Shown: positions 1 through 64,000 of the stretch, piece by piece
Layout: every line of letters starts with the position of its first letter
Position numbering within the stretch: position 1 is the first letter of the stretch
Source: Alistipes muris
GTDB taxonomy: Bacteria; Bacteroidota; Bacteroidia; Bacteroidales; Rikenellaceae
Assembly (NCBI RefSeq): GCF_943193205.1
Contig: NZ_CALPDD010000005.1
Span: 1-64,000 of the forward strand
Direction: 5' to 3'
Length of the DNA stretch: 64,000 bases
Notes under the pieces: generated by a model
Databases searched by the model: none
What the model saw: only the letters and a program-made list of their open reading frames with translations
Told to the model about the DNA's origin: nothing
Program-made: the position numbers and the translations under genes

Positions 1-1
1 C

Positions 2-166
2 CTGCCTGAAAAGGAACGTTTCAACTGTTTGCTAAAACGTTTCAACAACAACACTGCCAGCGGATTGCTGAATCTGCCGGACCACGCTGGCGCGCACCTT
101 TTCGGCGAGCCGCCGGCAGACCGAAGCCGTTCGGACCTGCCGGGGCAGGAAAAGGGGCTTGAATGA
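2..166 (+). CDS. C-terminal end of an unidentified protein (partial)
   Basis: A reading frame is open from the left edge and ends at TGA 164-166, giving about 54 residues that start LPEKERFNCLLKRFNNN and end GQEKGLE. Third codon positions are mostly G or C, like the true genes nearby, which is why I prefer it to the overlapping minus-strand frame. I do not recognise the family. It converges on the PH-like membrane gene. It could be chance open frame, since only a short piece is visible. Confidence 0.35.
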   Translation: MPEKERFNCLLKRFNNNTASGLLNLPDHAGAHLFGEPPADRSRSDLPGQEKGLE

Positions 167-227
167 ACCGTAGCCCATGCCATTCCGGGTCGGAGGCTGT
201 TTTTTATCGGATGGAAAGCCGGGACGC

Positions 228-755
228 CTATTCGTCCTCATCGTCGTCTACGGGGCGGTTGCCGCCGGGAGGGGTCAGCTCGGCCACCAGGCGGTCGGCG
301 TCGCTGCACGACACGTAGAGCTTGTCTTCGTAGATGTCGACGATTTCCACGAAATTGCGCCATTCCGTGGCGTAGACCCGCACCCGCTCGAAGCGCCGCA
401 GGTCGATGAAATGGCCGTAGTAGCCGAAGAAGCCGAAACCGCCGAACACGGGCACTATCCACTTCATGTGAGCTGCGCTGACCTTGCGCACAGCCGCGAT
501 TTCGCTGCGGTTTATTTCGGTGATGTCCAGCAGGCAGCGCACCTGGACCGACTGGTCGGTGACGACGATTTTGCGCGGAATCGAAAGGGCCATCAACGCA
601 ATCAGCGCCACGATGAACGACGTGAACCACGCCGAGAGGTAACCTCCCTCGTAGAGATAGAACAGACCGCCGCCCAGCAGGGCGAAGACGATCCAGTAGA
701 CGAGCGTCCAATAGAGCGTGTTGCGGTCGAAACGGTATTTGTAGGTGCTTTGCAT
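228..755 (-). CDS. Two-helix membrane protein with PH-like domain
   Basis: The protein has 175 residues from the ATG at 755, 4 nt after the ispD stop. Two hydrophobic segments (about residues 14-34 and 39-59) are followed by a soluble beta-rich region beginning IPRKIVVTDQSVQVRC, the pattern of bacterial PH-like (bPH) membrane proteins, and an acidic tail DDDEDE. Longer forms of the frame run into ispD in a non-coding register and were not used. It is the last gene of the M23 peptidase-ispD-PH operon. The molecular role is unknown; the PH-like assignment rests on the general pattern only. Confidence 0.7.
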   Translation of the reverse strand: MQSTYKYRFDRNTLYWTLVYWIVFALLGGGLFYLYEGGYLSAWFTSFIVALIALMALSIPRKIVVTDQSVQVRCLLDITEINRSEIAAVRKVSAAHMKWIVPVFGGFGFFGYYGHFIDLRRFERVRVYATEWRNFVEIVDIYEDKLYVSCSDADRLVAELTPPGGNRPVDDDEDE

Positions 756-759
756 GGTG

Positions 760-1464
760 CTATTTTTCGGGCAGTCGTTCGTAGGCGTTCTCTTCGCGGG
801 CCGCCAGCAGGGCTTCGGCCACGGCGAAATCTTCGGGGGTCGTAATCTTGAGGTTCTGCCGCTCCCCGTCGCACAGACAGATGCTGTGCCCCGCCGTTTC
901 GACCACCGACGCGTCGTCGGTGAACTCCGGTCGGTAGTCGGCGCCGTAGGCTTCGCGCAGCAGTCCCGCGCGGAAAATCTGCGGCGTCTGGACGATGCGC
1001 AGGCGGCGGCGGTCGACGGCGTGCGAGACGGTGCCGTCCGTCTGGCGGTAAGAATCGGCAGGCTCGACAACCGGAACGGCGGTGCCGTGCTCTGCGGCCG
1101 CGGCGGCCGTGCGGCGGATGAGCTTGGACGAAGCGAGGGGCCGCACCCCGTCCTGCACGGCGATCAGCCCGACGTCGTCCGGGAGCGCCGCGAGCCCGTT
1201 GCGGACGGAGAAAAACCGCTCCTCTCCGCCCTCGGCGACGGTGTGGGGCGCCACGTCGAAACGCGCGCACAGGTTGTGCCAAAACTCGATATGGGCGGCA
1301 GGAAGCACCACGACGATGGGAGCCCCCGGCAACGCCTTGGCGAAGCTGCCTATCGTGCGGGCCAACACGGGCTCACCGCCGAGCAGCGCGAACTGCTTGG
1401 GGATGCGGCCGCCGAAACGCGTTCCGGCACCTCCCGCCACGATGATGACCCCGACCCGCTCCAT
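760..1464 (-). CDS. ispD: 2-C-methyl-D-erythritol 4-phosphate cytidylyltransferase
   Basis: IspD joins CTP and methylerythritol phosphate in the non-mevalonate isoprenoid pathway, in the cytoplasm. The protein has 234 residues, normal for the family. The N-terminal nucleotide-binding loop is clear (VAGGAGTRFGGRIPKQF, residues 9-25), with the usual acidic centre (GLIAVQDGVRP, where the Asp binds metal) and a later PADSYRQTDG stretch near the Thr-Asp typical of the dimer arm. It lies 4 nt after the M23 peptidase gene and 4 nt before the PH-like gene, so the three are probably cotranscribed. The family call is firm. Confidence 0.96.
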   Translation of the reverse strand: MERVGVIIVAGGAGTRFGGRIPKQFALLGGEPVLARTIGSFAKALPGAPIVVVLPAAHIEFWHNLCARFDVAPHTVAEGGEERFFSVRNGLAALPDDVGLIAVQDGVRPLASSKLIRRTAAAAAEHGTAVPVVEPADSYRQTDGTVSHAVDRRRLRIVQTPQIFRAGLLREAYGADYRPEFTDDASVVETAGHSICLCDGERQNLKITTPEDFAVAEALLAAREENAYERLPEK

Positions 1465-1468
1465 GGCG

Positions 1469-2773
1469 CTATTTCTTGGGTTCTGCGGCCGCTCCGGCGG
1501 GCTGTGCAGGCGGCACGGGAGCCGGGATGACGATAGAATCGAGCTGTGTGATGCGCTCCTCCTCGGGAAGCTCGCCGTTCAACTCGGCGAGAATCCGGTC
1601 GCGGACGAACTCGAACGCCGCACGGTTTTTCTTGGCGATGGGCTCGGCGGGCTTCTGGGGAATCTTCAGCGGGTCGATGGGGGTGCCGTTGCGCCAGATG
1701 CGGTAGTCGAGGTGGGGCCCGGTCGAGGTGCCTGTGGACCCGACGTAACCGATGAGCTGGCCCTGCGACACGCGCTTGCCCTGCGAAATACCCTTGGCGT
1801 AACCGCTCAGGTGGAGATAACCCGTGACGAGGTTGCCTGCATGCTTGATTTTGAGGGTGTTGCCACCGCCGCCGCCCCAGCCTTTGAACGTCACCACGCC
1901 GTCGGCCACGGCATGGACGGGCGTACCCTTGGGTGCGGCGTAGTCGACGCCCGTGTGGGGACGGTAGACCTTGTAAACCGGGTGCTTGCGGGCGTAGGAG
2001 AACTTGGAACTGATGCGCGTGTATTTGAGCGGCGCCTTGAGCAGCTGCTTGCGCAGGCTGGTGCCGTCCAACTCCCAATACTGGATTTTACCGCCCTGGC
2101 GGAACGGAATGGCGTAATACTCCTTGCCGCCCTGCGTGAACTTGGCGCCCCAGATGCGGTCGACGCCAGCCGACACGGTGTCGTCGATGAACCGCTCGTC
2201 GTAGATGACTGTGAAGCTGTCGCCCTTCTGGATGCCGAAGAAATCGACGGTCCACTGGTAGATGTTCTCCATCTCGGCGGCGAGCGAATAGGGGAGGTTC
2301 TGCTCCATGATGGAACCCCACAGCGACGACGAAATGACGGCCGAACGCTGCGTGCGGCGCAGGGTCGTGGACTTGGTGTCCTTGCGGATCGAAACGGAGT
2401 CGCCGTCGTGGAATCCGAAGACCACGTAATTGGTCCGGTCGGTTTCGTAGACGAGGTAATCGAGGTGCGGGGCGTAGAGCGAATCTTCGTGGATGAAGAC
2501 CGTGTACCTGTGGCCCGCCCGGATGTTGCGCAGCGGGAAAATCTCTTTCGCCGAGCGGTCGAGCCGGTCGATCTGGCGCACCGTGATGCCGTAGTTGTTG
2601 AGGATTTTGCTGAGGGTCTCTCCCTTGCCGATTTCGCCCGTTTCGAGGCGGTAGGCGTCGGCGTCGATGCCGTAGACGATGTTGCGTTGGGTCTCCGCAT
2701 CCGAGGCAGTGCGGCCGCAGGCTCCGGCCGTCAGGGCCAGCAGAGCCGCGAGGTATATTCGGAGTGTTTTCAT
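1469..2773 (-). CDS. M23-family peptidoglycan endopeptidase, lipoprotein
   Basis: A 434-residue protein from ATG 2773; an in-frame TTG 12 nt upstream lies against the promoter box and is unlikely. The N terminus is a lipoprotein signal (LALTAGACG). A MepM-like N-terminal region (about 40-280) precedes a C-terminal LytM/M23 domain with HTGVD (first two zinc ligands). The usual HxH motif reads HLD (GPHLDYRIW), so the third zinc ligand is Asp instead of His. The family cuts peptide cross-links in peptidoglycan, here from the periplasmic side of a membrane. It heads an operon with ispD. The ligand change may weaken or alter activity. Confidence 0.9.
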   Translation of the reverse strand: MKTLRIYLAALLALTAGACGRTASDAETQRNIVYGIDADAYRLETGEIGKGETLSKILNNYGITVRQIDRLDRSAKEIFPLRNIRAGHRYTVFIHEDSLYAPHLDYLVYETDRTNYVVFGFHDGDSVSIRKDTKSTTLRRTQRSAVISSSLWGSIMEQNLPYSLAAEMENIYQWTVDFFGIQKGDSFTVIYDERFIDDTVSAGVDRIWGAKFTQGGKEYYAIPFRQGGKIQYWELDGTSLRKQLLKAPLKYTRISSKFSYARKHPVYKVYRPHTGVDYAAPKGTPVHAVADGVVTFKGWGGGGGNTLKIKHAGNLVTGYLHLSGYAKGISQGKRVSQGQLIGYVGSTGTSTGPHLDYRIWRNGTPIDPLKIPQKPAEPIAKKNRAAFEFVRDRILAELNGELPEEERITQLDSIVIPAPVPPAQPAGAAAEPKK

Positions 2774-2782
2774 ACTTGCAGG

Positions 2783-2790
2783 CAAAGGTA
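2783..2790 (-). promoter_or_regulatory. Promoter -7 box TACCTTTG for the M23-ispD operon
   Basis: On the minus strand TACCTTTG matches the Bacteroidetes -7 consensus TAnnTTTG. It ends only 9 nt before the ATG of the M23 peptidase gene, so the transcript would begin at or a few bases before the start codon (leaderless or nearly so). Confidence 0.65.
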
Positions 2791-2851
2791 GTAATTAAAA
2801 ACGAAGAATGAAAGTTCGGAGCCGCCTGCGCGTGCTTTTCGTGGCCAACGA

Positions 2852-2884
2852 AAAAACGCCCCGGACGAATCCGGAGCGCTTTTC
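2852..2884 (-). terminator. Intrinsic terminator after rplI
   Basis: Read on the minus strand, a GC-rich stem (GCGCTCCGGA pairing with TCCGGGGCG around a short TTCG-type loop) is followed by six T. It lies 23 nt past the rplI stop and closes the rpsF-rpsR-rplI operon. Confidence 0.8.
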
Positions 2885-2906
2885 ACTTGCGAATCAGGCG
2901 CGAAAC

Positions 2907-3347
2907 CTATTCAGCGGCCGAAACCGAGAATTTGATGACGGCCTTGACCTCCTTGTGGAGGCGGGCCGAAGCCTCGTACTCGCCGACGGTCTTGATGGTC
3001 TCGACGCTGATGACCTTGCGGTCGAGCTCGATGCCTTTGGCGGCGAGCGCCTCGGCCAGGTCGGCGGCCGTGACGGTACCGAAGAGCTTGCCCTCCTCGG
3101 CCTTGACGCTCAGCGACAGCGAGAGGTTGCCGATGGTCTGGGCCAAAGCCTGTGCGTCGGCCAGAATCTTGGCGTCCTTGTGAGCGCGCTGGCGCAGGTT
3201 CTCGGCGAGCACCTTCTTGGCCGAAGCCGTAGCGGCGGTGGCCAGACCCTGCGGAATGAGGTAATTATTTGCGTAACCGGGCTTGACGTTGACGATGTCG
3301 TTGGCGTAGCCCAGATTCTCCATATCCTTCTTCAGAATGACTTCCAT
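2907..3347 (-). CDS. rplI: 50S ribosomal protein L9
   Basis: A 146-residue L9, the usual bacterial length, beginning MEVILKKDMENLGYANDIVNV with the classic N-terminal RNA-binding domain motif NYLIPQGLA, a long connecting helix rich in Ala, Lys and Glu, and a C-terminal domain. It binds 23S rRNA near the L1 stalk. It is the last gene of the rpsF-rpsR-rplI operon, 18 nt after rpsR, and is followed by an intrinsic terminator. The assignment is certain. Confidence 0.98.
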   Translation of the reverse strand: MEVILKKDMENLGYANDIVNVKPGYANNYLIPQGLATAATASAKKVLAENLRQRAHKDAKILADAQALAQTIGNLSLSLSVKAEEGKLFGTVTAADLAEALAAKGIELDRKVISVETIKTVGEYEASARLHKEVKAVIKFSVSAAE

Positions 3348-3365
3348 GTGCTTGTCCTCCTTAAA

Positions 3366-3644
3366 TTATTTCATGCAATCGGTTACGAAGGGCAGAATGG
3401 CGAGGTGACGGGCGCGCTTGACGGCCTGGGCCACCTTCTTCTGGAACTTCTGCGAAGTACCGGTCAGACGGCGGGGCAGAATCTTGCCCTGCTCGTTGAG
3501 GAACTTCTTGAGGAACTCGCCGTCCTTGTAATCGACGTACTTGATGCCGAGCTTCTTGAAACGGCAGTATTTCTTCTTCTTGACGTCTACCGAAACGGGG
3601 TTCAGGTAGCGGATTTCGGACTGTGCTTTATTCTCCTGTGCCAT
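3366..3644 (-). CDS. rpsR: 30S ribosomal protein S18
   Basis: A 92-residue S18 with the core [29 protein letters not shown], the family signature that packs against S6 on the 30S platform. The N-terminal extension [29 protein letters not shown] is typical of Bacteroidetes; a single Cys remains. It sits between rpsF (3 nt upstream) and rplI and is surely cotranscribed with both. Confidence 0.98.
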
Positions 3645-3647
3645 GGC

Positions 3648-3989
3648 TTACTCCTGTTTGTTAGTGGTTTTAGCACGACGTTTCTCCGAGTACTCGACGG
3701 CGTACTTGTCCTGCTTGAAAGTCAGAAAACGGATCACCCGCTCGTCGCGGCGATACTGCGTTTCGAGGGTGTTGATGAGCGTGCCCTCGCCCGTGAACTC
3801 CACGAGGAAGTAGAAACCGGTGGTCTTCTTCTGAATGGGGTAGGCCAGCTTCTTGAGGCCCCACGACTCCTTGTTCACAATCTGACCGCCGTTCTCGGTG
3901 ATGACACCCTGGAATTTGTCGGCCACCTCCTGCACCTGCTGTTCGGACAGAACCGGCGTGACAATGAAAACGGTTTCGTAATTGTTCAT
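3648..3989 (-). CDS. rpsF: 30S ribosomal protein S6
   Basis: A 113-residue S6 starting [19 protein letters not shown]. The frame is open upstream to 4148 but the extension is low-complexity, crosses the promoter box and is not S6-like, so I chose the ATG at 3989. Core motifs include [18 protein letters not shown] and the C-terminal [12 protein letters not shown]6 dimerises with S18 on the small subunit. It is first in the rpsF-rpsR-rplI operon. Confidence 0.97.
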
Positions 3990-4028
3990 AATACGTTGAA
4001 TTAAAAAGTTATCCCCTTTTCGGGCTGG

Positions 4029-4036
4029 CAAAGATA
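4029..4036 (-). promoter_or_regulatory. Promoter -7 box TATCTTTG for rpsF operon
   Basis: TATCTTTG on the minus strand fits TAnnTTTG and lies 39 nt upstream of the rpsF ATG. The upstream sequence is strongly A/T-rich (repeats of AAAAATTAA type), as expected for a strong ribosomal protein promoter. The rest of the gap to thiL (4037-4205) shows no gene. Confidence 0.7.
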
Positions 4037-4205
4037 GGAATAAATAAATTAAAAATGAAAAATTAAGAATTAAAAATGTCGGTCGGACAATGCGAAGCGA
4101 CGGACGGATCATGTGCGGGGACCGGGATTCCCTGCAAGGAGAAAGCAAGCAAGTGCAGGCGCTTTCTGCCTTCGGCAGGTCTCCGGCTTCCCCGGAATCG
4201 CATTT

Positions 4206-5249
4206 TTAATTCCGTTGCTCGGGAAATCCCTGCGCCTTGAGCCGGATGTCCTGCCCGTCGGGCGTGACGAGGAAGCACCCGGTGGATTCGGGTGTGATGT
4301 GGCCGATGACGTCGACCAGCCCCAGCCGCATGACCTGCTCCTGCATGGAGAGCGGCACGGTGAAGAGCAGTTCGTAGTCCTCGCCGCCGTGGAGCGCCGC
4401 GACGACCGGGTCGGAGTGCATCTCCTCGGCCAGGGCCGTGGTCTGTTTGGCGATGGGAATCCGCTCCAGGTAGATGCGGGCGCCGCATTTCGAGGAGCGG
4501 CAGAGCTGTAGCAGATCGCTCGAAAGCCCGTCCGAAAGGTCGATCATTGCCGTGGGCACGATTTTCTCCTCGGCCAGGGCGGCCAGGATGTCGGTGCGCG
4601 GGCGGGGCTTGAGGTATTTTTCCAACAGATATTCGTAGCCTGCGAATTGGGGCTCGGGGTTGTCCACGCCGGCAAGAACCCGCTTTTCGCGTTCGAGGAG
4701 CTGCAACCCCATATAAGCCGCTCCGACGTTGCCCGTCAGACAGATAAGGTCGTTCTGCTGTGCACCGCCGCGCCCGACGATGCGTTCCTCGGGTGCGTGG
4801 CCCACGGCTGTGACGCTGATGACCAGCCCCGTCATCGAAGCCCGCGTATCGCCGCCGACCACGTCGACGCCCAACTCCTTGCAGGCGAAACCGATGCCCT
4901 CGTAGAGGTCGTCCAGCGCCTCGACGGGCAGCTTGGCCGAAACGCCGAGCGAGACGAGCAGCTGCGACGGGGTGGCGTTCATGGCGAGAATGTCGCTCAC
5001 GGCGGCCGTCACGACCTTGTAACCCAAGTGCTTGAGCGGGAAATAGGTGAGGTCGAAGTCGACCCCCTCGAAAAACGAATCGGTCGAAAGAACCGTCCGC
5101 TCGCCGGACGGCGGAGCGAGCACCGCGCTGTCGTCGCCCGCACCGCGCAGGGTCGAAGCGTTGGAGGGTGCGAAGCGGGCGGTGAGCCGGTCGATCAGTC
5201 CGAATTCGCCCAATTCGGCGATTTCGTTGCGTTTTTTCTGCGCTGCCAT
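4206..5249 (-). CDS. thiL: Thiamine-monophosphate kinase
   Basis: ThiL phosphorylates thiamine monophosphate to thiamine diphosphate, the last step of cofactor synthesis. The 347-residue protein has AIR-synthase-type motifs in order: GDDSAVL near residue 37, STDSFFEGVDFD about 55-66, DVVGGDTRAS (ATP/Mg loop) about 128-137, a DLSDGLSSDLLQL helix, and GGEDYELLFTVP near 288. Slightly longer than the roughly 320-residue enterobacterial form. It is divergent from adk and has its own promoter. The call is firm. Confidence 0.95.
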   Translation of the reverse strand: MAAQKKRNEIAELGEFGLIDRLTARFAPSNASTLRGAGDDSAVLAPPSGERTVLSTDSFFEGVDFDLTYFPLKHLGYKVVTAAVSDILAMNATPSQLLVSLGVSAKLPVEALDDLYEGIGFACKELGVDVVGGDTRASMTGLVISVTAVGHAPEERIVGRGGAQQNDLICLTGNVGAAYMGLQLLEREKRVLAGVDNPEPQFAGYEYLLEKYLKPRPRTDILAALAEEKIVPTAMIDLSDGLSSDLLQLCRSSKCGARIYLERIPIAKQTTALAEEMHSDPVVAALHGGEDYELLFTVPLSMQEQVMRLGLVDVIGHITPESTGCFLVTPDGQDIRLKAQGFPEQRN

Positions 5250-5264
5250 TCCTTAAAATTTTTA

Positions 5265-5272
5265 CAAAACTA
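5265..5272 (-). promoter_or_regulatory. Promoter -7 box TAGTTTTG for thiL
   Basis: TAGTTTTG on the minus strand matches TAnnTTTG and lies 15 nt upstream of the thiL ATG. It is back to back with the adk promoter in an 86-nt divergent gap. Confidence 0.6.
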
Positions 5273-5304
5273 ACGAATCTTTCCATTTTCCCAAAAATTT
5301 GACG

Positions 5305-5312
5305 TACTTTTG
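5305..5312 (+). promoter_or_regulatory. Promoter -7 box TACTTTTG for adk
   Basis: TACTTTTG matches TAnnTTTG and ends 23 nt before the adk ATG at 5336. Confidence 0.65.
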
Positions 5313-5335
5313 TCGGGTCAAAAAAGGTATTGGCT

Positions 5336-5914
5336 ATGATAAATATCGTCTTGTTCGGCGCTCCGGGCTGCGGCAAGGGAACGCAGGCCCAACGGCTCAA
5401 AGCGCACTACGGCATCGACCATGTTTCGACCGGCGAGGTCATCCGCGAACACATCCGCCGCGGCACGGAGCTGGGCCGCAGCATGGAATCGTGTATCGCC
5501 CAGGGCAAGCTGGCACCCGATGAACTGGTGATCGGAATGATCGAGGAATATGTGGCTTCGCACAAGGAGGCGAAAGGCTGCATTTTTGACGGATTCCCGC
5601 GCACGACGGTGCAGGCCGAGGCGTTCGACCGGATTCTGGAGAAGCATGGACTGAAGGTCGACATCATGGTGGATATCCATGTGCCGGAGGAGGAGCTGAT
5701 ACGCCGTATCCTGCTGCGCGGCAAGGATTCGGGCCGTGCCGACGACGCGTCGGAAGAAGTGGTCCGGGGACGGCTGGAGGTCTACCACCAGCAGACCGCC
5801 GTGGTGTCGGACTACTATGCGGCGCAGGGCAAATATGCGTCGGTCAACGGCACGGGCACGATGGACGAGGTGTTCGCCCGCGTGGCGACCGTCATCGACG
5901 GGCTGGAGAAATAG
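5336..5914 (+). CDS. adk: Adenylate kinase
   Basis: Adk converts AMP and ATP to two ADP. The protein has 192 residues from ATG 5336; a TTG two codons upstream is less likely. It shows the P-loop GAPGCGKGTQAQ (residues 7-18), the AMP-site STGEVIREH, the DGFPRT motif (about 83-88) and the Arg-rich lid region GRADDASEEVVRGRL. The lid is the short form without a zinc finger, as in most Bacteroidetes. A strong terminator follows directly. Confidence 0.97.
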   Translation: MINIVLFGAPGCGKGTQAQRLKAHYGIDHVSTGEVIREHIRRGTELGRSMESCIAQGKLAPDELVIGMIEEYVASHKEAKGCIFDGFPRTTVQAEAFDRILEKHGLKVDIMVDIHVPEEELIRRILLRGKDSGRADDASEEVVRGRLEVYHQQTAVVSDYYAAQGKYASVNGTGTMDEVFARVATVIDGLEK

Positions 5915-5935
5915 ATAGAGTTTATCCGCGAAGAT

Positions 5936-5964
5936 AAAGGTCCCGAAAATTCGGGACCTTTTTT
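5936..5964 (+). terminator. Intrinsic terminator after adk
   Basis: AAAGGTCCCGAA and TTCGGGACCTTT form a perfect stem with a tight AA-type loop, followed by T residues. The symmetric A and T runs would let it work in both directions, but adk is the only gene that needs it. Confidence 0.88.
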
Positions 5965-6069
5965 GTCGGCTGGTTTTGTTGGCTGGCGGGGGCGTTGGGT
6001 TATTTTCATCTGCGGCGGCTGGGGCCGACGCATCTTCGATGCGGGCCGCCGCAGATGGCAACGCAAGCG

Positions 6070-6163
6070 GCAGTCTCTGCCCTCGCTGAACCGCAAAGTG
6101 TTTGACTTTGCTTGCGCTCGGCATAGCCTGCAAGCAGTCTCTGCCCTTGCTTAACCGCAAAGT
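6070..6163. repeat. 64-bp-period direct repeat between adk and the esterase
   Basis: Two copies of a 30-bp unit (6070-6099 and 6134-6163) start GCAGTCTCTGCCC and end CCGCAAAGT, with three differences. The spacer holds GCGCTCGGCATAGCCTGCAAGC, whose CTCGGCATAGC core also occurs in the dispersed repeat at 17059-17121. The remaining gap has no gene. Confidence 0.6.
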
Positions 6164-6184
6164 TCACCTGTCACTTTCCATCTT

Positions 6185-7498
6185 TCACTTTGTTAAGTGT
6201 CGTTTGATCCACTCCAGCTGGTTGCGGCCGGTGGCTTCCGAAGTCCAGTGCTCGTTGACAGGAGTGAGCAGGGCCTCTTTGGGGCACGACAGCACGTTGT
6301 AGACCGCGTAGCTGGTGGTCGGCGGGCAGGTGTCGTCGTTGTAGCCCCAGGTCATGTAGACGGGCACCCGAATCAGCCGGGCGAAATTGACGACGTCGTA
6401 ATAAGCCATCGTGCGCAGCTTGTCGGGCGTGTCCATCCCCGGGATTTTGGAGAAATGGGGGTAGCCGTCGCCCTCGCCGAGTTTGAAGCGGGCCATGTCG
6501 CTCAGGGCCGGATGGTTGGCCACGCAGGCCGTAATGCGCAGGTCGAGCGCGGTGGCGATGAGCGCCAGTGCACCGCCCTGACTGCCGCCCTGGGCAATCA
6601 TGTTCCGGCCGTCCCATTCGGGCAGCGAAGCGAGCAGGTCGGCCGCACGCACGCAGGCGAGGTAGACGCGCTTCATGTAGTAGTTGTCGCGGTTGTCGAG
6701 CCCGTTGGTCAGATAGCCGTTGCTGCGGCCGTTGAAAGCGGCGCTGATTTCGCGGAAACGCTCCTCGGGCAGGTCGGGGTGCAGGCCGTGGATCTCGAAC
6801 TCGAACCGGATGCAGCCCTGCTCGGCGTAGTACTTATGGCGCAGGGGTTCCTTGATGGTCTTGATGCCAGCGCCCGGCGGCACGAGCACGGCAGGGCAGC
6901 TCCCGGGCCGGGCGTCCTTGGGCATGAACAGATAACCGTAGATGCTCTGTCCCTGCTTGTTGAGCTGCAATTTGACGAGGTAGCAGTCGATTTTGTCGGT
7001 GCAGTATTTTTCCGCCCGCTCTTTCGTATAGCGCAGGGGGAAAGCGGCGGCTTCCTCCTTGCTGCGCTCCCAGAACTCACGGAAATCGGCGGGCATGGCG
7101 GTATAGGGTTCGATTTTCTCGGGCGAGAACCCGACCTTGACATGGTGCCGGGTGGTCTGCCCGCCGACGGTGGCCGAAAGGCGGCAGTCGCGGAACCCGG
7201 GGCGCTTCATGGTGCCGACGGGGATGGCCGCCCGGCCGTTTTTGAGCACGACGCTGCCTTTTGTGTCGGCGGGCATCAGGTCGCCGCCCAGTTCGTAATG
7301 GACGGTGATGCCGTCCTGCGGAATGCCGTAGCGATAGAGCTGTACCTCGATGACGGCCTTTTCGCCCGTGCGGTAGAGCCAGTCGGCATGGTCGGGTTGT
7401 GCGACCCACAGCACGTCGCTGCGGTAGGGATAATTCTCGGCCTGCAATCCGAGCGGCAGGCAGAGGAGCGAAAGAAGCAATAGCAAATGTTGTTTCAT
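6185..7498 (-). CDS. Secreted acetyl xylan esterase (AXE1)-family hydrolase
   Basis: A 437-residue alpha/beta hydrolase with a signal peptide (MKQHLLLLLSLLCLPLGLQA). After an N-terminal beta domain of about 120 residues, the catalytic domain shows the nucleophile motif GGSQGGA (Ser near 306), the acid in TWGYNDDTCPP and the His in NEHWTSE, which is the AXE1/cephalosporin-C deacetylase pattern. The family removes acetyl groups from xylo-oligosaccharides or similar small esters. Gut Bacteroidales commonly export such enzymes for glycan use. No polysaccharide utilisation genes adjoin it, so the substrate is unknown. No clear promoter box is seen. Confidence 0.87.
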   Translation of the reverse strand: MKQHLLLLLSLLCLPLGLQAENYPYRSDVLWVAQPDHADWLYRTGEKAVIEVQLYRYGIPQDGITVHYELGGDLMPADTKGSVVLKNGRAAIPVGTMKRPGFRDCRLSATVGGQTTRHHVKVGFSPEKIEPYTAMPADFREFWERSKEEAAAFPLRYTKERAEKYCTDKIDCYLVKLQLNKQGQSIYGYLFMPKDARPGSCPAVLVPPGAGIKTIKEPLRHKYYAEQGCIRFEFEIHGLHPDLPEERFREISAAFNGRSNGYLTNGLDNRDNYYMKRVYLACVRAADLLASLPEWDGRNMIAQGGSQGGALALIATALDLRITACVANHPALSDMARFKLGEGDGYPHFSKIPGMDTPDKLRTMAYYDVVNFARLIRVPVYMTWGYNDDTCPPTTSYAVYNVLSCPKEALLTPVNEHWTSEATGRNQLEWIKRHLTK

Positions 7499-7536
7499 AG
7501 GGTCGGGTGTTTCGGTTGGGGTTGAGGGACGATACG

Positions 7537-7566
7537 AAAAGAGCCGCTCTGCGAGAGAACGGCTCC
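7537..7566 (-). terminator. Intrinsic terminator after rpsT
   Basis: On the minus strand GAGCCGTT pairs with AGCGGCTC across a loop, followed by TTTT. It lies about 20 nt past the rpsT stop. Confidence 0.7.
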
Positions 7567-7587
7567 TGTGGAACTGAACGGCTGCTG

Positions 7588-7839
7588 CTACAAGGCGTTC
7601 ACATGCAGCTGCAAAGCGCTCTTGAGGTTGGCGGCCTTGTTCTTGTGCATGATGTTGTGCTTGGCGAGCTTGTCGAGCATCGAGGTGACCTTCGGAAGCA
7701 GGGCCTCGGCAGCGCTCTTCTCGGACGTCGTGCGCAGGGCCTTCACGGCGTTGCGGGCCGTCTTGTGGAACAGACGGTTGTGGGCCCGCTTGGTTGCGGT
7801 CTGACGAATCCGTTTCTTCGATGACTTATGGTTTGCCAT
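7588..7839 (-). CDS. rpsT: 30S ribosomal protein S20
   Basis: An 83-residue S20 beginning MANHKSSKKRIRQTATKRAHNR, the typical basic N terminus, with helical repeats throughout. The longer frame to 7905 runs through the tRNA-Glu gene, so the ATG at 7839 is chosen. S20 binds 16S rRNA and helps early 30S assembly. It lies 34 nt downstream of tRNA-Glu on the same strand and may share its transcript. Confidence 0.97.
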   Translation of the reverse strand: MANHKSSKKRIRQTATKRAHNRLFHKTARNAVKALRTTSEKSAAEALLPKVTSMLDKLAKHNIMHKNKAANLKSALQLHVNAL

Positions 7840-7873
7840 AATCCGTATAATTTTATTTTTTTGACTTCTTGAG

Positions 7874-7945
7874 TAGCCCATAGCAGAATCGAACTGCTCT
7901 TTCAAGAATGAAAATCTTGCGTCCTAACCGATAGACGAATGGGCC
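7874..7945 (-). tRNA. tRNA-Glu (anticodon TTC)
   Basis: The minus strand folds into a full cloverleaf: acceptor GGCCCAT with ATGGGCT, anticodon stem CAAGA/TCTTG around loop TTTTCAT with anticodon TTC, and T arm GAGCA-GTTCGATTC-TGCT. The discriminator is A; CCA is not encoded. It precedes rpsT. Confidence 0.95.
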
Positions 7946-7987
7946 TTTACCGCTATTTCCCGCCGTGTCGGAAGTACTTTAGCGGTG

Positions 7988-7995
7988 CAAAGGTA
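7988..7995 (-). promoter_or_regulatory. Promoter -7 box TACCTTTG for tRNA-Glu/rpsT
   Basis: TACCTTTG on the minus strand matches TAnnTTTG and lies 42 nt upstream of the tRNA-Glu 5' end. Confidence 0.6.
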
Positions 7996-8044
7996 ACTAA
8001 AAAAGTGAATCGACCAAAGAAAACGACGAAAAATGTTGCGAAAA

Positions 8045-8809
8045 CTATGGTTCGTCGGTGCGAATCCGTCCGCAGAGGGGGTCGAAAGAGAGCCCGGCGC
8101 CTGCGAAAAGCCGCTCGATCAACCCGCTGGCGGCCATCTCGGCGGCGGGCAGATGGTGTAGGGCGGGGGTGTCGATGAGCAGCACTGAATCGCACAGCGA
8201 AAGGGCGATGTCGAGGTCGTGGGTCGAAAAGAGAATGCACTTGCCCTCGTCGTGGGCGAGCCGCCGGAGCAGCGACGCCAGCGCGTAGCGGTTGGGCAGG
8301 TCGAGGAACGCCGTGGGCTCGTCGAGGAGGATGACGGGGGTGTCCTGGGCCAGCGCCCGGGCGATCATGGCCCGCTGGCACTCGCCGTCGGAAAGGGTCT
8401 CCATCGGCTTGCGGGCGAGGTCGGCGATGCCGACCGTTTCGAGCGCGTGCCGGACGGCGGCCCGGTCGGTCTCCTGCATGCGGCCGAACCAATTGGTGTA
8501 GGGGGCGCGGCCGAGGGCGACCATGTCCTCGCAGGCGAGGTTGGCGATGCGGACCTTGTCGGTGGCGACGAACGAAACGGTGGACGCCAGCTGTCTGGGA
8601 TTGAGCGCGGAAACCGGCGTGCCGCAGAGCCGGACCTCTCCGCCCTCAGCGGGCCGCAGCCCGGCGATGACCCGCAGCAACGAACTTTTTCCGGTGCCGT
8701 TGCGGCCGATGAAAGCGGTGAGCGATGCGCGCGGAATCTCGGCCGAAACCTCTTCGAGCAGCACGCGCGGCCCGTAGGCCAGCCGGATATGATGCAAGGA
8801 AATACTCAT
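8045..8809 (-). CDS. ABC importer ATPase, FecE/BtuD type
   Basis: A 254-residue ATPase from ATG 8809, overlapping the permease stop by 4 nt (ATGA). It has Walker A GRNGTGKSS (about 35-43), the signature LSDGECQRAMIARAL, which differs from LSGGQ by Asp, Walker B VILLDEPTAFLD, and the switch His in FSTHDLD. It powers uptake through the neighbouring FecCD-type permease; substrates of such systems are cobalamin, ferric siderophores or haem. No TonB receptor is next to it to decide. It is the last gene of the three-gene operon. Confidence 0.93.
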   Translation of the reverse strand: MSISLHHIRLAYGPRVLLEEVSAEIPRASLTAFIGRNGTGKSSLLRVIAGLRPAEGGEVRLCGTPVSALNPRQLASTVSFVATDKVRIANLACEDMVALGRAPYTNWFGRMQETDRAAVRHALETVGIADLARKPMETLSDGECQRAMIARALAQDTPVILLDEPTAFLDLPNRYALASLLRRLAHDEGKCILFSTHDLDIALSLCDSVLLIDTPALHHLPAAEMAASGLIERLFAGAGLSFDPLCGRIRTDEP

Positions 8810-9810
8810 CCGAAGAAACTGCGGTTGCGAACGACGACGAGGATGACGACCGGAATGCCCATCAGCGCGGTGATGCTGTTGATGGGCAGGGCCAGCGTTT
8901 TGGCCAGCAGGTCGCAGCCGAGCAGCAACGATGCGCCTGCGAGCATCGAGGCGGGCATCAGCGTGCGGTGGTCGGCGCGGCGGAACAGCATGCGCGCGAT
9001 GTGGGGAACGGCCAGCCCGACGAAGCCGACGGGACCGCAGAACGCGGTGACGGTGCCGGCGAGCAGGATGGTGGAGAGGAAAATCAAGGCCCGTGCGCGC
9101 GGGATATGGAGCCCCATGGTGCGTGCGTAATTTTCGCCTAAGAGCAGGAGGTCGAGGGGCTTGATGACGAGGACCGCGAGCACGAGCCCGACGCAGACGA
9201 CGGGTGCGAGCAGGGCGAGCTGCGGCCCCGTGACGTCGCCGAGCGAGCCCATGGTCCAGACGACGAACGACTTGAGCGCGGCCTCGTTGGAGAGGTACTG
9301 CATGATTTCGACCACGGCGCCGATGCCCGAACCGAACATGATGCCGAGAATCAGAATCACCATGATGTCGTGGATGCGGCGGCTGACGGCCATGACGACG
9401 GCCAGCACGGCCGCCGACCCGAGCCAGGCCGCCCCGGCGACGCCGAGCGAGCGGACGGCCGAATGGCCCGCAATGCCCAGCAAAGGAGCGCCCAGGAGGA
9501 ACAGCGCGACGCCGAGACTGGCCCCGGCGCTGACCCCGAGGACGTAGGGCCCGGCGAGCGGGTTGCGGAACAGGGTCTGCATCTGGAGCCCGGCCGCGGC
9601 GAGGGCGGCCCCGGCCAGCAAGGCGGTGACGGCTTTCAAGAGCCTGATGTTTAGCACGATATTGCGAACGGTAGAGTCGGATTCGGCACCTGTGAGCGCA
9701 CCCCACACCTCGCCGGGCGACAGAGCGACCGACCCCACGGCGAGGTCGGCGGCGAAGAGTGCCGCGGTGGCGAGGGCGAGCAGGACGAAGACCAAGGCCG
9801 AACGGGACAT
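8806..9810 (-). CDS. ABC importer permease, FecCD/BtuC family
   Basis: A 334-residue inner-membrane permease with about ten hydrophobic segments. Family landmarks are RLLKAVTALLAGAALAAAG, the QTLFRNPLAGPYVLGVSAGA block near residue 78, and the cytoplasmic loop GPVGFVGLAVPHIARML that touches the ATPase. It starts at ATG 9810, 1 nt after the binding-protein stop, and overlaps the ATPase start by 4 nt. The set forms a type II importer for a metal chelate. Confidence 0.94.
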   Translation of the reverse strand: MSRSALVFVLLALATAALFAADLAVGSVALSPGEVWGALTGAESDSTVRNIVLNIRLLKAVTALLAGAALAAAGLQMQTLFRNPLAGPYVLGVSAGASLGVALFLLGAPLLGIAGHSAVRSLGVAGAAWLGSAAVLAVVMAVSRRIHDIMVILILGIMFGSGIGAVVEIMQYLSNEAALKSFVVWTMGSLGDVTGPQLALLAPVVCVGLVLAVLVIKPLDLLLLGENYARTMGLHIPRARALIFLSTILLAGTVTAFCGPVGFVGLAVPHIARMLFRRADHRTLMPASMLAGASLLLGCDLLAKTLALPINSITALMGIPVVILVVVRNRSFFG

Positions 9811-9811
9811 G

Positions 9812-10981
9812 CTACCGGAGCTGCTTGTAATAGGTGAGTGTATCGCAACCGAGCGCGGGGTGGAAAATGGCGGCGAGGTCGCGGAGAATGAGGTCGGGGT
9901 GGGTGGCGCCCGATTCCCAGAAATCGGACCCTCCGGCGAAGGTCTGCCGACGGTTATTGTTGAAAACCTGTCTGTTGCGCACGACGGGCAGGTCGGCGAA
10001 CTTCGGATTCTGCGCCTGGAGCTCGGCGAGCGAATTGCACCCGCCGACGTTGAGCCATACATCGGCGTCGGCCGCGAACAGATAAGCCTGCTCCATGTCG
10101 ACGGGCCGCGAGGTGTTGCCGTCGTCGGAGACGGTGAAGGTGTCGCCCCCTGCATCGCGGATGAGCTGCACCATGTAATTGCGGGCGGGCGGCATGAACC
10201 ACGTGTCGCGGTAGGGGGTATTGAGCAGCACTTTGGGGAGCGTGACGACGTCGGGATGCGCCTCGCCGACATGCGCGCGGACACGCTGTGCGACGGCGTT
10301 GTAACGCGCGGCGATGCCGTCGAAAACCTCCTTGCCGCGGTCGTGACAACCGCACAGCTCGGCGGCGACCATCAACCATTCGGCCTTGCCCAAAGGCGAG
10401 GGTTCGAGGTAATCACCTATATATATATAGGGAATCTTCAGCTCGCGGAGCTTGCCGGTCAGTACGCTGTTTTCGCCGTAGACGCCGTAGAGCAGAACGA
10501 CATGGGGACGCATGGCGGCCAGCAACTCGAAATCGAGGTTGGTATCGTAGCCGATGTCGCGGACTTCGCCGCACAGACGATGCTCGCGGATGTAGGGGTT
10601 GGCGATGTAGTCGATGCCCGAAACGCCCTTGATGCGCCGGACCTCGCCGAGGGCGTCGAACAACGCCACGTGGCTGGAAGATAAGCAGACGACGCGCTGG
10701 ACGGGAGCCTTGACTGCCTGCCCGTCGAACCCGGCGGGCACGGGGCTGTCGTCATGCAGAACGAGCAAATGCTGTTCCTCCTGCTCGGCGCCCTGCCACG
10801 GATTGCGGACGGTGACCAACGTGGTGCTGTCATGGGCGGTACCGCGGATGTCGAACCCCGTGGCGTAGGCGGGGGTATAGACTTCGCGGCAGAAATCGGC
10901 GGCGGAATAGTTTTTGCGGCCGCTGCATGCGGCGGCCGCGAGGGCCGCGAGGACTGCCAGGAATATCTTCTGTGCTTTCAT
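9812..10981 (-). CDS. ABC importer substrate-binding lipoprotein, BtuF/FepB type
   Basis: A 389-residue protein from ATG 10981; the TTG three codons upstream lies inside the promoter box. Lipobox LAAAACSG anchors it to a membrane. The helical-backbone (class III) binding fold is suggested by RVVCLSSSHVALFDALG, a central long helix region and NVGGCNSLAELQA in the second lobe. It captures a chelated metal or cobalamin and delivers it to the FecCD permease. The N-terminal 90 residues before the fold are longer than in BtuF, as is common in Bacteroidetes homologues. Confidence 0.9.
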   Translation of the reverse strand: MKAQKIFLAVLAALAAAACSGRKNYSAADFCREVYTPAYATGFDIRGTAHDSTTLVTVRNPWQGAEQEEQHLLVLHDDSPVPAGFDGQAVKAPVQRVVCLSSSHVALFDALGEVRRIKGVSGIDYIANPYIREHRLCGEVRDIGYDTNLDFELLAAMRPHVVLLYGVYGENSVLTGKLRELKIPYIYIGDYLEPSPLGKAEWLMVAAELCGCHDRGKEVFDGIAARYNAVAQRVRAHVGEAHPDVVTLPKVLLNTPYRDTWFMPPARNYMVQLIRDAGGDTFTVSDDGNTSRPVDMEQAYLFAADADVWLNVGGCNSLAELQAQNPKFADLPVVRNRQVFNNNRRQTFAGGSDFWESGATHPDLILRDLAAIFHPALGCDTLTYYKQLR

Positions 10982-10987
10982 CGACTT

Positions 10988-10995
10988 CAAAAGTA
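10988..10995 (-). promoter_or_regulatory. Promoter -7 box TACTTTTG for the BtuFCD-like operon
   Basis: TACTTTTG on the minus strand matches TAnnTTTG and ends 6 nt before the ATG of the binding-protein gene. Transcription would therefore begin essentially at the start codon, so this message looks leaderless. Confidence 0.65.
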
Positions 10996-11036
10996 GAAAA
11001 AATTCCGCATAAATTGTTGTTTTCTCAAAAATATGC

Positions 11037-11044
11037 TATATTTG
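11037..11044 (+). promoter_or_regulatory. Promoter -7 box TATATTTG for tRNA-Pro
   Basis: TATATTTG matches TAnnTTTG and lies 29 nt upstream of the tRNA-Pro 5' end. Confidence 0.65.
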
Positions 11045-11073
11045 CAGTCCCAAACCGAAAGGTTTCGGGTAAT

Positions 11074-11148
11074 CGGGGCGTAGCTCAGTCCGGTTAGAGT
11101 ACACGTCTGGGGGGCGTGTGGTCGCTGGTTCGAATCCAGTCACCCCGA
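11074..11148 (+). tRNA. tRNA-Pro (anticodon GGG)
   Basis: Cloverleaf: D stem GCTC/GAGT, anticodon stem CACGT/GCGTG around loop CTGGGGG (anticodon GGG), T arm GCTGG-TTCGAAT-CCAGT, discriminator A, no encoded CCA. The acceptor stem CGGGGCG/CACCCCG has one C-A mismatch at its sixth pair. The T arm and 3' acceptor strand adjoin island 1, so the 3' end may have been replaced by element-derived sequence. Confidence 0.9.
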
Positions 11149-11155
11149 CAACAGA

Positions 11156-11198
11156 AAAAGCACTGATAATCCAACGGTTATCGGTGCTTTTCTTTTTT
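11156..11198 (+). terminator. Intrinsic terminator after tRNA-Pro
   Basis: AAAAGCACTGATAA pairs with TTATCGGTGCTTTT (one G-T pair) and is followed by CTTTTTT. It lies 8 nt past the tRNA. Confidence 0.85.
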
Positions 11199-11221
11199 AT
11201 CCGCACCTGCCGAAAATGAGC

Positions 11222-11267
11222 GGTTGACGCCACGGTTGACGCGAAAAAGTCAACCAAGAAGTCAACC
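11222..11267. promoter_or_regulatory. Symmetric four-site GGTTGAC array before the integrase
   Basis: GGTTGAC occurs at 11222 and 11234, and its complement GTCAACC at 11249 and 11261. The repeats are 12 bp apart within each pair and the pairs face each other about a centre near 11244. The array ends 7 bp before the integrase ATG. It is likely a binding site for a DNA-binding protein (integrase arm sites, excisionase or repressor); which is not known. Confidence 0.6.
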
Positions 11268-11274
11268 GAATCCG

Positions 11275-12495
11275 ATGAAAACATCCGTTTCCGTCGTTTG
11301 TTACAGGTACAAGGTACTTGCAAACGGAGAATCTCCGCTGATGCTCCGCATTTCCAAAGAGGGCCGCCGCACGATGAAAAGTCTGGGCGTGTCGGTCGAT
11401 CCCAAATTCTGGAATTTCGACACCAACCAACCCAAGCCCAATTGTCCGAATCGGGCGTTGATTCGTCAAATCGTACTGAAATACGAAACCGAATACAACG
11501 GCAAGATTCTGACGAAAGAGATCAACGAAGAAGAATTTACCCCGCAGACGATTGTAGCCGAACAAAAGGAGCGCATCAAGGTGCAGACCGTCGAGGAAGT
11601 CTACAAAACGATTATTGCTGAGTTGAAAGAACGGGGGAGTGTCGGCACTGCCTATGCCTATCTGAACTCCTACAACGTGTTGAAATCCTTTAATCGGGAC
11701 AAACCGCTCAATTTCACGTTCAGCCGTATCGATGCCGATTATCTGGAACGATTCGAGGAGTGGATGCGGGCACGGGGGAATAAAGATACGTCGATGAGTT
11801 TTCAGATGCGCACTCTGCGGGCCGTGTTCAATCGGGCGATTAAGTCGAAAGCCGTTGCCCGCGAGAAGAACCCGTTCGCCGACTATAAGATTAGCCGATT
11901 CAACACCCGCACCCCGAAACGGGCTTTGAGCAAGGCGGATGTAATGAAAATCGTCGATGCGGATTGTACGGCGGAAAGCGATTTTTGCCGACTGGCGCAA
12001 AACGTCTTTACGTTCTCTTATTTGTGCGGGGGAATTTCATTCGTCGATGTGGCGAATCTGACACCCGATAATATCATAGACGGGCGGCTGTCGTACAAGC
12101 GCCAGAAGACACACGGGACGATCGATATTCCGCTGTCGGAAAAGGCGATGCGAATTGTAGACGGCTATGCCGAAGTCTGCGAACGGTCGGGCTATCTGTT
12201 TCCGATACTCGATTCGCGCAGGCATACGACGCCGATGCAGAAACGGAATCGGGTGCATAAAGTCTGCCACCAAGTCAATACCGAATTGCGCCGATTAGCC
12301 TGCAAGTTGAATATTTCGGGAGAGGTAACGACTTATGTTGCAAGGCATAGCTTTGCTACCGTATTGAAGAAATCGGGTGTAAATATCGGCATCATATCCG
12401 AGGCGTTGGGCCACCATAGTCTGAAAACCACACAGATTTATTTAGGGGCATTCGAGAATAGCCAAATCGGCGCGGCAATGGCCAATCTGTTATGA
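11275..12495 (+). CDS. Tyrosine recombinase, IntDOT-like (island 1 left)
   Basis: A 406-residue integrase from ATG 11275; the upstream extension would cross the GGTTGAC array. It has an N-terminal arm-binding region with GVSVDPKFW, a SAM-like core-binding domain (about 110-200) and a catalytic domain with ARHSFAT (Arg II), LGHHSLKTTQIYL (His and the Tyr nucleophile). The first catalytic Arg is replaced: the motif reads CGGISFVDV. CTnDOT integrase is known to lack that Arg, so the change fits this family and does not mean it is dead. It lies just downstream of tRNA-Pro and probably moves island 1. Confidence 0.92.
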   Translation: MKTSVSVVCYRYKVLANGESPLMLRISKEGRRTMKSLGVSVDPKFWNFDTNQPKPNCPNRALIRQIVLKYETEYNGKILTKEINEEEFTPQTIVAEQKERIKVQTVEEVYKTIIAELKERGSVGTAYAYLNSYNVLKSFNRDKPLNFTFSRIDADYLERFEEWMRARGNKDTSMSFQMRTLRAVFNRAIKSKAVAREKNPFADYKISRFNTRTPKRALSKADVMKIVDADCTAESDFCRLAQNVFTFSYLCGGISFVDVANLTPDNIIDGRLSYKRQKTHGTIDIPLSEKAMRIVDGYAEVCERSGYLFPILDSRRHTTPMQKRNRVHKVCHQVNTELRRLACKLNISGEVTTYVARHSFATVLKKSGVNIGIISEALGHHSLKTTQIYLGAFENSQIGAAMANLL

Positions 12496-12565
12496 CGAAA
12501 AATCGGACCGACTTTGTCGCGGGGTCTTAAAATAGCCCCTCTGTCAAAGTTGGTCCTACTCTTTT

Positions 12566-12607
12566 AAGGGATTATCCGTTTGCATCGGGTAGTCCCTTTT
12601 CTTTTTT
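12566..12607 (+). terminator. Intrinsic terminator after the integrase
   Basis: AAGGGATTATCCG pairs with CGGGTAGTCCCTT (G-T pairs allowed) around TTTGCAT, followed by a T-rich run. It lies 70 nt past the integrase stop. Confidence 0.75.
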
Positions 12608-12669
12608 CTGCGGTCGGTGGTTGCGGCGGAAAGCGGAATTTTGTAAATTCGTTGAAACAATTACCGCTT

Positions 12670-13602
12670 ATGACCGAACTTGCAGGCTCGAAAGGCTGTT
12701 TGGCTACCGATACCCGCTCCTTACGGGAAATCGCTCCGTTGCTGGAAAACTATTTCGGCATTACGCTGGGTTACCTTACCAATGAAATCGAATCGAGTAC
12801 AGGCAAACATGCCGCCAAAGCGATTCAAGAGGATCACAAGATATATTTGCCGACCAACCGTTTCGATTACGATGCTTATATGGAGTTGTTCGGAGAAACG
12901 CCCCTTTTGACCGACCGATTGCGGGAAGCCCTTTTATTCGTGGCTTACATCATTACTGACCGCAAATTCAACGAAGAAGATTTATACGAGCGCGGATATT
13001 GGGAAGATTGGAACACCTATAAAGGCGAATGGGCGAAACTGATGCTATTTATGGAGCATATGGAACAACGGGCATCCATTCCCGCCAAGAAAGATGAATT
13101 ATCCCCGACCTCAATCACCCTCCGAGCCGACAATGGAATTGTAGAAAAGAGTACCATCCCGAATACCGATAACTGGTTGTTCCGTCTGATCCGAAAGGAA
13201 CTCGCCGATTATTTCCCCGACATTCGGACCGCCGAGGAAGCACGGCAGGAATTGGACCGCCGCAAACCGTCGGCAGGAGCTAAGCGAATGAATGCTATCT
13301 ATACGATTATCGAGTATGGAATCTATCGAATGCTTCATGAAGAAAACGCCATCCCCGAAAAGCCCGATATACCGAACGAACTATGTGCGTTGATTCACGA
13401 CTTTACGCGACTGACAGGATGCTATCCGACCAATAAAGGATGGGACGGAAATTATAGTCCCGATTTGATTCGAGTAGGTTTGCAATATACGGGAAAAGTC
13501 GTGCGGAAGATCGGCGAAAAGCGCATACCGAAATTTCCACCAGTTAGCTTTGGAACAGTACATATTGTAACGGATAATATCGTTCGGAACGAACTTTTCT
13601 GA
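12670..13602 (+). CDS. Unknown protein of island 1, 310 residues
   Basis: I chose the ATG at 12670 (MTELAGSKGCLATD); the longer frame to 12580 starts inside the integrase terminator. The protein is soluble, mostly helical in appearance and rich in charged residues, with LRREIA-like and WLFRLIRKELADYFPDI segments. No enzyme motif, membrane helix or HTH is evident. Position directly behind the integrase suggests an element accessory or regulatory protein. A terminator follows 20 nt after the stop. I do not recognise the family. Confidence 0.75.
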   Translation: MTELAGSKGCLATDTRSLREIAPLLENYFGITLGYLTNEIESSTGKHAAKAIQEDHKIYLPTNRFDYDAYMELFGETPLLTDRLREALLFVAYIITDRKFNEEDLYERGYWEDWNTYKGEWAKLMLFMEHMEQRASIPAKKDELSPTSITLRADNGIVEKSTIPNTDNWLFRLIRKELADYFPDIRTAEEARQELDRRKPSAGAKRMNAIYTIIEYGIYRMLHEENAIPEKPDIPNELCALIHDFTRLTGCYPTNKGWDGNYSPDLIRVGLQYTGKVVRKIGEKRIPKFPPVSFGTVHIVTDNIVRNELF

Positions 13603-13623
13603 CGCTCTTATATATAAGGGTGT

Positions 13624-13650
13624 AAGGGATGCTTCACGGCGTCCCTTTTT
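13624..13650 (+). terminator. Intrinsic terminator
   Basis: AAGGGATGC pairs with GGCGTCCCTT around a short loop, followed by T residues. Just upstream, CTTATATATAAG (13607-13618) is a perfect 12-bp palindrome. Confidence 0.7.
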
Positions 13651-13675
13651 CGTGTTCGGACCGCACCCGTCTGCC

Positions 13676-13700
13676 ATGTCATGACATCGTGACATGACAT
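13676..13700. repeat. Nested palindromes ATGTCATGACAT
   Basis: ATGTCATGACAT is a perfect 12-bp palindrome, and its outer half recurs inverted 9 nt later, so the 25-bp segment has an 8-bp outer inverted repeat as well. It lies in the 320-bp gene-free gap 13603-13923, which otherwise holds two terminators. It may be an operator or an origin-type site. Confidence 0.5.
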
Positions 13701-13753
13701 ATCAACTGACAGATTTTCAGTAATTTTATGCGTTTTTGCAAGCCCTTTGACAG

Positions 13754-13779
13754 CAGACCTAATGAATAGGTCTGTTTTT
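13754..13779 (+). terminator. Terminator-like hairpin
   Basis: CAGACCTA pairs with TAGGTCTG across five bases and is followed by five T. No annotated gene ends just before it, so it may shield or attenuate the gene at 13924. Confidence 0.6.
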
Positions 13780-13923
13780 GGGGGTTATTGTCTATTTTTC
13801 AAAGTCTGCCAAAGGTGGGATTTGTGTGAGTTTTCTGTTCGCAACCGAGTTGGAAATAGAATCGACGAGGTTGTGGGAAGAAGCCGATGCCCGTAGTAAA
13901 GTAGGCATAAAATTAAAAAAACA

Positions 13924-14277
13924 ATGACTATTAAAAGTCAAATTAAACGGGCGAATCTCGCCTATTTGAAAGAAGCCGTCAAGAACGGCTACCGCATGAG
14001 CATTGTGCTTGAATATGACGGTAACTATTATTACCGAGTACGGGTGCACGAAGCGGATGCAACGGTCATGTTCCTGATGTACCTCAATGCCGAGGTTTAT
14101 GCGACGGTACAGCGAATGCTGGGTTGTCAAACGATTCTATCCGTCGCAACTGGCCGATTCAATCTTTCGCACGCCGATAGTTTAGTTGCTTTTCGCGGAA
14201 TGTCCGTGTTGAAAATGCGGATGCTCCATGCCTTGAATATCTTTTACAAGAATGTTTCACTTACCTATGCACGATAA
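13924..14277 (+). CDS. Unknown protein of island 1, 117 residues
   Basis: MTIKSQIKRANLAYLKEAVKNG starts after an A-rich stretch (AATTAAAAAAACAATG). The sequence is basic at the N terminus, with a Tyr-rich strand (YDGNYYYRVRV) and a C-terminal helix. There is no membrane segment or known motif. It converges with the 214-residue gene and overlaps its end by 21 nt, which is unusual for two real genes and hints that one end was created by recombination. Function unknown. Confidence 0.6.
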   Translation: MTIKSQIKRANLAYLKEAVKNGYRMSIVLEYDGNYYYRVRVHEADATVMFLMYLNAEVYATVQRMLGCQTILSVATGRFNLSHADSLVAFRGMSVLKMRMLHALNIFYKNVSLTYAR

Positions 14278-14901
14278 CAGAATGCTGACAGAAACCTTAA
14301 ACATCGACAAGGGGCAATGGTCGGCGGGTGTCGGGTCGAAGCCAGTGCGGCTGCGCTGGGCGGCTCGGCGTTTCTCGGCTTGGGCCAGCAATTCCGCTTC
14401 GCGCTTCTTGCGCTGCGTCTCCTCCGTCTGCCGGTGACGGGTGTAGTCGGCGATTTCGGTAACGGTAGACCGGACTTCGGTAATACGGGTCAGCAGCTCG
14501 TCCGCAGGGGTGTCTGCCGGATAACGGGCGAAAAGATACTCGAACGTCTTGTCGATGCGGCGCTGCTCCTTGGCCGAGATGGAACCGTAGGCGAGCCGAC
14601 GGTCGTACTCCTGCTTTTTGCCGGCGATGTATCGCCGCGCTTCGGCGGTGGATAGGTTGCGATGTTCGATTTCGCACTCCATGTAGTGCAGCGAAAAACG
14701 GTTGTCCTTGAACATTTCGGCAGCGAATGCCAGCCAGCTTACCACGCTGACCGCTCCGTACAGCACCCATGCGACCGCCTGCCATACATCGCCGAGCCAT
14801 CGGCTCTTGGCATTTAATCGGGTGCGAATAGCTTGCAACCGCTCGCGGATTTTGCGGTTGGTGCGTCGGTGCGACATGCGTATGTATTCGATGTGGGTCA
14901 T
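14257..14901 (-). CDS. Unknown single-helix membrane protein coupled to RhuM gene
   Basis: A 214-residue protein, MTHIEYIRMSHRRTNRKI, with a basic N terminus, one hydrophobic segment (AWVLYGAVSVVSWLAFAA, about 43-60) and then a long charged coiled-coil-like region (AEARRYIAGKKQEYDRRL to KKREAELLAQAEKRRAAQR). Its ATG overlaps the RhuM gene stop by 4 nt, so translation is probably coupled and the two proteins may act together. The C-terminal 25 residues overlap the opposite gene. I do not recognise the family. Confidence 0.65.
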   Translation of the reverse strand: MTHIEYIRMSHRRTNRKIRERLQAIRTRLNAKSRWLGDVWQAVAWVLYGAVSVVSWLAFAAEMFKDNRFSLHYMECEIEHRNLSTAEARRYIAGKKQEYDRRLAYGSISAKEQRRIDKTFEYLFARYPADTPADELLTRITEVRSTVTEIADYTRHRQTEETQRKKREAELLAQAEKRRAAQRSRTGFDPTPADHCPLSMFKVSVSILLSCIGK

Positions 14902-15893
14902 GGCTGTTTCTTGGCAGCTGCTTGCAGGTCGGCTTCGAGTTCGGCAAGACTTGCGCGGCGCTCCTCTTCACGTAAACGACCCTTGTAGGCATCGAGTTGT
15001 TGAGCTGCGATGCTTTCAGCTACCTTGTGGCTGATTTGCCCGGCATGTTCGAGCAGTTCGCGCCCGTTGATGACCAGAATATCGTTCAGCTTCTTGATCC
15101 AGTCGGCCATATACATGGGTATCTGCCGCCGCGCCTGACTTTCGGCGAAGGCGAGGTATTGTTCGACCAGCAGTCCGAGGTCTTTCATTTCGTCTTCGGT
15201 CAGGTAGTTCTTGGCGGTTGCGGCATCGGCTTTGGTAATGCGCCGCGGGTCGCTTTTGTCGCAGGAGGTCATGCCCATCATCGGCAGGCGGGCATCGGCG
15301 CGGCGGGCGACCAGTTCGGCGGCTGTCTGGCTGCTGATGGCCCACAGCAGTTTGTTCTGCACGATTTTGAAAAACTCGACCGTCTTTTCGGCTTTCGGGT
15401 CGTAGTCGATGCTCGTCGTGTAGATGTCCTTGACCTTTTGGTAGAACACCCGTTCCGAAAGGCGGATTTCGCGGATGCGCTCCTGCAACTCGTCGAAATA
15501 GTTCATCGACTTGCCCGACTTCATCCGTTCGTCGTTCAGCGCGAAGCCCTTGATGAGGTACTCGCGCAGCACCTGCGTCGCCCAGATGCGGAACTGCGTG
15601 CCTTGATGCGATTTCACGCGGTAGCCGACCGAAATAATCACGTCGAGGTTGTAGTAGTTCGTGTCGTAGCTTTTGCCGTCGGCGGCAGTTGTTGCAAAAT
15701 TTGCAACAACTGAATTCTCGCTCAACTCGTGCTCCTCGAAAATGTTCTTCAAGTGGCGCGAAATCACGGATTTGTCTCTGTCGAACAGCGTTGCCATCTG
15801 GCCTTGGGTCAGCCAGACGGTCTCCTCGCCCATGCGGACGTCGATTTTGATGCTCCCGTCGGCCGAGCGGTATATCAGCATTTCGTTCTCCAT
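14898..15893 (-). CDS. RhuM-family (virulence RhuM) protein
   Basis: The 331-residue protein matches the RhuM pattern: an N-terminal DNA-binding-like domain with WLTQGQMATLFDRDKSVISRHLKNIFEE (about 28-55), DTNYYNLDVIISVGYRVKSHQGTQFRIWAT (about 78-107), and a helical C terminus with a charged tail. RhuM proteins were first noted on a Salmonella pathogenicity island and are scattered on mobile elements; their biochemical role is unclear. Here it is coupled to an unknown membrane protein and lies between that gene and the second recombinase, so it is probably cargo or a regulator of the element. Confidence 0.9.
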   Translation of the reverse strand: MENEMLIYRSADGSIKIDVRMGEETVWLTQGQMATLFDRDKSVISRHLKNIFEEHELSENSVVANFATTAADGKSYDTNYYNLDVIISVGYRVKSHQGTQFRIWATQVLREYLIKGFALNDERMKSGKSMNYFDELQERIREIRLSERVFYQKVKDIYTTSIDYDPKAEKTVEFFKIVQNKLLWAISSQTAAELVARRADARLPMMGMTSCDKSDPRRITKADAATAKNYLTEDEMKDLGLLVEQYLAFAESQARRQIPMYMADWIKKLNDILVINGRELLEHAGQISHKVAESIAAQQLDAYKGRLREEERRASLAELEADLQAAAKKQP

Positions 15894-15906
15894 AGCATAA
15901 AGATAG

Positions 15907-17031
15907 TTATAATTCCGGAATCCGGTTTACTGCTTCACGCTTCTTCGCATCCATAATCTGCGCATAGACCTGCGTCGTTTTCAGTTCGCGGTGGCCGAGG
16001 AGCTTCGACACGGTGTAGATTTCCGTGCCGAGCGAGAGTTGCAGCACGGCGAACGTGTGCCGTCCGCAGTGGAACGTAATGTGTTTCGTAATGCCCGCTT
16101 TCAGACACCACTCGCGCAGAGCGAGGTTGTGCCATGCGGAGTATTTCAGTCCGGCGAAGACCCGCTCGTCGGCCTTGCCGCGCTGGCCCATGTAGCGCAC
16201 GGCTTGGCCGGTAATGTCGAGGTATTCCAGCCCTTTGGTCTTTTTCTGCCGGAAGACGATGCGAGTACCGCCGTCGAACTCCTGCACCTCGGCCCACGTC
16301 AGTTTGTTGATGTCGCTCCAGCGCATGCCGGTCAGGCACGAGAAGAGGAACGCGTCTTTCAGTACGGGATACGGACACGCCGTTTTGGCGAGGCGCTGCA
16401 ACTCGTCGAAAGTCAGGTATTCGCGATGCACGTCCTCGACATGCGCGGGTTTGACCGACATGGCGGGCGAGTGGGGGATGATGCCGTCCTCGACCGCTTG
16501 GTTCAGCGCGGCTTTGAGTTTGAGGAAATAGCTGCTCTGGCTGTTCGTCGAAAGAGCTGTGCCGCTTTTGGTCTTGGCCTGCTTCGCCAGATAGGTCTTG
16601 AACCCCTCGACGAACTTTTTATCGACCATCTCGAACGTCGTATTCGTTCCGGCGTAGGCGATGAGGTGTTTCAGTGCGCTGTCCCAGTTGCCCCAGTTCC
16701 CCGGCGACTCCTTGCGCTGTTCGATCAGTCCCTTGATGTATTCGACGAGGTTGGTGCGAATTTTATATTTTACGGCGAAGCCATATTGCTCGTTCTGTTC
16801 GGCGAGCAGTCGTTTGGCCTTGACCTTCTCGGCCATTTCGAGGTTGACCTTGTTGTGGTCGCGCTCCAATTTGTTTTTCGGGTCGGTGTAGAGGTAGTAT
16901 TCGAGAGTCTCGAATTTACGGCGATGCTTGATGCGCCCTTCATCGTCGCGGGTGTACCCGTAATAGTATTCCAGCACCAACGAGGTCTTGCCCGTCGAGC
17001 GCTGCGGTTTCTGTCGAATCTTAATTTCCAT
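15907..17031 (-). CDS. Tyrosine recombinase with full catalytic set (island 1 right)
   Basis: A 374-residue recombinase. The N-terminal arm domain (MEIKIRQKPQRSTGKTSL to about 100) and SAM-like core-binding domain precede a catalytic domain with TGMRWSDI (Arg I), a Lys in RQKKTKG, HCGRHTFA (HxxR), LGHRELK (His) and TTQVYAQI (Tyr nucleophile). Unlike the recombinases at 11275 and 44552 it keeps the first Arg, so it belongs to another branch. It reads inwards from the right edge, 14 nt upstream of the RhuM gene. It may be the integrase of a separate small element. Confidence 0.93.
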   Translation of the reverse strand: MEIKIRQKPQRSTGKTSLVLEYYYGYTRDDEGRIKHRRKFETLEYYLYTDPKNKLERDHNKVNLEMAEKVKAKRLLAEQNEQYGFAVKYKIRTNLVEYIKGLIEQRKESPGNWGNWDSALKHLIAYAGTNTTFEMVDKKFVEGFKTYLAKQAKTKSGTALSTNSQSSYFLKLKAALNQAVEDGIIPHSPAMSVKPAHVEDVHREYLTFDELQRLAKTACPYPVLKDAFLFSCLTGMRWSDINKLTWAEVQEFDGGTRIVFRQKKTKGLEYLDITGQAVRYMGQRGKADERVFAGLKYSAWHNLALREWCLKAGITKHITFHCGRHTFAVLQLSLGTEIYTVSKLLGHRELKTTQVYAQIMDAKKREAVNRIPEL

Positions 17032-17058
17032 GCGGTCGAGGTTTTAGGTTCAATTTTT

Positions 17059-17121
17059 TGCAGGTTTTCTCCCTCGGCATAGCACGAACTGCGTTCGGCT
17101 CTGCGCTCGGCTTATCGAAAA
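17059..17121 (-). repeat. Dispersed intergenic repeat, copy A
   Basis: On the minus strand this starts TTTTCGATAAGCCG, continues with AGAGCCGA and TGCCGAGG, and ends near CTGCA. The segment 24940-25002 has the same order of blocks on the plus strand. It lies in the leader between a promoter box and the recombinase start. Confidence 0.6.
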
Positions 17122-17130
17122 CGTGCCGTG

Positions 17131-17138
17131 CAAAGATA
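17131..17138 (-). promoter_or_regulatory. Promoter -7 box TATCTTTG for the right recombinase
   Basis: TATCTTTG on the minus strand matches TAnnTTTG and lies 99 nt upstream of the ATG at 17031. The leader contains the dispersed repeat. Further right, TTTACACCTCGA occurs twice (17159-17170 and 17200-17211). Confidence 0.55.
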
Positions 17139-17238
17139 GAAAAATTTCTTTACACTTTTTTACACCTCGATTACTATGTGTTGTAAATAAGCGGCAAGTT
17201 TTACACCTCGAACGATAAAATGAAGTCGAAATAAAAGT

Positions 17239-17262
17239 CAGTTATTTGTTTATAAATAACTG
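17239..17262 (-). terminator. AT-rich inverted repeat after mnmE
   Basis: CAGTTATTT and AAATAACTG form a perfect 9-bp inverted repeat around GTTTAT. It lies 47 nt past the mnmE stop; the stem is AT-rich and no good T run follows on the minus strand, so it may instead be a protein-binding site at the island border. Confidence 0.4.
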
Positions 17263-17309
17263 AATATATGAATTTTATTTCGATATTTATTCGTATTTGT
17301 TTTATTGGG

Positions 17310-18662
17310 TTACTTTCCGATGCAGAACTTAGAGAAGATGTTGGAGAGGATGTTGTCGGGGATGATGGCGCCGATGCCGGTGATGGACGAGAGGGCGCGG
17401 ATGACGGATCGGATTTCCTCGGCGAGGAGGTCGGAGGGGAGAGCGGATTGGAGCCCGAGGAGGGCGCGGTCGAGAGCGGCTGAAGCCTCGCTGAGAGCTT
17501 GGAAATGGCGGCTGTTGGAAACGACGGTATCGCCGTGGAAAAGCCCCTCGGTGTCGACGGCGCTGCGGAGCGCGCGGCATAACATGTCGGCCCCGGAGCC
17601 GCTGAGGGCGGAAATGCCGATAACGTTGTCGGGCAGAACGAGCGTCGGAGCGGCGTCGGTTTTGTTGATGACGGTGAGGAGGGTCTGGTCTTCGCGGAGC
17701 GGGAAATCGGGGGCGGGAATCGCCCCTTTAATGGTAGTTGCGTCGATCAGATGGATGACGATACGGGCTCGGGCGATGCTTGCGAGAGTGCGTTCGATGC
17801 CCATCTGTTCGAGCCGGTCGTCGGTGGTGCGGATGCCTGCCGTGTCGAGGAACCGGAACACCACGCCGTCGATGTTGGCCTGCTCCTCGATGACGTCGCG
17901 CGTGGTGCCTGCGATGTCGGAGACCAGCGCCCGGTCGTCGTGCAGCAGTCGGTTCAGCAGGGTGGATTTGCCTGCGTTGGGCGCTCCGGCGATGGCCACG
18001 GCGACCCCCTCTTTGAGGGCGTTGCCGAGCGAGAACGAATTGCGCAGCGTGTCGGTTTCGCGGCGGATGCTTTCCATCGTTCGGCGCAGTTCTTCGCGGT
18101 CGGCGAATTCGACGTCTTCTTCCGAAAAATCCAGCTCCAGCTCCAACAGCGACGCGAGGTCGAGCAATTTTTGGCGCAGGCCTTCGAGGGCGGCGGAGTA
18201 GCCGCCGCGCATCTGTCCGGTGGCGAGTGCATGGGCTGCACGCGACGAGGAGGCGATGAGGTCGGCGACCGCTTCGGCCTGCGACAAATCGAGTTTTCCG
18301 GCCAGGTAGGCGCGGATGGTGAACTCGCCGGGCTCGGCCATGCGGGCTCCGGCAGCTTGTGCGAGCCGCAGGATTTCGGAGACGATGTAGGCGGAGCCGT
18401 GGCAGGAAATTTCGACCGAATCCTCCCCGGTGTAGGAATGCGGCGCGCGGAAGACGGTAGCGAGCACGTCGTCGATGGTCCGTTCGCCGTCCATGATGCG
18501 TCCGTAGTGGACGGTGTAGCCCTGGGCTTGGGAAAGGGGAGCGGTTCCCCGGAACAGCCGGTCGCAGAGCGTCAGTGCATCGGGGCCGCTGAACCGGACG
18601 ACGGCGATGGCTCCGCCCGCCGCGGTGGCCGGGGCGACGATGGTGGGCTCCCCGCGTGTCAT
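17310..18662 (-). CDS. mnmE: tRNA uridine-5-carboxymethylaminomethyl GTPase
   Basis: MnmE, with MnmG, modifies the wobble uridine of several tRNAs. The 450-residue protein has the N-terminal folate-binding domain (APATAAGGAIAVVRFSG, then YTGEDSVEISCHG), the G domain with P loop GAPNAGKSTLLN (about 222-233), DTAG switch, NKTD specificity motif, and the C-terminal FCIGK whose Cys is the family hallmark. It is the last gene of the parA-parB-DUF5683-transglycosylase-mnmE cluster, 2 nt after the transglycosylase gene. Confidence 0.97.
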   Translation of the reverse strand: MTRGEPTIVAPATAAGGAIAVVRFSGPDALTLCDRLFRGTAPLSQAQGYTVHYGRIMDGERTIDDVLATVFRAPHSYTGEDSVEISCHGSAYIVSEILRLAQAAGARMAEPGEFTIRAYLAGKLDLSQAEAVADLIASSSRAAHALATGQMRGGYSAALEGLRQKLLDLASLLELELDFSEEDVEFADREELRRTMESIRRETDTLRNSFSLGNALKEGVAVAIAGAPNAGKSTLLNRLLHDDRALVSDIAGTTRDVIEEQANIDGVVFRFLDTAGIRTTDDRLEQMGIERTLASIARARIVIHLIDATTIKGAIPAPDFPLREDQTLLTVINKTDAAPTLVLPDNVIGISALSGSGADMLCRALRSAVDTEGLFHGDTVVSNSRHFQALSEASAALDRALLGLQSALPSDLLAEEIRSVIRALSSITGIGAIIPDNILSNIFSKFCIGK

Positions 18663-18664
18663 GG

Positions 18665-20050
18665 TCAGCGCCGCTCGATGATGAGTTTCTGGCCGATGCG
18701 CAGCCTATTGGCGTTCTTGAGCTTGTTGGAACGCATGATTTGGGCCGTGGAAATGTGGTATTTGTGGGCGATGCCGCTGAGGGTTTCGCCGCTGCGGACC
18801 GTGTGGATGGTGTTGCCCATCTCCGCGCGCTTCTTGTCGATGTTGGCCGGGTTGATGTACTCCTTGAGGTAGGTGGAGTCCTTGGCCATGATTTCCTGCT
18901 CGTGGGCGATATACTGGGCCACCTTGCGCTGCGGCAGAACGAGCGTGTAGGTCTTGGTCGTGGCGGGGATGATGTCGAGCTTGTACTGCGGATTGAGCTG
19001 GCGCAGGGTTTCCATCGGGATGTCGATTGTCGACGCGATCTGTTCGAGGTGCATCAGGCGGTTGATGCGAATCGTGTCGACCGACAGCGGAATGGGGGCC
19101 GCTTCGGGCTCGATGCCGTGGTTGCGGTGGTAGGAATAGGCGTAGGAGGCGCCGATGAACGCCGGAACGTAGCCGCGGGTCTCGCGCGGCAGAAAGTCGT
19201 AGATGTCCCAGAACGAACGGCTCTCTCCGCCCGCACGGGCCAGCGCCTTGTTGACGTTGCCGGGACCGCAGTTGTAGGCCGCGATGGCCAGCGACCACTC
19301 CTTGTAGATGCGGTAGAGGTCTTTCAGATAGCGGCAGGCGGCCTTGGTCGAAAGGATGGGGTCGCAGCGTTCGTCGACCAGCGAATTGACTTCGAGCCCG
19401 TAGCTGCGTCCGGTGGAGGGCATGAACTGCCACAGCCCGGCGGCTCCGGCGTGGGAAATGGCCGTGGACGAAAGTCCCGATTCGATGATGGGCAGGGCGC
19501 GCAGTTCGACGGGCAGCCCTTCCTTGATGAGTTCGTCCTCGATGAGCGGGAAATAGTATTGCGACATGCCGAGGATGCGGCCGATGGTCGAACCTCCGGA
19601 TGCGACGTAGCGGTTGATGTAGCTCCTCACGATGCTGTTGTAGGGGAGCTGGATGGGCGATGCGAGGGCCCGCAGGCGTCCGGTGTAGACCGAATCGGGG
19701 ACGCTGCTTTCGGCGGGGAGCGAATCGACCAGCACATAGGTGTTGAAGAATTCGCGGAACGCCTCGCTGCGTTGCCGTTCGCGCCATTCGGCCACGAGCG
19801 AATCGACCTGCTCGGCGGAGAGCTCCGGAATCACGCAGGCGGGTTCGGGCTCCGGGGTGCTGTCGGCCGCGGTTTCGGCGGCCTGGGGAGTGCTTTGGGG
19901 CTGTACGGGTTCTTCGAGCTGCCATTCCTCGGCTCCGGTCTCGGTCTCGGCGGCCTGCGCAGCAGGGCGGAGGTTGCGCGGCTTGCGGTCGAGGGCGGAG
20001 GCCTGTGCGGCACACAGGCAGAACAGCAGCAGTACGGTCAGTCTTTTCAT
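18665..20050 (-). CDS. MltD-like lytic transglycosylase with LysM domain
   Basis: A 461-residue secreted protein (signal MKRLTVLLLFCLCAAQASA). The SLT domain has the catalytic Glu in IIESGLSSTAISHAG, then GLWQFMPSTGRSYGL and AIAAYNCGPGNVNKAL (about residues 170-285). A LysM domain at the C terminus (TVRSGETLSGIAHKYHIS) binds glycan chains. It cleaves peptidoglycan between MurNAc and GlcNAc. It starts 2 nt after the DUF5683 gene and lies within the par cluster, linking wall remodelling to segregation genes. Confidence 0.94.
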   Translation of the reverse strand: MKRLTVLLLFCLCAAQASALDRKPRNLRPAAQAAETETGAEEWQLEEPVQPQSTPQAAETAADSTPEPEPACVIPELSAEQVDSLVAEWRERQRSEAFREFFNTYVLVDSLPAESSVPDSVYTGRLRALASPIQLPYNSIVRSYINRYVASGGSTIGRILGMSQYYFPLIEDELIKEGLPVELRALPIIESGLSSTAISHAGAAGLWQFMPSTGRSYGLEVNSLVDERCDPILSTKAACRYLKDLYRIYKEWSLAIAAYNCGPGNVNKALARAGGESRSFWDIYDFLPRETRGYVPAFIGASYAYSYHRNHGIEPEAAPIPLSVDTIRINRLMHLEQIASTIDIPMETLRQLNPQYKLDIIPATTKTYTLVLPQRKVAQYIAHEQEIMAKDSTYLKEYINPANIDKKRAEMGNTIHTVRSGETLSGIAHKYHISTAQIMRSNKLKNANRLRIGQKLIIERR

Positions 20051-20052
20051 GA

Positions 20053-21246
20053 TCAGAATTTAAGGCTCATGTTGAATCCGAAAACGGGTCGGTTGCCTCC
20101 GGCCCCGGGCACGTAGGCGTAGTCCACGAGCGGTTCGAGGTTCATGGAGAGGTCGTCCGAAATATCGTAGTCCTTCAGATGGGCGTCGACGTGGGCGTCG
20201 ATGATCTGAAGCGCATAGAGCGCCCCCGTGATGATGATGCAGAGGTCGCGGTTGCGCCGGTAGTTGTTGCGCAGGTTGAGGATGAACGACGCCGAATAGC
20301 GGCCGTGGAACTCGTCGGTCGGGCCGTCGGGGTAGTTCTCGGGGTGGGCGTCGTAGTCGCTGATGAGGTTGTAGGCCTTCTTGAAACGCTGGTAGCCGCG
20401 GTTGTTCCAGTCGATGCAGTAAATCAGCGAGGCGAAGCCGCCCACGACGAAAGGCACCTTCCAGTAGCTTTTGTTGTAGATTTGTCCGGCGCCGGGGAAG
20501 ATGCAGGCCAGCGTCGTGGCTTTCTTGACGTGCGAAACGTCGTTGGTGGAGTAGTTGACCGCCGCGTCGCCGATGAAATAGACGTAGGAGGCGATGGTAA
20601 GACCCAGGTACACCTGCCGCCGGGTGTTGCTGCGAATCATCTTCGATTGCAGGGCGTTGAGCTCGGGCGTGCGGCTCAGGCCCCGGTCGGTCAGCGCGTC
20701 GTACTGGCGTTTGAGCGGCCGGTAGGTGCTGTTTTCGTGGAAGAAAAGGGCCAGCCCCGTGCCGACGGTGCCGTAGAGGATGGGCAGTTTCCAATATTGT
20801 TTGTTGTAGACCTGGCCGTAGCCCGGCAGGACGGTCGAGAGCCAGCATACCTTGGAGAGCGACATGGAATCGCTCATGAACCACCCCTTGCGATAGGGAC
20901 GGGCCGGGAGCCCGGCGGTATCGGTCTTTTCGGCGCCGGCTTCCGCGAACGCACCGCCCGATGCGATCCGTGCGGCGGCGATGGAATCGAGCGTGAACAG
21001 GTCGTCGGTGCGCAGTTCGGTCAGCCGGATCGAATCGGCCCGGAACTCGGCGTCGAACAGCGAATCGAGTTCGGCGGCAAAGGCCGCGTCGGCGAGCGAA
21101 TCGGCCCTGAGCTTCAGCGAATCGGTCCGTGGCATCGTTCCTCCGCGCACGACGGTGCGGGCACCGCGGCGCAGCTGGGCGTCGGCGGGCGTCCACAGGG
21201 CCAGTGCGGCCAGCAGGAGGAGCAGTCGGAACCGGATTCGGGCCAT
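20053..21246 (-). CDS. DUF5683-type membrane protein
   Basis: A 397-residue protein with a signal peptide (LLLLAALALWTPADA), an acidic Ser/Asp-rich linker (residues 40-110) and a C-terminal membrane part carrying two similar motifs, STVLPGYGQVYNKQYWKLP and CIFPGAGQIYNKSYWKVP. That PG(Y/A)GQ(V/I)YN doublet is the DUF5683 signature found beside parAB in Bacteroidetes. Function is unknown. The ATG at 21246 is preferred over upstream starts that overlap parB. It lies 4 nt after parB and 2 nt before the transglycosylase gene. Confidence 0.85.
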   Translation of the reverse strand: MARIRFRLLLLLAALALWTPADAQLRRGARTVVRGGTMPRTDSLKLRADSLADAAFAAELDSLFDAEFRADSIRLTELRTDDLFTLDSIAAARIASGGAFAEAGAEKTDTAGLPARPYRKGWFMSDSMSLSKVCWLSTVLPGYGQVYNKQYWKLPILYGTVGTGLALFFHENSTYRPLKRQYDALTDRGLSRTPELNALQSKMIRSNTRRQVYLGLTIASYVYFIGDAAVNYSTNDVSHVKKATTLACIFPGAGQIYNKSYWKVPFVVGGFASLIYCIDWNNRGYQRFKKAYNLISDYDAHPENYPDGPTDEFHGRYSASFILNLRNNYRRNRDLCIIITGALYALQIIDAHVDAHLKDYDISDDLSMNLEPLVDYAYVPGAGGNRPVFGFNMSLKF

Positions 21247-21250
21247 GGGC

Positions 21251-22123
21251 TCAGGAGCGGGCGGAAAAACGTTCGATGAAACGCTCGATGTCCTTGTCGT
21301 CGGCGAATCCGATGGTAATCTTGCCGCCGCCGTTCTTCGAGCGCTTGATGGAAATCTCCTGCGAGAAGAATTTTTCGAGTTGCTCGACGAGCCGCGAATA
21401 GGTTTCGGGGTACTCCTCGTCGTCGGCATTGGCCGCGGCCGTGGCGGGCTGCTCGGTGAGCGCGCGGACGAGTTCTTCGGCCTGCCGTACCGAAAGGGCT
21501 TTCTTGACGCACTTTTTCAGCATGCGCACCTGCTCCTCGGCGGGGGCTCCGGCGATGGCCTTGGCGTGGCCCATGGAAATCAGCCCCTCCTTGAGTGCCA
21601 GCTGCACTTCGTCGGGGAGCTTCAGCAGCCGCAGGTAGTTGGAGACCGACGAACGCTTCTTGCCGACCTTTTCCGAAAGGGCGTCCTGCGTGAGGTGGCA
21701 TTCGTCGATGAGCCGCTGCATGCCGAGGGCGATTTCGATGGCGTTGAGGTCCTGCCGCTGGATGTTCTCGACGAGGGCCATGGCGTGGAGATTTTCGTCG
21801 TCGACCTCGCGGATGTAGGCGGGCAGGGTCCGGAGGTCGGCACGCTGGGCCGCGCGCCAGCGGCGTTCGCCGCTGATGATGATATATTTGCCGTTGTCGG
21901 ACTTCTTGACCGTGACGGGCTGGATGACGCCCAACTGGCGGATCGAATCGGCCAGTTCGTCGAGCGCCTCCTCGTCGAACTGCGTGCGCGGCTGCGTGGG
22001 GTTGGGGATGATGTCGGCAATGTCGATTTCGGCCATCCGGCTCATGGGCTTGACGCGGGCGTCGAGGGCGTCGGCGCCGAAGATGGCGTCCAGGCCGCGG
22101 CCCAATCCTTTTTGCTGTTTCAT
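21251..22123 (-). CDS. parB: Chromosome partitioning protein ParB
   Basis: A 290-residue ParB starting MKQQKGLGRGLDAIFGAD. The N-terminal CTPase/ParB domain has PNPTQPRTQFDEEAL and GERRWRAAQRADL (the GERRxRA box) with NIQRQDLNAIE; a helix-turn-helix lies at LTQDALSEKVGKKRSSVSNYLRLLKLP. The C-terminal dimer domain ends FIERFSARS. It binds parS and loads SMC. parA lies 17 nt upstream. Confidence 0.97.
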   Translation of the reverse strand: MKQQKGLGRGLDAIFGADALDARVKPMSRMAEIDIADIIPNPTQPRTQFDEEALDELADSIRQLGVIQPVTVKKSDNGKYIIISGERRWRAAQRADLRTLPAYIREVDDENLHAMALVENIQRQDLNAIEIALGMQRLIDECHLTQDALSEKVGKKRSSVSNYLRLLKLPDEVQLALKEGLISMGHAKAIAGAPAEEQVRMLKKCVKKALSVRQAEELVRALTEQPATAAANADDEEYPETYSRLVEQLEKFFSQEISIKRSKNGGGKITIGFADDKDIERFIERFSARS

Positions 22124-22140
22124 GGGGTTGCTATAACGTT

Positions 22141-22908
22141 TTAGCCGTTGTTCTTGTTGCGTTTGAGGAACTCGCGGGCCAGGCTGAGGTAGTTTTCCGA
22201 GCCGATGGCCGTGGCGTCGTACAGCATGACGGGCTTGCCGTGCGAGGGCGCCTCGCCCAACCGGATGTTGCGCTGGATGATGGTGTCGTAGGCCAGTTCG
22301 CCGAAGTGCTCGCGGACCTCGGTGACGACCTGGTTGTTGAGCCGGTTGCGCATGTACATGGTCAGCAGGAAGCCCTCGATGCGGAGCGCGGGGTTGAGCG
22401 AACCCTGCACCTTGCGGATGGTGGCCAGCAGCTTGGAGAGCCCTTCGAGCGCCAGGTACTCGCACTGCACGGGGATGAGCACCGTGTCGGCCGCGGTGAG
22501 GATGTTGACCGTCGTGTAGCCCAGCGAGGGCGAGCAGTCGATGAAGATGTAGTCGAAGCGGTCGCGGACCGAATCGACGATGCGCCTGAGCACGTGGTGG
22601 GCATCCTCCATCTTGGGCAGTTCGGCGTCGGCGGCCACCAGGTCGATGGACGAGGGCAGCAGCCAGAGGTTCTTCACGTCGGGGCTTTCGAGCAGCAGCT
22701 CGGAAGCCTGCCGGGCCCCCGAAATGCACTCGTAGATGCCTTCGAGGTTGATGTCGAAGCCCAGGCCCGAAGTGGCGTTGGCCTGCGGATCGGCGTCGAG
22801 CAGCAATACTTTCTGCCCCAGGAGGGCCAGCGAAGCCGCCAGATTGATGGCCGTGGTGGTCTTGCCCACACCGCCTTTCTGGTTGGCCAGTGCGATAACT
22901 TTTGCCAT
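22141..22908 (-). CDS. parA: Chromosome partitioning ATPase ParA (Soj)
   Basis: A 255-residue deviant Walker ATPase: [26 protein letters not shown] at the N terminus with the KGGVGKTT signature Lys, DADPQANAT, and the Walker B stretch [12 protein letters not shown]. It lacks the N-terminal HTH of plasmid ParA proteins, so it is the chromosomal type. With ParB it segregates the origin region. It heads the five-gene cluster and has its own promoter. parAB usually lies near the chromosome origin, though not always in Bacteroidales. Confidence 0.97.
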
Positions 22909-22931
22909 GTTGCAATGGGTTTATAAGCGGA

Positions 22932-22939
22932 CAAATTTA
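22932..22939 (-). promoter_or_regulatory. Promoter -7 box TAAATTTG for parA
   Basis: TAAATTTG on the minus strand matches TAnnTTTG and lies 23 nt upstream of the parA ATG. Confidence 0.6.
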
Positions 22940-23049
22940 ATGAAATTAAATCGAAATCCGCAACCGTTGCCGAAAATTGATTACCTTTGTAGAAGATAAA
23001 CTGCGCCGCGGCAAAAACCGAACAGGTTCGGAACTGCCCCCGGCCCGAC

Positions 23050-23057
23050 TATCTTTG
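23050..23057 (+). promoter_or_regulatory. Promoter -7 box TATCTTTG for the CPBP protease gene
   Basis: TATCTTTG matches TAnnTTTG and ends 42 nt before the ATG at 23100. A second match, TACCTTTG, lies at 22982-22989, so two start sites are possible. Confidence 0.6.
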
Positions 23058-23099
23058 CAGGAAATCAAGGAAGTCGCAAAATTTCGTAACGCATTGCTT

Positions 23100-23969
23100 A
23101 TGACTGACCAAAACCGACAGCCGGAGGCCGGAGGAGCCTTTCCGGTACTCGCTCCCAAGAAACGGTTTCCCGGTGTGGGCGATTTGTTCGCCATGCTGGG
23201 CATCGTGCTGGGCATGCAGGTCGTTGCCGGGGTCGTGCTGACCGTCGGATTTACCTTGGCGGGCTGGGTTCCCGGCCGGCTGAATCCTGCACAGCAGGGT
23301 ATTTTCACCGCACTCGCCTATGTGCTGTCGATGCTCCCGGCCTATCTGGCCGTAATCTGGTATCGGCGTATGCGCGGGGGCGGCGGGCTGCTCGGGCGTT
23401 TTGCGGTCCGGGGGCTGAATCCCGTGTTGCTGCTGTGGGCGTTCGTCTTCATGATGGCGGCAGGCGTGGTCTGCGAACCGTTGCTTTCGTGGCTGCCGGC
23501 TCCGGGCGACCTCGATTACGGTACGGGTCTTTGGGCCGTGCTGACGCTGGTCGTGGCGGCTCCGGTGCTCGAAGAGCTGCTGTGCCGCGGGCTGGTGCTG
23601 GAGTCGCTGCGTACGCGTTTCGGCGTCGTGGCGGCGTGGTTGCTGTCGTCGCTCTTTTTCGGGGTGCTGCACCTCCAGCCCATGCTGGTGGTCAACGCCT
23701 TCATCATCGGACTGATTCTCGGCTATATTTATATGGTCACCGATTCGCTGTGGGCCTCGATGATTCTCCATGCGCTCAACAACGGCATCGCCTATCTGAT
23801 GATGACGAGCGGGCGCGGCGACCTGCTGCTGACCGACATGATCGGCAACCGGACCCTCTACTGGAGTATCTATATAGGTGCGGCGGCCGTCACCCTCGTT
23901 TCGGGCTGGATGGTGTGGCGGACGCTGCGGCGGCTCAAGGACCGGGCGGAAAATCCGGTGTTGGAGTAA
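23100..23969 (+). CDS. CPBP-family intramembrane metalloprotease
   Basis: A 289-residue protein with about seven hydrophobic helices. I chose the ATG at 23100 (MTDQNRQPEAGG); the upstream frame contains the promoter. The Abi/CAAX-type motifs are present in order: EELLCRG (motif 1, Glu-Glu-x3-Arg; near residue 157), FGVLHLQP (motif 2 His) and HALNNG near the end. Members cleave prenylated or other membrane peptides, or act in bacteriocin immunity. The substrate here is unknown. No partner gene adjoins it. Confidence 0.9.
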   Translation: MTDQNRQPEAGGAFPVLAPKKRFPGVGDLFAMLGIVLGMQVVAGVVLTVGFTLAGWVPGRLNPAQQGIFTALAYVLSMLPAYLAVIWYRRMRGGGGLLGRFAVRGLNPVLLLWAFVFMMAAGVVCEPLLSWLPAPGDLDYGTGLWAVLTLVVAAPVLEELLCRGLVLESLRTRFGVVAAWLLSSLFFGVLHLQPMLVVNAFIIGLILGYIYMVTDSLWASMILHALNNGIAYLMMTSGRGDLLLTDMIGNRTLYWSIYIGAAAVTLVSGWMVWRTLRRLKDRAENPVLE

Positions 23970-24008
23970 TAAACGGGGCTTTCCGGCGTTAATGTTTGGG
24001 AAAAAGCC

Positions 24009-24016
24009 TATTTTTG
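24009..24016 (+). promoter_or_regulatory. Promoter -7 box TATTTTTG for the envelope chaperone genes
   Basis: TATTTTTG matches TAnnTTTG and ends 12 nt before the ATG at 24029. Confidence 0.6.
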
Positions 24017-24028
24017 CAACTTGAAACT

Positions 24029-24928
24029 ATGATGAATTGGCGTAAGAAGATAGGGATTGCCGCCGGGCTGCTGGCGCTGGCGGCGTGTCAGGAACTGCCT
24101 GCCTACCTGAACAAGGACACCTTGCTCGCGCGTGCCGGGGGCAAGGAACTGCGGCAGAGCAACGTGCAGTCGGTGGTTCCCGCGGGGGTCACGGGCGACG
24201 ACAGCGTGGCGTTTCTGGAGGTCTATGTGGATCGGTGGGTGCGCAAGCAGCTCAAAATCAAGGAGGCCGAAGTGCTCTTTTCCTCCTCGGTCGAGGACAT
24301 CGACCGGATGGTCGAGGAATACCGGCAGGCACTGCTGATCCGCAAGCTGGAACAGCACTACGTCGACAACGGGGTCGATACGACTTTCACCGACGACGAA
24401 ATCGCGGCCTATTACAATTCGCACAAGGGCGATTTCAAGCTGGAACACCCGGTGGTCAAGGGACGCATCGTCCGCTTCCCCGAGAACTTCCGGCAGGCCC
24501 GCCGCCTGCGCGAGGCGATGGCTTCGCCGTCCGATGCCGACCAGCGCGACTTCACGGCTTTCTGCCGTAAGAACGGGCTTATGGTCAACGACTTCCGCGA
24601 CCGCTGGACCGACTTTTCGGAGTTTCTGAGCTACCTGCCCACGCTCAAGTCGCAGAACTACAATTCGATGCTCTCCTCGTCGTCGGTGCAGGAGATGCGC
24701 GACAACAATTCGCACTATTATTTCCGCATCGTCGACGTCCGGCGCCCGGGCGACCCCATTCCGCTGGAGCGGCTGCGGCCCACGATTCGCCGCATTCTGT
24801 TCAACCAGCGGCAGGGCGAGACCATCCGCCGCCAGGAGGAGGACCTCTACAACCGTTCGCTCGAAAGCGGCGAGGTGGAGATTTACGGGCGTCAGAAACC
24901 CGAGGACGAAGCGGCGGAGAACGAATAG
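24029..24928 (+). CDS. SurA-like lipoprotein without a PPIase domain
   Basis: A 299-residue lipoprotein (lipobox LAACQE). The body is mostly helical and charged; the stretch TDDEIAAYYNSHKGDFKLEHPVVKGRIVRF resembles the chaperone-to-parvulin junction of SurA/PpiC proteins, but no recognisable parvulin domain follows. It ends in an acidic tail. It precedes a two-parvulin SurA and an OstA-like gene, an arrangement I expect in Bacteroidales, so a role in escorting outer-membrane proteins is likely but unproved. The start ATG-ATG at 24029 follows a promoter box closely. Confidence 0.75.
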   Translation: MMNWRKKIGIAAGLLALAACQELPAYLNKDTLLARAGGKELRQSNVQSVVPAGVTGDDSVAFLEVYVDRWVRKQLKIKEAEVLFSSSVEDIDRMVEEYRQALLIRKLEQHYVDNGVDTTFTDDEIAAYYNSHKGDFKLEHPVVKGRIVRFPENFRQARRLREAMASPSDADQRDFTAFCRKNGLMVNDFRDRWTDFSEFLSYLPTLKSQNYNSMLSSSSVQEMRDNNSHYYFRIVDVRRPGDPIPLERLRPTIRRILFNQRQGETIRRQEEDLYNRSLESGEVEIYGRQKPEDEAAENE

Positions 24929-24939
24929 AGAATATGGCC

Positions 24940-25002
24940 TTTTCGATAAGCCGGGTGCGGAGCCGAGTTTGCTTGGGTTTTGCCGAGGCGGGAAAAGCTG
25001 CA
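24940..25002 (+). repeat. Dispersed intergenic repeat, copy B
   Basis: Starts TTTTCGATAAGCCG, then GGAGCCGAG, TTGCCGAGGCGG and AAAAGCTGCA, the same order of blocks as the minus-strand copy at 17059-17121. It fills most of the 94-nt gap between the lipoprotein and surA genes. Confidence 0.6.
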
Positions 25003-25022
25003 TGAATTAGGAACGGAAAAAT

Positions 25023-26432
25023 ATGTTGAGAAAAGGTATCTTGGTTGCGGCGCTGGCATTGCTCGTCGCAGGGAGCGTCGCGGCGCAGAAACGGCAGGTG
25101 ATGCTCGACAAGGTGGTGGCCGTGGTGGGCGGTTCGTCGGTGCTGGCTTCGGAGGTCGACGATTATGCCGCGCAGCTGGTCCGCCAGCGGCGGCAGGAGG
25201 GCTACACCTCCGACCGCGACCCGCGCAGCGAGGCGCTCGAAGCGCTCATGACCCGCAAGCTGCTCTACAACCAGGCGCTGATCGACTCGGTCAAAATCAA
25301 CGACGCCGCCATCGTGTCGGCCGTCGAGGAGCAGGTGCAGCGCATGGTCGACGAGGAAGGGTCGATTGCACAGCTCGAAGCCAAGCACCACATGCCCGTC
25401 TTCACCATCCGCGAGATCATGCGGCAGCGCTACGAGGAGCAGGAGTACGCCAATGAAATGCAGCGCACCGTCGTGAGCAAGGTGACCATCGTGCCGGGCG
25501 AGGTGGAGCGCTACTACAAGTCGCTGTCGCGCGACAGCCTGCCGACCATCGCCGAGCAGTACGTCTACGCACAGATAACCAAGTTTCCCAAGTCGATGAC
25601 CGAGGCCAAGCAGCGCACGCGCGAGCGGCTTCTGGACATGCGCGGCCGCGTCATCACGGGCAACGCCAAGTTCGAGAACCTGGCCCGCATGTACTCGGTC
25701 GACCCCGGCACCATGATGCGGGGCGGCGAGATGCCCCCCTCGCGGCTGGCCGAGCTGGATTCGTCGTTCGCCGCCGCGCTGGAGAAGATGCGCCCCGGGC
25801 AGATTTCCGAGGTGGTCGAATCGCAGTTCGGGTTCCATATCATCCAAATGATCGATAAGCAGGGCGACTACTACCATTTCCGCCATATCCTGCTCAAACC
25901 CATCTACACGGTCGAGGAGCAGGCCGCGTCGCTCGATCAGCTCGACAGCCTGGCCCGGCAGATACGTTCGGATTCGGTTACCTTCGAGCGGGCCGCGCTG
26001 CTCCACTCCGACGACAAGGGCTCGAAGATGAACGGCGGCGTGGTGTCGAACAGCGACATCATGAGCTATTACAACGCGTCGAATCCCAAGCTCACGGTCA
26101 CGAAGTTCCTGCGCGAGGATTTCGGCCATTTCCGAAGCCTGGACGACTACAACGCTCTGATGAAGCTCGAACCCGGCGGCGTCTCGCCCGCGTTCCTCAC
26201 CGAGGACATGCTCGGCAACAAGATGGCCAAAATCGTCAAGCTGGTCGAAATCATCCCCACGCACCAGGCGTCGCTCGAGGAGGATTACCTGCGGCTCGAA
26301 GAGATGGCTATCGCGGCCAAGCAGGACCGGGTGTTCCGCGAGTGGCTCACCAAGAAGATCGATGCCATGTATGTCTTCATAGCTCCCGAATTCCGCGACG
26401 GCGAGTTCGAGAACAAACACTGGGTCAAGTAG
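25023..26432 (+). CDS. surA: Periplasmic peptidyl-prolyl isomerase / chaperone, SurA type
   Basis: A 469-residue exported protein (signal ending GSVAAQ). The SurA N-terminal chaperone region (VDKVVAVVGGSSVLASEVDDY type start, residues 27-45) is followed by two parvulin-like domains: the first about 170-285, with MRGGEMPPSRL and ISEVVESQFGFHIIQ, the second about 285-395, more diverged, with FRHILLKP and GSKMNGGVV. It helps fold outer-membrane beta-barrels. It follows a SurA-like lipoprotein gene and its stop codon is directly followed by the start of the OstA-like gene. Confidence 0.92.
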   Translation: MLRKGILVAALALLVAGSVAAQKRQVMLDKVVAVVGGSSVLASEVDDYAAQLVRQRRQEGYTSDRDPRSEALEALMTRKLLYNQALIDSVKINDAAIVSAVEEQVQRMVDEEGSIAQLEAKHHMPVFTIREIMRQRYEEQEYANEMQRTVVSKVTIVPGEVERYYKSLSRDSLPTIAEQYVYAQITKFPKSMTEAKQRTRERLLDMRGRVITGNAKFENLARMYSVDPGTMMRGGEMPPSRLAELDSSFAAALEKMRPGQISEVVESQFGFHIIQMIDKQGDYYHFRHILLKPIYTVEEQAASLDQLDSLARQIRSDSVTFERAALLHSDDKGSKMNGGVVSNSDIMSYYNASNPKLTVTKFLREDFGHFRSLDDYNALMKLEPGGVSPAFLTEDMLGNKMAKIVKLVEIIPTHQASLEEDYLRLEEMAIAAKQDRVFREWLTKKIDAMYVFIAPEFRDGEFENKHWVK

Positions 26433-28814
26433 GTGCGCCGCTGGTTTGCCATACTTGGGGGGGCGGCGTTCTGCGGGGCCGTTTTCGCCGGTGGCGGGAT
26501 GCAGACTGCGCCGCAGCCGCAGGGGCCGGCCGCGGGGTCGGCTCCGAAAATTATCGACCTCAAGTCCGACCTTTCGGGTCCGGTGGCTCCGGGCGATTCG
26601 GTCATCTTCCTGGTCGGCAACTTCGCCGCGCAGCATAACGGGGCGGTCATTACGTGCGACAGCGCCGTGCGCTATTCGGACAAGCGCATCGAGTTCTTCG
26701 GCAACGTCCTAATCAACAAGAACACCACCTACATCTACGGCGACCGGGCCGACTACAACGGCGAGGTCAACGAGGCCCGTGTCTATTCGCCCATCATCAA
26801 GGTGGTCGACGGCGACGCCACGCTCTATACCTACGAGTTCCGGTTCAATACCAAGGACAATGTCGGGTTTTTCGCAGGCGGCGGAGTGCTGACCAACCGC
26901 GAGAACATCCTCGAATCGGTGCGCGGCTATTACTATGCCGACACCAAGGAGCTGGTGGCGGTCGACGAGGTCGAAATGCGCAGCGACGAGTACGAGCTCA
27001 CGGGCGATTCGGTGGTTTACAACATGGCCACCGACAACGCCTATTTCTTCGACCGGACCCACATCTGGAGCAGCGGGGGCGACTACCTCTATGCCGACCG
27101 CGGCGAATACCGCAAGGCCGACACCCTCTACCTCGTGACGCGCAACGGTTATCTGCTCACCGCCGAGCAGGAGCTGTGGAGCGACAGCATCGACTTCTAC
27201 CGGGCGCAGAACCACGCGATTCTGCGCCGCGACATCCAAATCGACGACACCACGCACAAGGTGCTGGCGTTCGGCGATTACGGCGAATATTGGAAGCAGC
27301 CCGGCAACGCCCTGCTGACCCGGCGTCCGGCGGTCGTCAGCTACGACCTTTCGCAGGGCGATTCGCTCTTCATGCGGGCCGATTCGATTTGCCTGTATAC
27401 GTTGCCTTGGGTGGACGACACGCCCAAGGAGGAAGCCGGCACGAAAGCCGAAGTGCGCGATTCGCTGCCCGCCCGTCCGGGTGCGGACGAAAGGAACGGC
27501 CGCCCGAGCGTGGAGCCGGCGCAGCCGGTTCCGACGACCGATTCCCTGCGGCAGGAGGTTCCGGCCGATTCGCTGGCGGCGGCCCCTGCGGTCGATTCGT
27601 TGGTGGCCGACAGCGTGGTGCTGACGCCTGCCGAGCGGAAAGCCCGGCTCAAGGAGGAAGCCCGCAAGGCCAAGGAGATGCGTAAGAAAGAGGCCGCGGC
27701 CCGCAAGAAAAAGTTGTTGCAGGAAATCGCGGCCAAACGGCAGGCCAAGGCTACGGCCAAACTGCTGGCGCAGAAAGAGCGCGAGGAGGCGCGGCTGGCG
27801 GCCCGCAGGCTCAAGGCCGAATCCAAGCTGCGCGCCCGGCAGGCCCGGGCCGCCCGCAGGGGAAAGCCCATTCCGGTGGATTCGGCGGCCCTGCGCGAAC
27901 TCGAACGGCAGCTGGCCCGCAGCCAGGCCGAGCGCGATTCGCTTTTCAGACTGCTCTACGACGAATGGGTGATCGACAGCGCGGCCATGTTTGCCCCGGC
28001 CGACACGCTCGATTCGCTGCCCCCGGCGCACGACAGCATCTACCGCCTGCTCAAGGGCTACCGCAACGTCCGCATCTACCGTTCCGATTTCCAGAGCGTC
28101 TGCGATTCGATGACCGCCGTCAGCACCGATTCGACGCTGCATTTCTACATCGACCCCGTGCTGTGGAACGAGACCAATCAGATTACCTCCGAGGTGATGG
28201 ATGTGTTCACCCGCAATCAGCAGCTCGAACGGGCCGAGTTCGTCGGCAGTCCGATGATGGTCAGCCGGCTCGACAGCGTCTATTACAACCAGATCGCCGG
28301 CAAGGAGATGACGGCCTATTTCCGCGACAACGCCATCTGGCTCAACAGCGTCAACGGCAATGCCCGGACCCTCTATTTCAACCAGGACGGCCAGCCGCCG
28401 CAGGTGACCGAGCTCTTTTTCGTCGAGAGCGGCAGCATCAATTTCTATATCGACCGGAATCAGGTGGTCCGCATGGCCTGGTACACCGAGCCCCATTATT
28501 CCATCACGCCCATCGGCAAGCTGCCGCCCGGGCAGGAGCTCTATCTGAAAGGTTTCAGGTGGGAGGGGGCGCGGCGTCCGTCGCAGACCGACGTCTTCGA
28601 CCGCCGCATCCGTCCTTCCGAGCGGCAGGCGCGGCAGGCGCTGCGGCATCCGCAGTTCCCGTTGCAGCGGCGCATCGAGGAGCACCGCAGGGTGCTCGTC
28701 GCACAGCGGCGTTGGGCCGACCGCGTGGACCAGGTCGATCCGGCTACGGTCGAATGGATGCACGAGCTGGGCTTCGAGGTGGGACAGCCCCGCTCGGGCG
28801 GCCCGAAATTCTGA
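26433..28814 (+). CDS. OstA/LptA-like lipopolysaccharide transport protein
   Basis: A 793-residue protein whose GTG start directly follows the surA stop, so translation is coupled. After a signal-like N terminus comes an OstA/LptA-like beta region with repeated strands (TCDSAVRYSDKRIEFFGNVLI, DRADYNGEVNEARVYSP, ESVRGYYYADTKELVAVDEV; about 60-310). A low-complexity insert rich in Ala, Lys, Arg and Glu (about 395-490) probably forms a long charged helix. A second OstA-like region (about 540-700) follows. LptA-type proteins form the periplasmic bridge for lipopolysaccharide. Bacteroidetes versions are far longer than E. coli LptA (about 185). The exact Lpt role is inferred. Confidence 0.82.
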   Translation: MRRWFAILGGAAFCGAVFAGGGMQTAPQPQGPAAGSAPKIIDLKSDLSGPVAPGDSVIFLVGNFAAQHNGAVITCDSAVRYSDKRIEFFGNVLINKNTTYIYGDRADYNGEVNEARVYSPIIKVVDGDATLYTYEFRFNTKDNVGFFAGGGVLTNRENILESVRGYYYADTKELVAVDEVEMRSDEYELTGDSVVYNMATDNAYFFDRTHIWSSGGDYLYADRGEYRKADTLYLVTRNGYLLTAEQELWSDSIDFYRAQNHAILRRDIQIDDTTHKVLAFGDYGEYWKQPGNALLTRRPAVVSYDLSQGDSLFMRADSICLYTLPWVDDTPKEEAGTKAEVRDSLPARPGADERNGRPSVEPAQPVPTTDSLRQEVPADSLAAAPAVDSLVADSVVLTPAERKARLKEEARKAKEMRKKEAAARKKKLLQEIAAKRQAKATAKLLAQKEREEARLAARRLKAESKLRARQARAARRGKPIPVDSAALRELERQLARSQAERDSLFRLLYDEWVIDSAAMFAPADTLDSLPPAHDSIYRLLKGYRNVRIYRSDFQSVCDSMTAVSTDSTLHFYIDPVLWNETNQITSEVMDVFTRNQQLERAEFVGSPMMVSRLDSVYYNQIAGKEMTAYFRDNAIWLNSVNGNARTLYFNQDGQPPQVTELFFVESGSINFYIDRNQVVRMAWYTEPHYSITPIGKLPPGQELYLKGFRWEGARRPSQTDVFDRRIRPSERQARQALRHPQFPLQRRIEEHRRVLVAQRRWADRVDQVDPATVEWMHELGFEVGQPRSGGPKF

Positions 28815-28963
28815 GACGGATTCCCGAACGGCCGGAATTCCGCCCGGCCGAACTCCCGGCGCCGCTGAGCCCTGCCGGGGGCTGAGCGCTTCTCCCGAAA
28901 CACAGGCTTTTCCGGCTCTTTTCGTGCGGCCTTTGCGGCGCGGAAATTGCTCGACGGCGCTTT

Positions 28964-30265
28964 ATGCGCCATCTTCTGAAAAAATGGACCGACGCCCTGC
29001 TCGACGGGCTGGGGGTCGAATCGGCGGCCCATGACAGCTGGGATGTCTGGGTGGCCTGCGGGCTGGTCCTTCTCATCGTCACGCTCGTCGATTACCTGTT
29101 GCAGTGGACCGTCGTGCCGGGTGTGCGCAAGGTGGTGGAGCGTACGCGGACCAAGTGGGACGATACGCTTTTCAGCACGCGGGTGCTCAAATGCGGCTGC
29201 CATGTCGTCAGCGCCGTGCTGCTGGACGTGGTGCTGCCGGTGGTCTTCGACGAGAAATCCCACGCGCAGACGGTCATGATGCGCCTGCTCAACGTCTATC
29301 TCCTCGTTTCGGTCTTCCGGTTTGCCAGTGCGCTGATCTATGCTTCGTTCCATATCGTCGCGACGCGTCCGGCGTGGCAGAACAAGCCCATCAAGGGGCT
29401 GCGGCAGACGGCGCAGGGCATCGCGCTGCTTATCTGCGCCATCCTGGTCATTTCGATTCTGATGGACAAGTCGCCGACGCTGCTGCTGACCAGCCTGGGC
29501 GCCTCGGCGGCGGTGCTGATGCTGATATTCCGCGACAGTATCCTGGGCTTCGTGTCGGGCATCCAGCTCTCGGCCAACGACATGCTCAAGGTCGGCGACT
29601 GGATTTCGGTGCCCAAGTTCGGCGCCGACGGCACGGTGGAGGAGGTGTCGCTCACGACGGTCAAAATCCGTAACTGGGACAACACGATAGTGACCCTGCC
29701 GCCTTACCAGCTGGTGAGCGATTCGTTCGTCAACTGGCATGCGATGCAGCTTTCGGGCGGGCGGCGCATCGAGCTGTCGCTGCTCGTCGACATGACTACC
29801 ATCCGGTTCTGCACACCCGAAATGCTCGACCGTTTCCGCCGGATCCGGCTGCTCGGCGACTACATCGACCGGACCGAAAAGGAGTATGCCAAGGCCAACG
29901 AATCGGAGGGTGTCGGGGCCGGGGAACCTTCCGTCAACGGACTGCGGCAGACCAATCTGGCGGTTTTCCGCGCCTACATGATGCGTTATCTGGAAGAGAA
30001 GACTTCGGCGCGCCGCGACATGAAACTGACCGTGCGGATGCTTCCGCCGACCGATACGGGCGTGCCGCTCGAACTTTATTTCTATACCACGTCGATTTAT
30101 TTCGCCGATTACGTGCAGGTGGAGCTGGCCGTTTTCGAGCACATGCTGTGCGCTTTGCCCGAGTTCGGGCTGCGGGCGTTCCAGTCGCCCTCGGGCGACG
30201 ACCTCCGCGCATGGACCCGGGCGGCGGAAGCCCTTAGAGCGTCAGCATCAGCACAATCTGAATGA
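28964..30265 (+). CDS. Mechanosensitive ion channel, MscS family
   Basis: A 433-residue membrane protein with about five helices in the first 195 residues, then the MscS pore helix and beta domain: LLTSLGASAAVLMLIFRDSILGFVSGIQL and DMLKVGDWISVPKFGADGTVEEVSLTTVKIRNWDNTIVTLP (about 168-245). The C-terminal region, about 170 residues, is longer than in E. coli MscS and resembles the YbdG group. It opens under hypo-osmotic stress. The 149-nt gap before it is GC-rich with no clear promoter. Its 3' end overlaps the convergent transporter gene by 32 nt. Confidence 0.92.
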   Translation: MRHLLKKWTDALLDGLGVESAAHDSWDVWVACGLVLLIVTLVDYLLQWTVVPGVRKVVERTRTKWDDTLFSTRVLKCGCHVVSAVLLDVVLPVVFDEKSHAQTVMMRLLNVYLLVSVFRFASALIYASFHIVATRPAWQNKPIKGLRQTAQGIALLICAILVISILMDKSPTLLLTSLGASAAVLMLIFRDSILGFVSGIQLSANDMLKVGDWISVPKFGADGTVEEVSLTTVKIRNWDNTIVTLPPYQLVSDSFVNWHAMQLSGGRRIELSLLVDMTTIRFCTPEMLDRFRRIRLLGDYIDRTEKEYAKANESEGVGAGEPSVNGLRQTNLAVFRAYMMRYLEEKTSARRDMKLTVRMLPPTDTGVPLELYFYTTSIYFADYVQVELAVFEHMLCALPEFGLRAFQSPSGDDLRAWTRAAEALRASASAQSE

Positions 30266-31895
30266 TGATTACGCGCAGGAACATGCAGACGGGGTAGACC
30301 GTGGCGTAGGAGACCGACGGGTTGTCGCCCTCGATGGTGTCGTTGGCGTAGTCCAGGGCCATCGGGTTGGCCATACTGCCGCAGAGCAGTCCGGCCACCG
30401 AACCGTAGTCGAGCCGGAACAGCCGCAGGGCGAGGGGCGCCACCAGCACTACGGGTACGAAGGTGAGCAGTACGCCCGTGCCGAGCCACAGCATCCCTTC
30501 GGGCCGCATGACCGTCTCGAAGAAGTGCGCCCCGGCATCCAGCCCCAGGCAGGCCAAATACATCGAAAGTCCCAGCGCCCGCAGCATCAGGTTGGCGCTC
30601 TGCGTGGTGTAGGTTATCATGTGGAGCCGGGGGCCGAACGTGCCGACCAGAATGCCGACGATGATCGGACCGCCCGCGAGCCCCAGCTTGACGGGTACCG
30701 AAATGCCCGGTATCGCCACGGGGATGCTCCCGAGCGCAAGGCCGAGAAACAGCCCGATGAAAACCGCCGCGAGGTTGGGTTCGTTGAGGCTTTTCACCGC
30801 GTTGCCCAGTATCTTTTCGACGCTGCGGATGGCTTCGGCTTCGCCCACGACCGTCAGCCGGTCGCCCAGCTGAAGCCGCAGGTCGGGGGTGGCGAGCAGC
30901 TGCACGCCCGAGCGGTAGACACGGCTGATGTTGATGCCGTAGTTGTTGCGCAGGCGCAGCGACGCCAGCCGTTTGCCGTTGATTTCGGGCCGCGTCACGA
31001 GGATGCGCTGCGAGATGAGCTGGTTGTCGACCGAGTTCCAGTCGATGTTTTCGCTGTTCCAGTCCTTGTGTTCCTGCTCGCCGAACAGGAGCCGCAGGGC
31101 GTCGGCTTCGTCGGGCCGGGTGATGGCCAGCACGATGTCGTCCTTTTCGAGGGTCTTGTCGGAGGTGGGAATCGAAACGCGCCCGTCGCGCCACAGCCGC
31201 GAGACGACGAAATGGCGCTGGCTCTCGGTCGCCACGTCGTGCAGGCTCTTGCCGAAAAGGGCCGGATTGGTCAGCCGGTAGCTGGCGATGAAGACGCTGC
31301 GGCGGTGTTCGGCGTCGGGGCCCGTCAGGTCGGAGGGGCGGACGAATGTCCTGCGGACGAAAAGCAGGGCCAGGATTACCCCCACCACACCCATCGGGTA
31401 GGTGAGGGCGCAGCCCAAGGCGGCGCCGTTGGTCTCCTCTCCGAGCAGTTGGAGCGTCTGCTGGGCGGCACCCAAGGCCGGGGTGTTGGTCGTGGCGCCG
31501 CACAGAATGCCCGACATGCTGGGCATGGGGATTCCGAAAGCGTAGCTCAGCCCTACGGCGGCTCCGGTGCCGAGCGCGATGACCGCGATGGAGGGGAGTA
31601 GCAGGCGCACGCCGTCGGCGCGCATCGAGCTGAAGAAACCGGGTCCCACCTGCAACCCGAGGGCATAGACGAACAGCACGAGACCGAAACTCTCGACGTA
31701 GGCCAGCATTGCCGGGTCGATCGTCAGTCCGCAGTGTCCGGCCAGAATCCCCACGAAGAAGATGAACGCCGCTCCGAGCGAAATGCCGAAAAAGCGGATT
31801 TTGCCCAGCCCGATGCCGACGAGCGAGATGAGCGAGATGACCATCACGGCCTGCAGGGCCGAGTGTTCGACGAGTATGGTTCGGAGCCAGTCCAT
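30234..31895 (-). CDS. AspT/YidE-type transporter with two TrkA-C domains
   Basis: A 553-residue member of the aspartate:alanine exchanger family: two hydrophobic halves of about five helices each flank a cytoplasmic region (about 190-370) with two RCK/TrkA-C-like domains (LFGKSLHDVATESQRHFVVSRL and an ISRVYRSGVQLLATPDLRLQLGDRLTVVG stretch). The signature GATTNTPALGAAQ (about 133-145) and a matching motif in the second half (GSMANPMALDYAND) support this. The true substrate is unknown; YidE/YbjL relatives are uncharacterised. It has its own promoter after the exporter operon. Confidence 0.9.
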   Translation of the reverse strand: MDWLRTILVEHSALQAVMVISLISLVGIGLGKIRFFGISLGAAFIFFVGILAGHCGLTIDPAMLAYVESFGLVLFVYALGLQVGPGFFSSMRADGVRLLLPSIAVIALGTGAAVGLSYAFGIPMPSMSGILCGATTNTPALGAAQQTLQLLGEETNGAALGCALTYPMGVVGVILALLFVRRTFVRPSDLTGPDAEHRRSVFIASYRLTNPALFGKSLHDVATESQRHFVVSRLWRDGRVSIPTSDKTLEKDDIVLAITRPDEADALRLLFGEQEHKDWNSENIDWNSVDNQLISQRILVTRPEINGKRLASLRLRNNYGINISRVYRSGVQLLATPDLRLQLGDRLTVVGEAEAIRSVEKILGNAVKSLNEPNLAAVFIGLFLGLALGSIPVAIPGISVPVKLGLAGGPIIVGILVGTFGPRLHMITYTTQSANLMLRALGLSMYLACLGLDAGAHFFETVMRPEGMLWLGTGVLLTFVPVVLVAPLALRLFRLDYGSVAGLLCGSMANPMALDYANDTIEGDNPSVSYATVYPVCMFLRVIIIQIVLMLTL

Positions 31896-31916
31896 CGCGG
31901 GTGCGTTTTATGGCTG

Positions 31917-31924
31917 CAAAAGTA
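31917..31924 (-). promoter_or_regulatory. Promoter -7 box TACTTTTG for the AspT-type gene
   Basis: TACTTTTG on the minus strand matches TAnnTTTG and lies 21 nt upstream of the ATG at 31895. Confidence 0.65.
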
Positions 31925-31935
31925 ACCCAATTTTT

Positions 31936-33267
31936 TTATTTTCCCAGCGTCAGGGGTTCGCCGCGGTAGTAGTCGAGGATTTTCTGACGGAACACGAATT
32001 CGTAGCGGGCCTGCGCCAGTTCGGCTTCGGCTTTCTGCATCCGGGTCTTGGCGTCGTTGAAGTCGAAGAGGGTCGAGCGGCCCGCTTCGGCCTTGCGCTC
32101 TTCGTAGGCGAAAGCCACGCGCGCCGCTGCCAGGGCTTTCTCGGCCGCACCGTATTTGGCGTAGGCCGCATCGGCGTTGACCCACGCCTGTTCGATTTCC
32201 TTGCGCAGGGCCTGTTCGGCATTCAGCAGCGCAAGTTGCTGGCTGCGCACCGAAATCTTGGCCGTGCGGACGTTGTTGCGCGTGGCGCGGCGGTTGAAAA
32301 TCGGTATGCCTAAGGAGAGCCCCACGAATTCGTTGCGGTTCTTGGCGAACTGGGGCCAGAAATCCATGTCCATGGTGCTGTATATGCCCGTGCCGAAGCC
32401 GCCGCGCAGCGAAAGCGTGGGGTAGAGGGCCGAGCGGGCGATGCGGACGGCGTTTTCGGTGCTTTCGAGCCGCAGCCTTTCGGAGCGGATGTGGGGGCGG
32501 TTCTGCGCCGCGTAGTCGTAGACCGCATCGGCCGAGCCCAAGCGGCGCAGCGACGCAAGCGCGATGCTGTCGAGCCGGGGCACCGCGATGTCGAAGCCTG
32601 CGGCGCTCTCGCGGTTGAGCGTCTGGCTCAGGTCGAGCAGGGCAAGACTGAGGTTGTTGCGGGCCTGCGTGAGCGCAAGGAAGTCGTTGGCTTCGAGCGC
32701 CTGGCTTTCGTAGAGGGCCGATTCGGGCTGCCTGCCTGCGTCCACCAGTTCGCGGCTGCGGGCCGCCTGCCGGCTGCTCAGCGCCAGCTGCCGTTCGGCC
32801 ACGCCGACAAGTTCCTTGTTGTAGAGCACTTCCAGATAACGGGTCATGACCCGCACCGCCACGTCTTCGCGGATGCGTTCGAGGTCTTCGGTGGCGGCGG
32901 CCAGGTCGAGTTTGCCGCCCTTGATCCGGCGGTTGATGCGCAGCCCCTCGAACAGCGGCATCGAAGCCGAGAGGTCGAACGAACCGGTTTGCAGCGTCTC
33001 GTTCCGGCGGACGTTGTCGGCCGAGGTGCCGCGTCCGAACGACGCATTGTAGCCGACGGCGGCGTTCAGATCGGGCAGCCGGCTGAAGCGCGCCGTGGAG
33101 AGTTCCACGCTGCGCCGTTCGACGGTCAGAGCCTGCTGCTGCACTTCGATGTTGTTCTGCTGGGCGTGGCGGATGCACTCTTCGAGCGTCCACGGGGCGC
33201 CGGGCCCGGGCTGCTGGGCTTGTGCGGCGGCGGCCCACAGCGCGACGGTCAGAATGAACTTTTTCAT
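31936..33267 (-). CDS. TolC-family outer-membrane efflux protein
   Basis: A 443-residue exported protein (signal ending AAAQAQ). The sequence shows the two TolC-type halves with long amphipathic helices, starting WTLEECIRHAQQNNIEVQQQAL and ending with the family pattern KILDYYRGEPL. It forms the outer-membrane duct of the exporter encoded just upstream: ATPase, two permeases and an adaptor. It starts 3 nt after the adaptor stop and is the last gene of the operon. Confidence 0.94.
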   Translation of the reverse strand: MKKFILTVALWAAAAQAQQPGPGAPWTLEECIRHAQQNNIEVQQQALTVERRSVELSTARFSRLPDLNAAVGYNASFGRGTSADNVRRNETLQTGSFDLSASMPLFEGLRINRRIKGGKLDLAAATEDLERIREDVAVRVMTRYLEVLYNKELVGVAERQLALSSRQAARSRELVDAGRQPESALYESQALEANDFLALTQARNNLSLALLDLSQTLNRESAAGFDIAVPRLDSIALASLRRLGSADAVYDYAAQNRPHIRSERLRLESTENAVRIARSALYPTLSLRGGFGTGIYSTMDMDFWPQFAKNRNEFVGLSLGIPIFNRRATRNNVRTAKISVRSQQLALLNAEQALRKEIEQAWVNADAAYAKYGAAEKALAAARVAFAYEERKAEAGRSTLFDFNDAKTRMQKAEAELAQARYEFVFRQKILDYYRGEPLTLGK

Positions 33268-33270
33268 GGC

Positions 33271-34383
33271 CTACTTCTCTTTGACTGCCTGTTTGGCGCC
33301 GCGGACCCGGTCGTTCTCGCCGACACCCTCCGTAATCTCCATGTCGATGCCGTCGGAGAGACCGACGCCCACTTCGCGGCGCTCGAAAGTCTGCTCCTCG
33401 CTCCCCTCGGGGCTGGTGAGGACCTGCACGTAGGATTTGCCGCCGTCGAATTCGACGGTGCTTTCGGGCAGGGTGAGTACCCCTTCGCGGTTCTCGATCA
33501 TCACGCTGGCGTTGGCGCTGTATCCGGCCCGCACGAAAATCCCCTCGGGGATGCTCACGGCAGCTTTGACCTCGAACATGATGACGCCGTTGTCCTCGGT
33601 CGCCTTGGGGGCCACGTACTCCAGTTCGGCATCGAGTTCGACGTCCTGCAAGGCGCCGATGGTCAGCCGCACGGGCATGCCGCTGCGGAGTTTGCCCACG
33701 TCGGTCTCGTCGACCTTGCCCTGGAACTGCATGTTGGTCATGTCGGCCACAGTGGCGATGGTGGTGCCGTCGTTGAAGGTGTTGGCCTGGATGACCGAGT
33801 TGCCGACCTTGATGGGCACGTCGAGGATCATGCCGTCGATGGTGGAACGTATTTGCGTGTTGCTCAAATCCTTATAGCGCTGGGTGATGCCGTTCTTGAC
33901 GATTTCCATGTTTTCGCGGGCATTGCGCAGTTCCTCCTCGGCCTTGGCCAGCGTGGCGCGGCTCTGCTCGTACTCCTCGTCGGAGACGACCCCTCTTTCG
34001 TGGAGCACCTCCGTGCGGTTGTGCTCGCGGCGGGTCTGGGCAAGGGCGATTTCGGCCACCGAGACGCGCGATTCGGCACTCGACAGCTGTCCCATTTCGG
34101 GCACAACCTTGACCGTGGCGATGATGTCTCCCTTGCGCACGCTCTGTCCCGCTTCCTTGCAGACGGCGGAGACGATGCCCGAAATCTGGGGCTTGATAAG
34201 CACTTCGTCGCGGGGCTGTACCTTGCCCGTGGCGATGACGTACTGCCGGAGGGTGTCGAGCTTGGGCTGCACGATGGCGTAGACCGTCTTCTCGGGGCGG
34301 GTCTTCTGCCACAGAAACCAGAACGTGCCGAGCAGCAGCGCCGCGAAAAGCACGCCCGAAAGGATTTTGAGGAATTTTTTCAT
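33271..34383 (-). CDS. MacA/HlyD-type periplasmic adaptor
   Basis: A 370-residue adaptor with one N-terminal membrane anchor (ILSGVLFAALLLGTFWFLW). The biotinyl-lipoyl-like halves (VIATGKVQPRDEVLIKPQISGIV, then GMILDVPIKVGNSV) flank a helical hairpin (about 100-165), followed by a beta barrel (LRSGMPVRLTIGALQ) and membrane-proximal domain. It joins the inner-membrane permeases to TolC. It lies between permease and TolC genes and shares their promoter. Confidence 0.93.
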   Translation of the reverse strand: MKKFLKILSGVLFAALLLGTFWFLWQKTRPEKTVYAIVQPKLDTLRQYVIATGKVQPRDEVLIKPQISGIVSAVCKEAGQSVRKGDIIATVKVVPEMGQLSSAESRVSVAEIALAQTRREHNRTEVLHERGVVSDEEYEQSRATLAKAEEELRNARENMEIVKNGITQRYKDLSNTQIRSTIDGMILDVPIKVGNSVIQANTFNDGTTIATVADMTNMQFQGKVDETDVGKLRSGMPVRLTIGALQDVELDAELEYVAPKATEDNGVIMFEVKAAVSIPEGIFVRAGYSANASVMIENREGVLTLPESTVEFDGGKSYVQVLTSPEGSEEQTFERREVGVGLSDGIDMEITEGVGENDRVRGAKQAVKEK

Positions 34384-34408
34384 AGCCGTATCCGTTTTGT
34401 TGTTGTCT

Positions 34409-35668
34409 CTATTCTTCGCGTATGGCGTCCACCGCCTTGATTTTCAGTGCCCGAAAGGCCGGAATGACGCCGGCCAGCAGACTGCCGGCGCCGATGATGG
34501 CCAACGCCAGCAGGGCGGTGCCGAACGACACCTGCCACGAGACGTCGGCCCCCTCCTGCGCCACGACCACCGCCTGGTGGTAGGCCGAATCGGCCACCGA
34601 GAGCAGTCCGACGGCGGCGGTCAGCCCCAGCACGCCCGCAATGAACGTCAGCACGAAACTTTCGCTCAGTATCTGCGAGAGGATGGCGCCCGGAGGGGCT
34701 CCGATGGCGCGGCGGATGCCGATTTCCTGCGTCCGCTCCTTGATGGTCACCAGCATGATGTTGCTCACCCCGACGATGCCCGCCAGCAGGGTTCCCAGTC
34801 CGACGATCCAGGTCAGCAGCCTGATGCCGCGCGTGACGCCGCGGAACTTCTCGATGAACTCGGCCACGGCCATTATCCAAGCCGCTTTTTCGTCGTCGGG
34901 CGCGATGATGTGCCGGGCGAAGACCGTCTTTTTGCAGACTTCCTGCAAGGTCCGGCTGTCCACGTCGTCGCGTCCGGCGACGGCAAGCATGTGGACCGTG
35001 TTGCCGAAGCCGAAAAGCTGCTGCACGAGGGTGGCGGGCAGTACAACCGTGCGTTCGACGTTGCTGAACGAAACCATCGAGCTCTGCCGCTGCTGGACCC
35101 CGACGACCGTGAAATAGGCGCCGCCCATGCGGATCATCTGGCCCGTGGGGTCCTCGCCGCCCGGGAAGAGGTCTTTCCACACCTGCGTGCCGATGACGCA
35201 GACTTTGCGCTTGCGCTGGATGTCGATTTCGTTGATGTAGCGGCCGTAGATGATTTTTTCGGGGTTGATGAGCTGGTAGTCGGGGGTGTGGCCCATGACG
35301 CCGTAGTCGCCCTTGCGCCCCTGGCGGCTGCACGGGTGCGACCCGCCCCAGTTGAGCCCCGTGGCATAAAGCACTTCGGGAAGCTGCTTGACGGCGGCGA
35401 CGTCTTCGGTTTCGAGGTTCCATTGCCGGTCCGAGGGCATCCCCTTGTAGGGGAGCGACGTGCGGTTGCCTTGCATCAGCACCAGGTTGGTGCTCATCTC
35501 TCCGATTTGGCGGGCGAACGTGCGTTCGAGTCCGGCGCTGGCGCCCAGCAGCACGGTCAGCATGAAGATGCCCCAAAAGACGCTCAGCGCCGTCATGACG
35601 CTGCGCCTGCGGTTGCGGCTGATGGTTTGCCAGATTTCGTTCCAGCGGTCGGGGTCGAAGAATTGCAT
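34409..35668 (-). CDS. MacB-like ABC permease (second)
   Basis: A 419-residue permease with the MacB plan: one N-terminal helix (MTALSVFWGIFMLTVLLG, about 30-47), a large periplasmic MacB_PCD domain, then three C-terminal helices with the FtsX motif VSNIMLVTIKERTQEIGIRRAIGA (about 303-326). It pairs with the first permease; both are half-transporters without their own ATPase domain, unlike E. coli MacB. Related exporters move peptides, lipids or macrolides; the substrate here is unknown. Confidence 0.93.
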   Translation of the reverse strand: MQFFDPDRWNEIWQTISRNRRRSVMTALSVFWGIFMLTVLLGASAGLERTFARQIGEMSTNLVLMQGNRTSLPYKGMPSDRQWNLETEDVAAVKQLPEVLYATGLNWGGSHPCSRQGRKGDYGVMGHTPDYQLINPEKIIYGRYINEIDIQRKRKVCVIGTQVWKDLFPGGEDPTGQMIRMGGAYFTVVGVQQRQSSMVSFSNVERTVVLPATLVQQLFGFGNTVHMLAVAGRDDVDSRTLQEVCKKTVFARHIIAPDDEKAAWIMAVAEFIEKFRGVTRGIRLLTWIVGLGTLLAGIVGVSNIMLVTIKERTQEIGIRRAIGAPPGAILSQILSESFVLTFIAGVLGLTAAVGLLSVADSAYHQAVVVAQEGADVSWQVSFGTALLALAIIGAGSLLAGVIPAFRALKIKAVDAIREE

Positions 35669-35675
35669 GGCTGTC

Positions 35676-36926
35676 CTATTTGTTGTATCTGAGTGCGTCG
35701 ATGGTTTTGAGCCGGGCGGCGCGGCGGGCCGGGATGTAGCCGGCGATCAGTCCGGAGAGCACCAGCACCAGCGTGGCGCTGGCGGCTACCCCGATGTCGA
35801 GCGTCGGGTTTAGAAAGACCGTGGGACCGTCCGACACCTGCTGCGAGGCGACCAGATAGTGATTCACCGCTTCCATGACGGCGACGCCCAGTACCATGCC
35901 CATGTAGCCGAACGCGGCGGTGAGCATGACCGATTCGGTCAGAATCAGCCGCACGATCGACGACGGCCGGGCTCCCAGCGCCTTGCGGATGCCGAATTCG
36001 GCGGTCCGCTCCGAGATGGTCACCAGCATGATGTTGCTCACCCCGACGATGCCCGTCAGCAGGGTTCCCATGCCGATAATCCACACGAACAGGTTGATGC
36101 CGCCGAAGACGACCATCATGCTTTTGTAGCGTTCCAGGGTATTGTCGATCCAGACGGCGCTTTCGTCGTCCGGGGCGAAGTTGTGTCCGGCGGCCAAACG
36201 CCGGAGCAGGCGCTGCTCGAAGTCTTTCATCTGCGCGGTGGTCGTTATGCCGCGCAGTGTGAAAACGATGTTGCTTACTTCGGGATCGTTGGCGCTGTAA
36301 AGCAGCTGGGCCGTGGTCAGCGGGATGCTGCACGAGGAGTTGCCGCGCTGCGCGTCCCCTTTCTCCACGCCGACGACCGTGAAAACCGAGCTGCCGACCT
36401 TGATTTGCTTGCCGATGGGGTCTTCGTCCTTGAAGAGCAGGCGTTGCAGGGGTTCGTCGATGACAATGGAGCGGCGGTAGAAGCGGAGGTCTTCTTCATT
36501 GATATAGCGGCCCGCCGAGAGTTCGATGCCCTCCATCCGCTGTGTTTTGGGATGGGTTCCTTTCAGCCATGTCTGCGCGTAGAGCCTGCCGTAGGAGGCT
36601 GTGCAGCCCGAGAGCCATTTGGCGGCCGCGACTTCTTCGATTTCGGGGAATTCGCGCCGCAGGATAGCTATGTCGTTGTTGTTGAGCCGTATGTGGCGTC
36701 CTTTCTCGTAGCCTTTCCAGGGTTTCGAGGTCCGCCCGCCGTAGAGGTCGATGGAGTTGACGGCGTAGCTGCCGAAGTTGGAGAGCACGCCGTTCTTCAG
36801 TCCGTTGCCCGAGCCCAGCAGGATGACCAGCATGAAGATGCCCCACGCCACGGAAAATCCCGTCAGGAACGTGCGCAGTTTGTTGCGGCGGACCGAGGTC
36901 CAGATTTCGAGCAGCAGTTCGTTCAT
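35676..36926 (-). CDS. MacB-like ABC permease (first)
   Basis: A 416-residue permease from ATG 36926, overlapping the ATPase stop by 4 nt. It has an N-terminal helix (FLTGFSVAWGIFMLVILLG), the MacB_PCD periplasmic domain and the FtsX segment VSNIMLVTISERTAEFGIRKALGA. It is a clear paralogue of the next permease in the operon, so the transporter is probably a heterodimer. The longer upstream frame overlaps the ATPase in another register and was rejected. Confidence 0.93.
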   Translation of the reverse strand: MNELLLEIWTSVRRNKLRTFLTGFSVAWGIFMLVILLGSGNGLKNGVLSNFGSYAVNSIDLYGGRTSKPWKGYEKGRHIRLNNNDIAILRREFPEIEEVAAAKWLSGCTASYGRLYAQTWLKGTHPKTQRMEGIELSAGRYINEEDLRFYRRSIVIDEPLQRLLFKDEDPIGKQIKVGSSVFTVVGVEKGDAQRGNSSCSIPLTTAQLLYSANDPEVSNIVFTLRGITTTAQMKDFEQRLLRRLAAGHNFAPDDESAVWIDNTLERYKSMMVVFGGINLFVWIIGMGTLLTGIVGVSNIMLVTISERTAEFGIRKALGARPSSIVRLILTESVMLTAAFGYMGMVLGVAVMEAVNHYLVASQQVSDGPTVFLNPTLDIGVAASATLVLVLSGLIAGYIPARRAARLKTIDALRYNK

Positions 36927-37609
36927 CGTCCCGGGTCCGTTGTGGTGATGGTGTCTATCACGCCGTCGCGCAGGCGGATGATGCGGTCGGTCTGGTCGGC
37001 GATGGACTGTTCGTGGGTCACGCAGATGATCGTCATGCCCAGGTCGGTGTTGACGCGCCGCAGCAGGTTCATCACCTCCTGCGACGTAGCGCTGTCGAGG
37101 GCGCCCGTCGGTTCGTCGGCCAGGATGATTTGCGGTTCGTTTATCAGGGCCCGCGCGATGGCTACGCGCTGTTTCTGCCCGCCCGACATTTCGTTGGGCA
37201 GGTGGGCCGCCCAGTCGCGGAGCCCCAGCATGTCGAGGTATTCGAGCGCCAGGGCGTTGCGTCTGCGGCGCGGCACGCCTTGGTAATAGAGCGGCAGGGC
37301 GACATTCTCCATCGCGTTCTTGTAGCCGATGAGGTTGAACGACTGGAAGATGTAGCCGATCATGTTGTTGCGCGCTTCGGCCGCCTGCGTCTCGCTCAGG
37401 TGGCGGATCAGCCGCCCGGCCAGGTAGTATTCGCCGCTGTCGTAGTTGTCCAGAATGCCCAGGATGTTCAGCAGCGTCGACTTGCCCGAGCCCGAAGCGC
37501 CCATGATCGACACCAGTTCGCCGCGGGCCACTTCGAGGTCGATGCCCTTGAGCACATGCAGGGGCGAACCGTTGTTGTAGGTTTTGTGGATTTGGTGCAG
37601 TCTTATCAT
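36923..37609 (-). CDS. MacB/LolD-type ABC ATPase
   Basis: A 228-residue ATPase starting MIRLHQIHKTYNNGS at ATG 37609; the upstream TTG start is unlikely. Walker A is GASGSGKST (about 38-46), the signature is MSGGQKQRVAIARAL, Walker B is IILADEPTGALDS, and the switch His is in CVTHEQS. It powers the five-gene MacAB-TolC-like exporter and is first in the operon, transcribed towards lower coordinates. Confidence 0.95.
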   Translation of the reverse strand: MIRLHQIHKTYNNGSPLHVLKGIDLEVARGELVSIMGASGSGKSTLLNILGILDNYDSGEYYLAGRLIRHLSETQAAEARNNMIGYIFQSFNLIGYKNAMENVALPLYYQGVPRRRRNALALEYLDMLGLRDWAAHLPNEMSGGQKQRVAIARALINEPQIILADEPTGALDSATSQEVMNLLRRVNTDLGMTIICVTHEQSIADQTDRIIRLRDGVIDTITTTDPGR

Positions 37610-37664
37610 GTTTTTTCCTGTTTGCGGTCGGGACCGGTGGCCGGTTTCCTCGTATGTCAACGGA

Positions 37665-37672
37665 CAAATGTA
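37665..37672 (-). promoter_or_regulatory. Promoter -7 box TACATTTG for the exporter operon
   Basis: TACATTTG on the minus strand matches TAnnTTTG; it lies 55 nt upstream of the ATPase ATG. The region further upstream to 37740 is AT-rich and has no gene. Confidence 0.6.
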
Positions 37673-37803
37673 CGATTTATTGCTCGAAAAACAATTTATT
37701 TTTATCGAAAATCAATAAATTTTTACTCTTTTATCGGATTTCGGCCTTCGACAGCGCCATAATCCGTCCGGCAATGCCTTGTTGGCGCATCTTCGCAGGC
37801 AGC

Positions 37804-37834
37804 AAAAAAAGAACGGCTCGGGGCCGTTCTTTTC
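37804..37834 (-). terminator. Intrinsic terminator after the CoA-transferase operon
   Basis: AAGAACGGC and GCCGTTCTT form a stem with flanking A and T runs, usable on both strands. It lies about 130 nt past the CoA-transferase stop; the dispersed REP-like element sits between. Confidence 0.75.
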
Positions 37835-37852
37835 GGTAAATGATAAGTGAAA

Positions 37853-37930
37853 TGTCATTCTGAGCGCAGCGAAGAATCTGTTTTGCGAGATGGATTCTTC
37901 GTCAAGGCTCTGCCTTTCCTCGGAGTGACA
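37853..37930. repeat. REP-like palindromic repeat
   Basis: The segment begins TGTCATTCTGAGCG and GCGAAGAATC and returns as GATTCTTCG and CGGAGTGACA, so the two arms are imperfect inverted copies. This TGTCATTCTGAG-type palindrome is a widespread REP-like class. It fills the gap between the CoA-transferase stop and the terminator. Confidence 0.65.
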
Positions 37931-37963
37931 GGAATGGAATTCGGCATCCTGGGGGCTTGCGGC

Positions 37964-39259
37964 CTATCCGCGCAGGTGGACGAACGAATAGCCGAAGCGT
38001 TCGCAGGCGGCGCGTTCGAGTTCTTCGCGGACCGAGGGGTGGGCGATTGCAATCAGCGCCCGGGCCCGCTGGGCCAGGTTCTTGCCCCGCAGATGCGCTA
38101 CGCCGTATTCAGTGACGATGTGCTGTACCATGTGGCGGGTCGTCACGACGCCCGCTCCGGGGCTCAGACGCGCACGGATTTTCGATTCGCCCTTGGGTGT
38201 CGCCGAGGGGATGGCGATGAAGGTCTTGCCGCCCTCCGACAGCGCACCGCCGTACATGAAGTCGTGCTGGCCGCCCACGCCCGAGATGATGCGTTCGCCG
38301 ACCGAATCGGCGCATACCTGCCCCGTCAGGTCGACCTCCACGGCCGAGTTGATGGCCATCACGCGCGGATTTTCGCGGATGCGGAACGGGTCGTTGGTCC
38401 ACGCCACGTCTTTCATCAGCAGGTCTTTGCGGTAGTCCATGTAGTCGTAGAGCCTGCGCGAGCCCAGCGCCAGCGACGCCACCGTCGTACCGGGCAGCAC
38501 CTTTTTCTGCGAGTTGTCGATTACGCCGCTTCCCAGCAGCGGAAGCACCCCGTCGGTCATCGCTTCGGTGTGCAGCCCGAGGTGTTTGTGGCCTTTGAGC
38601 GCCGCCAGTACGGCGTTGGGTATGCCGCCTACGCCGATTTGGAGCGTCGCACCGTCGGGGATGAGTTCGGCGATGTAGTTGCCGATGCGGGTTTCCGTCT
38701 CAGTCGGGGTGGCCGTGGGAACCTCCACCAGCGGTTCGTCGGCTTCGACCGCCGCCGCTATGCGCGATACGTGGATCAGTGCGTCGCCATAGGAGAAAGG
38801 CATGTGCGGGTTGACCTGCGCGATGACCGTCTTGGCGCACTCCACGGCCGAGACGGCCAGGTCGGCCGAAACGCCGTAGGAGCAGTAGCCCTCCTCGTTG
38901 GGCGGAGATACGTTGAGCAGCGCCACGTCCACAGGCAGCGTGCCGTTGCGGAACAGCCCCGGGATTTCGCCTAAGAAAGCAGGTATCGTCTGCCCGTAGC
39001 CCTCGGCCAGCCAGCGGCGGATGTTGTTGGCCACGAACAGGCTGTTGACCAAAAAGGCGTCCTTGTATTCGGGGCGGCAGTAGGGGGCGTCGGCACGGCC
39101 TACGGCGAATCCCGAGTAGAGTTTCACTCCGGTGAGTTCGGGGCCCCGGGCGGCCATGGCGGCCACGAGCGTCTCCGGAATCGAGGTGCTGCCCTGGATG
39201 TAGACGCTGTCGTGGGAGCGGATGAGCCCTGCGGCTTCGGCGGCGGAAGTGTATTTCAT
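37964..39259 (-). CDS. Acetyl-CoA hydrolase/transferase family CoA-transferase
   Basis: A 431-residue class I CoA-transferase of the acetyl-CoA hydrolase/4-hydroxybutyrate CoA-transferase group. The catalytic Glu lies in LHTEAMTDG (about 228-236); CoA-site loops appear as GVGGIPNAVLAAL and SGVGGQHDFMYGGALSEGGK. It exchanges CoA between an acyl-CoA and a carboxylate such as acetate. It is the last gene after iorA, iorB and an aminotransferase, so I infer that it recovers CoA from arylacetyl-CoA, giving phenylacetate or indoleacetate and acetyl-CoA. The substrate is not shown by sequence alone. Confidence 0.9.
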   Translation of the reverse strand: MKYTSAAEAAGLIRSHDSVYIQGSTSIPETLVAAMAARGPELTGVKLYSGFAVGRADAPYCRPEYKDAFLVNSLFVANNIRRWLAEGYGQTIPAFLGEIPGLFRNGTLPVDVALLNVSPPNEEGYCSYGVSADLAVSAVECAKTVIAQVNPHMPFSYGDALIHVSRIAAAVEADEPLVEVPTATPTETETRIGNYIAELIPDGATLQIGVGGIPNAVLAALKGHKHLGLHTEAMTDGVLPLLGSGVIDNSQKKVLPGTTVASLALGSRRLYDYMDYRKDLLMKDVAWTNDPFRIRENPRVMAINSAVEVDLTGQVCADSVGERIISGVGGQHDFMYGGALSEGGKTFIAIPSATPKGESKIRARLSPGAGVVTTRHMVQHIVTEYGVAHLRGKNLAQRARALIAIAHPSVREELERAACERFGYSFVHLRG

Positions 39260-39265
39260 GGGCGG

Positions 39266-40588
39266 TTATTCAAGCGGGTGGGTTTGTGCGAAGAGTGCAA
39301 GACGTTCTTCGAGCATGTCGAATTGTTCGGGGCGGTTCATCTGCGAGACACAGACGCGGATGCCCTCCTGGCGGCTGCCCGTGAGCGAAAGGGCAATGGC
39401 GCAGATGCCGTGCAGCAGCAGGTCGCGCAGCAGTTCCGAGCCGCTCAGCCCGGGGTAGCCGACCGTGTAGAAAAATCCGTCGCTGACCTCCTCGTCCCGG
39501 TCCTTGTCGTAGACGATGCGGAAGCCGTGGCGCAGGAAGATTTCCTTGGTCCGGCGGGCTCGGCGGGCATATTCGGAAGTGTCTCCCACGAAGTCCAGCC
39601 GACCGTCGGCCGCCGCGTCGAACATGGCGGCCAGCGCATACTGCGCCGAGTGGCTCGTGCCCGACGATGCGGCGTAGAGAATCGCCAGCACGTAGGCTTC
39701 GCCCAGCCGTCCGATGCCGTAGCGCTGGCGCAGGGCGGGGTATTCGCGGTGGTAGAGGGCGTCGGAGATGGCCGCGATGGCGATGCGCTGCCCGGCATAG
39801 CTGAAAATCTTCGAGCCCGAAATCAGCAGGATATAGTTGTCCGTATAGCGTGCCACGGTGGCTTGGTAGGGCGGCTCGAACGGACGCCCCAGCGGCTTGC
39901 GGAAGTCCATGCAGAGGTAGGCGAGGTCTTCGATGACCACCGTGTCGTAGCGTGTGGCCAGTTCGCCGAGGGTGCGCAGTTCGCCTTCGGTCAGGCATAT
40001 CCACGCCGGGTTATTGGGGTTGGAGTAGACGATGGCGGCGATGCGGCCCGTCGAGAGGTAGCTCTCGATTTTGGGGCCCAGTTTTTCGGCCCGGTGTTCG
40101 TAGATGTCGAACGATTCGCTGCGGATGTTCAGCAGACTGACCTGACTGCGCTGGACCGGGAACCCCGGGTCGATGAACAGAATGGTGTCTTTCTGCGGGT
40201 CGAGCTGCGACGAGAGCAGGAACGCGCAGAAACTGCCCTGCATCGAACCTACCGTCGGGATGCAGCCTTTGGGGGCTATATCGACGTCGAGGAACGCCCG
40301 GACGAACCGCGACGCGGCGTTCTTGAGCGCCGGGATGCCGAACATGTTGGGGTAGAGCGACGCGACGCCCTGCCGCAGGGCCGCGCATTCGGCTTCGACC
40401 CCGGCTTCGTGGGGCGGCAGTCCCGGAATCCCCATTTCCAGATGGAGGAATTCGGTTCCCGATTCCTGTTCCAGCGTGCGGGCGATGTCGCCCGACTGAC
40501 GGATGGTCGCCTGCGCGATGTCGGCGATCTCCATCCGCTCCAGCACCTCGCCGAGGGCCGAAGCGGGCAGCGGCAGGGTCTTCGTCAT
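39266..40588 (-). CDS. PLP aminotransferase, class I/II
   Basis: A 440-residue fold-type I aminotransferase. SNPNNPAWICL binds the cofactor region, the PLP Asp is in VVIEDLAYLCMD, and the Schiff-base Lys is in ISGSKIFSYAGQRIA. The start ATG 40588 overlaps the iorB stop by 4 nt. Lying between iorB and the CoA-transferase, it most likely converts aromatic amino acids to arylpyruvates that feed the oxidoreductase. Amino acid specificity is inferred from context. Confidence 0.92.
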   Translation of the reverse strand: MTKTLPLPASALGEVLERMEIADIAQATIRQSGDIARTLEQESGTEFLHLEMGIPGLPPHEAGVEAECAALRQGVASLYPNMFGIPALKNAASRFVRAFLDVDIAPKGCIPTVGSMQGSFCAFLLSSQLDPQKDTILFIDPGFPVQRSQVSLLNIRSESFDIYEHRAEKLGPKIESYLSTGRIAAIVYSNPNNPAWICLTEGELRTLGELATRYDTVVIEDLAYLCMDFRKPLGRPFEPPYQATVARYTDNYILLISGSKIFSYAGQRIAIAAISDALYHREYPALRQRYGIGRLGEAYVLAILYAASSGTSHSAQYALAAMFDAAADGRLDFVGDTSEYARRARRTKEIFLRHGFRIVYDKDRDEEVSDGFFYTVGYPGLSGSELLRDLLLHGICAIALSLTGSRQEGIRVCVSQMNRPEQFDMLEERLALFAQTHPLE

Positions 40589-41169
40589 CCTATCTGTTTT
40601 TGGGCGTGGGCGTATCCGGCGCGGAACGCCGCGAGGTTCTGTTCGACGACTTGCTCTCCCTTGCGGGCGAAGATGTCGCGGATGCCTTGTTCCAGCTTCT
40701 CGACCGGGAGTTCCAGGAAGGGTGCCGCGGCGCCTAAGAGCGCCATGTTGGCCGAGCGGGGCGAGGCGGCTTCCCGGGCGATGGCTTCGGCGTCGATTCG
40801 GACGACATGGGGCCGGGCCGCGAGTTCGCGGGCGATGGCGTCGTCCGCCGGGTAGTTGTCGATGTTCTTGAACGGGACGGTGTTGGTCACGATCCATCCG
40901 TCGGCCGCGAGCCACTTCAGGTAGCGCAGCGCCTCCATGGGTTCGAGCGAAATAACGATGTCGGCGGCCCCCTGCGGAATCAGGTCCGAGCGCACTTCGT
41001 CCGACGAAATGCGCAGGTTCGACTGCACGTCGCCGCCGCGCTGGCTCATGCCGTGCACTTCGGCCTGCTTGATTCGGAGCCCTGCGTCGAGCACGGCGCG
41101 GCCGATGACCGTGGCTATCGAGAGGATGCCTTGTCCTCCGACGCCCGAAAGTATGATGTCCTTTTTCAT
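40585..41169 (-). CDS. iorB: Indolepyruvate oxidoreductase subunit beta
   Basis: A 194-residue gamma-type subunit of the 2-oxoacid:ferredoxin oxidoreductases: MKKDIILSGVGGQGILSIATVIG, then QAEVHGMSQRGGDVQSNLRIS, both family hallmarks. With IorA it oxidises indolepyruvate, phenylpyruvate or hydroxyphenylpyruvate to the aryl-acetyl-CoA and reduces ferredoxin. It lies 22 nt after iorA. Confidence 0.95.
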   Translation of the reverse strand: MKKDIILSGVGGQGILSIATVIGRAVLDAGLRIKQAEVHGMSQRGGDVQSNLRISSDEVRSDLIPQGAADIVISLEPMEALRYLKWLAADGWIVTNTVPFKNIDNYPADDAIARELAARPHVVRIDAEAIAREAASPRSANMALLGAAAPFLELPVEKLEQGIRDIFARKGEQVVEQNLAAFRAGYAHAQKQIG

Positions 41170-41191
41170 TGTCGCTGGTGGTTGGGTGGGG

Positions 41192-42793
41192 CTATTTCTT
41201 GGCGGCGTGGCGCTTGGCCGTCTGGATGCACTCGCGGCGAGGGACGATGACCGACACGCCGTCGTAGGTGATTTCTTCGCGGATAAGCCGTTTCATCTCT
41301 TCGCGGTTCTTGGGCAGCGGCACCGTCACGCGGATGTGGGCCGGGTCGACGCCCAGCCCGGCGCATATCTGTTCCAGGCGTCCGGTGCCCGCCGAATCCT
41401 GGCCGCCCGTCATGCCCGTGGTGAGGTTGTCCGAAATGATGACCGTGATGGGGCTCCGTTCGTTCACGGCGTCCAGCAGCCCCGTCATGCCCGAGTGGGT
41501 GAAGGTCGAGTCGCCGATGACGGCGATGGCCGGGCGCAGTCCTGCGTCGGCGGCTCCCTTGGCCATGGTGATCGACGCGCCCATGTCCACCACCGTGTCG
41601 ATGGCATGGAACGGCGCCAGCCACCCGAGCGTGTAGCAGCCGATGTCGCTGAAGACCTTGGCGGTGGGATATTCTTCGCGGACCACTTCGGTCAGCGCCG
41701 TGTACATGTCACGGTGGCCGCAGCCCTGGCACAGGGCGGGCGGACGCGGTACGACGATTTCGCTCGGGGCGTGGGCTTCCAGCGGTGCCAGTCCCAAGGC
41801 GGCGCGCACGCTGTCGGGCGTCAGTTCGCCCGTGCGGGGAAGTTCGCCCGTGAGCCGCCCGCGGATTGCTATGGGGGTCGGCAGAATGCCCCGCAGGGCT
41901 TCTTCGACCACGGGCTGCCCCTCTTCGGCGACGAGCAGCGCCCGGCACTCGGCGGCCATGCGGCGAATCAGCGCCGCGGGCAGGGGATATTGCGAAATCT
42001 TCAGCACGGGATACGGCGCCCCCTGCGCGAAGTTCTCCATGACATAGTTGTGGGCGATGCCGCAGGCAATGATGCCCAGCGACTTGTCGGCCCCGTCGGT
42101 ATAGGTGTTGAATCGGCTCGTTTCGGCTTCCTGCTCCAGCCGGGCGTTCTCTTCGAGCAGTGCTTTGTAGCGCACGCGCGAATTGGCCGGCATCAGCACC
42201 CATTGGCGCTTGTGCTCCGCTTCGGGGCAGTGCAGGGCGTTCTGTTCGCGTACGTCGGCCACTTCGACCACGGCGCGCGAATGGGCCATGCGGGTCGTCA
42301 GGCGCATCAGCACCGGGATGCGGTGGCGTTCCGACAGCCCGAACGCCTCCTGTACCATGTCGTAGGCTTCCTGCTGGGTCGAGGGCTCGAAGACCGGCAC
42401 TCCGGCGAATTTGCCGTAGAAGCGCGAATCCTGCTCGTTCTGCGACGAGTGCATCGAGGGATCGTCGGCCGCCACGACGACCAGACCGCCGTTGGCTCCC
42501 GTCATGGCCGCGTTGACGAACGCGTCGGCCGCGACGTTCATCCCTACGTGCTTCATGCAGACCAGCGCCCGCTTTCCGGCGAACGACATCCCCAGGGCTT
42601 CCTCCATGGCGGTTTTTTCGTTGGCCGACCATGCGCAGTGGATGCCGCGCTGTGCGGTGAGCGGATGGAGCTGGATGTATTCGGTGATTTCGGTCGAGGG
42701 GGTGCCAGGGTAGGCGTACACCCCCGACAGACCTGCGTGGAGGGCTCCCAGCGCGAGAGCTTCGTCTCCGAGTAAAAGTTCCCGTTTTGCCAT
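41192..42793 (-). CDS. iorA: Indolepyruvate oxidoreductase subunit alpha, without ferredoxin domain
   Basis: A 533-residue thiamine-diphosphate subunit. The N-terminal part has LLGDEALALGALHAGLSGVYAYPGTPSTEI; the ThDP site is CQGCGHRDMY and GDSTFTHSGMTGLLDAV with NLTTGMTGGQ. In most IorA proteins a C-terminal domain carries two 4Fe-4S clusters (about 600 residues in total). Here the protein stops after SVIVPRRECIQTAKRHAAKK with no CxxCxxCxxxCP motif, so electrons must pass to another carrier by a different route. First gene of the aromatic fermentation operon. Confidence 0.94.
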   Translation of the reverse strand: MAKRELLLGDEALALGALHAGLSGVYAYPGTPSTEITEYIQLHPLTAQRGIHCAWSANEKTAMEEALGMSFAGKRALVCMKHVGMNVAADAFVNAAMTGANGGLVVVAADDPSMHSSQNEQDSRFYGKFAGVPVFEPSTQQEAYDMVQEAFGLSERHRIPVLMRLTTRMAHSRAVVEVADVREQNALHCPEAEHKRQWVLMPANSRVRYKALLEENARLEQEAETSRFNTYTDGADKSLGIIACGIAHNYVMENFAQGAPYPVLKISQYPLPAALIRRMAAECRALLVAEEGQPVVEEALRGILPTPIAIRGRLTGELPRTGELTPDSVRAALGLAPLEAHAPSEIVVPRPPALCQGCGHRDMYTALTEVVREEYPTAKVFSDIGCYTLGWLAPFHAIDTVVDMGASITMAKGAADAGLRPAIAVIGDSTFTHSGMTGLLDAVNERSPITVIISDNLTTGMTGGQDSAGTGRLEQICAGLGVDPAHIRVTVPLPKNREEMKRLIREEITYDGVSVIVPRRECIQTAKRHAAKK

Positions 42794-42819
42794 GTTTGCG
42801 GTCGGTTAGCTGTTTTGTA

Positions 42820-42827
42820 CAAAGTTA
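42820..42827 (-). promoter_or_regulatory. Promoter -7 box TAACTTTG for the iorAB operon
   Basis: TAACTTTG on the minus strand matches TAnnTTTG and lies 26 nt upstream of the iorA ATG. Confidence 0.65.
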
Positions 42828-42900
42828 AAAACTTTTAGCAGAAAAACCGCTTTCGGCAACAAAAAGTTAGCGATTGCGCTGATTTTCGGCAGAATCGTAG

Positions 42901-43152
42901 TTTCGGCGCGGGGCGCACAATCCCGTCATCGTGTCGTTGCTGTTGGTTATTACGCCCGACGTTCTGCGCTATTATCAGCGTTATCGGGTTTGTTCCGTGC
43001 TGTTGGACGAGGTTTGTTTCGAGCATCGCGAGTTGCTGCGGTGCGTCCGCGAGCACGACGAGCAAGGGTGCGTCGCCATGTTGCAGCGCCACCTTAAGTC
43101 CATCCGCGAGTTCTCCCGCACCAACAACCAGGAGAATCATTTCCTCGAATGA
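42901..43152 (+). pseudogene. Remnant of a GntR/FCD regulator (C-terminal piece)
   Basis: The frame after TAG 42898 reads FRRGAHNPVIVSLLLVI and later FEHRELLRCVREHDEQGC and MLQRHLKSIREF, which is the end of an FCD ligand-binding domain (HNP loop and the metal-binding His helices) of GntR-family regulators. The N-terminal winged helix and the first half of FCD are missing, and the only start is a GTG inside the domain. Stops crowd the upstream frame. It is divergent to iorA, where a regulator would be expected, so it is probably what remains of a lost local regulator. Confidence 0.6.
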
Positions 43153-43154
43153 GA

Positions 43155-43185
43155 AAGTCCCGGAAACATTCGTTTTCCGGGACTT
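43155..43185. terminator. Bidirectional terminator
   Basis: AAGTCCCGGAAA pairs with TTTCCGGGACTT around CATTCGT. It lies 3 nt from the amidase stop on one side and the FCD remnant end on the other. Confidence 0.8.
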
Positions 43186-43188
43186 GTG

Positions 43189-44232
43189 CTATTTCGCCGC
43201 TTGAAAGACGAACGGCTCGGCCGGGCTGAACTCTGCGCTCGTGTTCCCGGCATACCGTTTGCCCGAGGCCGGGTCGATCATCCCGACGGGAGCGCCTGCC
43301 GTGAAATCCAGTTCGTCGAAATCCACCCAGATAAGGAACGGATAGAGCACCGATTCGTAGTAGTAGACGCGGTTTTTCTGGTCGGCGACCGTGCGCCAGC
43401 GCGTCGACGAGATGTTCGGTTCGTCGGGCGTGCTGATGCCCAGCGGCACCGAGACGTTGCGGATGACGCTGAAGACCGATGCCACGGCCAGCCGCTGCTC
43501 GGCGGTTTTGGGAACCGCATCTATGTAGAACGAAGCCCGTACGAAACGGTCGGCCGCCCGGTTGGTGCCCGGCAGGAAAACGAGCCCTCCGATGCTGTTC
43601 CAATAGTCGTCGAGCGCCAGCTGTTTCTCGAATGCGGGCGAGTTGGTCATGACTTTGTAGGCGCAGTCGTGGTGGATGGCAAGTTTGCCGTCGATGTATT
43701 CAAATATGGCGCTGTCGCCCGTGGCGTCCGACACCGACAGATGGAGCGCCGCCATCCTCGTGCCGTCGGGCATCATGTCCGAAACCACGTCGAATTCGCC
43801 GCCCGAAAAGGCGGCCACGGCTTCGTCCACCGTCGCGAAGTTGTCCAGTACGTATTGCGTCCATGCCGAGACCGAGAGGGCCGGTTTGCGGCCGTCGTTC
43901 GCGGGGTATTCCGATTCCGCCAGCCACAGCAGATTCGCGGCCAGTCCTTTTTCGTTCATCCCGTCCGTCGTGCAGATGTCGTAGGCCGAGGTCACCACAC
44001 TGCCGTATTTCGACGTCCATTCCAGCGAGTTCGCGCCCGCCGCTCCGTCGCGGCGCATGCCCCGCGGGAATACCCAGAGTTTGCTCTGCGGGTCTTCTTT
44101 CCAGTCCATCGTCCGGCCCGTCAGCGTTGTTTCTTCCGGGCCCGTGTATACTACTCTCGTGCACATTTCCGCTCTCGGTTCACTCCATGCCGCCGTCGCC
44201 AGCAGCAGTATCAGAATTGTTTTCTTGTTCAT
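43189..44232 (-). CDS. Secreted choloylglycine hydrolase-family amidase
   Basis: A 347-residue Ntn hydrolase of the bile salt hydrolase/penicillin V acylase family. The nucleophile is Cys24 in AEMCTRVVYTG, exposed after signal cleavage and removal of a few residues; other landmarks are GRTMDW (catalytic-site Arg and Asp), DGMNEKGLAANLLWL (Asn), VMTNSPAFEKQL (Asn) and a late TRWRTVAD Arg. The signal MNKKTILILLLATAAWSEP sends it to the periplasm, as in other Gram-negative homologues. Substrate could be bile salts, N-acyl amines or acyl-homoserine lactones; sequence does not decide. It abuts the island 2 border. Confidence 0.88.
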   Translation of the reverse strand: MNKKTILILLLATAAWSEPRAEMCTRVVYTGPEETTLTGRTMDWKEDPQSKLWVFPRGMRRDGAAGANSLEWTSKYGSVVTSAYDICTTDGMNEKGLAANLLWLAESEYPANDGRKPALSVSAWTQYVLDNFATVDEAVAAFSGGEFDVVSDMMPDGTRMAALHLSVSDATGDSAIFEYIDGKLAIHHDCAYKVMTNSPAFEKQLALDDYWNSIGGLVFLPGTNRAADRFVRASFYIDAVPKTAEQRLAVASVFSVIRNVSVPLGISTPDEPNISSTRWRTVADQKNRVYYYESVLYPFLIWVDFDELDFTAGAPVGMIDPASGKRYAGNTSAEFSPAEPFVFQAAK

Positions 44233-44301
44233 GTTCGCCCCTTTCGCAAATTGCGTGCTACACCTCTTCTTAGGGCCGGAGTTTTCGGATACGACACGAA
44301 A

Positions 44302-44327
44302 AACCTCTTACATTGCTGTAAGAGGTT
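44302..44327 (-). terminator. Terminator of the displaced tRNA-Arg
   Basis: AACCTCTTACA and TGTAAGAGGTT form a perfect 11-bp stem around TTGC; on the minus strand it is followed by a T run. It lies just past the 3' end of the displaced tRNA-Arg half, so it was probably the original tRNA terminator. Confidence 0.8.
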
Positions 44328-44338
44328 GATTTTGAGTG

Positions 44339-44380
44339 TGACACCGACAGGACTCAAACCTGTAACCTTCTGATCCGTAG
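44339..44380 (-). repeat. Attachment site: displaced 3' half of tRNA-Arg(ACG)
   Basis: On the minus strand the 42 bp read as the exact 3' part of a tRNA: anticodon loop CTACGGA (anticodon ACG), stem TCAGA, variable AGGTT, T arm ACAGG-TTTGAGT-CCTGT, acceptor strand CGGTGTC and discriminator A. The matching 5' strand TCTGA is absent; upstream lies unrelated AT-rich sequence. This is the usual footprint of a tyrosine integrase that recombines in a tRNA anticodon arm. The intact gene should lie at the other end of the island, beyond the right edge. Confidence 0.85.
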
Positions 44381-44480
44381 GCATAATTCGGCTGTTTTTA
44401 CGAATTTCGACCGATTTCTACATCTGTTCGTAATTGTTTGTTTTTCAGATGTAAATATAACTATTTTCTTTCATTCTGTT

Positions 44481-44511
44481 TTTGTCTATTTCTATTTATT
44501 TTGTAGTTTTG
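44481..44511 (+). promoter_or_regulatory. Integrase promoter, TTTG and TAGTTTTG boxes
   Basis: TTTG at 44481-44484 and TAGTTTTG at 44504-44511 are separated by 19 bp, the textbook Bacteroidetes -33/-7 arrangement. The integrase ATG is 40 nt downstream. The rest of the 44233-44551 gap holds the displaced tRNA half and its terminator. Confidence 0.75.
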
Positions 44512-44551
44512 TGTATAAATTGTGTGCCCGATTCCGAAATTTATACACAAA

Positions 44552-45772
44552 ATGAATTACGCAAAAGACGGTATCACGGTCGCGGCAATGCTCGATACGA
44601 GCCACCCGAAGAAAAGCGGACTTTATCCGGTTCGTATTCGGGTAACCTATGCCCGGGATCGTCGATACTACCCGACCGGAAAAGATATGACCCCGGAGGA
44701 ATGGGATGTATTGCCGGCCTCGAAAGCCCGGCAGGCTGTCGCAGTCCGCAAGGACATCGAAAACAGCTATCAGATTGTACGATCTGCCGTCGAAGAGCTG
44801 GCTTCGGCGGGCAGCTTCTCTCTCGATGCTCTCAACGGTCGGTTGAAAGGTGCAGCGTCGGATACGGTAAATACGATGTTCCGGGCGAAGATAGAGCATT
44901 TGCGAAAGGCTGAGCGTATCGGCAGTATGCTTGTCTACGATAACGTGTTGAAAGGGTTGGAGCGTTTCTCTGGTGAGCATATCCGGTTCGAGGTAATCAC
45001 GGTCGCGTGGTTGGACAAGTATGCTGCATTTCTGCACAAGGAGGGAAAAACACAGACGACTGTTTCGATACACTTGCGTCATCTGCGAGCCATCCTCAAT
45101 GAAGCTCGACGTCTTGGCGTAGTCAAGGAGGCGCAATATCCGTTCGGCCGCGGTCGCTATGAAATACAAGCTGGTGAAGGACGCAAGCTGGCGCTTACAT
45201 TAGAGCAGATCGGACAAATCGCCCGTTACGACGACGGAACCGACACTTCGGCCAAATACCGCGATTATTGGCTGTTCCTCTACTTGTGCAATGGCATCAA
45301 CGTCGCCGATTTCGTGAAGTTGAGGTATCGGGACATCGTGAACGGCGAAATTTGTTTTGTCCGGCAAAAAACGGAACACACCACCAAAACTCGCAAAGAG
45401 ATTCGAGTTATTGTCACCGAACAGATGCGGGCCATTATCGACCGACGAGGCAATGCGCCAGCGCCGGAGCGATTCATTTTCCCGATTCTCGACGGGTCGG
45501 AAGATGCGATGAAACAAAAGATGAAAACGATGTATCTGACCAAAGCCATCAACAAACGGATGGCGGAAATCGGCCGTGTCCTCGGAATAGGCAATATCTC
45601 GACCTACACCGCCCGGCATTCGTTTGCTACGGTCTTGAAGCGCGCAGGGGCCAACATCGCCTATATCTCCGAATCGCTCGGGCACAGCGACCTCAAAACG
45701 ACGGAAAACTACCTCGCCAGCTTCGAGCGCGAGGAGCGGCAGAAGAATGCGGAATTACTCACGCAATTTTAG
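44552..45772 (+). CDS. Tyrosine recombinase, IntDOT-like (island 2)
   Basis: A 406-residue integrase, MNYAKDGITVAAMLDTSHPKK, with arm-binding, SAM-like (about 105-190) and catalytic domains. Catalytic residues seen are Lys in VRQKTEHTTK, Arg in TARHSFATVLKRAG, His in LGHSDLKTT and the Tyr in ENYLASF. The first Arg position reads CNGINVADF, so Arg I is lost as in CTnDOT integrase. It reads away from the tRNA-Arg fragment and is the probable integrase of island 2. Start chosen at ATG 44552 downstream of the promoter. Confidence 0.94.
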   Translation: MNYAKDGITVAAMLDTSHPKKSGLYPVRIRVTYARDRRYYPTGKDMTPEEWDVLPASKARQAVAVRKDIENSYQIVRSAVEELASAGSFSLDALNGRLKGAASDTVNTMFRAKIEHLRKAERIGSMLVYDNVLKGLERFSGEHIRFEVITVAWLDKYAAFLHKEGKTQTTVSIHLRHLRAILNEARRLGVVKEAQYPFGRGRYEIQAGEGRKLALTLEQIGQIARYDDGTDTSAKYRDYWLFLYLCNGINVADFVKLRYRDIVNGEICFVRQKTEHTTKTRKEIRVIVTEQMRAIIDRRGNAPAPERFIFPILDGSEDAMKQKMKTMYLTKAINKRMAEIGRVLGIGNISTYTARHSFATVLKRAGANIAYISESLGHSDLKTTENYLASFEREERQKNAELLTQF

Positions 45773-45776
45773 CATT

Positions 45777-46214
45777 ATGGGACGGTATAAATACGATAAA
45801 TTTTTAATGCAATTCTCATTAGAAACTCGTGAGGCAATTGCAAAAGAGTTGGTTGAATGTCATGGAGTCAATAGAGACGATTATGATTGGTGCAATATTG
45901 ATATTCGAGTAAAAAAGGCTGATCATGCACAACGGCATAGATTCAAGGAGACTCTCGAAAAACTTCAAAATTATATGACTTCGGATGTTCTATTGTGCGA
46001 TATGAATGGTAATGAGAGAGCTTTTCCTTTGTCGTCTTTTCCGGATGAAGAACGTGCTGTAACCGTTGGGCAGTTTTCAAAGATTACAGGACGTAATCGG
46101 AAAACGGTCGAAGATTGGATGCGCAAAGGATTAATCGTGCGGTTTGATTCGGGTATCGGGCCCAGAAAAATCGATATAGAAGCAACCATTGAAGAAATTT
46201 GTAAAAAATTATGA
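45777..46214 (+). CDS. Small protein with C-terminal HTH, 145 residues
   Basis: Starts 4 nt after the integrase stop (MGRYKYDKFLMQFSLETREA). The C-terminal third contains a MerR/excisionase-like helix-turn-helix (VTVGQFSKITGRNRKTVEDWMRKGLIVRF, about 97-125) and ends ATIEEICKKL. The AT-rich coding differs from the integrase. A hairpin terminator follows at once. Position and fold suggest an excisionase or regulator of island movement. Confidence 0.75.
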   Translation: MGRYKYDKFLMQFSLETREAIAKELVECHGVNRDDYDWCNIDIRVKKADHAQRHRFKETLEKLQNYMTSDVLLCDMNGNERAFPLSSFPDEERAVTVGQFSKITGRNRKTVEDWMRKGLIVRFDSGIGPRKIDIEATIEEICKKL

Positions 46215-46220
46215 TTTTTT

Positions 46221-46250
46221 TGACCGGTAAAAATAGGTTTTTACTGGTCA
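46221..46250 (+). terminator. Intrinsic hairpin after the HTH gene
   Basis: TGACCGGTAAAAA pairs with TTTTTACTGGTCA (one G-T pair) around TAGG. The following 200 bp (46251-46456) are AT-rich; GCCCAG at about 46287 recurs inverted as CTGGGC near 46312. No gene is seen there. Confidence 0.7.
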
Positions 46251-46456
46251 GCCCATTTACATTAGGTTACATTTAACTATTGTGTTGCCCAGTATTTATC
46301 TTGCTTTGCTGGGCATGCCGTTTACATTTATTGGCATTTATTACTTGGTTATCCGCTATTTACGTTTTGGATTCGTATTCCTCACCTTTGCACTATCAAC
46401 GTTGAGCAACCCGCTCGGCCGGCGGGAAATGTCAAATCGTTAAATAGTGTAAAGTT

Positions 46457-46852
46457 ATGGATCATTCCGTAATTGTAACTACTCCAGCGCAGCTGAAAAC
46501 CATCATCGACGAAGCGGTCTGCGCCATCATTCCGAAACTCGCTGACTTCCGGCGCAAGAACGAAGCCGTCGAAACGGACGGCATGACCGTTGAGAATGCA
46601 GCCCGGTTTCTGACTGAACAGGGCATCCCCACTACACGGTCTTCGCTCTACAATCTTATCTACAAAAATTCGATTCCCTATCGCAAGTTCGGACGACGTA
46701 CGGTCTTCTCGAAAAAGGAGTTGCTTGTGTGGATTGACGAGCGTCTGACGCGTCCTGTGTCGAAACGTTCGGAGGCCGCATTGCGGATTGCTCGAAGTGT
46801 TGAAAACAAAGGCTGTTCCGTGCATTCGTGCGGCACTTTTAAAATCGGGTAG
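46457..46852 (+). CDS. Excisionase-type HTH protein, 131 residues
   Basis: MDHSVIVTTPAQLKTIIDEAV leads to a MerR-like helix-turn-helix of the helix_turn_helix_17/excisionase kind: MTVENAARFLTEQGIPTTRSSLYNLIYKNSIPYRKFGRRTVFSKKELLVWIDERL (about 43-97). Such small proteins are common next to the integrase in Bacteroidales elements and act in excision or transcription control. It precedes a 149-residue unknown and the RepA-like gene at short spacing, likely one operon. Confidence 0.85.
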   Translation: MDHSVIVTTPAQLKTIIDEAVCAIIPKLADFRRKNEAVETDGMTVENAARFLTEQGIPTTRSSLYNLIYKNSIPYRKFGRRTVFSKKELLVWIDERLTRPVSKRSEAALRIARSVENKGCSVHSCGTFKIG

Positions 46853-46856
46853 CCTT

Positions 46857-47306
46857 ATGGAAACTCTCGAAACCATCAAGCTCGATAAGATGCGGGAGTT
46901 GGCTCGTTACCGCCAGCGTCCCGATGCAAAGCCTTACATCATCAATAAGTTGGAAGAGCAAATCAAGGTATTGGAGCATTGCGTAGACCTCAACGACAGC
47001 GGAGTGGATAATCGGTTGTTGATTTTGTTGAGGGACACTCTCTACAAAGCTTTGTACGTCGAGAACCGGGACGACGCATTGATTGTGGGCATGAGACTAA
47101 CATCCAATCCCGAAATCAAGCGTATCGGATTGGCTGATTTAATCTATACTGCAAAGTTCGACGACCCGCAAAAAGGATTGTACGAATTGTTGGAAATCGA
47201 GGCGTGCGACCGCCGGGCCATCATTACACACAATCCGGCCGATTCTCCGAGTGCTCGGTATGCGTTCGACTTGATTCTCGAAGGTCTCGATCACTTCAAA
47301 ATGTAG
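46857..47306 (+). CDS. Unknown protein of island 2, 149 residues
   Basis: METLETIKLDKMRELARYRQRPDAKP starts 4 nt after the HTH gene; an earlier in-frame start overlaps that gene and was rejected. The protein looks wholly helical, acidic and soluble, with repeated short helices (VDNRLLILLRDTLYKALY, LIYTAKFDDPQKGLYELLEIEA). No motif is recognised. It lies between an excisionase-like gene and the RepA-like ATPase, so it may serve element maintenance. Confidence 0.7.
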   Translation: METLETIKLDKMRELARYRQRPDAKPYIINKLEEQIKVLEHCVDLNDSGVDNRLLILLRDTLYKALYVENRDDALIVGMRLTSNPEIKRIGLADLIYTAKFDDPQKGLYELLEIEACDRRAIITHNPADSPSARYAFDLILEGLDHFKM

Positions 47307-47312
47307 GCGGTA

Positions 47313-48326
47313 ATGGGATTCGTAGATGATTGTATCATGAGCAAGCCGGAGCAAAGCGCTAAAATTGACATTTCGGCACTTATTATCGACTTGTCCGAAC
47401 GAGTGCCCGATCCGCAGCCGATCGTGCGAATTCGGGGTAATTTAATCGCTTCTCGGGGTAATGTCTCCGCTGTGGTAGGATTGGCCAAGTCAAGAAAGAC
47501 TTTTTTGACGTGTGCCGTGGCTTCGGGCTTCCTTTCCGATTCGGAGTTCATGGGGTTCGATACGCCCGCTACGGGTAAGGTGGTCTATATCGACACGGAG
47601 CAGTCGAAAGCCCACGTCCATAAGATCGCCCGGCGGATTCTTCGGAGCATCGGACTACCCACTGACCGCAACCACGATAAACTGATCGTTGCGGCGTTGC
47701 GGGAGTTGACACCCGATCAGCGCAAGGAGGTTACTTCCGAAATTCTGCGACGGTATAAGCCCGACCTGCTGATTCTCGACGGTGTGGCCGACCTCTGCAA
47801 CGATCCCAATGACTTGCACGAGTCCGAGGCCCTGACGTGCGAGCTGATGCGGTGGAGCAGCGAGTACGACAACCATATCCTTTGTGTGTTGCATTCCAAT
47901 CCCGGCGGCGAAAAAGCTCGTGGACACCTCGGTTCGGCATTGCTCCGTAAGGCTGAAACGGTCATGCTCGTCAAGGCCGATAGTGCTACTTCCGTCGTTT
48001 CGCCGCAGTATTGCCGGAACGAGCCGTTTTCGGAGTTCGCATTCCAGATCAATGCGGCCGGCCTACCAGAGCCGTGCGGTCTGCCGGCTCCTCAACCAAA
48101 AGAGGATGTATTCGCCGAGGTCATGGAGAGCGGTAAAGTCTATTCGCATTCGGAGTTGGCAGAATTGATTCGTGAACGGTTGAATGTAAAAGAGAGCGGG
48201 GCCAAGATGAAAATCTCCCGTGCTGTCAAGGCCGGTAACATCGTGAAGAACCAAGCAGGCGGTTATTACCTCCCGGGGTCGCAAGTCGAGGTTTCACAAC
48301 CCGAGTTGCACGATGAACCTTTCTGA
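47313..48326 (+). CDS. RepA-like AAA ATPase of a mobile element
   Basis: A 337-residue RecA-fold ATPase of the AAA_25/RepA type. The Walker A is unusual (VVGLAKSRKTFLT, about 57-69); Walker B is DLLILDGVADL (about 152-162); VLHSNPGGEKARGHLGSALLRKAE resembles the RecA-type H4 and sensor region. A C-terminal winged-helix-like stretch (KVYSHSELAELIRERL) ends the protein. Relatives act as hexameric helicases for element replication or as regulators. ATG 47337 (MSKPEQSAKI) is an alternative start. No primase follows, which is unusual. Confidence 0.82.
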   Translation: MGFVDDCIMSKPEQSAKIDISALIIDLSERVPDPQPIVRIRGNLIASRGNVSAVVGLAKSRKTFLTCAVASGFLSDSEFMGFDTPATGKVVYIDTEQSKAHVHKIARRILRSIGLPTDRNHDKLIVAALRELTPDQRKEVTSEILRRYKPDLLILDGVADLCNDPNDLHESEALTCELMRWSSEYDNHILCVLHSNPGGEKARGHLGSALLRKAETVMLVKADSATSVVSPQYCRNEPFSEFAFQINAAGLPEPCGLPAPQPKEDVFAEVMESGKVYSHSELAELIRERLNVKESGAKMKISRAVKAGNIVKNQAGGYYLPGSQVEVSQPELHDEPF

Positions 48327-48356
48327 ATATCTATGTCTTGTTACAGGCTTGTGGGA

Positions 48357-48413
48357 GGCGGGTCACAGTCACAACCCCTTATATAGGGGTGTGACTTTGT
48401 GACCCCACCCGCC
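48357..48413. repeat. Long imperfect palindrome after the RepA-like gene
   Basis: The arms run GGCGGG-TCACA-GTCACA-CCCCT and AGGGG-TGTGA-TGTGA-CCCGCC around TTATAT. The inner part (TCACAACCCCT with AGGGGTGTGA) is nearly perfect. No T run follows, so it is more likely a binding or origin-type site than a terminator. Confidence 0.65.
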
Positions 48414-48558
48414 CCAAACGGCTGGGAATTTTTCTTGTCCGATGTGTGCGACCGCTCCGAAATCATCTGATTTTGGGGCGGTTTTCTTATGCTCACTCTG
48501 TTTGGATTCTCATCATATATCTGAGAAAAGAAATCAAGTAAAACTTAATTCTTTTCTT

Positions 48559-48906
48559 ATGAAAAATGATTTAATTACGGACGACACTCCGATTGCTATG
48601 CTGATTGTAGGACCACAAAAAGAACTTTGGACTCTTTTTGGGTGCATCATGGAAAATCCGACCTCGGTTCAACCCTCGGATAAAGAGGTTATGAATCTCG
48701 AAGAGCTTGTTCGGTTAATGGGTTGCAGCAAGTCCACTATTTATAAATTGGTCCATCAGGGTAAAATTCCGTTTTGCAAACTTGATCACGGCGGGCGCAA
48801 ACTTTATTTCCTGCGGAAAGATATTCTCGACTGGTTCCAAAGTCAACGCATACCTGCCATCGAACAAGAGGATAAAAAGTGCGCCCGCAAATTATGCCGG
48901 AGATAG
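48559..48906 (+). CDS. Excisionase-type HTH protein, 115 residues
   Basis: I chose the ATG at 48559 (MKNDLITDDTPIAMLIVGP); the frame is open further but the extension is Cys/Ser-rich and unlike coding sequence. The C-terminal half is a helix-turn-helix: MNLEELVRLMGCSKSTIYKLVHQGKIPFCKLDHGGRKLYFLRKDILDWFQ (about 45-95), the DNA-binding excisionase family. It is the third such small HTH protein of this island. A role in regulation or excision is likely. Confidence 0.83.
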   Translation: MKNDLITDDTPIAMLIVGPQKELWTLFGCIMENPTSVQPSDKEVMNLEELVRLMGCSKSTIYKLVHQGKIPFCKLDHGGRKLYFLRKDILDWFQSQRIPAIEQEDKKCARKLCRR

Positions 48907-49024
48907 CGGCATTTTCCGGTCTTGTCGGCTTAAACGTCGTGTGAGAGCGCTCACATGATGCGAACCGGCTTGGAATGCAATATTTCCTACGGCGTTTTCT
49001 ACGAGATTTGCGCAACAATACCCC

Positions 49025-49167
49025 GATGAGTGTTGTCCGAAGCAAAAACATTTTCTATCTTTGTCATGTCGCGTAAGCGGCGGACATATTGATGAAAGTG
49101 TTTCGCTTTTATCCTTGACAAGAAATCTGGAAAATTTCGCAACCGAAGGATAACGACAACACTCATC
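49025..49167. promoter_or_regulatory. 13-bp inverted repeats flanking a promoter
   Basis: GATGAGTGTTGTC at 49025-49037 and its exact complement GACAACACTCATC at 49155-49167 enclose 117 bp. Inside the left edge TATCTTTG (49056-49063) matches TAnnTTTG, and the GTTG of the left arm (49032-49035) is placed 20 bp upstream as a -33 box. The arrangement resembles invertible promoters of gut Bacteroidales. In this orientation it points towards the gene at 49641. Confidence 0.6.
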
Positions 49168-49218
49168 ATCTGTTTCGGTATGCGTACATTCCGCGGCCTT
49201 TCTCGGCCGTATCTTTAT

Positions 49219-49245
49219 TACCCCATACTGAACAGGTGTGGGGTA
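49219..49245 (+). terminator. Terminator-like hairpin
   Basis: TACCCCATAC pairs with GTGTGGGGTA (one T-G pair) around seven bases, followed by a weak T/G stretch. It would end a transcript of about 180 nt begun at the TATCTTTG box at 49056. Confidence 0.5.
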
Positions 49246-49640
49246 TTGTGTTATGTTTATTTCGGTTGGGCATTCCAGAGCCTCTTGTTAGATAAACGAA
49301 CGACTCCACACTTTCTGTTTCTATACTAACCCGCCATATCAGGAGTCGGATGGCAACAAAAAATTTGTTGCTATGATCTATTATCAAGAGACCTTGCAGG
49401 TTTTTAGTTAGACTATTATGCGGCAAGATTCATGGGAAATTTGGCCGGGATTTGTCTCACTGATTTTATCATCATATTTAAGGCATTTTCTTTTGTGAGG
49501 ATGTACCTGCATTACGCAGTGGTGCCCTATAAATTATTGATGGTACTTAACGAAGATGTCTTGATTTGTTTTGGGAAATGGATGCCTGCTAAGAAATAAC
49601 ATCAAGATCACACAAAATCAAACACCAATTAATCTACTTT

Positions 49641-50888
49641 ATGAAACGTTTTTTACTGCTTTTATTCGCGACTTATCTGTGTTCAACCTCCTATGCAGAA
49701 GAGCAAACGAAAACCTACACCATTAAAGGTAAGGGAGGGTATCATTTTATAATATGTCGTGGAAATTTCCAAAATGGAATGTTATCCGATGGGCCTATTT
49801 ATTTATCGTTGCATCCGGAAAAAGGCAGAGATTGGAACATTGTTTTAGAGGGGACTTATTGCTCCGACTCAACATGCACATTCTTGGGAACTTACAAAGA
49901 ATACCGTGGCCCTGTTTTAGGTTGTTATGGCACCGTATATAACAACAAAGAAAACCGCACCATTTCAAAAAAGTCATCAGCAAAAGAGTGGGAGATTGAT
50001 CTGCGGTTTTACTTGTTTATTGACAACGATCCCCAAATTAAAGCGATACCCGAATTTCGATTCCAGTTTTCTACCGAAAAAGAATCAATTGACTGGAGCT
50101 TCTGGGGCCATACTATTAATAACTGTATTGCTGCAACTGTTTATTTTCCGAATGGATGCAAATATATCGGACCAATTATCCTTATAAATGGATGGTATAT
50201 AGGTAAAGATTATGGTAACTTTAAGTATCAATATGTATGGCCCAACGGAGATTATTTCATAGGAGAATTGAAGAGTTCTAACTCGCACAAAGATGCGAAT
50301 CCGCTAATAACTTCCGTTGTGAGCGGATGCTTCCATCTTGTTGATGGCAGCACATTGGGTTATGAAGATTACAAGATAAATTACAAAAAATTCCTTACCG
50401 AGCAAGACGAGTATCTTAATCCTTCTCAATTATTGCCAATTCTGAAAGAACGCAAGCAAAAAGAAGAAGCTAAGAAAAAGCAACAAGAACTTGAAAAGCA
50501 ACAAGAAAAAGCCCGGGAGGAAGCCTTGCAACGAGAAGAACAACTGAAAAAAGAACGGGAGCAGCGAATTAAAGCAGAACAACGAAAAGCCCAACTTATT
50601 CGGAAATATGGATCAAAATGGGGTGTATTGCTTGCAATGGGCAAACTTGAGCTTGGCATGACAAAGCAGATGTGTCAAGAGGTTGTAGATATCGGCTCAT
50701 ACGACATTAGCAAACATGTATCTTGGGGACGCAATATTGAAACATGGAGTTTCAATTATGAGCGGGATTTGATGGAGCTGGAATTGACTTCTGGAATCTA
50801 CCAAGCGTTTGGAATTACACCAAGAATTCGCAAACGCCGATATTCCCAGCTTGAATTTACGGATGGAGTATTGACGGCCATAAATTAA
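49641..50888 (+). CDS. Secreted MORN-like protein with coiled coil, unknown role
   Basis: A 415-residue protein with signal peptide (MKRFLLLLFATYLCSTSYA). Two MORN-type strands are visible, VYFPNGCKYIGPI and YVWPNGDYFIGEL (about 170-220). A charged coiled coil rich in Lys, Glu and Gln runs from about 265 to 325. The C-terminal 90 residues form a compact domain with LELGMTKQMCQEVV. The gene is AT-rich. It is first of a group of secreted or membrane cargo genes. Function unknown; MORN repeats often bind membranes or proteins. Confidence 0.75.
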   Translation: MKRFLLLLFATYLCSTSYAEEQTKTYTIKGKGGYHFIICRGNFQNGMLSDGPIYLSLHPEKGRDWNIVLEGTYCSDSTCTFLGTYKEYRGPVLGCYGTVYNNKENRTISKKSSAKEWEIDLRFYLFIDNDPQIKAIPEFRFQFSTEKESIDWSFWGHTINNCIAATVYFPNGCKYIGPIILINGWYIGKDYGNFKYQYVWPNGDYFIGELKSSNSHKDANPLITSVVSGCFHLVDGSTLGYEDYKINYKKFLTEQDEYLNPSQLLPILKERKQKEEAKKKQQELEKQQEKAREEALQREEQLKKEREQRIKAEQRKAQLIRKYGSKWGVLLAMGKLELGMTKQMCQEVVDIGSYDISKHVSWGRNIETWSFNYERDLMELELTSGIYQAFGITPRIRKRRYSQLEFTDGVLTAIN

Positions 50889-50952
50889 AGATATATTTTC
50901 CTTGGTATACTGTAGCGGGAATACCACAAGTCCTTTTTGATAAATTTATTAC

Positions 50953-51350
50953 AATGCAACGATGCTTCTATATTTTGGTTTTCACTCTTTGGTGGCTTAT
51001 TATTAGGAACCACAGTACAAGCTCAATCCATTTTGTACATTTAATGGCGTGACGGTACCCATGCCTCTTATGCCATGTTACGTGGATAGTCCGGATTCCG
51101 AAATTGCTTTTTCGACACAGCAGATAGATAATCAGGTTGTTGGAGTGTTTTTTGTTAAACCGTTAAATGCTATTCTTTGGATGCCTGCCAGTACAACTTA
51201 TCTGTCGGATGAGAAGTTACTCGCCATGTAGAATCGGGCTGCGAAATTATTGTATTGACCTATGGAGGCTATAATAGTTTTTGGGGTACAGTCAGTAAGA
51301 TTCGTTCTTATACCTTCGTAAACAATAGATTGGTCGAATATTCAGAATAA
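50953..51350 (+). pseudogene. Frameshifted gene for a small secreted protein
   Basis: Three frames must be joined: a signal-peptide-like piece (FSLFGGLLLGTTVQAQS) ending near 51030, a second from about 51027 to 51229 (DSEIAFSTQQIDNQVVGVFF, ending SDEKLLAM), and a third from about 51214 to 51350 (EVTRHVESGCEIIVLTYGGYNSFWGT, ending VEYSE). The pieces read naturally one after the other, implying two frameshifts in a gene of about 130 codons. No ATG starts the first piece. Family not recognised; sequencing error is a remote alternative. Confidence 0.5.
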
Positions 51351-51357
51351 TAGCTCT

Positions 51358-52140
51358 ATGACATCACAACAACAGAATGTAATTTGGTTGTTGGCCATAT
51401 GTATTTTGGCAATAATCATATACGCTTCTCATGACCTTCCCGAAAAGATTCGAGAAGCAGTGGATAGGCAAGAACAGCTTGATGTATATAAGAATGCAAA
51501 GGCTGAATGGGATGAATATATGGCGACAATTCGGGCTTGCGAACAAGAAATACCCAACACGTTCTCAACGGAAGTTGCAAAAACAGATGCGCAAGCGAAT
51601 ATTGACGAATGGAACAAACGGGCTGATATAGAAACCGAGAATGCGGAGCGCATTTTCTCGGTGGATATGAAGTATGTGGCTTATATTTCGACTCATCCCA
51701 ATCCGGTTTTTCGAGATGAAGTGATCGCCGGAGAAACCGAAGGATGCTCCATCTACCGAAATGGCATTCGTCTGATCGACCGCCAGTCCGGGGCCTCTCG
51801 TCAAATTGTAGCTCCGGGACAAGACCCAATAAAGGAAAATATCGTCAATCTTATTTGGAATCTTGAGTCGGATGTCATCTATTTCACGAGCTATGGCGAT
51901 ACTGCCGGTTCCTCCGAAATTTTTAGTTACAGCCTTGCAACCCGAAGAGTCGCCTGCCTGTCCAGCGGAAATCTGGTCGGTCTTATTTTGGATGAACCGT
52001 ATATCGGATATCTCAAAATCTTGAATTCTTGCTTTATCGAGGGACAGGGCGGCCGTTATTGGTACTATGCAGCCTTATCGCCGGACGGTAAAACAGAAAT
52101 TCGTCTGACCGAACCCTCTATGGACATACATGAAGATTAA
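51358..52140 (+). CDS. Membrane-anchored unknown protein, 260 residues
   Basis: MTSQQQNVIWLLAICILAIIIYASHDLP provides one N-terminal membrane helix (about 8-24). A charged helical stretch (about 30-95) follows, then a beta-rich region with Trp and Tyr-containing strands (IVNLIWNLESDVIYFTSYGD, SPDGKTEIRLTEPS) that recalls parts of TolB/WD-type propellers. It is 20 nt before the next membrane gene, so the two may be one operon. The protein may monitor the envelope; function unknown. Confidence 0.7.
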   Translation: MTSQQQNVIWLLAICILAIIIYASHDLPEKIREAVDRQEQLDVYKNAKAEWDEYMATIRACEQEIPNTFSTEVAKTDAQANIDEWNKRADIETENAERIFSVDMKYVAYISTHPNPVFRDEVIAGETEGCSIYRNGIRLIDRQSGASRQIVAPGQDPIKENIVNLIWNLESDVIYFTSYGDTAGSSEIFSYSLATRRVACLSSGNLVGLILDEPYIGYLKILNSCFIEGQGGRYWYYAALSPDGKTEIRLTEPSMDIHED

Positions 52141-52159
52141 CTCCTAAAAAAATGATATT

Positions 52160-52873
52160 ATGACAGCTTTAGTTATTATCGTACTTATTCTTTTATTCCT
52201 GCTTTGCTGGTATATAGAAAGCTCCTTTTGGTACATTTACAAGAGTGACATGCGAAAAATAGGAGATACACCGGTACCCTTGCGATATAAAATCGGAGAT
52301 ATCGCCATGGGATTTTTATTCACAGCAGGTAGGTGGCTAGGTGTATTATTCATGCTCATAATCCCTCTTGGCTCAATAGGTTTAGCGCAAGACAATGCCT
52401 TATTTCAACATAAGGCTTTATGGTGGACGCTTGCTGCAATTCTTGAGATAAGTATATTATGGTTCTTATATTTGCGTGGATTGATCGAACGCTGGAAACA
52501 GATCGAATCGACTCCACACGACAAACAGCTGTTCCCTAAGATCAGAATTCAGTTTAATAATGTTACTTGGTTGATATTATTAATAATAGTACCTCTTACT
52601 TCAATGCTTCTAAGTCAAGGCAAATCATTAGATTTTTATTTCAACCTTCCTGCTTCTCAATATGAAACAAACAATACAGTCTTTTCCCAGATTTTACAGG
52701 AAGTCGCAAATACAGACGCTCACATACGTTCCACCCGAATGAGTGTCGAATATGGCTTTAGGGAATTATCAAACAGGTTATATAAGACAATTATAACCGG
52801 AATAATTTCGGCAACGGCCATGTTGGGTCTTTTAATCATCTATCGTACCCGTAAACCTGACGAGAACAAATAA
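52160..52873 (+). CDS. Five-helix membrane protein, unknown
   Basis: A 237-residue integral membrane protein with hydrophobic segments at about 3-24, 50-75, 85-108, 133-151 and 211-230 and little soluble sequence. A larger extracellular or periplasmic loop lies before the last helix. No family motif is recognised. It follows the 260-residue anchored protein on the same strand and ends at a terminator, closing the cargo group before the restriction operon. Confidence 0.7.
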   Translation: MTALVIIVLILLFLLCWYIESSFWYIYKSDMRKIGDTPVPLRYKIGDIAMGFLFTAGRWLGVLFMLIIPLGSIGLAQDNALFQHKALWWTLAAILEISILWFLYLRGLIERWKQIESTPHDKQLFPKIRIQFNNVTWLILLIIVPLTSMLLSQGKSLDFYFNLPASQYETNNTVFSQILQEVANTDAHIRSTRMSVEYGFRELSNRLYKTIITGIISATAMLGLLIIYRTRKPDENK

Positions 52874-52876
52874 TTC

Positions 52877-52907
52877 TCCGCTTCAACCGGATGTAGCGGA
52901 TTTTTTT
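52877..52907 (+). terminator. Intrinsic terminator before hsdM
   Basis: TCCGCT pairs with AGCGGA across twelve bases, followed by seven T. It separates the cargo genes from the restriction operon. Confidence 0.7.
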
Positions 52908-52996
52908 CATACTTTTATAGCAAATATTGTATTCGCACACATGTGACGGGTGAAATAAATAATTGAATAAAAGGTATTTAATCATAGCAAAGCAAT

Positions 52997-55432
52997 ATGG
53001 CAGTCAAAAAATCGGAATTATATAGTACTCTTTGGAAATGTTGCGATGAACTTCGCGGAGGCATGGATGCAAGCCAATACAAGGATTACGTATTGGTGAT
53101 TCTGTTCGTGAAATACATCAGCGATAAAAGTCGCAACGACTCCAATTTCGTGATAGACATTCCTGCAGGTTGCCACTTCGAGGATTTCGTCGCCCTGAAA
53201 GGACATGCCAACATCGGCGAGGAGATGAACAAGAAAATGGCGGCTTTGTCCGAAGCCAATCAACTGGACGGGGTGTTTATCGCGGATTTCGATGATGAAA
53301 CCAAGCTCGGCAAGGGTAAGGATAAAGTCGAAACATTGAGCGGGCTTATCGGCATATTCCAGACTTCAGACCTCGATTTCAGCAAAAACCGCGCGGCTGA
53401 TGACGACCTTATAGGCGATGCCTATGAATATCTGATGAAAAATTTCGCCACAGAAAGCGGCAAAAGCAAAGGGCAATTCTATACTCCGGCCGAGGTCAGC
53501 CGTGTCATGGCAAAAGTTTTGGGCCTTGATAAAGTTCACACTACAGCTCAGACGACCATCTATGACCCGACATGCGGGTCTGGTTCATTGCTTTTACGCG
53601 CAAAGGCAGAAATACAGAATAACATAACTTTATATGGGCAGGAGAAAGACAATGCTACAGTCGGATTGGCTAAGATGAATATGATTCTGCATGGCGAGCA
53701 GTTGACCGAAATTAAACAAGGCGATACACTCAATGACCCTCAATATAAGGAGGATTCTGGCTGTCTTAAAACGTTCGATTTCGTGGTGGCCAATCCTCCG
53801 TTCTCGACCAAATCGTGGCTGAAAGGCGCGAAAGAAGAAGACCAATATTATCGTTGGGGATCGTCAATCGGTATTCCGCCGGAGAAAAACGGCGATTACG
53901 CCTTTCTGCTCCATATCGTGCGGTCGATTAAACAGACGGGGTGTGGGGCCTGCATCCTTCCGCATGGCGTGTTGTTCCGAGGCAATGCCGAAGCGCAAAT
54001 TCGGAAGTATCTGGTGGCGGAGAAGCGATATATCAAAGGCATTATCGGATTGCCGGCCAATCTTTTCTTCGGCACAGGCATTCCGGCATGTATTATCATC
54101 CTCGAAAAGTCCGAGGCTTCCAATCGTAAGGGCGTTTTCATGATCGACGCGAAATCGGGGTTCATGAAAGACGGTGCGAAAAATCGGTTGCGCGAGCAGG
54201 ATATCCGCCGTATTGTCGATATTTGGCAGCAACAGCGCGATGTCCCGCACTTTGCCCGATTCGTTCCGCTGGAGGAAATCGAACGCAACGATTACAACTT
54301 AAACATTCCGCGTTATATCTCGGCTCCCGACACTGAAATTTTACAGGATATAGATGCTCATCTGCATGGAGGTTTACCAGCTCACGACATCGAGCAACTT
54401 GCCGCATATTGGCAGGTGTGCCCCTCGTTGCGCAATGATCTGTTCCGGCCGCACGACACTCGCACGGGATATTTCGCATTGAATTGCGACGCGGAAGCGG
54501 TTCGCGATACGATTATGGACAATGTCGATTTCCGCCGCCAGACCGAAATTTTTTATCGGAGTTATGCCGAGTGGTGCGACCGGCATCGCGCGACGCTCTA
54601 TGATCTTACCGCAGGATTTGCGCCGAAACGTTTGATCGAAGCGTTGAGCGATTCGCTGCTCGCAACGTTCAAACACGATGAATCGCTGGTCGATGCTTAT
54701 GATGTATACGATTGCCTGATGAACTATTGGAGCGAAACGATGCAGGACGACTGCTATCTGATTGCCGCGAACGGGTGGAAAGCGGAACTGTATACGCCGC
54801 AGCCGACGGTAAAAAAGAAAGATGCGAAACCGAAGGAGAAGAAGGCCTCGACGCCGGAAGATGTCGCATGCGATTTATTGCCTGTTTCGATTGTCGTCGA
54901 CGAGTATTTCGCGAAAGAAAAGCGGTTGATCTCGGCTTCTGAGGAGCTGTTGAGCGATAAGGAAAACCAACTGAACGAACTGCTCGAAGAGCATGCGGAC
55001 GAAGCATTCGACGAAGATAACTTCGCGGACAACAAACTCACCGACAGCAACATCAAAAAGCGAATCAAAACCCTCGACAAGAAATCGGATGCCGATGAAA
55101 TCGCTGTTCTGATGCAATATCTTAAGTTGAAAGAGGATATTTCGCTGACGAAGAAAACCTTGAAGACCTTGAAATATAATCTGCTGACGGCACTGATGGT
55201 CACATACGCCGATCTGGCAGAAGACGATATCAAACGGTTGGTTATCGAAAAGAAATGGTTCGCGGCCCTTTCGGCCCGGCTCGACAGCGAAATGCAACGC
55301 ATTGGCCAGCAACTGACCTCGAAAGTCTCGGCACTCGCCGAACGCTATGCACAGACACTTCCGGAAATCGACGCCGCAATCGCCGACCTCGAAGCCAAAG
55401 TTGCCGCACATTTGAAACAGATGGGATTCTAA
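52997..55432 (+). CDS. hsdM: Type I restriction-modification methyltransferase subunit
   Basis: An 811-residue N6-adenine methyltransferase. The N-terminal HsdM_N helices (ELYSTLWKCCDELRGGMDASQYKDYVL) are followed by GQFYTPAEVSRVMAKVLG, the AdoMet loop DPTCGSGSLLLRA (from residue 191) and the catalytic NPPF at residues 266-269. HsdM proteins are usually 500-550 residues; here about 250 more follow, largely charged helices (SEELLSDKENQLNELLEEHADEAF) that probably contact HsdS. It protects host DNA by methylating the site chosen by HsdS. First gene of the operon; no strong promoter box is visible in the 90-nt leader. Confidence 0.95.
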   Translation: MAVKKSELYSTLWKCCDELRGGMDASQYKDYVLVILFVKYISDKSRNDSNFVIDIPAGCHFEDFVALKGHANIGEEMNKKMAALSEANQLDGVFIADFDDETKLGKGKDKVETLSGLIGIFQTSDLDFSKNRAADDDLIGDAYEYLMKNFATESGKSKGQFYTPAEVSRVMAKVLGLDKVHTTAQTTIYDPTCGSGSLLLRAKAEIQNNITLYGQEKDNATVGLAKMNMILHGEQLTEIKQGDTLNDPQYKEDSGCLKTFDFVVANPPFSTKSWLKGAKEEDQYYRWGSSIGIPPEKNGDYAFLLHIVRSIKQTGCGACILPHGVLFRGNAEAQIRKYLVAEKRYIKGIIGLPANLFFGTGIPACIIILEKSEASNRKGVFMIDAKSGFMKDGAKNRLREQDIRRIVDIWQQQRDVPHFARFVPLEEIERNDYNLNIPRYISAPDTEILQDIDAHLHGGLPAHDIEQLAAYWQVCPSLRNDLFRPHDTRTGYFALNCDAEAVRDTIMDNVDFRRQTEIFYRSYAEWCDRHRATLYDLTAGFAPKRLIEALSDSLLATFKHDESLVDAYDVYDCLMNYWSETMQDDCYLIAANGWKAELYTPQPTVKKKDAKPKEKKASTPEDVACDLLPVSIVVDEYFAKEKRLISASEELLSDKENQLNELLEEHADEAFDEDNFADNKLTDSNIKKRIKTLDKKSDADEIAVLMQYLKLKEDISLTKKTLKTLKYNLLTALMVTYADLAEDDIKRLVIEKKWFAALSARLDSEMQRIGQQLTSKVSALAERYAQTLPEIDAAIADLEAKVAAHLKQMGF

Positions 55433-55447
55433 TAACCAAAATAAAAT

Positions 55448-56482
55448 ATGTGTAACGATATTATTATAGAAGTATTTAGCGAATATTCATGGTGGATTGC
55501 GACAATCCATTTTGCATTAGCCGTTCTGTTATTTTTTATAATCAATTGGATAGGTGCGCATTCTATTTCCGTAGGATATATGCAAATGGACATCGTTATA
55601 AAAGAAGAATCCGCACCTGCTTTTAATTTTCTTTTCAAAGTTATTGCTCCTATTGTTTTTCTCGTATTAAGTGCGGTTTTATTTCAAAGCCTCAATATCC
55701 CTCAATTAAATAAAAATTGTTATTTTATAGTAATATTTTACTGGTGTTTTCGATTGTTGTGGGTTCTATGTACAAATAGAGGGAGTTTGACCAACTGGTG
55801 CGAGCAAATCTTGTATTGGATAAGTTCAATCGGGCTTTCTCTATGGGTGTATTCTCTACTTGAAAGTGTTGAACAAATATTACCCACACCGCGTTCTTTG
55901 CTTGACCAATTATGGATTCTCATTATAATATTTGTTTATTCTACTTTGAATAAAATTCAGATATCGAGGGAGGGAACTATTAAGCGAAAAAATAAATATA
56001 TAACATCCCGATACAAAAAATTCAGAGCAGAATACAATGATATAATAGCTGGATGTTATAACAATAGCACTTATGAAGCGATTACATACTCGATAATGAT
56101 ATACGAAGATTTCAATCGCCCGAAACTTATTAGATTGATTGAATATCTGCGCTTTTTCATTACTCGCAAACCTCACACATTAGGCATCATGCAAGTAACC
56201 ACAGACAAATGGATTAATAATAAAAAATCCATTTATTTGGCAATGGAAAGAATCAAGCATAGCGGGGAAGAATATATTGAAAAATATAAGGACTATGAAT
56301 ACAGAAATTATTATGAATCACCGGGCAATATGGCAGAATACATTGCCAATAATTACAATTCCGGGGATTATACCTATGCATCTCAAATAAGAGAAGTTTT
56401 AGATTATATAAATAGCACCTTTTACGAAGGCAAGTTGCCTTCTTTATTCCCGCCAACTAAAGATACTCATGCAAATGAATAA
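55448..56482 (+). CDS. Membrane protein with lysozyme-like GIMQV motif, in RM operon
   Basis: A 344-residue protein. About five membrane helices lie in residues 12-175 (WWIATIHFALAVLLFFIIN, IAPIVFLVLSAVLF, then YFIVIFYWCFRLLWVL and two more). The soluble C-terminal half has IYEDFNRPKLIRLIEY, TLGIMQVTTDKWINN and NNYNSGDYTYASQI, recalling the Glu, G-I-M-Q and Y-N-x-G motifs of lysozyme/SLT transglycosylase folds. It is AT-rich, 15 nt after hsdM, and overlaps hsdS by 14 nt, so it is cotranslated with them. Not a known type I subunit. A wall-attacking accessory is an inference. Confidence 0.7.
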   Translation: MCNDIIIEVFSEYSWWIATIHFALAVLLFFIINWIGAHSISVGYMQMDIVIKEESAPAFNFLFKVIAPIVFLVLSAVLFQSLNIPQLNKNCYFIVIFYWCFRLLWVLCTNRGSLTNWCEQILYWISSIGLSLWVYSLLESVEQILPTPRSLLDQLWILIIIFVYSTLNKIQISREGTIKRKNKYITSRYKKFRAEYNDIIAGCYNNSTYEAITYSIMIYEDFNRPKLIRLIEYLRFFITRKPHTLGIMQVTTDKWINNKKSIYLAMERIKHSGEEYIEKYKDYEYRNYYESPGNMAEYIANNYNSGDYTYASQIREVLDYINSTFYEGKLPSLFPPTKDTHANE

Positions 56483-57632
56483 TATACCGCAAGGATATAA
56501 ACAGACCGAACTGGGAGTTATTCCGAAGGATTGGGAGGTTGTGGAATTGGAACAAGGCTTAAGTTTTCAAGTCGGGTTCCCGTTTGTTTCTGAACATTTC
56601 AATGGAGATGCTATTGGGTTGCGCCTCGTTCGGAATAGAGATTTGAAATCGGATGACCAAATCATTTATTATTCAGGAAAATATCAAATAGAATATGTTG
56701 TTCATAATGGCAATGTATTAGTTAGCATGGATGGTGATTTTTTGCCGTGTATTTGGCAAAAAGGAGTTGCATTGCTAAATCAACGGGTTGGTCGAATTAT
56801 TACAAGAACGAACTGGAACGAAATATTCTTATTTTACTTATTATTTGAACCGTTATCGCAAAAACAAGAAAAAACAGGAGCAACGACCGTCAAGCATCTT
56901 TCTCACAAGGATATAGAACAGATGCGTTGCCCTATCCCTCCGCCAATGGAACAAAAGGCTATTGCTGAAGCATTGAGCGATGTGGATGCGTTGATTGCGG
57001 CACTCAACAAGAAAATCGCAAAAAAACGCCTTATCAAACAAGGTGCAATGCAGCAACTGTTGACCGGCAAAAAACGACTACCTGGTTTCTCGGAGAAATG
57101 GGTTTTTAAGAAATTGGGAGAAATAGCGCGCATAAAAACAGGTAAACGGAATGGTGAAGAACAAGTCAAAAATGGTAAATATCCATTTTTCGTCAGGTCA
57201 AATGTTGTTGCTCGTATTGATTCTTATTCGTTTGACGGAGAAGCTATTTTAGTCCCCGGCGAAGGTGGAATCGGAGCTATATTCCACTATGTAAATGGGA
57301 AGTTTGACTATCATCAACGAGTCTATAAAATTAGCGACTTTGCCGATGCAATATACGGGAAATATGTCTATTACTATATGCAAAGATATTTTGGCGAGTA
57401 TGCACTATCTTTGTCTGTAAAGGCTACCGTTGATTCCTTGCGACTTCCAACTTTTGAAGAATTTAGTATAGTTTTACCAAATAACATAGAGGAACAACAA
57501 GCAATAGCAACCATCCTTTCCGATATGGACAAGGAGATTGCGAATTTGGAAGCGCGCCGTGATAAGTACAAATTGATCAAAAGCGGCATGATGCAAAAAT
57601 TATTAACCGGACAAATAAGATTACCTTTTTAA
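56469..57632 (+). CDS. hsdS: Type I restriction specificity subunit
   Basis: A 387-residue HsdS with two target-recognition domains, each ended by the conserved coiled-coil helix: MEQKAIAEALSDVDALIAAL (about 158-177) and EEQQAIATILSDMDKEIANL (about 343-362), each followed by a LIKxGxMQxLLTG block. The N terminus TELGVIPKDWEVVELEQ is typical. It reads a bipartite DNA site; the sequence recognised cannot be predicted here. ATG 56475 is an alternative start. AT-rich compared with hsdM and hsdR. Only one hsdS is present and no inverted target-domain copies are seen. Confidence 0.95.
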   Translation: MQMNNIPQGYKQTELGVIPKDWEVVELEQGLSFQVGFPFVSEHFNGDAIGLRLVRNRDLKSDDQIIYYSGKYQIEYVVHNGNVLVSMDGDFLPCIWQKGVALLNQRVGRIITRTNWNEIFLFYLLFEPLSQKQEKTGATTVKHLSHKDIEQMRCPIPPPMEQKAIAEALSDVDALIAALNKKIAKKRLIKQGAMQQLLTGKKRLPGFSEKWVFKKLGEIARIKTGKRNGEEQVKNGKYPFFVRSNVVARIDSYSFDGEAILVPGEGGIGAIFHYVNGKFDYHQRVYKISDFADAIYGKYVYYYMQRYFGEYALSLSVKATVDSLRLPTFEEFSIVLPNNIEEQQAIATILSDMDKEIANLEARRDKYKLIKSGMMQKLLTGQIRLPF

Positions 57633-57634
57633 TT

Positions 57635-59104
57635 ATGAAACCGATTTTATTAGAAGATGTATATTGCGATTCGGGAGTTCCTCAATATACATTTGTAGAG
57701 CCATCAGAGTACACAAAAACAAAAGTTGCCTTGCGTACAAAAGGGCGAGGTGTTGTTGTTGAAGGGCCGTCAGGTATTGGTAAAACAACATGCATAAAGA
57801 AAATACTTGAGGATACTGGAATCTCAGCTACGTGTTTATCTGCGCGTATTATTGAAGATCTTGAATACATGAATCTTTTATTGCAAGATCCTCGTGATGT
57901 GGGTGTAGTTATTATAGACGATTTTCACTTGTTAAAGGAGGAAGCTAAACGGGCTTTTTCTGATCTTTTAAAAGTGTTGGCAGATGAAATGCGTGAGGAT
58001 ATAAAGTTAATTCTAATTGGTATTAATAGGGCAGGAGAGTGTTTAATACAGTTAGCTCCGGATCTTAATAACAGAATAGACACTATTAAATTCGAAAAAA
58101 ATCCAGAATACAAAATTGCGGAACTGATTTGCAAAGGGGAGGATGTTCTGAATGTATCCATAGATTGTAAGGATGAGATTATAAAAAAATCATATGGAAG
58201 CTTTCATATTGCGCAAATGCTATGTAAAACTATTTGTATAGCTCAAGATGTGATTGAGCAGCAGTCTCAAAAAATTACTATAACTGTTCCTATAGAACAA
58301 GTGATAGACATAAAAATGCAAGAACTTGCTCGTGTTTTTGCTCCAACGACAAAAACTTTTGCGGCAGGGAACAGAAATCGTCGAGATGGTCGAGCGCCCT
58401 ATTTGAAACTATTAACATGGTTAGCAGAATGTGATACTGGCGCATTGCAAATGCATGAAATCTATATGAAATATCCCCATTATAAGGTTAGTATCAGTCA
58501 GATTGCGGATAAAGGATACATTTCGCAATTAATAAGTAAAAATGAGATTGTTGCTAAAGTTTTATATTATGAACCTACATCTAAAATTTTAGCGATAGAA
58601 GATCCTAAATTTGTATTTTATCTAAAAAATATTGATTGGAGAGTATTTGCACAAGATATGGGATTTAAGCAGGAGGAGTGTACGACAAAATATGATTTCG
58701 CATTATCTTTTGCTGGAGAAAAAAGGAAATATGCAGAAATGCTATATCAGCGACTTGTGGAAAATGAATATAGCGTTTTTTATGATAAAAATATGACTGC
58801 CGATATTTTAGGGAAAGATCTGGATAAATATTTTGCTCCGATTTATGAAGCAGAGGCAACATATGTAATAGCGATGATTGATTCTTATTACCCTAAAAAA
58901 GTATGGACTGTTTTTGAATCTGATAAATATAAAGAAAGGTTTGGTCAAGATTCAGTTATCCCAATTTTATTTGATGATTTCACACCGTCACCAATGGATA
59001 CTCTTTATAACAAAGGATATGAAACCATTGATATAACTAAAGATAACGTGGAAGAACAAATTAACCAAATAGTTAATCATCTGATTCAAAAAATGAATAT
59101 ATAG
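57635..59104 (+). CDS. AAA ATPase fused to a C-terminal TIR domain
   Basis: A 489-residue protein. The ATPase half has Walker A GPSGIGKTT (44-52), Walker B VVIIDD (91-96) and a sensor-like LILIGIN (125-131). A winged-helix-like middle (about 250-345) links to a TIR domain (about 352-489): YDFALSFAGEKRKYAE, FYDKN (Asp384) and WTVFESDKY, where Glu428 sits at the position of the catalytic Glu of TIR NAD-cleaving enzymes. It starts 2 nt after hsdS and ends 3 nt before hsdR, so it is made with the restriction system. A suicide effector that degrades NAD on infection, or when restriction fails, is an inference. Confidence 0.88.
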   Translation: MKPILLEDVYCDSGVPQYTFVEPSEYTKTKVALRTKGRGVVVEGPSGIGKTTCIKKILEDTGISATCLSARIIEDLEYMNLLLQDPRDVGVVIIDDFHLLKEEAKRAFSDLLKVLADEMREDIKLILIGINRAGECLIQLAPDLNNRIDTIKFEKNPEYKIAELICKGEDVLNVSIDCKDEIIKKSYGSFHIAQMLCKTICIAQDVIEQQSQKITITVPIEQVIDIKMQELARVFAPTTKTFAAGNRNRRDGRAPYLKLLTWLAECDTGALQMHEIYMKYPHYKVSISQIADKGYISQLISKNEIVAKVLYYEPTSKILAIEDPKFVFYLKNIDWRVFAQDMGFKQEECTTKYDFALSFAGEKRKYAEMLYQRLVENEYSVFYDKNMTADILGKDLDKYFAPIYEAEATYVIAMIDSYYPKKVWTVFESDKYKERFGQDSVIPILFDDFTPSPMDTLYNKGYETIDITKDNVEEQINQIVNHLIQKMNI

Positions 59105-59107
59105 ATT

Positions 59108-62100
59108 ATGGACTCAAACATCGGGGCGAAGGAACGGGTGACGCAGAAGCGGCTTGTCGGGCTGTTTCAAAACGTATTGGAATACGACTATCTCGGAAAC
59201 TGGGAGTATCGCGAAGGCAACGATAATGTCGAAGAGGCGTTGTTGCGCCGTTATCTGAAACGGCGGAAATATGCCGACAAGGAGATCGACAAAGCCGTAG
59301 CGAAATTCAAGCAAGCGGCAACGAATATCGGTGCGGGTCTATATAATGCAAACCGGGAGGTTTATACGTTGCTGCGTTACGGCGTAAATGTTCAGTCGGA
59401 CGTATCGGAATACAAAAAGACGGTGCACCTTATCGACTGGACGAACCCGTTGGAGAATGACTTCCAGATTGCCGAGGAGGTAACCGTACAGGGCAAAAGC
59501 GACCGCCGCCCCGATCTGGTCGTTTATGTCAACGGTATCGCCGTGGCCGTCATCGAGCTGAAACGCAGCACAGTGTCCGTTCATGAAGGCATTCGTCAGA
59601 ATATCCGCAATCAGCAGGACGAATACATCCCTCGATTTTTCACGACCGTGCAGCTGTTGTGCGCAGGCAACGATACCGAAGGCCTGCATTACGGAGTAAT
59701 CAAAACGCCCGAAAAGTTTTGGCTTCGTTGGAAAGAGCCGTGTGGCGAACCGTGCGAACCCTCGCAGTTCACTCCGGAGCGCTACCCGAATGAATTGGGT
59801 CGCAGTGTCCTGCAATTCTTCGAACAGCACCGGCTGCTGGAGTTTATTCACGACTTCATCATCTTTGACGGCGGTATCAAAAAGGCGGCGCGTCCGAACC
59901 AATATTTTGCTATCAAAGCGGCCCAGCCGCGTGTGCGCAGCAAAGAGAACGGTATCATCTGGCATTCGCAGGGTTCGGGCAAGAGCCTCACGATGGTGTG
60001 GCTGGCGCAATGGATTCGCGAGAATGTCACCGATGCCCGTGTGGTCGTCATCACCGACCGCGACGAGCTGGACAAACAAATCGAAAGCGGATTCAAGGAT
60101 GTTGGCGAGAAAATCCGCCGAGCCCGAAGCGGGGCGCAATTGGTCTCGATGCTCAACAAGGCCGAACCGTGGCTGATCTGCACGCTTATCCATAAATTCG
60201 GTAACCGAAATGACAACGACAGCGTATCGGTAGGAGGGAAAAAAGCGGTAAAGTCACTCGATTTCTATTTGGAGGAGGTCGCAAAGCACCTTCCGCAAGG
60301 ATTCCGGGCCAAGGGCGATATCTACGTCTTCATCGACGAATGTCATCGCTCGCAGGGCGGCATGCTGCACGAAGCGATGAAGCGCATCATGGGCGAGCAG
60401 GTCATGCTGATCGGTTTTACCGGGACGCCGCTGCTGCATACGGACAAAAAGAAATCCATCGAAACGTTCGGTTCATATATTCACAGCTACAAATTCCATG
60501 AGGCCGTTCGGGACAAAGTGATTCTCGACCTGCGTTATGAAGCCCGGAATGTAGAGCAGTTCCTCGGCAAGCGCGAAAAGATCGACGAGTGGTTCGATGC
60601 CAAAACGGCCGGATTGAGCAAAGCCGCCCGGTCGCTTCTGAAAGCGCGCTGGGCGAAGATGGAAAAACTATTCAGCAGCAAGGAGCGCATTCATCGCATT
60701 GTGGCGGATATATGTCAGGATATGGGCATCAAACGGGCCCTTTCGGGCGGATACGGGAATGCGATGCTTGTAGCCGACTCTATTTATCAGGCCTGCCGCT
60801 ACTGGGAGGTGTTCCAATCCACGGAATTGAAAGGACATTGCGTCGTGGTGACGAGTTACGAGGCGAACAGTTCGTCGGTAAGAGACGAATACGTCGGCGA
60901 TGGCGAAACGGAAGATTTCACCAAATATGAAATCTACAAAAGGATGATTGGCGACCGCACGCCCGAACAGTTCGAAGCGTGGGCGAAAAAAGAATTCGTG
61001 AAGCATCCGGCAGATATGAAACTGCTGATTGTCGTGGAAAAACTGCTCACCGGATTCGATGCGCCGTCGGCGACCTATCTGTATATCGACAAACCGATGC
61101 GCGACCACAATCTGTTTCAGGCAATTTGCCGCGTAAATCGGGTAGACAGCGACGAAAAGGATTTCGGTTATATCGTCGATTATCAGGATTTGTTCGGAGC
61201 TATCAAAAACGCTATCGAGGATTATACGAGCGGCGCGTTCGACCAATACGATGCTAAGGATATTCAGGGCTTGTTGACGAACCGGCTGACCGAAGGCCGA
61301 AAGGGGCTGGATGAAGCGCTGCAGGCGGTCTATACCCTATGCGAAGCGGTAAATCCGCAAACCCAGGCAGGATATTTCACCTATTTCGTCTATTCGGAAA
61401 CGACGCCGGTCGAAGCACAACAAGCCGAATGCGAGGACAAGGCCGCGAAGCGTGAAACATTCTATAAACTGGTGTCGACCCTCGTCCGTCGATATATCGA
61501 TATTGCCAACGAAATGACGGCGGCGGGATACACGAAAGAGGAGGCCGAGCATATCAAACAGCAGGTCGATTATTTCAACGACCTGAAAGACGAAATAAAG
61601 CTCAAAAGCGGCGACGCGCTCGATTTGAAATTGTATGATCCGGCCATGCGCCAGTTAATCGATAACTACGTGCGGGCCGACGACAGCGAGAAACTGGTCG
61701 ATTTGGCCGATGTCTCCTTTCTCGATTTGCTCGATATGGAGGGCGCGCAAGCCATCGAAGCGCTTCCCAAGAATATTCGGCAGAACGAACGTTCTGTTGC
61801 CGAAGTGCTGGCTGCCAACATGCGCAAGATGATTATCAGCGAGCGGCCGAACAACCCGGCCTATTTCGACAGGATGTCCGATCTGTTGAACCAACTGTTG
61901 CAGGAGCAGCACGATGGAAAGCTGCAATACAAAGAGTTGATAGAAAAACTGATTGAAAAGCTCAAAGAGGCCCGTTCTGAAAGACGGGCGAAATACCCAG
62001 CATCGCTCGATACGAAAGGGAAACAGGCGCTGTATGAAAATCTGGATTGCAATGAAGAACTCGCCCTGCGCGTACACGAAACAGTCAAGGCGAATGCCCG

Positions 62101-62239
62101 GGACGGATTCCGGGATGTAAGCAGCGGCGGATTGAAAATGAAAGCACTGCGCAAAGCCATCTACAATGTCTTGCCCGACGCTACGGAAAACAAGATTGAC
62201 GATATCATGCGGATCGTCATTTCGCAAAAAGAGTATTGA
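59108..62239 (+). CDS. hsdR: Type I restriction endonuclease / translocase subunit
   Basis: A 1043-residue HsdR. The nuclease domain has RPDLVVYVNGIAVAVIELKRS (about 134-154, D and ExK residues); the SF2 motor has Walker A SQGSGKSLTMVW (about 286-297), DECHRSQGG (about 410) and GFTGTPL (about 432); further on come EKLLTGFDAPSATYLYIDKPM and VCRVNRV-like motif VI residues (ICRVNRVD). A helical C-terminal domain docks on the methyltransferase. It cuts unmethylated DNA after translocation. It starts 3 nt after the AAA-TIR gene and its stop overlaps the YgjP start. Confidence 0.97.
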   Translation: MDSNIGAKERVTQKRLVGLFQNVLEYDYLGNWEYREGNDNVEEALLRRYLKRRKYADKEIDKAVAKFKQAATNIGAGLYNANREVYTLLRYGVNVQSDVSEYKKTVHLIDWTNPLENDFQIAEEVTVQGKSDRRPDLVVYVNGIAVAVIELKRSTVSVHEGIRQNIRNQQDEYIPRFFTTVQLLCAGNDTEGLHYGVIKTPEKFWLRWKEPCGEPCEPSQFTPERYPNELGRSVLQFFEQHRLLEFIHDFIIFDGGIKKAARPNQYFAIKAAQPRVRSKENGIIWHSQGSGKSLTMVWLAQWIRENVTDARVVVITDRDELDKQIESGFKDVGEKIRRARSGAQLVSMLNKAEPWLICTLIHKFGNRNDNDSVSVGGKKAVKSLDFYLEEVAKHLPQGFRAKGDIYVFIDECHRSQGGMLHEAMKRIMGEQVMLIGFTGTPLLHTDKKKSIETFGSYIHSYKFHEAVRDKVILDLRYEARNVEQFLGKREKIDEWFDAKTAGLSKAARSLLKARWAKMEKLFSSKERIHRIVADICQDMGIKRALSGGYGNAMLVADSIYQACRYWEVFQSTELKGHCVVVTSYEANSSSVRDEYVGDGETEDFTKYEIYKRMIGDRTPEQFEAWAKKEFVKHPADMKLLIVVEKLLTGFDAPSATYLYIDKPMRDHNLFQAICRVNRVDSDEKDFGYIVDYQDLFGAIKNAIEDYTSGAFDQYDAKDIQGLLTNRLTEGRKGLDEALQAVYTLCEAVNPQTQAGYFTYFVYSETTPVEAQQAECEDKAAKRETFYKLVSTLVRRYIDIANEMTAAGYTKEEAEHIKQQVDYFNDLKDEIKLKSGDALDLKLYDPAMRQLIDNYVRADDSEKLVDLADVSFLDLLDMEGAQAIEALPKNIRQNERSVAEVLAANMRKMIISERPNNPAYFDRMSDLLNQLLQEQHDGKLQYKELIEKLIEKLKEARSERRAKYPASLDTKGKQALYENLDCNEELALRVHETVKANARDGFRDVSSGGLKMKALRKAIYNVLPDATENKIDDIMRIVISQKEY

Positions 62240-62934
62240 TGACTGTTATTACTCTGTTCGGTCTGTCTGCCGAAGTCGAGAGGAAAGAGATTAAAAACGT
62301 GCATCTGACTATCTATCCGCCCGATGCGCGGATACACGTTTCTGCCCCGCTTGCTATGACGGAGGATGCTGTCAGGTTATTTCTGATAACCAAACTTCCG
62401 TGGATTCGCCAGCGTGTGTCGCAAATTCTTGATCAGAACCGTCAGACGTCTCGCGAATATGTTTCGGGCGAAAATCACTATTACAAAGGACAACGTTATC
62501 GGTTGAAGGTCGTTTATGACCACCTCCCTGCAAAAGTCGAAGTGCAAGGGAATGAGTATCTTGTTCTGCATGTTCGCGAAAACAGTTCATTGGAGCGCAG
62601 AGCCGAGATACTCAAAGAGTGGTATCGAATGGAACTGAAAACCTTGCTGTCGGATTTAATCGCCAAATGGGAAAACGCACTGGGAGTTCAGGTAAACAGA
62701 TGGGAGGTAAAACAGATGAAAACCTTGTGGGGGAGTTGCAATCACCGAACACGAAATATCATCTTCAATTTGGAACTTATCAAAAAGCCTTTGCATTGTA
62801 TCGAGTATATCGTTGTCCATGAGTTGCTGCATATCAGGGTGCGGTTGCACAATGAAGAATTTACAACTTTACTGAATCGTTATTTTCCCAATTGGAAGCA
62901 GCTGAAAGAAGAGTTGAATGAATTTATCGTGTAA
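62239..62934 (+). CDS. YgjP-like metallopeptidase (DUF45)
   Basis: A 231-residue protein from ATG 62239, which shares one base with the hsdR stop (TGATG), a coupled start. Zinc motif HELLHIRVRLH (194-204, HExxH plus a further His) and the upstream WGSCNHRTRNIIFNLEL block are typical of YgjP/M48-like metallopeptidases. Such genes are often found directly after hsdR in type I operons; the role is unknown, perhaps removing or activating restriction subunits. The chain of spacing marks it as part of this operon. Confidence 0.92.
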   Translation: MTVITLFGLSAEVERKEIKNVHLTIYPPDARIHVSAPLAMTEDAVRLFLITKLPWIRQRVSQILDQNRQTSREYVSGENHYYKGQRYRLKVVYDHLPAKVEVQGNEYLVLHVRENSSLERRAEILKEWYRMELKTLLSDLIAKWENALGVQVNRWEVKQMKTLWGSCNHRTRNIIFNLELIKKPLHCIEYIVVHELLHIRVRLHNEEFTTLLNRYFPNWKQLKEELNEFIV

Positions 62935-62985
62935 TCTATAATTGAAAATGTGGGGATTTTAGTTTGATCTCTAACTTTAAACGAA

Positions 62986-63390
62986 ATGAATACAACTGCG
63001 ATTTGGCAGAAAATCGAAAAGCTGCTGGAAAAGACCGAGCATAGCAATCTCGTTGCAATTAGCCGGGCCGATTTTGAAGAAGCAATGAAGGACGCTTCGG
63101 ATTTCGCATATGTCGAAATCGAAAACATCGCATTTCCCGATTTGCTCGAAAAATTGCGCAAAGAGTTGGCGGCATTGCCCATGCACTCGGTACGAAATGG
63201 TGTGTTGAGAATAGGCACTGCTTCTGACAGCGCAGATGGCGAATTATCGGCCGACAATATGTGCGGCTTGTTGAAAACAGTTCAGGAGTTTACTTCCGGT
63301 GCCAAACTTATTTGGGGGTTGGATGTAGATCCTGCTATCTCTTCGGGGTGTTACTCCGTTGCGGTGGTGTTTGCCATGTCGGGCAGGTAG
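62986..63390 (+). CDS. Small protein with FtsZ-tail-like domain
   Basis: A 134-residue protein, MNTTAIWQKIEKLLEKTEHSN. The second half, DNMCGLLKTVQEFTSGAKLIWGLDVDP then YSVAVVFAMSG, follows the helix-strand pattern of the FtsZ/tubulin C-terminal domain (typically ...ANIIFGAVID...VTVIATG). There is no GTPase domain. It lies 51 nt after the YgjP gene and before a terminator, so it is probably the last gene of the restriction operon. The similarity is faint and could be chance; it might interfere with cell division if real. Confidence 0.65.
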   Translation: MNTTAIWQKIEKLLEKTEHSNLVAISRADFEEAMKDASDFAYVEIENIAFPDLLEKLRKELAALPMHSVRNGVLRIGTASDSADGELSADNMCGLLKTVQEFTSGAKLIWGLDVDPAISSGCYSVAVVFAMSGR

Positions 63391-63409
63391 CTTTACTTAC
63401 GTATTCATA

Positions 63410-63446
63410 ATAAAACTCCCCGATACTTGATACCGGGGAGTTTTAT
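63410..63446. terminator. Strong terminator closing the restriction operon
   Basis: AAAACTCCCCG pairs perfectly with CGGGGAGTTTT around an AT-rich loop, flanked by A and T runs. It also faces the minus-strand pseudogenes, so it can work both ways. Confidence 0.85.
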
Positions 63447-63478
63447 TATCTTACATGGGCAGCTTTGTGCCGTTTGTA

Positions 63479-63637
63479 TTATTTCAGATCGCGGGCTTTG
63501 ATACGTACAACTTTGCCGTCGCGCATGACGACCAGTTCGCCGTCTTCTTTCCGGGTTTTCTCTACAAGGCGTTTGCGGGCCAACAGAATGCCCGCATTGA
63601 TTTTCTCCTACATCTGTTTGATTTCGATCTCATTCAT
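63479..63637 (-). pseudogene. Small partner of the zeta-like toxin, interrupted by a stop
   Basis: On the minus strand the frame reads MNEIEIKQM, then TAG at codon 10 (63608-63610), then EKINAGILLARKRLVEK and VVMRDGKVVRIKARDLK to TAA at 63479. Its ATG overlaps the end of the zeta-like frame by 8 nt, the layout of a toxin with a small partner. Without the stop it would be a basic protein of 52 residues. I do not recognise the family; read as decayed. Confidence 0.5.
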
Positions 63638-63960
63638 AGCCCGCAATCTCTTTGTAGGATAACGTATCTTCTATATGGATTGTTGCCTCTTTTTCGCCTG
63701 ATGCAATGATTTTGATTTCCACGTCTGCCGAACTGTTGTCGTAGATTGTCCAAAAGTCGCATATCGGCGTGTAGAGCGTTGTAAGGTTCCGGATGCCGTT
63801 TGTATATCGTCGTCGAATTCCTTGTATCCCTGCATTTTGGGGAGCACCGTGTAGGGTGCAGCCGTTTTCCCTGTACCGTTGTTGCTTTGCTATAAAGTTT
63901 CGACAAGGATAGCGTTTTCGTGCTATCTCCTGCTCGAATGATGAAAATACGCTCGTTCAT
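63630..63960 (-). pseudogene. Decayed zeta-toxin-like kinase gene
   Basis: Pieces of a zeta-toxin family P-loop kinase remain in different frames. The start MNERIFIIRAG matches the family's first strand; another frame holds the Walker A and next block (NGTGKTAAPYTVLPKMQGYKEF); a third holds the C-terminal end (RRRYTNGIRNLTTLYTPICD, FWTIYDNSSADVEIK, ending KEIAGYE). About 100 residues between the second and third pieces are missing. The gene cannot make an active kinase. Read from the minus strand, it lies at the right edge of the window. Confidence 0.65.
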
Positions 63961-64000
63961 GGAAAAATCGCAACCTCGGTTTGCTGGGTATCCCCGGTGT

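Follow-up and report, generated by a model that had tools for sequence, protein, structure and literature searches.

The window, the whole stretch of DNA analysed here, comprises 64,000 nucleotides of Alistipes muris contig NZ_CALPDD010000005.1 (positions 1 to 64,000 of the forward strand). In it a tRNA-Pro(ggg) gene is followed by a terminator-like hairpin, an array of short repeats and a gene (int) for a tyrosine integrase (Table 1). The integrase is intact, with 406 residues and arm-binding, SAM-like and catalytic domains; the Pfam matches are PF17293 (Arm-DNA-bind_5) at residues 7-93 (2.1e-17), PF13102 (SAM_5) at residues 108-206 and PF00589 (Phage_integrase) at residues 253-391. Judged by this domain order, the protein is a member of the Arm-DNA-bind_5/IntCTnDOT subgroup of tyrosine integrases. 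The AF2 model of the arm domain (pLDDT 94) has strands at residues 4-9, 20-28 and 31-41 and a helix at 60-83. A Foldseek search with this model gave no match at E<=0.001, the arm-binding domains 3jtz and 3rmp appearing only at E 2-3, and a second fold comparison of the domain returned nothing significant (best VIA Z 4.3, unrelated entries).

Table 1. Positions of the tRNA, the repeat array and the integrase gene in the window.
Feature	Position	Strand	Basis
tRNA-Pro(ggg), integration target; its 3' part is the attachment core	11074..11149	+	ARAGORN; 58-bp exact repeat
Terminator-like hairpin and T run, element-side, between tRNA and array	11156..11197	+	sequence reading
Opposed pair of putative arm-type sites, GGTTGAC twice, 12-bp step	11222..11240	-	sequence; opposed pair in 24/69 loci
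Direct pair of putative arm-type sites, AAGTCAACC twice, 12-bp step	11247..11267	+	family-wide feature, 74/78 loci
Tyrosine integrase; code residues Tyr12, Ser27, Gly30, Arg32	11275..12495	+	Pfam; alignment

A preliminary description of this DNA reported four copies of one 7-mer, two in each orientation, with 12-bp steps inside each pair, and this geometry is confirmed: GGTTGAC stands at 11222-11228 and 11234-11240, GTCAACC at 11249-11255 and 11261-11267, and the gap at the centre is 8 bp. The reported spacing of 7 bp between the array and the ATG at 11275 is likewise correct, and the distance to the tRNA end, given there as about 75 bp, is 72 bp. In the direct pair the repeat in fact extends to nine letters, AAGTCAACC, at 11247-11255 and 11259-11267; the opposed copies, on their own strand, read GCGTCAACC. 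Could a common 7-mer have clustered here by chance? A lone GGTTGAC does occur at background frequency in the window (6 observed, 7.1 expected). Two copies no more than 20 bp apart, however, were observed twice against 0.02 expected, a count reached in 0/100 shuffles, and the spaced pattern is kept across genera; these close-pair shuffles and the 74 of 78 homologues described below rule chance out. A genome of the same genus (G060) keeps the quartet with one letter change, and a decayed integrase remnant at a tRNA-Pro (L068 3100-3160, G019) has retained it with two.

Direct pairs in related loci and at element ends

Most of 19 integrase loci printed upstream of the start codon, the window's included, show direct repeats about 12 bp apart, and the sequence of the repeat varies between integrases. 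The homologue set comprised 80 loci (43-99% identity, near-duplicates included), 78 of them with at least 60 bp upstream. A perfect 8-base direct repeat at step 12 lies just upstream of the integrase in 74 of these 78, so that in the comparison with relatives suggested by the preliminary description the array is not missing. All other steps from 8 to 30 were found in at most five loci each, the five being for step 24, as expected of triplets; the background for step 12 was 0.5 in dinucleotide shuffles, 0-2 of 73 in control windows and 0/79 inside int. The direct pair of the family usually ends about 0-20 bp upstream of the start codon. A same-strand tRNA lies within 450 bp in 65 of 79 loci, with its end mostly 90-140 bp ahead of the start codon, and the tRNAs used by the examined loci are Pro, Gly, Arg, Val, Phe, Thr or Ser; hairpins resembling that of the window also follow the tRNA in the homologous loci printed. 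Among 40 distant integrases, searched from -250 to +60, just seven have any step-12 repeat, indicating that the pair is a trait of this clade, and we make no phylum-wide claim.

The dyad symmetry emphasized in the preliminary description is present in the window but is not a general feature of the family, as an opposed pair (up to 3/14 mismatches, central gap 7-10 bp) was found in about a third of the homologous loci (24/69, against 1.5% of shuffles). The inverted repeat in the int leader might instead act as RNA, folding into a hairpin that limits translation. The predicted fold of the leader is indeed stable (-25.2 kcal/mol, z -6.0; equal stability in 0/200 shuffles), and across 19 quartet sequences 94% of cells are paired, with nine double changes. 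Opposed sites for any one protein, however, would co-vary likewise, and pairing is lost in 16 of 266 cells, among them the same centre pair in the two stems of L130-L132. Moreover, the opposed pair occurs in just 24 of 69 loci while the direct pair is in nearly all, and the far-end copies described below lie outside the leader. A hairpin is thus rejected as the general function, the stem not being conserved in the family, and we hold an RNA role of the quartet to be very improbable; the hairpin may be a mere by-product of opposed sites, with some side role possible.

Most of the elements examined carry the unit at both ends. In G060, whose integrase is 99% identical to that of the window, a 58-bp exact copy of window positions 11094-11151 lies at the other end of the element, on another contig; about 90 bp inside this core repeat stands ATCAACC-GAGAA-GTCAACC, and the DNA beyond is syntenic with the window from 17309 onward. 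In eight named genomes tested, the tRNA end is repeated 7-21 kb away, and the elements are flanked at both ends. Nine whole elements were scanned, each for the unit of its own integrase. In eight of them the best-matching direct pairs fell at the two ends and nowhere else, some 85-110 bp from the cores; an opposed pair, if there is one, is closer to the left core by about 25 bp. Units swapped between elements were never equally good (0/20000). The ninth element (Pvul_b, the second Phocaeicola vulgatus element, with a different integrase) did not show the both-end pattern. The window thus has short repeats close to int on the element side of attL (11222-11267), and in relatives the repeats recur on the element side of attR (8/9 elements and G060).

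In P. vulgatus ATCC 8482 (L191, record 4018100-4035400), a second element immediately follows the first, at the same tRNA-Pro(tgg) end, with AACTTATCC twice at an 11-bp step on its left end and once on its right end. A complete related element of 8.5 kb (L186 2516-5785) encodes a DUF3871 protein and another protein that is weakly DEAD-like. At another locus (L070 3190-3750, G031), pieces of the tRNA-Pro 3' end recur in the 0.5 kb or so behind the tRNA and resemble scars left by earlier insertions.

Arm-domain residues and the letters of the unit

The unit has the consensus N N G/T T N A A C C (p-1 to p7), in which p2 and p4-p7 are nearly invariant; the constancy of AACC is partly a matter of selection, because AACC served as the anchor. 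In a first code set of 57 non-redundant loci with units anchored in this way, residue 12 of the integrase is aromatic or His with GTCAACC (14/14) and Ser with GTAAACC (24/25) and TTAAACC (12/12), and within these three unit classes Arg at residue 32 accompanies a first G and other residues a first T. A larger code set was drawn from 122 loci, 105 of which have a relaxed pair, 103 with sufficient protein length and 95 below 95% identity. In these 95 loci, Arg32 occurs with G in both units 55 times, with A/G once and with T twice, and any other residue 32 occurs with T in both units 35 times and with a mixed pair twice; residue 12 agrees with p3 as C for aromatic residues or His (19/19), A for Ser (70/71), G for Asn (2/2) and T for Gly (1/1). 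A scan of all alignment columns returned residue 30 as the top residue for p-1, residue 32 for p0 and p1, and residue 12 for p3. Similarity over the whole domain is weakly related to similarity of the units (Mantel rho 0.12).

These correspondences suggest a rule in which Gly30 goes with A and Arg or Lys30 with G at p-1; Lys32 with G, and more weakly Ala or Thr at residue 27 with A or T, at p0; Arg32 with G and any other residue 32 with T at p1; and residue 12 with C (aromatic or His), A (Ser), G (Asn) or T (Gly) at p3. The window fits this rule, its integrase having Tyr12, Gly30 and Arg32 and its direct units reading AAGTCAACC. The rule is limited to units ending in AACC, and no such pair exists in 17 of the 122 loci or in 16 of 29 loci of the second held-out set described below. 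The cleanest case of a residue-base switch is L156 and L157: W12S and R32K are among the 15 residue differences between these integrases, and the units change from GTCAACC to TTAAACC at both ends. In the AF2 model, residues 27, 30 and 32 lie at the hairpin of strands 2 and 3 and residue 12 in the loop past strand 1; all four would presumably face the DNA.

Shared ancestry was taken into account by an independent-pairs test on a tree built without the arm domain. On this tree residue 32 and p1 each change 22 times, and residue 12 and p3 each 15 times. Residue 32 and p1 yielded 14 independent pairs (mean 13.5 in the same direction, none opposite, p=1.2e-4), residue 30 and p-1 13 pairs (12 same, 0 opposite, p=4.9e-4), residue 12 and p3 ten pairs, all of which agree (p=0.002), and Lys32 and p0 agreement in 8.9 of 9 pairs (p=0.004); residue 27 and p0 agree in 4/4 pairs, a count too small for a test. 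Five off-target pairings of residue and position on the same tree showed no association (p=0.18-1).

The rules were also applied to held-out integrases. For a first set of 42 new non-redundant integrases (of 60 taken), 20 with a strictly anchored pair, the rules for residues 12 and 32 were fixed beforehand. Position p1 was correct in 16 of 18 predicted loci, G and T being about equally common, and p3 in 19 of 19, a result of small power because most loci have Ser and nearly all have A; the exceptions were one unit of L265, and L307. All four rules were then applied to a second set, 29 further integrases out of 54 taken. An AACC pair is present in 13 of the 29, and the units were correct in 24/26 cases at p1, 25/26 at p-1, 24/24 at p0 and 23/26 at p3. 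Here p1 is the informative position, since one letter dominates each of the others; the exceptions were L311 and one unit of L340. This second set includes six integrases from outside the order (L310-L314 and L316): L313 and L316 obey the rules for p1 and p3, L311 breaks both, and three have no AACC pair.

The same data bear on the idea that the repeats are sites for a separate Xis-like excision protein and not for the integrase. In known systems, sites of this kind are often neighbours of arm sites. In many independent lineages, however, the letters of the unit change along with residues 12, 30 and 32 of the integrase, and the units of L156 and L157 switch with few other changes in the integrase; a separate excision protein as the sole reader thus seems highly improbable.

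We consider it moderately probable that the arm-binding domain carries a modular, nearly one-residue-one-base code (residue 30 for p-1, residues 32 and 27 for p0, residue 32 for p1 and residue 12 for p3), and that elements have rewritten it repeatedly by altering a few residues along with every arm site at both ends. Arm specificity would then be separate from the tRNA target and may keep elements at the same tRNA from recombining each other. Apart from a comparison over a few phages in the accessible part of PMC3203893, we found no published residue-base code in the open-access library searched.

Role of the array and known systems

We propose, with a probability of about 0.92, that the array is the attL set of arm-type sites for the adjacent integrase, on which the protein docks by tandem units whose letters are set by a few of its residues. 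This reading was one of those offered by the preliminary description, and it is now strongly supported by the 74 of 78 homologues, by the same unit at the far end and by unit letters that follow residues of the arm domain. Binding of the units by Int is predicted from a proxy, their co-variation with residues 12, 30 and 32. In the proposed mechanism, the N-terminal arm-binding domain would dock on tandem 9-bp units one 12-bp step apart, flanking the tRNA-derived core at about 60-110 bp on both sides; the other domains would act at the core, by analogy with lambda-type recombination, and the protein is predicted to bridge from the arm sites to the core.

The preliminary description also offered an operator, with a putative part for the array in directionality control and integrase regulation. 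In its strict form the quartet would be mainly an operator of int, bound by Int or by an excision factor and dispensable for recombination. The sites occupy -53 to -8 before the ATG, and the usual position of the pair in the family is similarly close to the start. There is also a precedent in KplE1 IntS, where attL overlaps the int promoter and autoregulation occurs (PMC2951348, in part). An operator alone is insufficient, however, as the unit pair also stands at the far end, thousands of bases from int, in eight of nine elements, and the unit letters track the integrase's own arm domain. We judge this strict form unlikely. An additional operator role is plausible and compatible with the arm-site reading, because the 60 bp leading up to the start codon are filled by the sites and because autoregulation and an overlap of attL with the int promoter are known for tRNA-linked integrases; with the sites so close to its start codon, int may plausibly be repressed by Int.

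As arm-type sites in a well-defined arrangement, the feature itself is of an ordinary kind, and its interest lies in the residue-base rule. In lambda, tandem short P and P' arm sites, at a step of roughly 10 bp, flank the core and are read by the small N-terminal domain of the integrase. The putative sites of the present family are likewise tandem and placed on both sides of the core, with an N-terminal domain as the presumed reader, and they differ from those of lambda in sequence, in the 12-bp step, in the tRNA target and in that int is transcribed away from attL. The accessible text of PMC8138268 outlines the general role of lambda-type arm sites and states that integrases of the IntCTnDOT subgroup bind subterminal arm sites; within that subgroup, NBU1 targets the 3' end of tRNA-Leu (PMC10865867, in extract). 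The CTnDOT and NBU1 integrases share their domain order with that of the window. Compared by descriptions rather than by arm sequences, the present family differs in using Pro, Gly, Arg, Val, Phe, Thr or Ser tRNAs and in having a 12-bp tandem pair at the int start codon, with an opposed second pair in a subset.

Cluster K mycobacteriophages have arm-site pairs, some inverted, around a tRNA core, and in the part of PMC3203893 available the site letters of a few phages were set against N-terminal residues 17 and 19, which were named only as candidates for reading them; the present comparison covers 95 loci of another integrase subgroup, with tree-aware and held-out tests. KplE1 intS shares with the window the order of tRNA, attL with arm sites, and int; there the promoter lies inside attL and autoregulation was measured, an arrangement proposed for most tRNA-linked integrases (PMC2951348, in part), whereas in the window such regulation is a prediction.

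Since every integrase has arm sites of its own, such sites are difficult to locate. Should the rule hold, the integrase sequence would allow the arm sites of many Bacteroidales elements, and with them the element ends, to be predicted, and arm specificity would be changeable by a few substitutions, which could be useful for integrase-based genetic tools in gut Bacteroidales. The loci also form a natural data set on how specificity shifts in a DNA-binding domain and, in concert with it, in several of its sites.

The window copy and neighbouring DNA

In the window's genome, a search for attR with a 17-mer of the tRNA end (up to two mismatches) returned just the tRNA itself, two other tRNA-Pro copies and one weak match, and no arm pair was found between the first integrase and mnmE. 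The expected right end is missing from 12495-17310, yet synteny with G060 resumes at mnmE. Since no attR was found and three unassigned ORFs, a RhuM-family gene and a second integrase precede mnmE, the window copy may be a one-ended remnant, with integrase and array apparently intact. The RhuM-family gene (PF13310) and the second, divergent integrase, which is on the minus strand, lie at 14898-17200. Upstream of this integrase the minus strand has GGTGTAAAAAAGTGTAAAG, which may be an arm pair with a step near 10 bp. Another tRNA-linked integrase, 38-39% identical, is encoded in the same genome at L073 (G000:C6:55500-60500); there, on the minus strand at about 2945-2905, a tRNA-Thr-like sequence is accompanied by three copies of CTTCCCAT at steps of about 12 bp.
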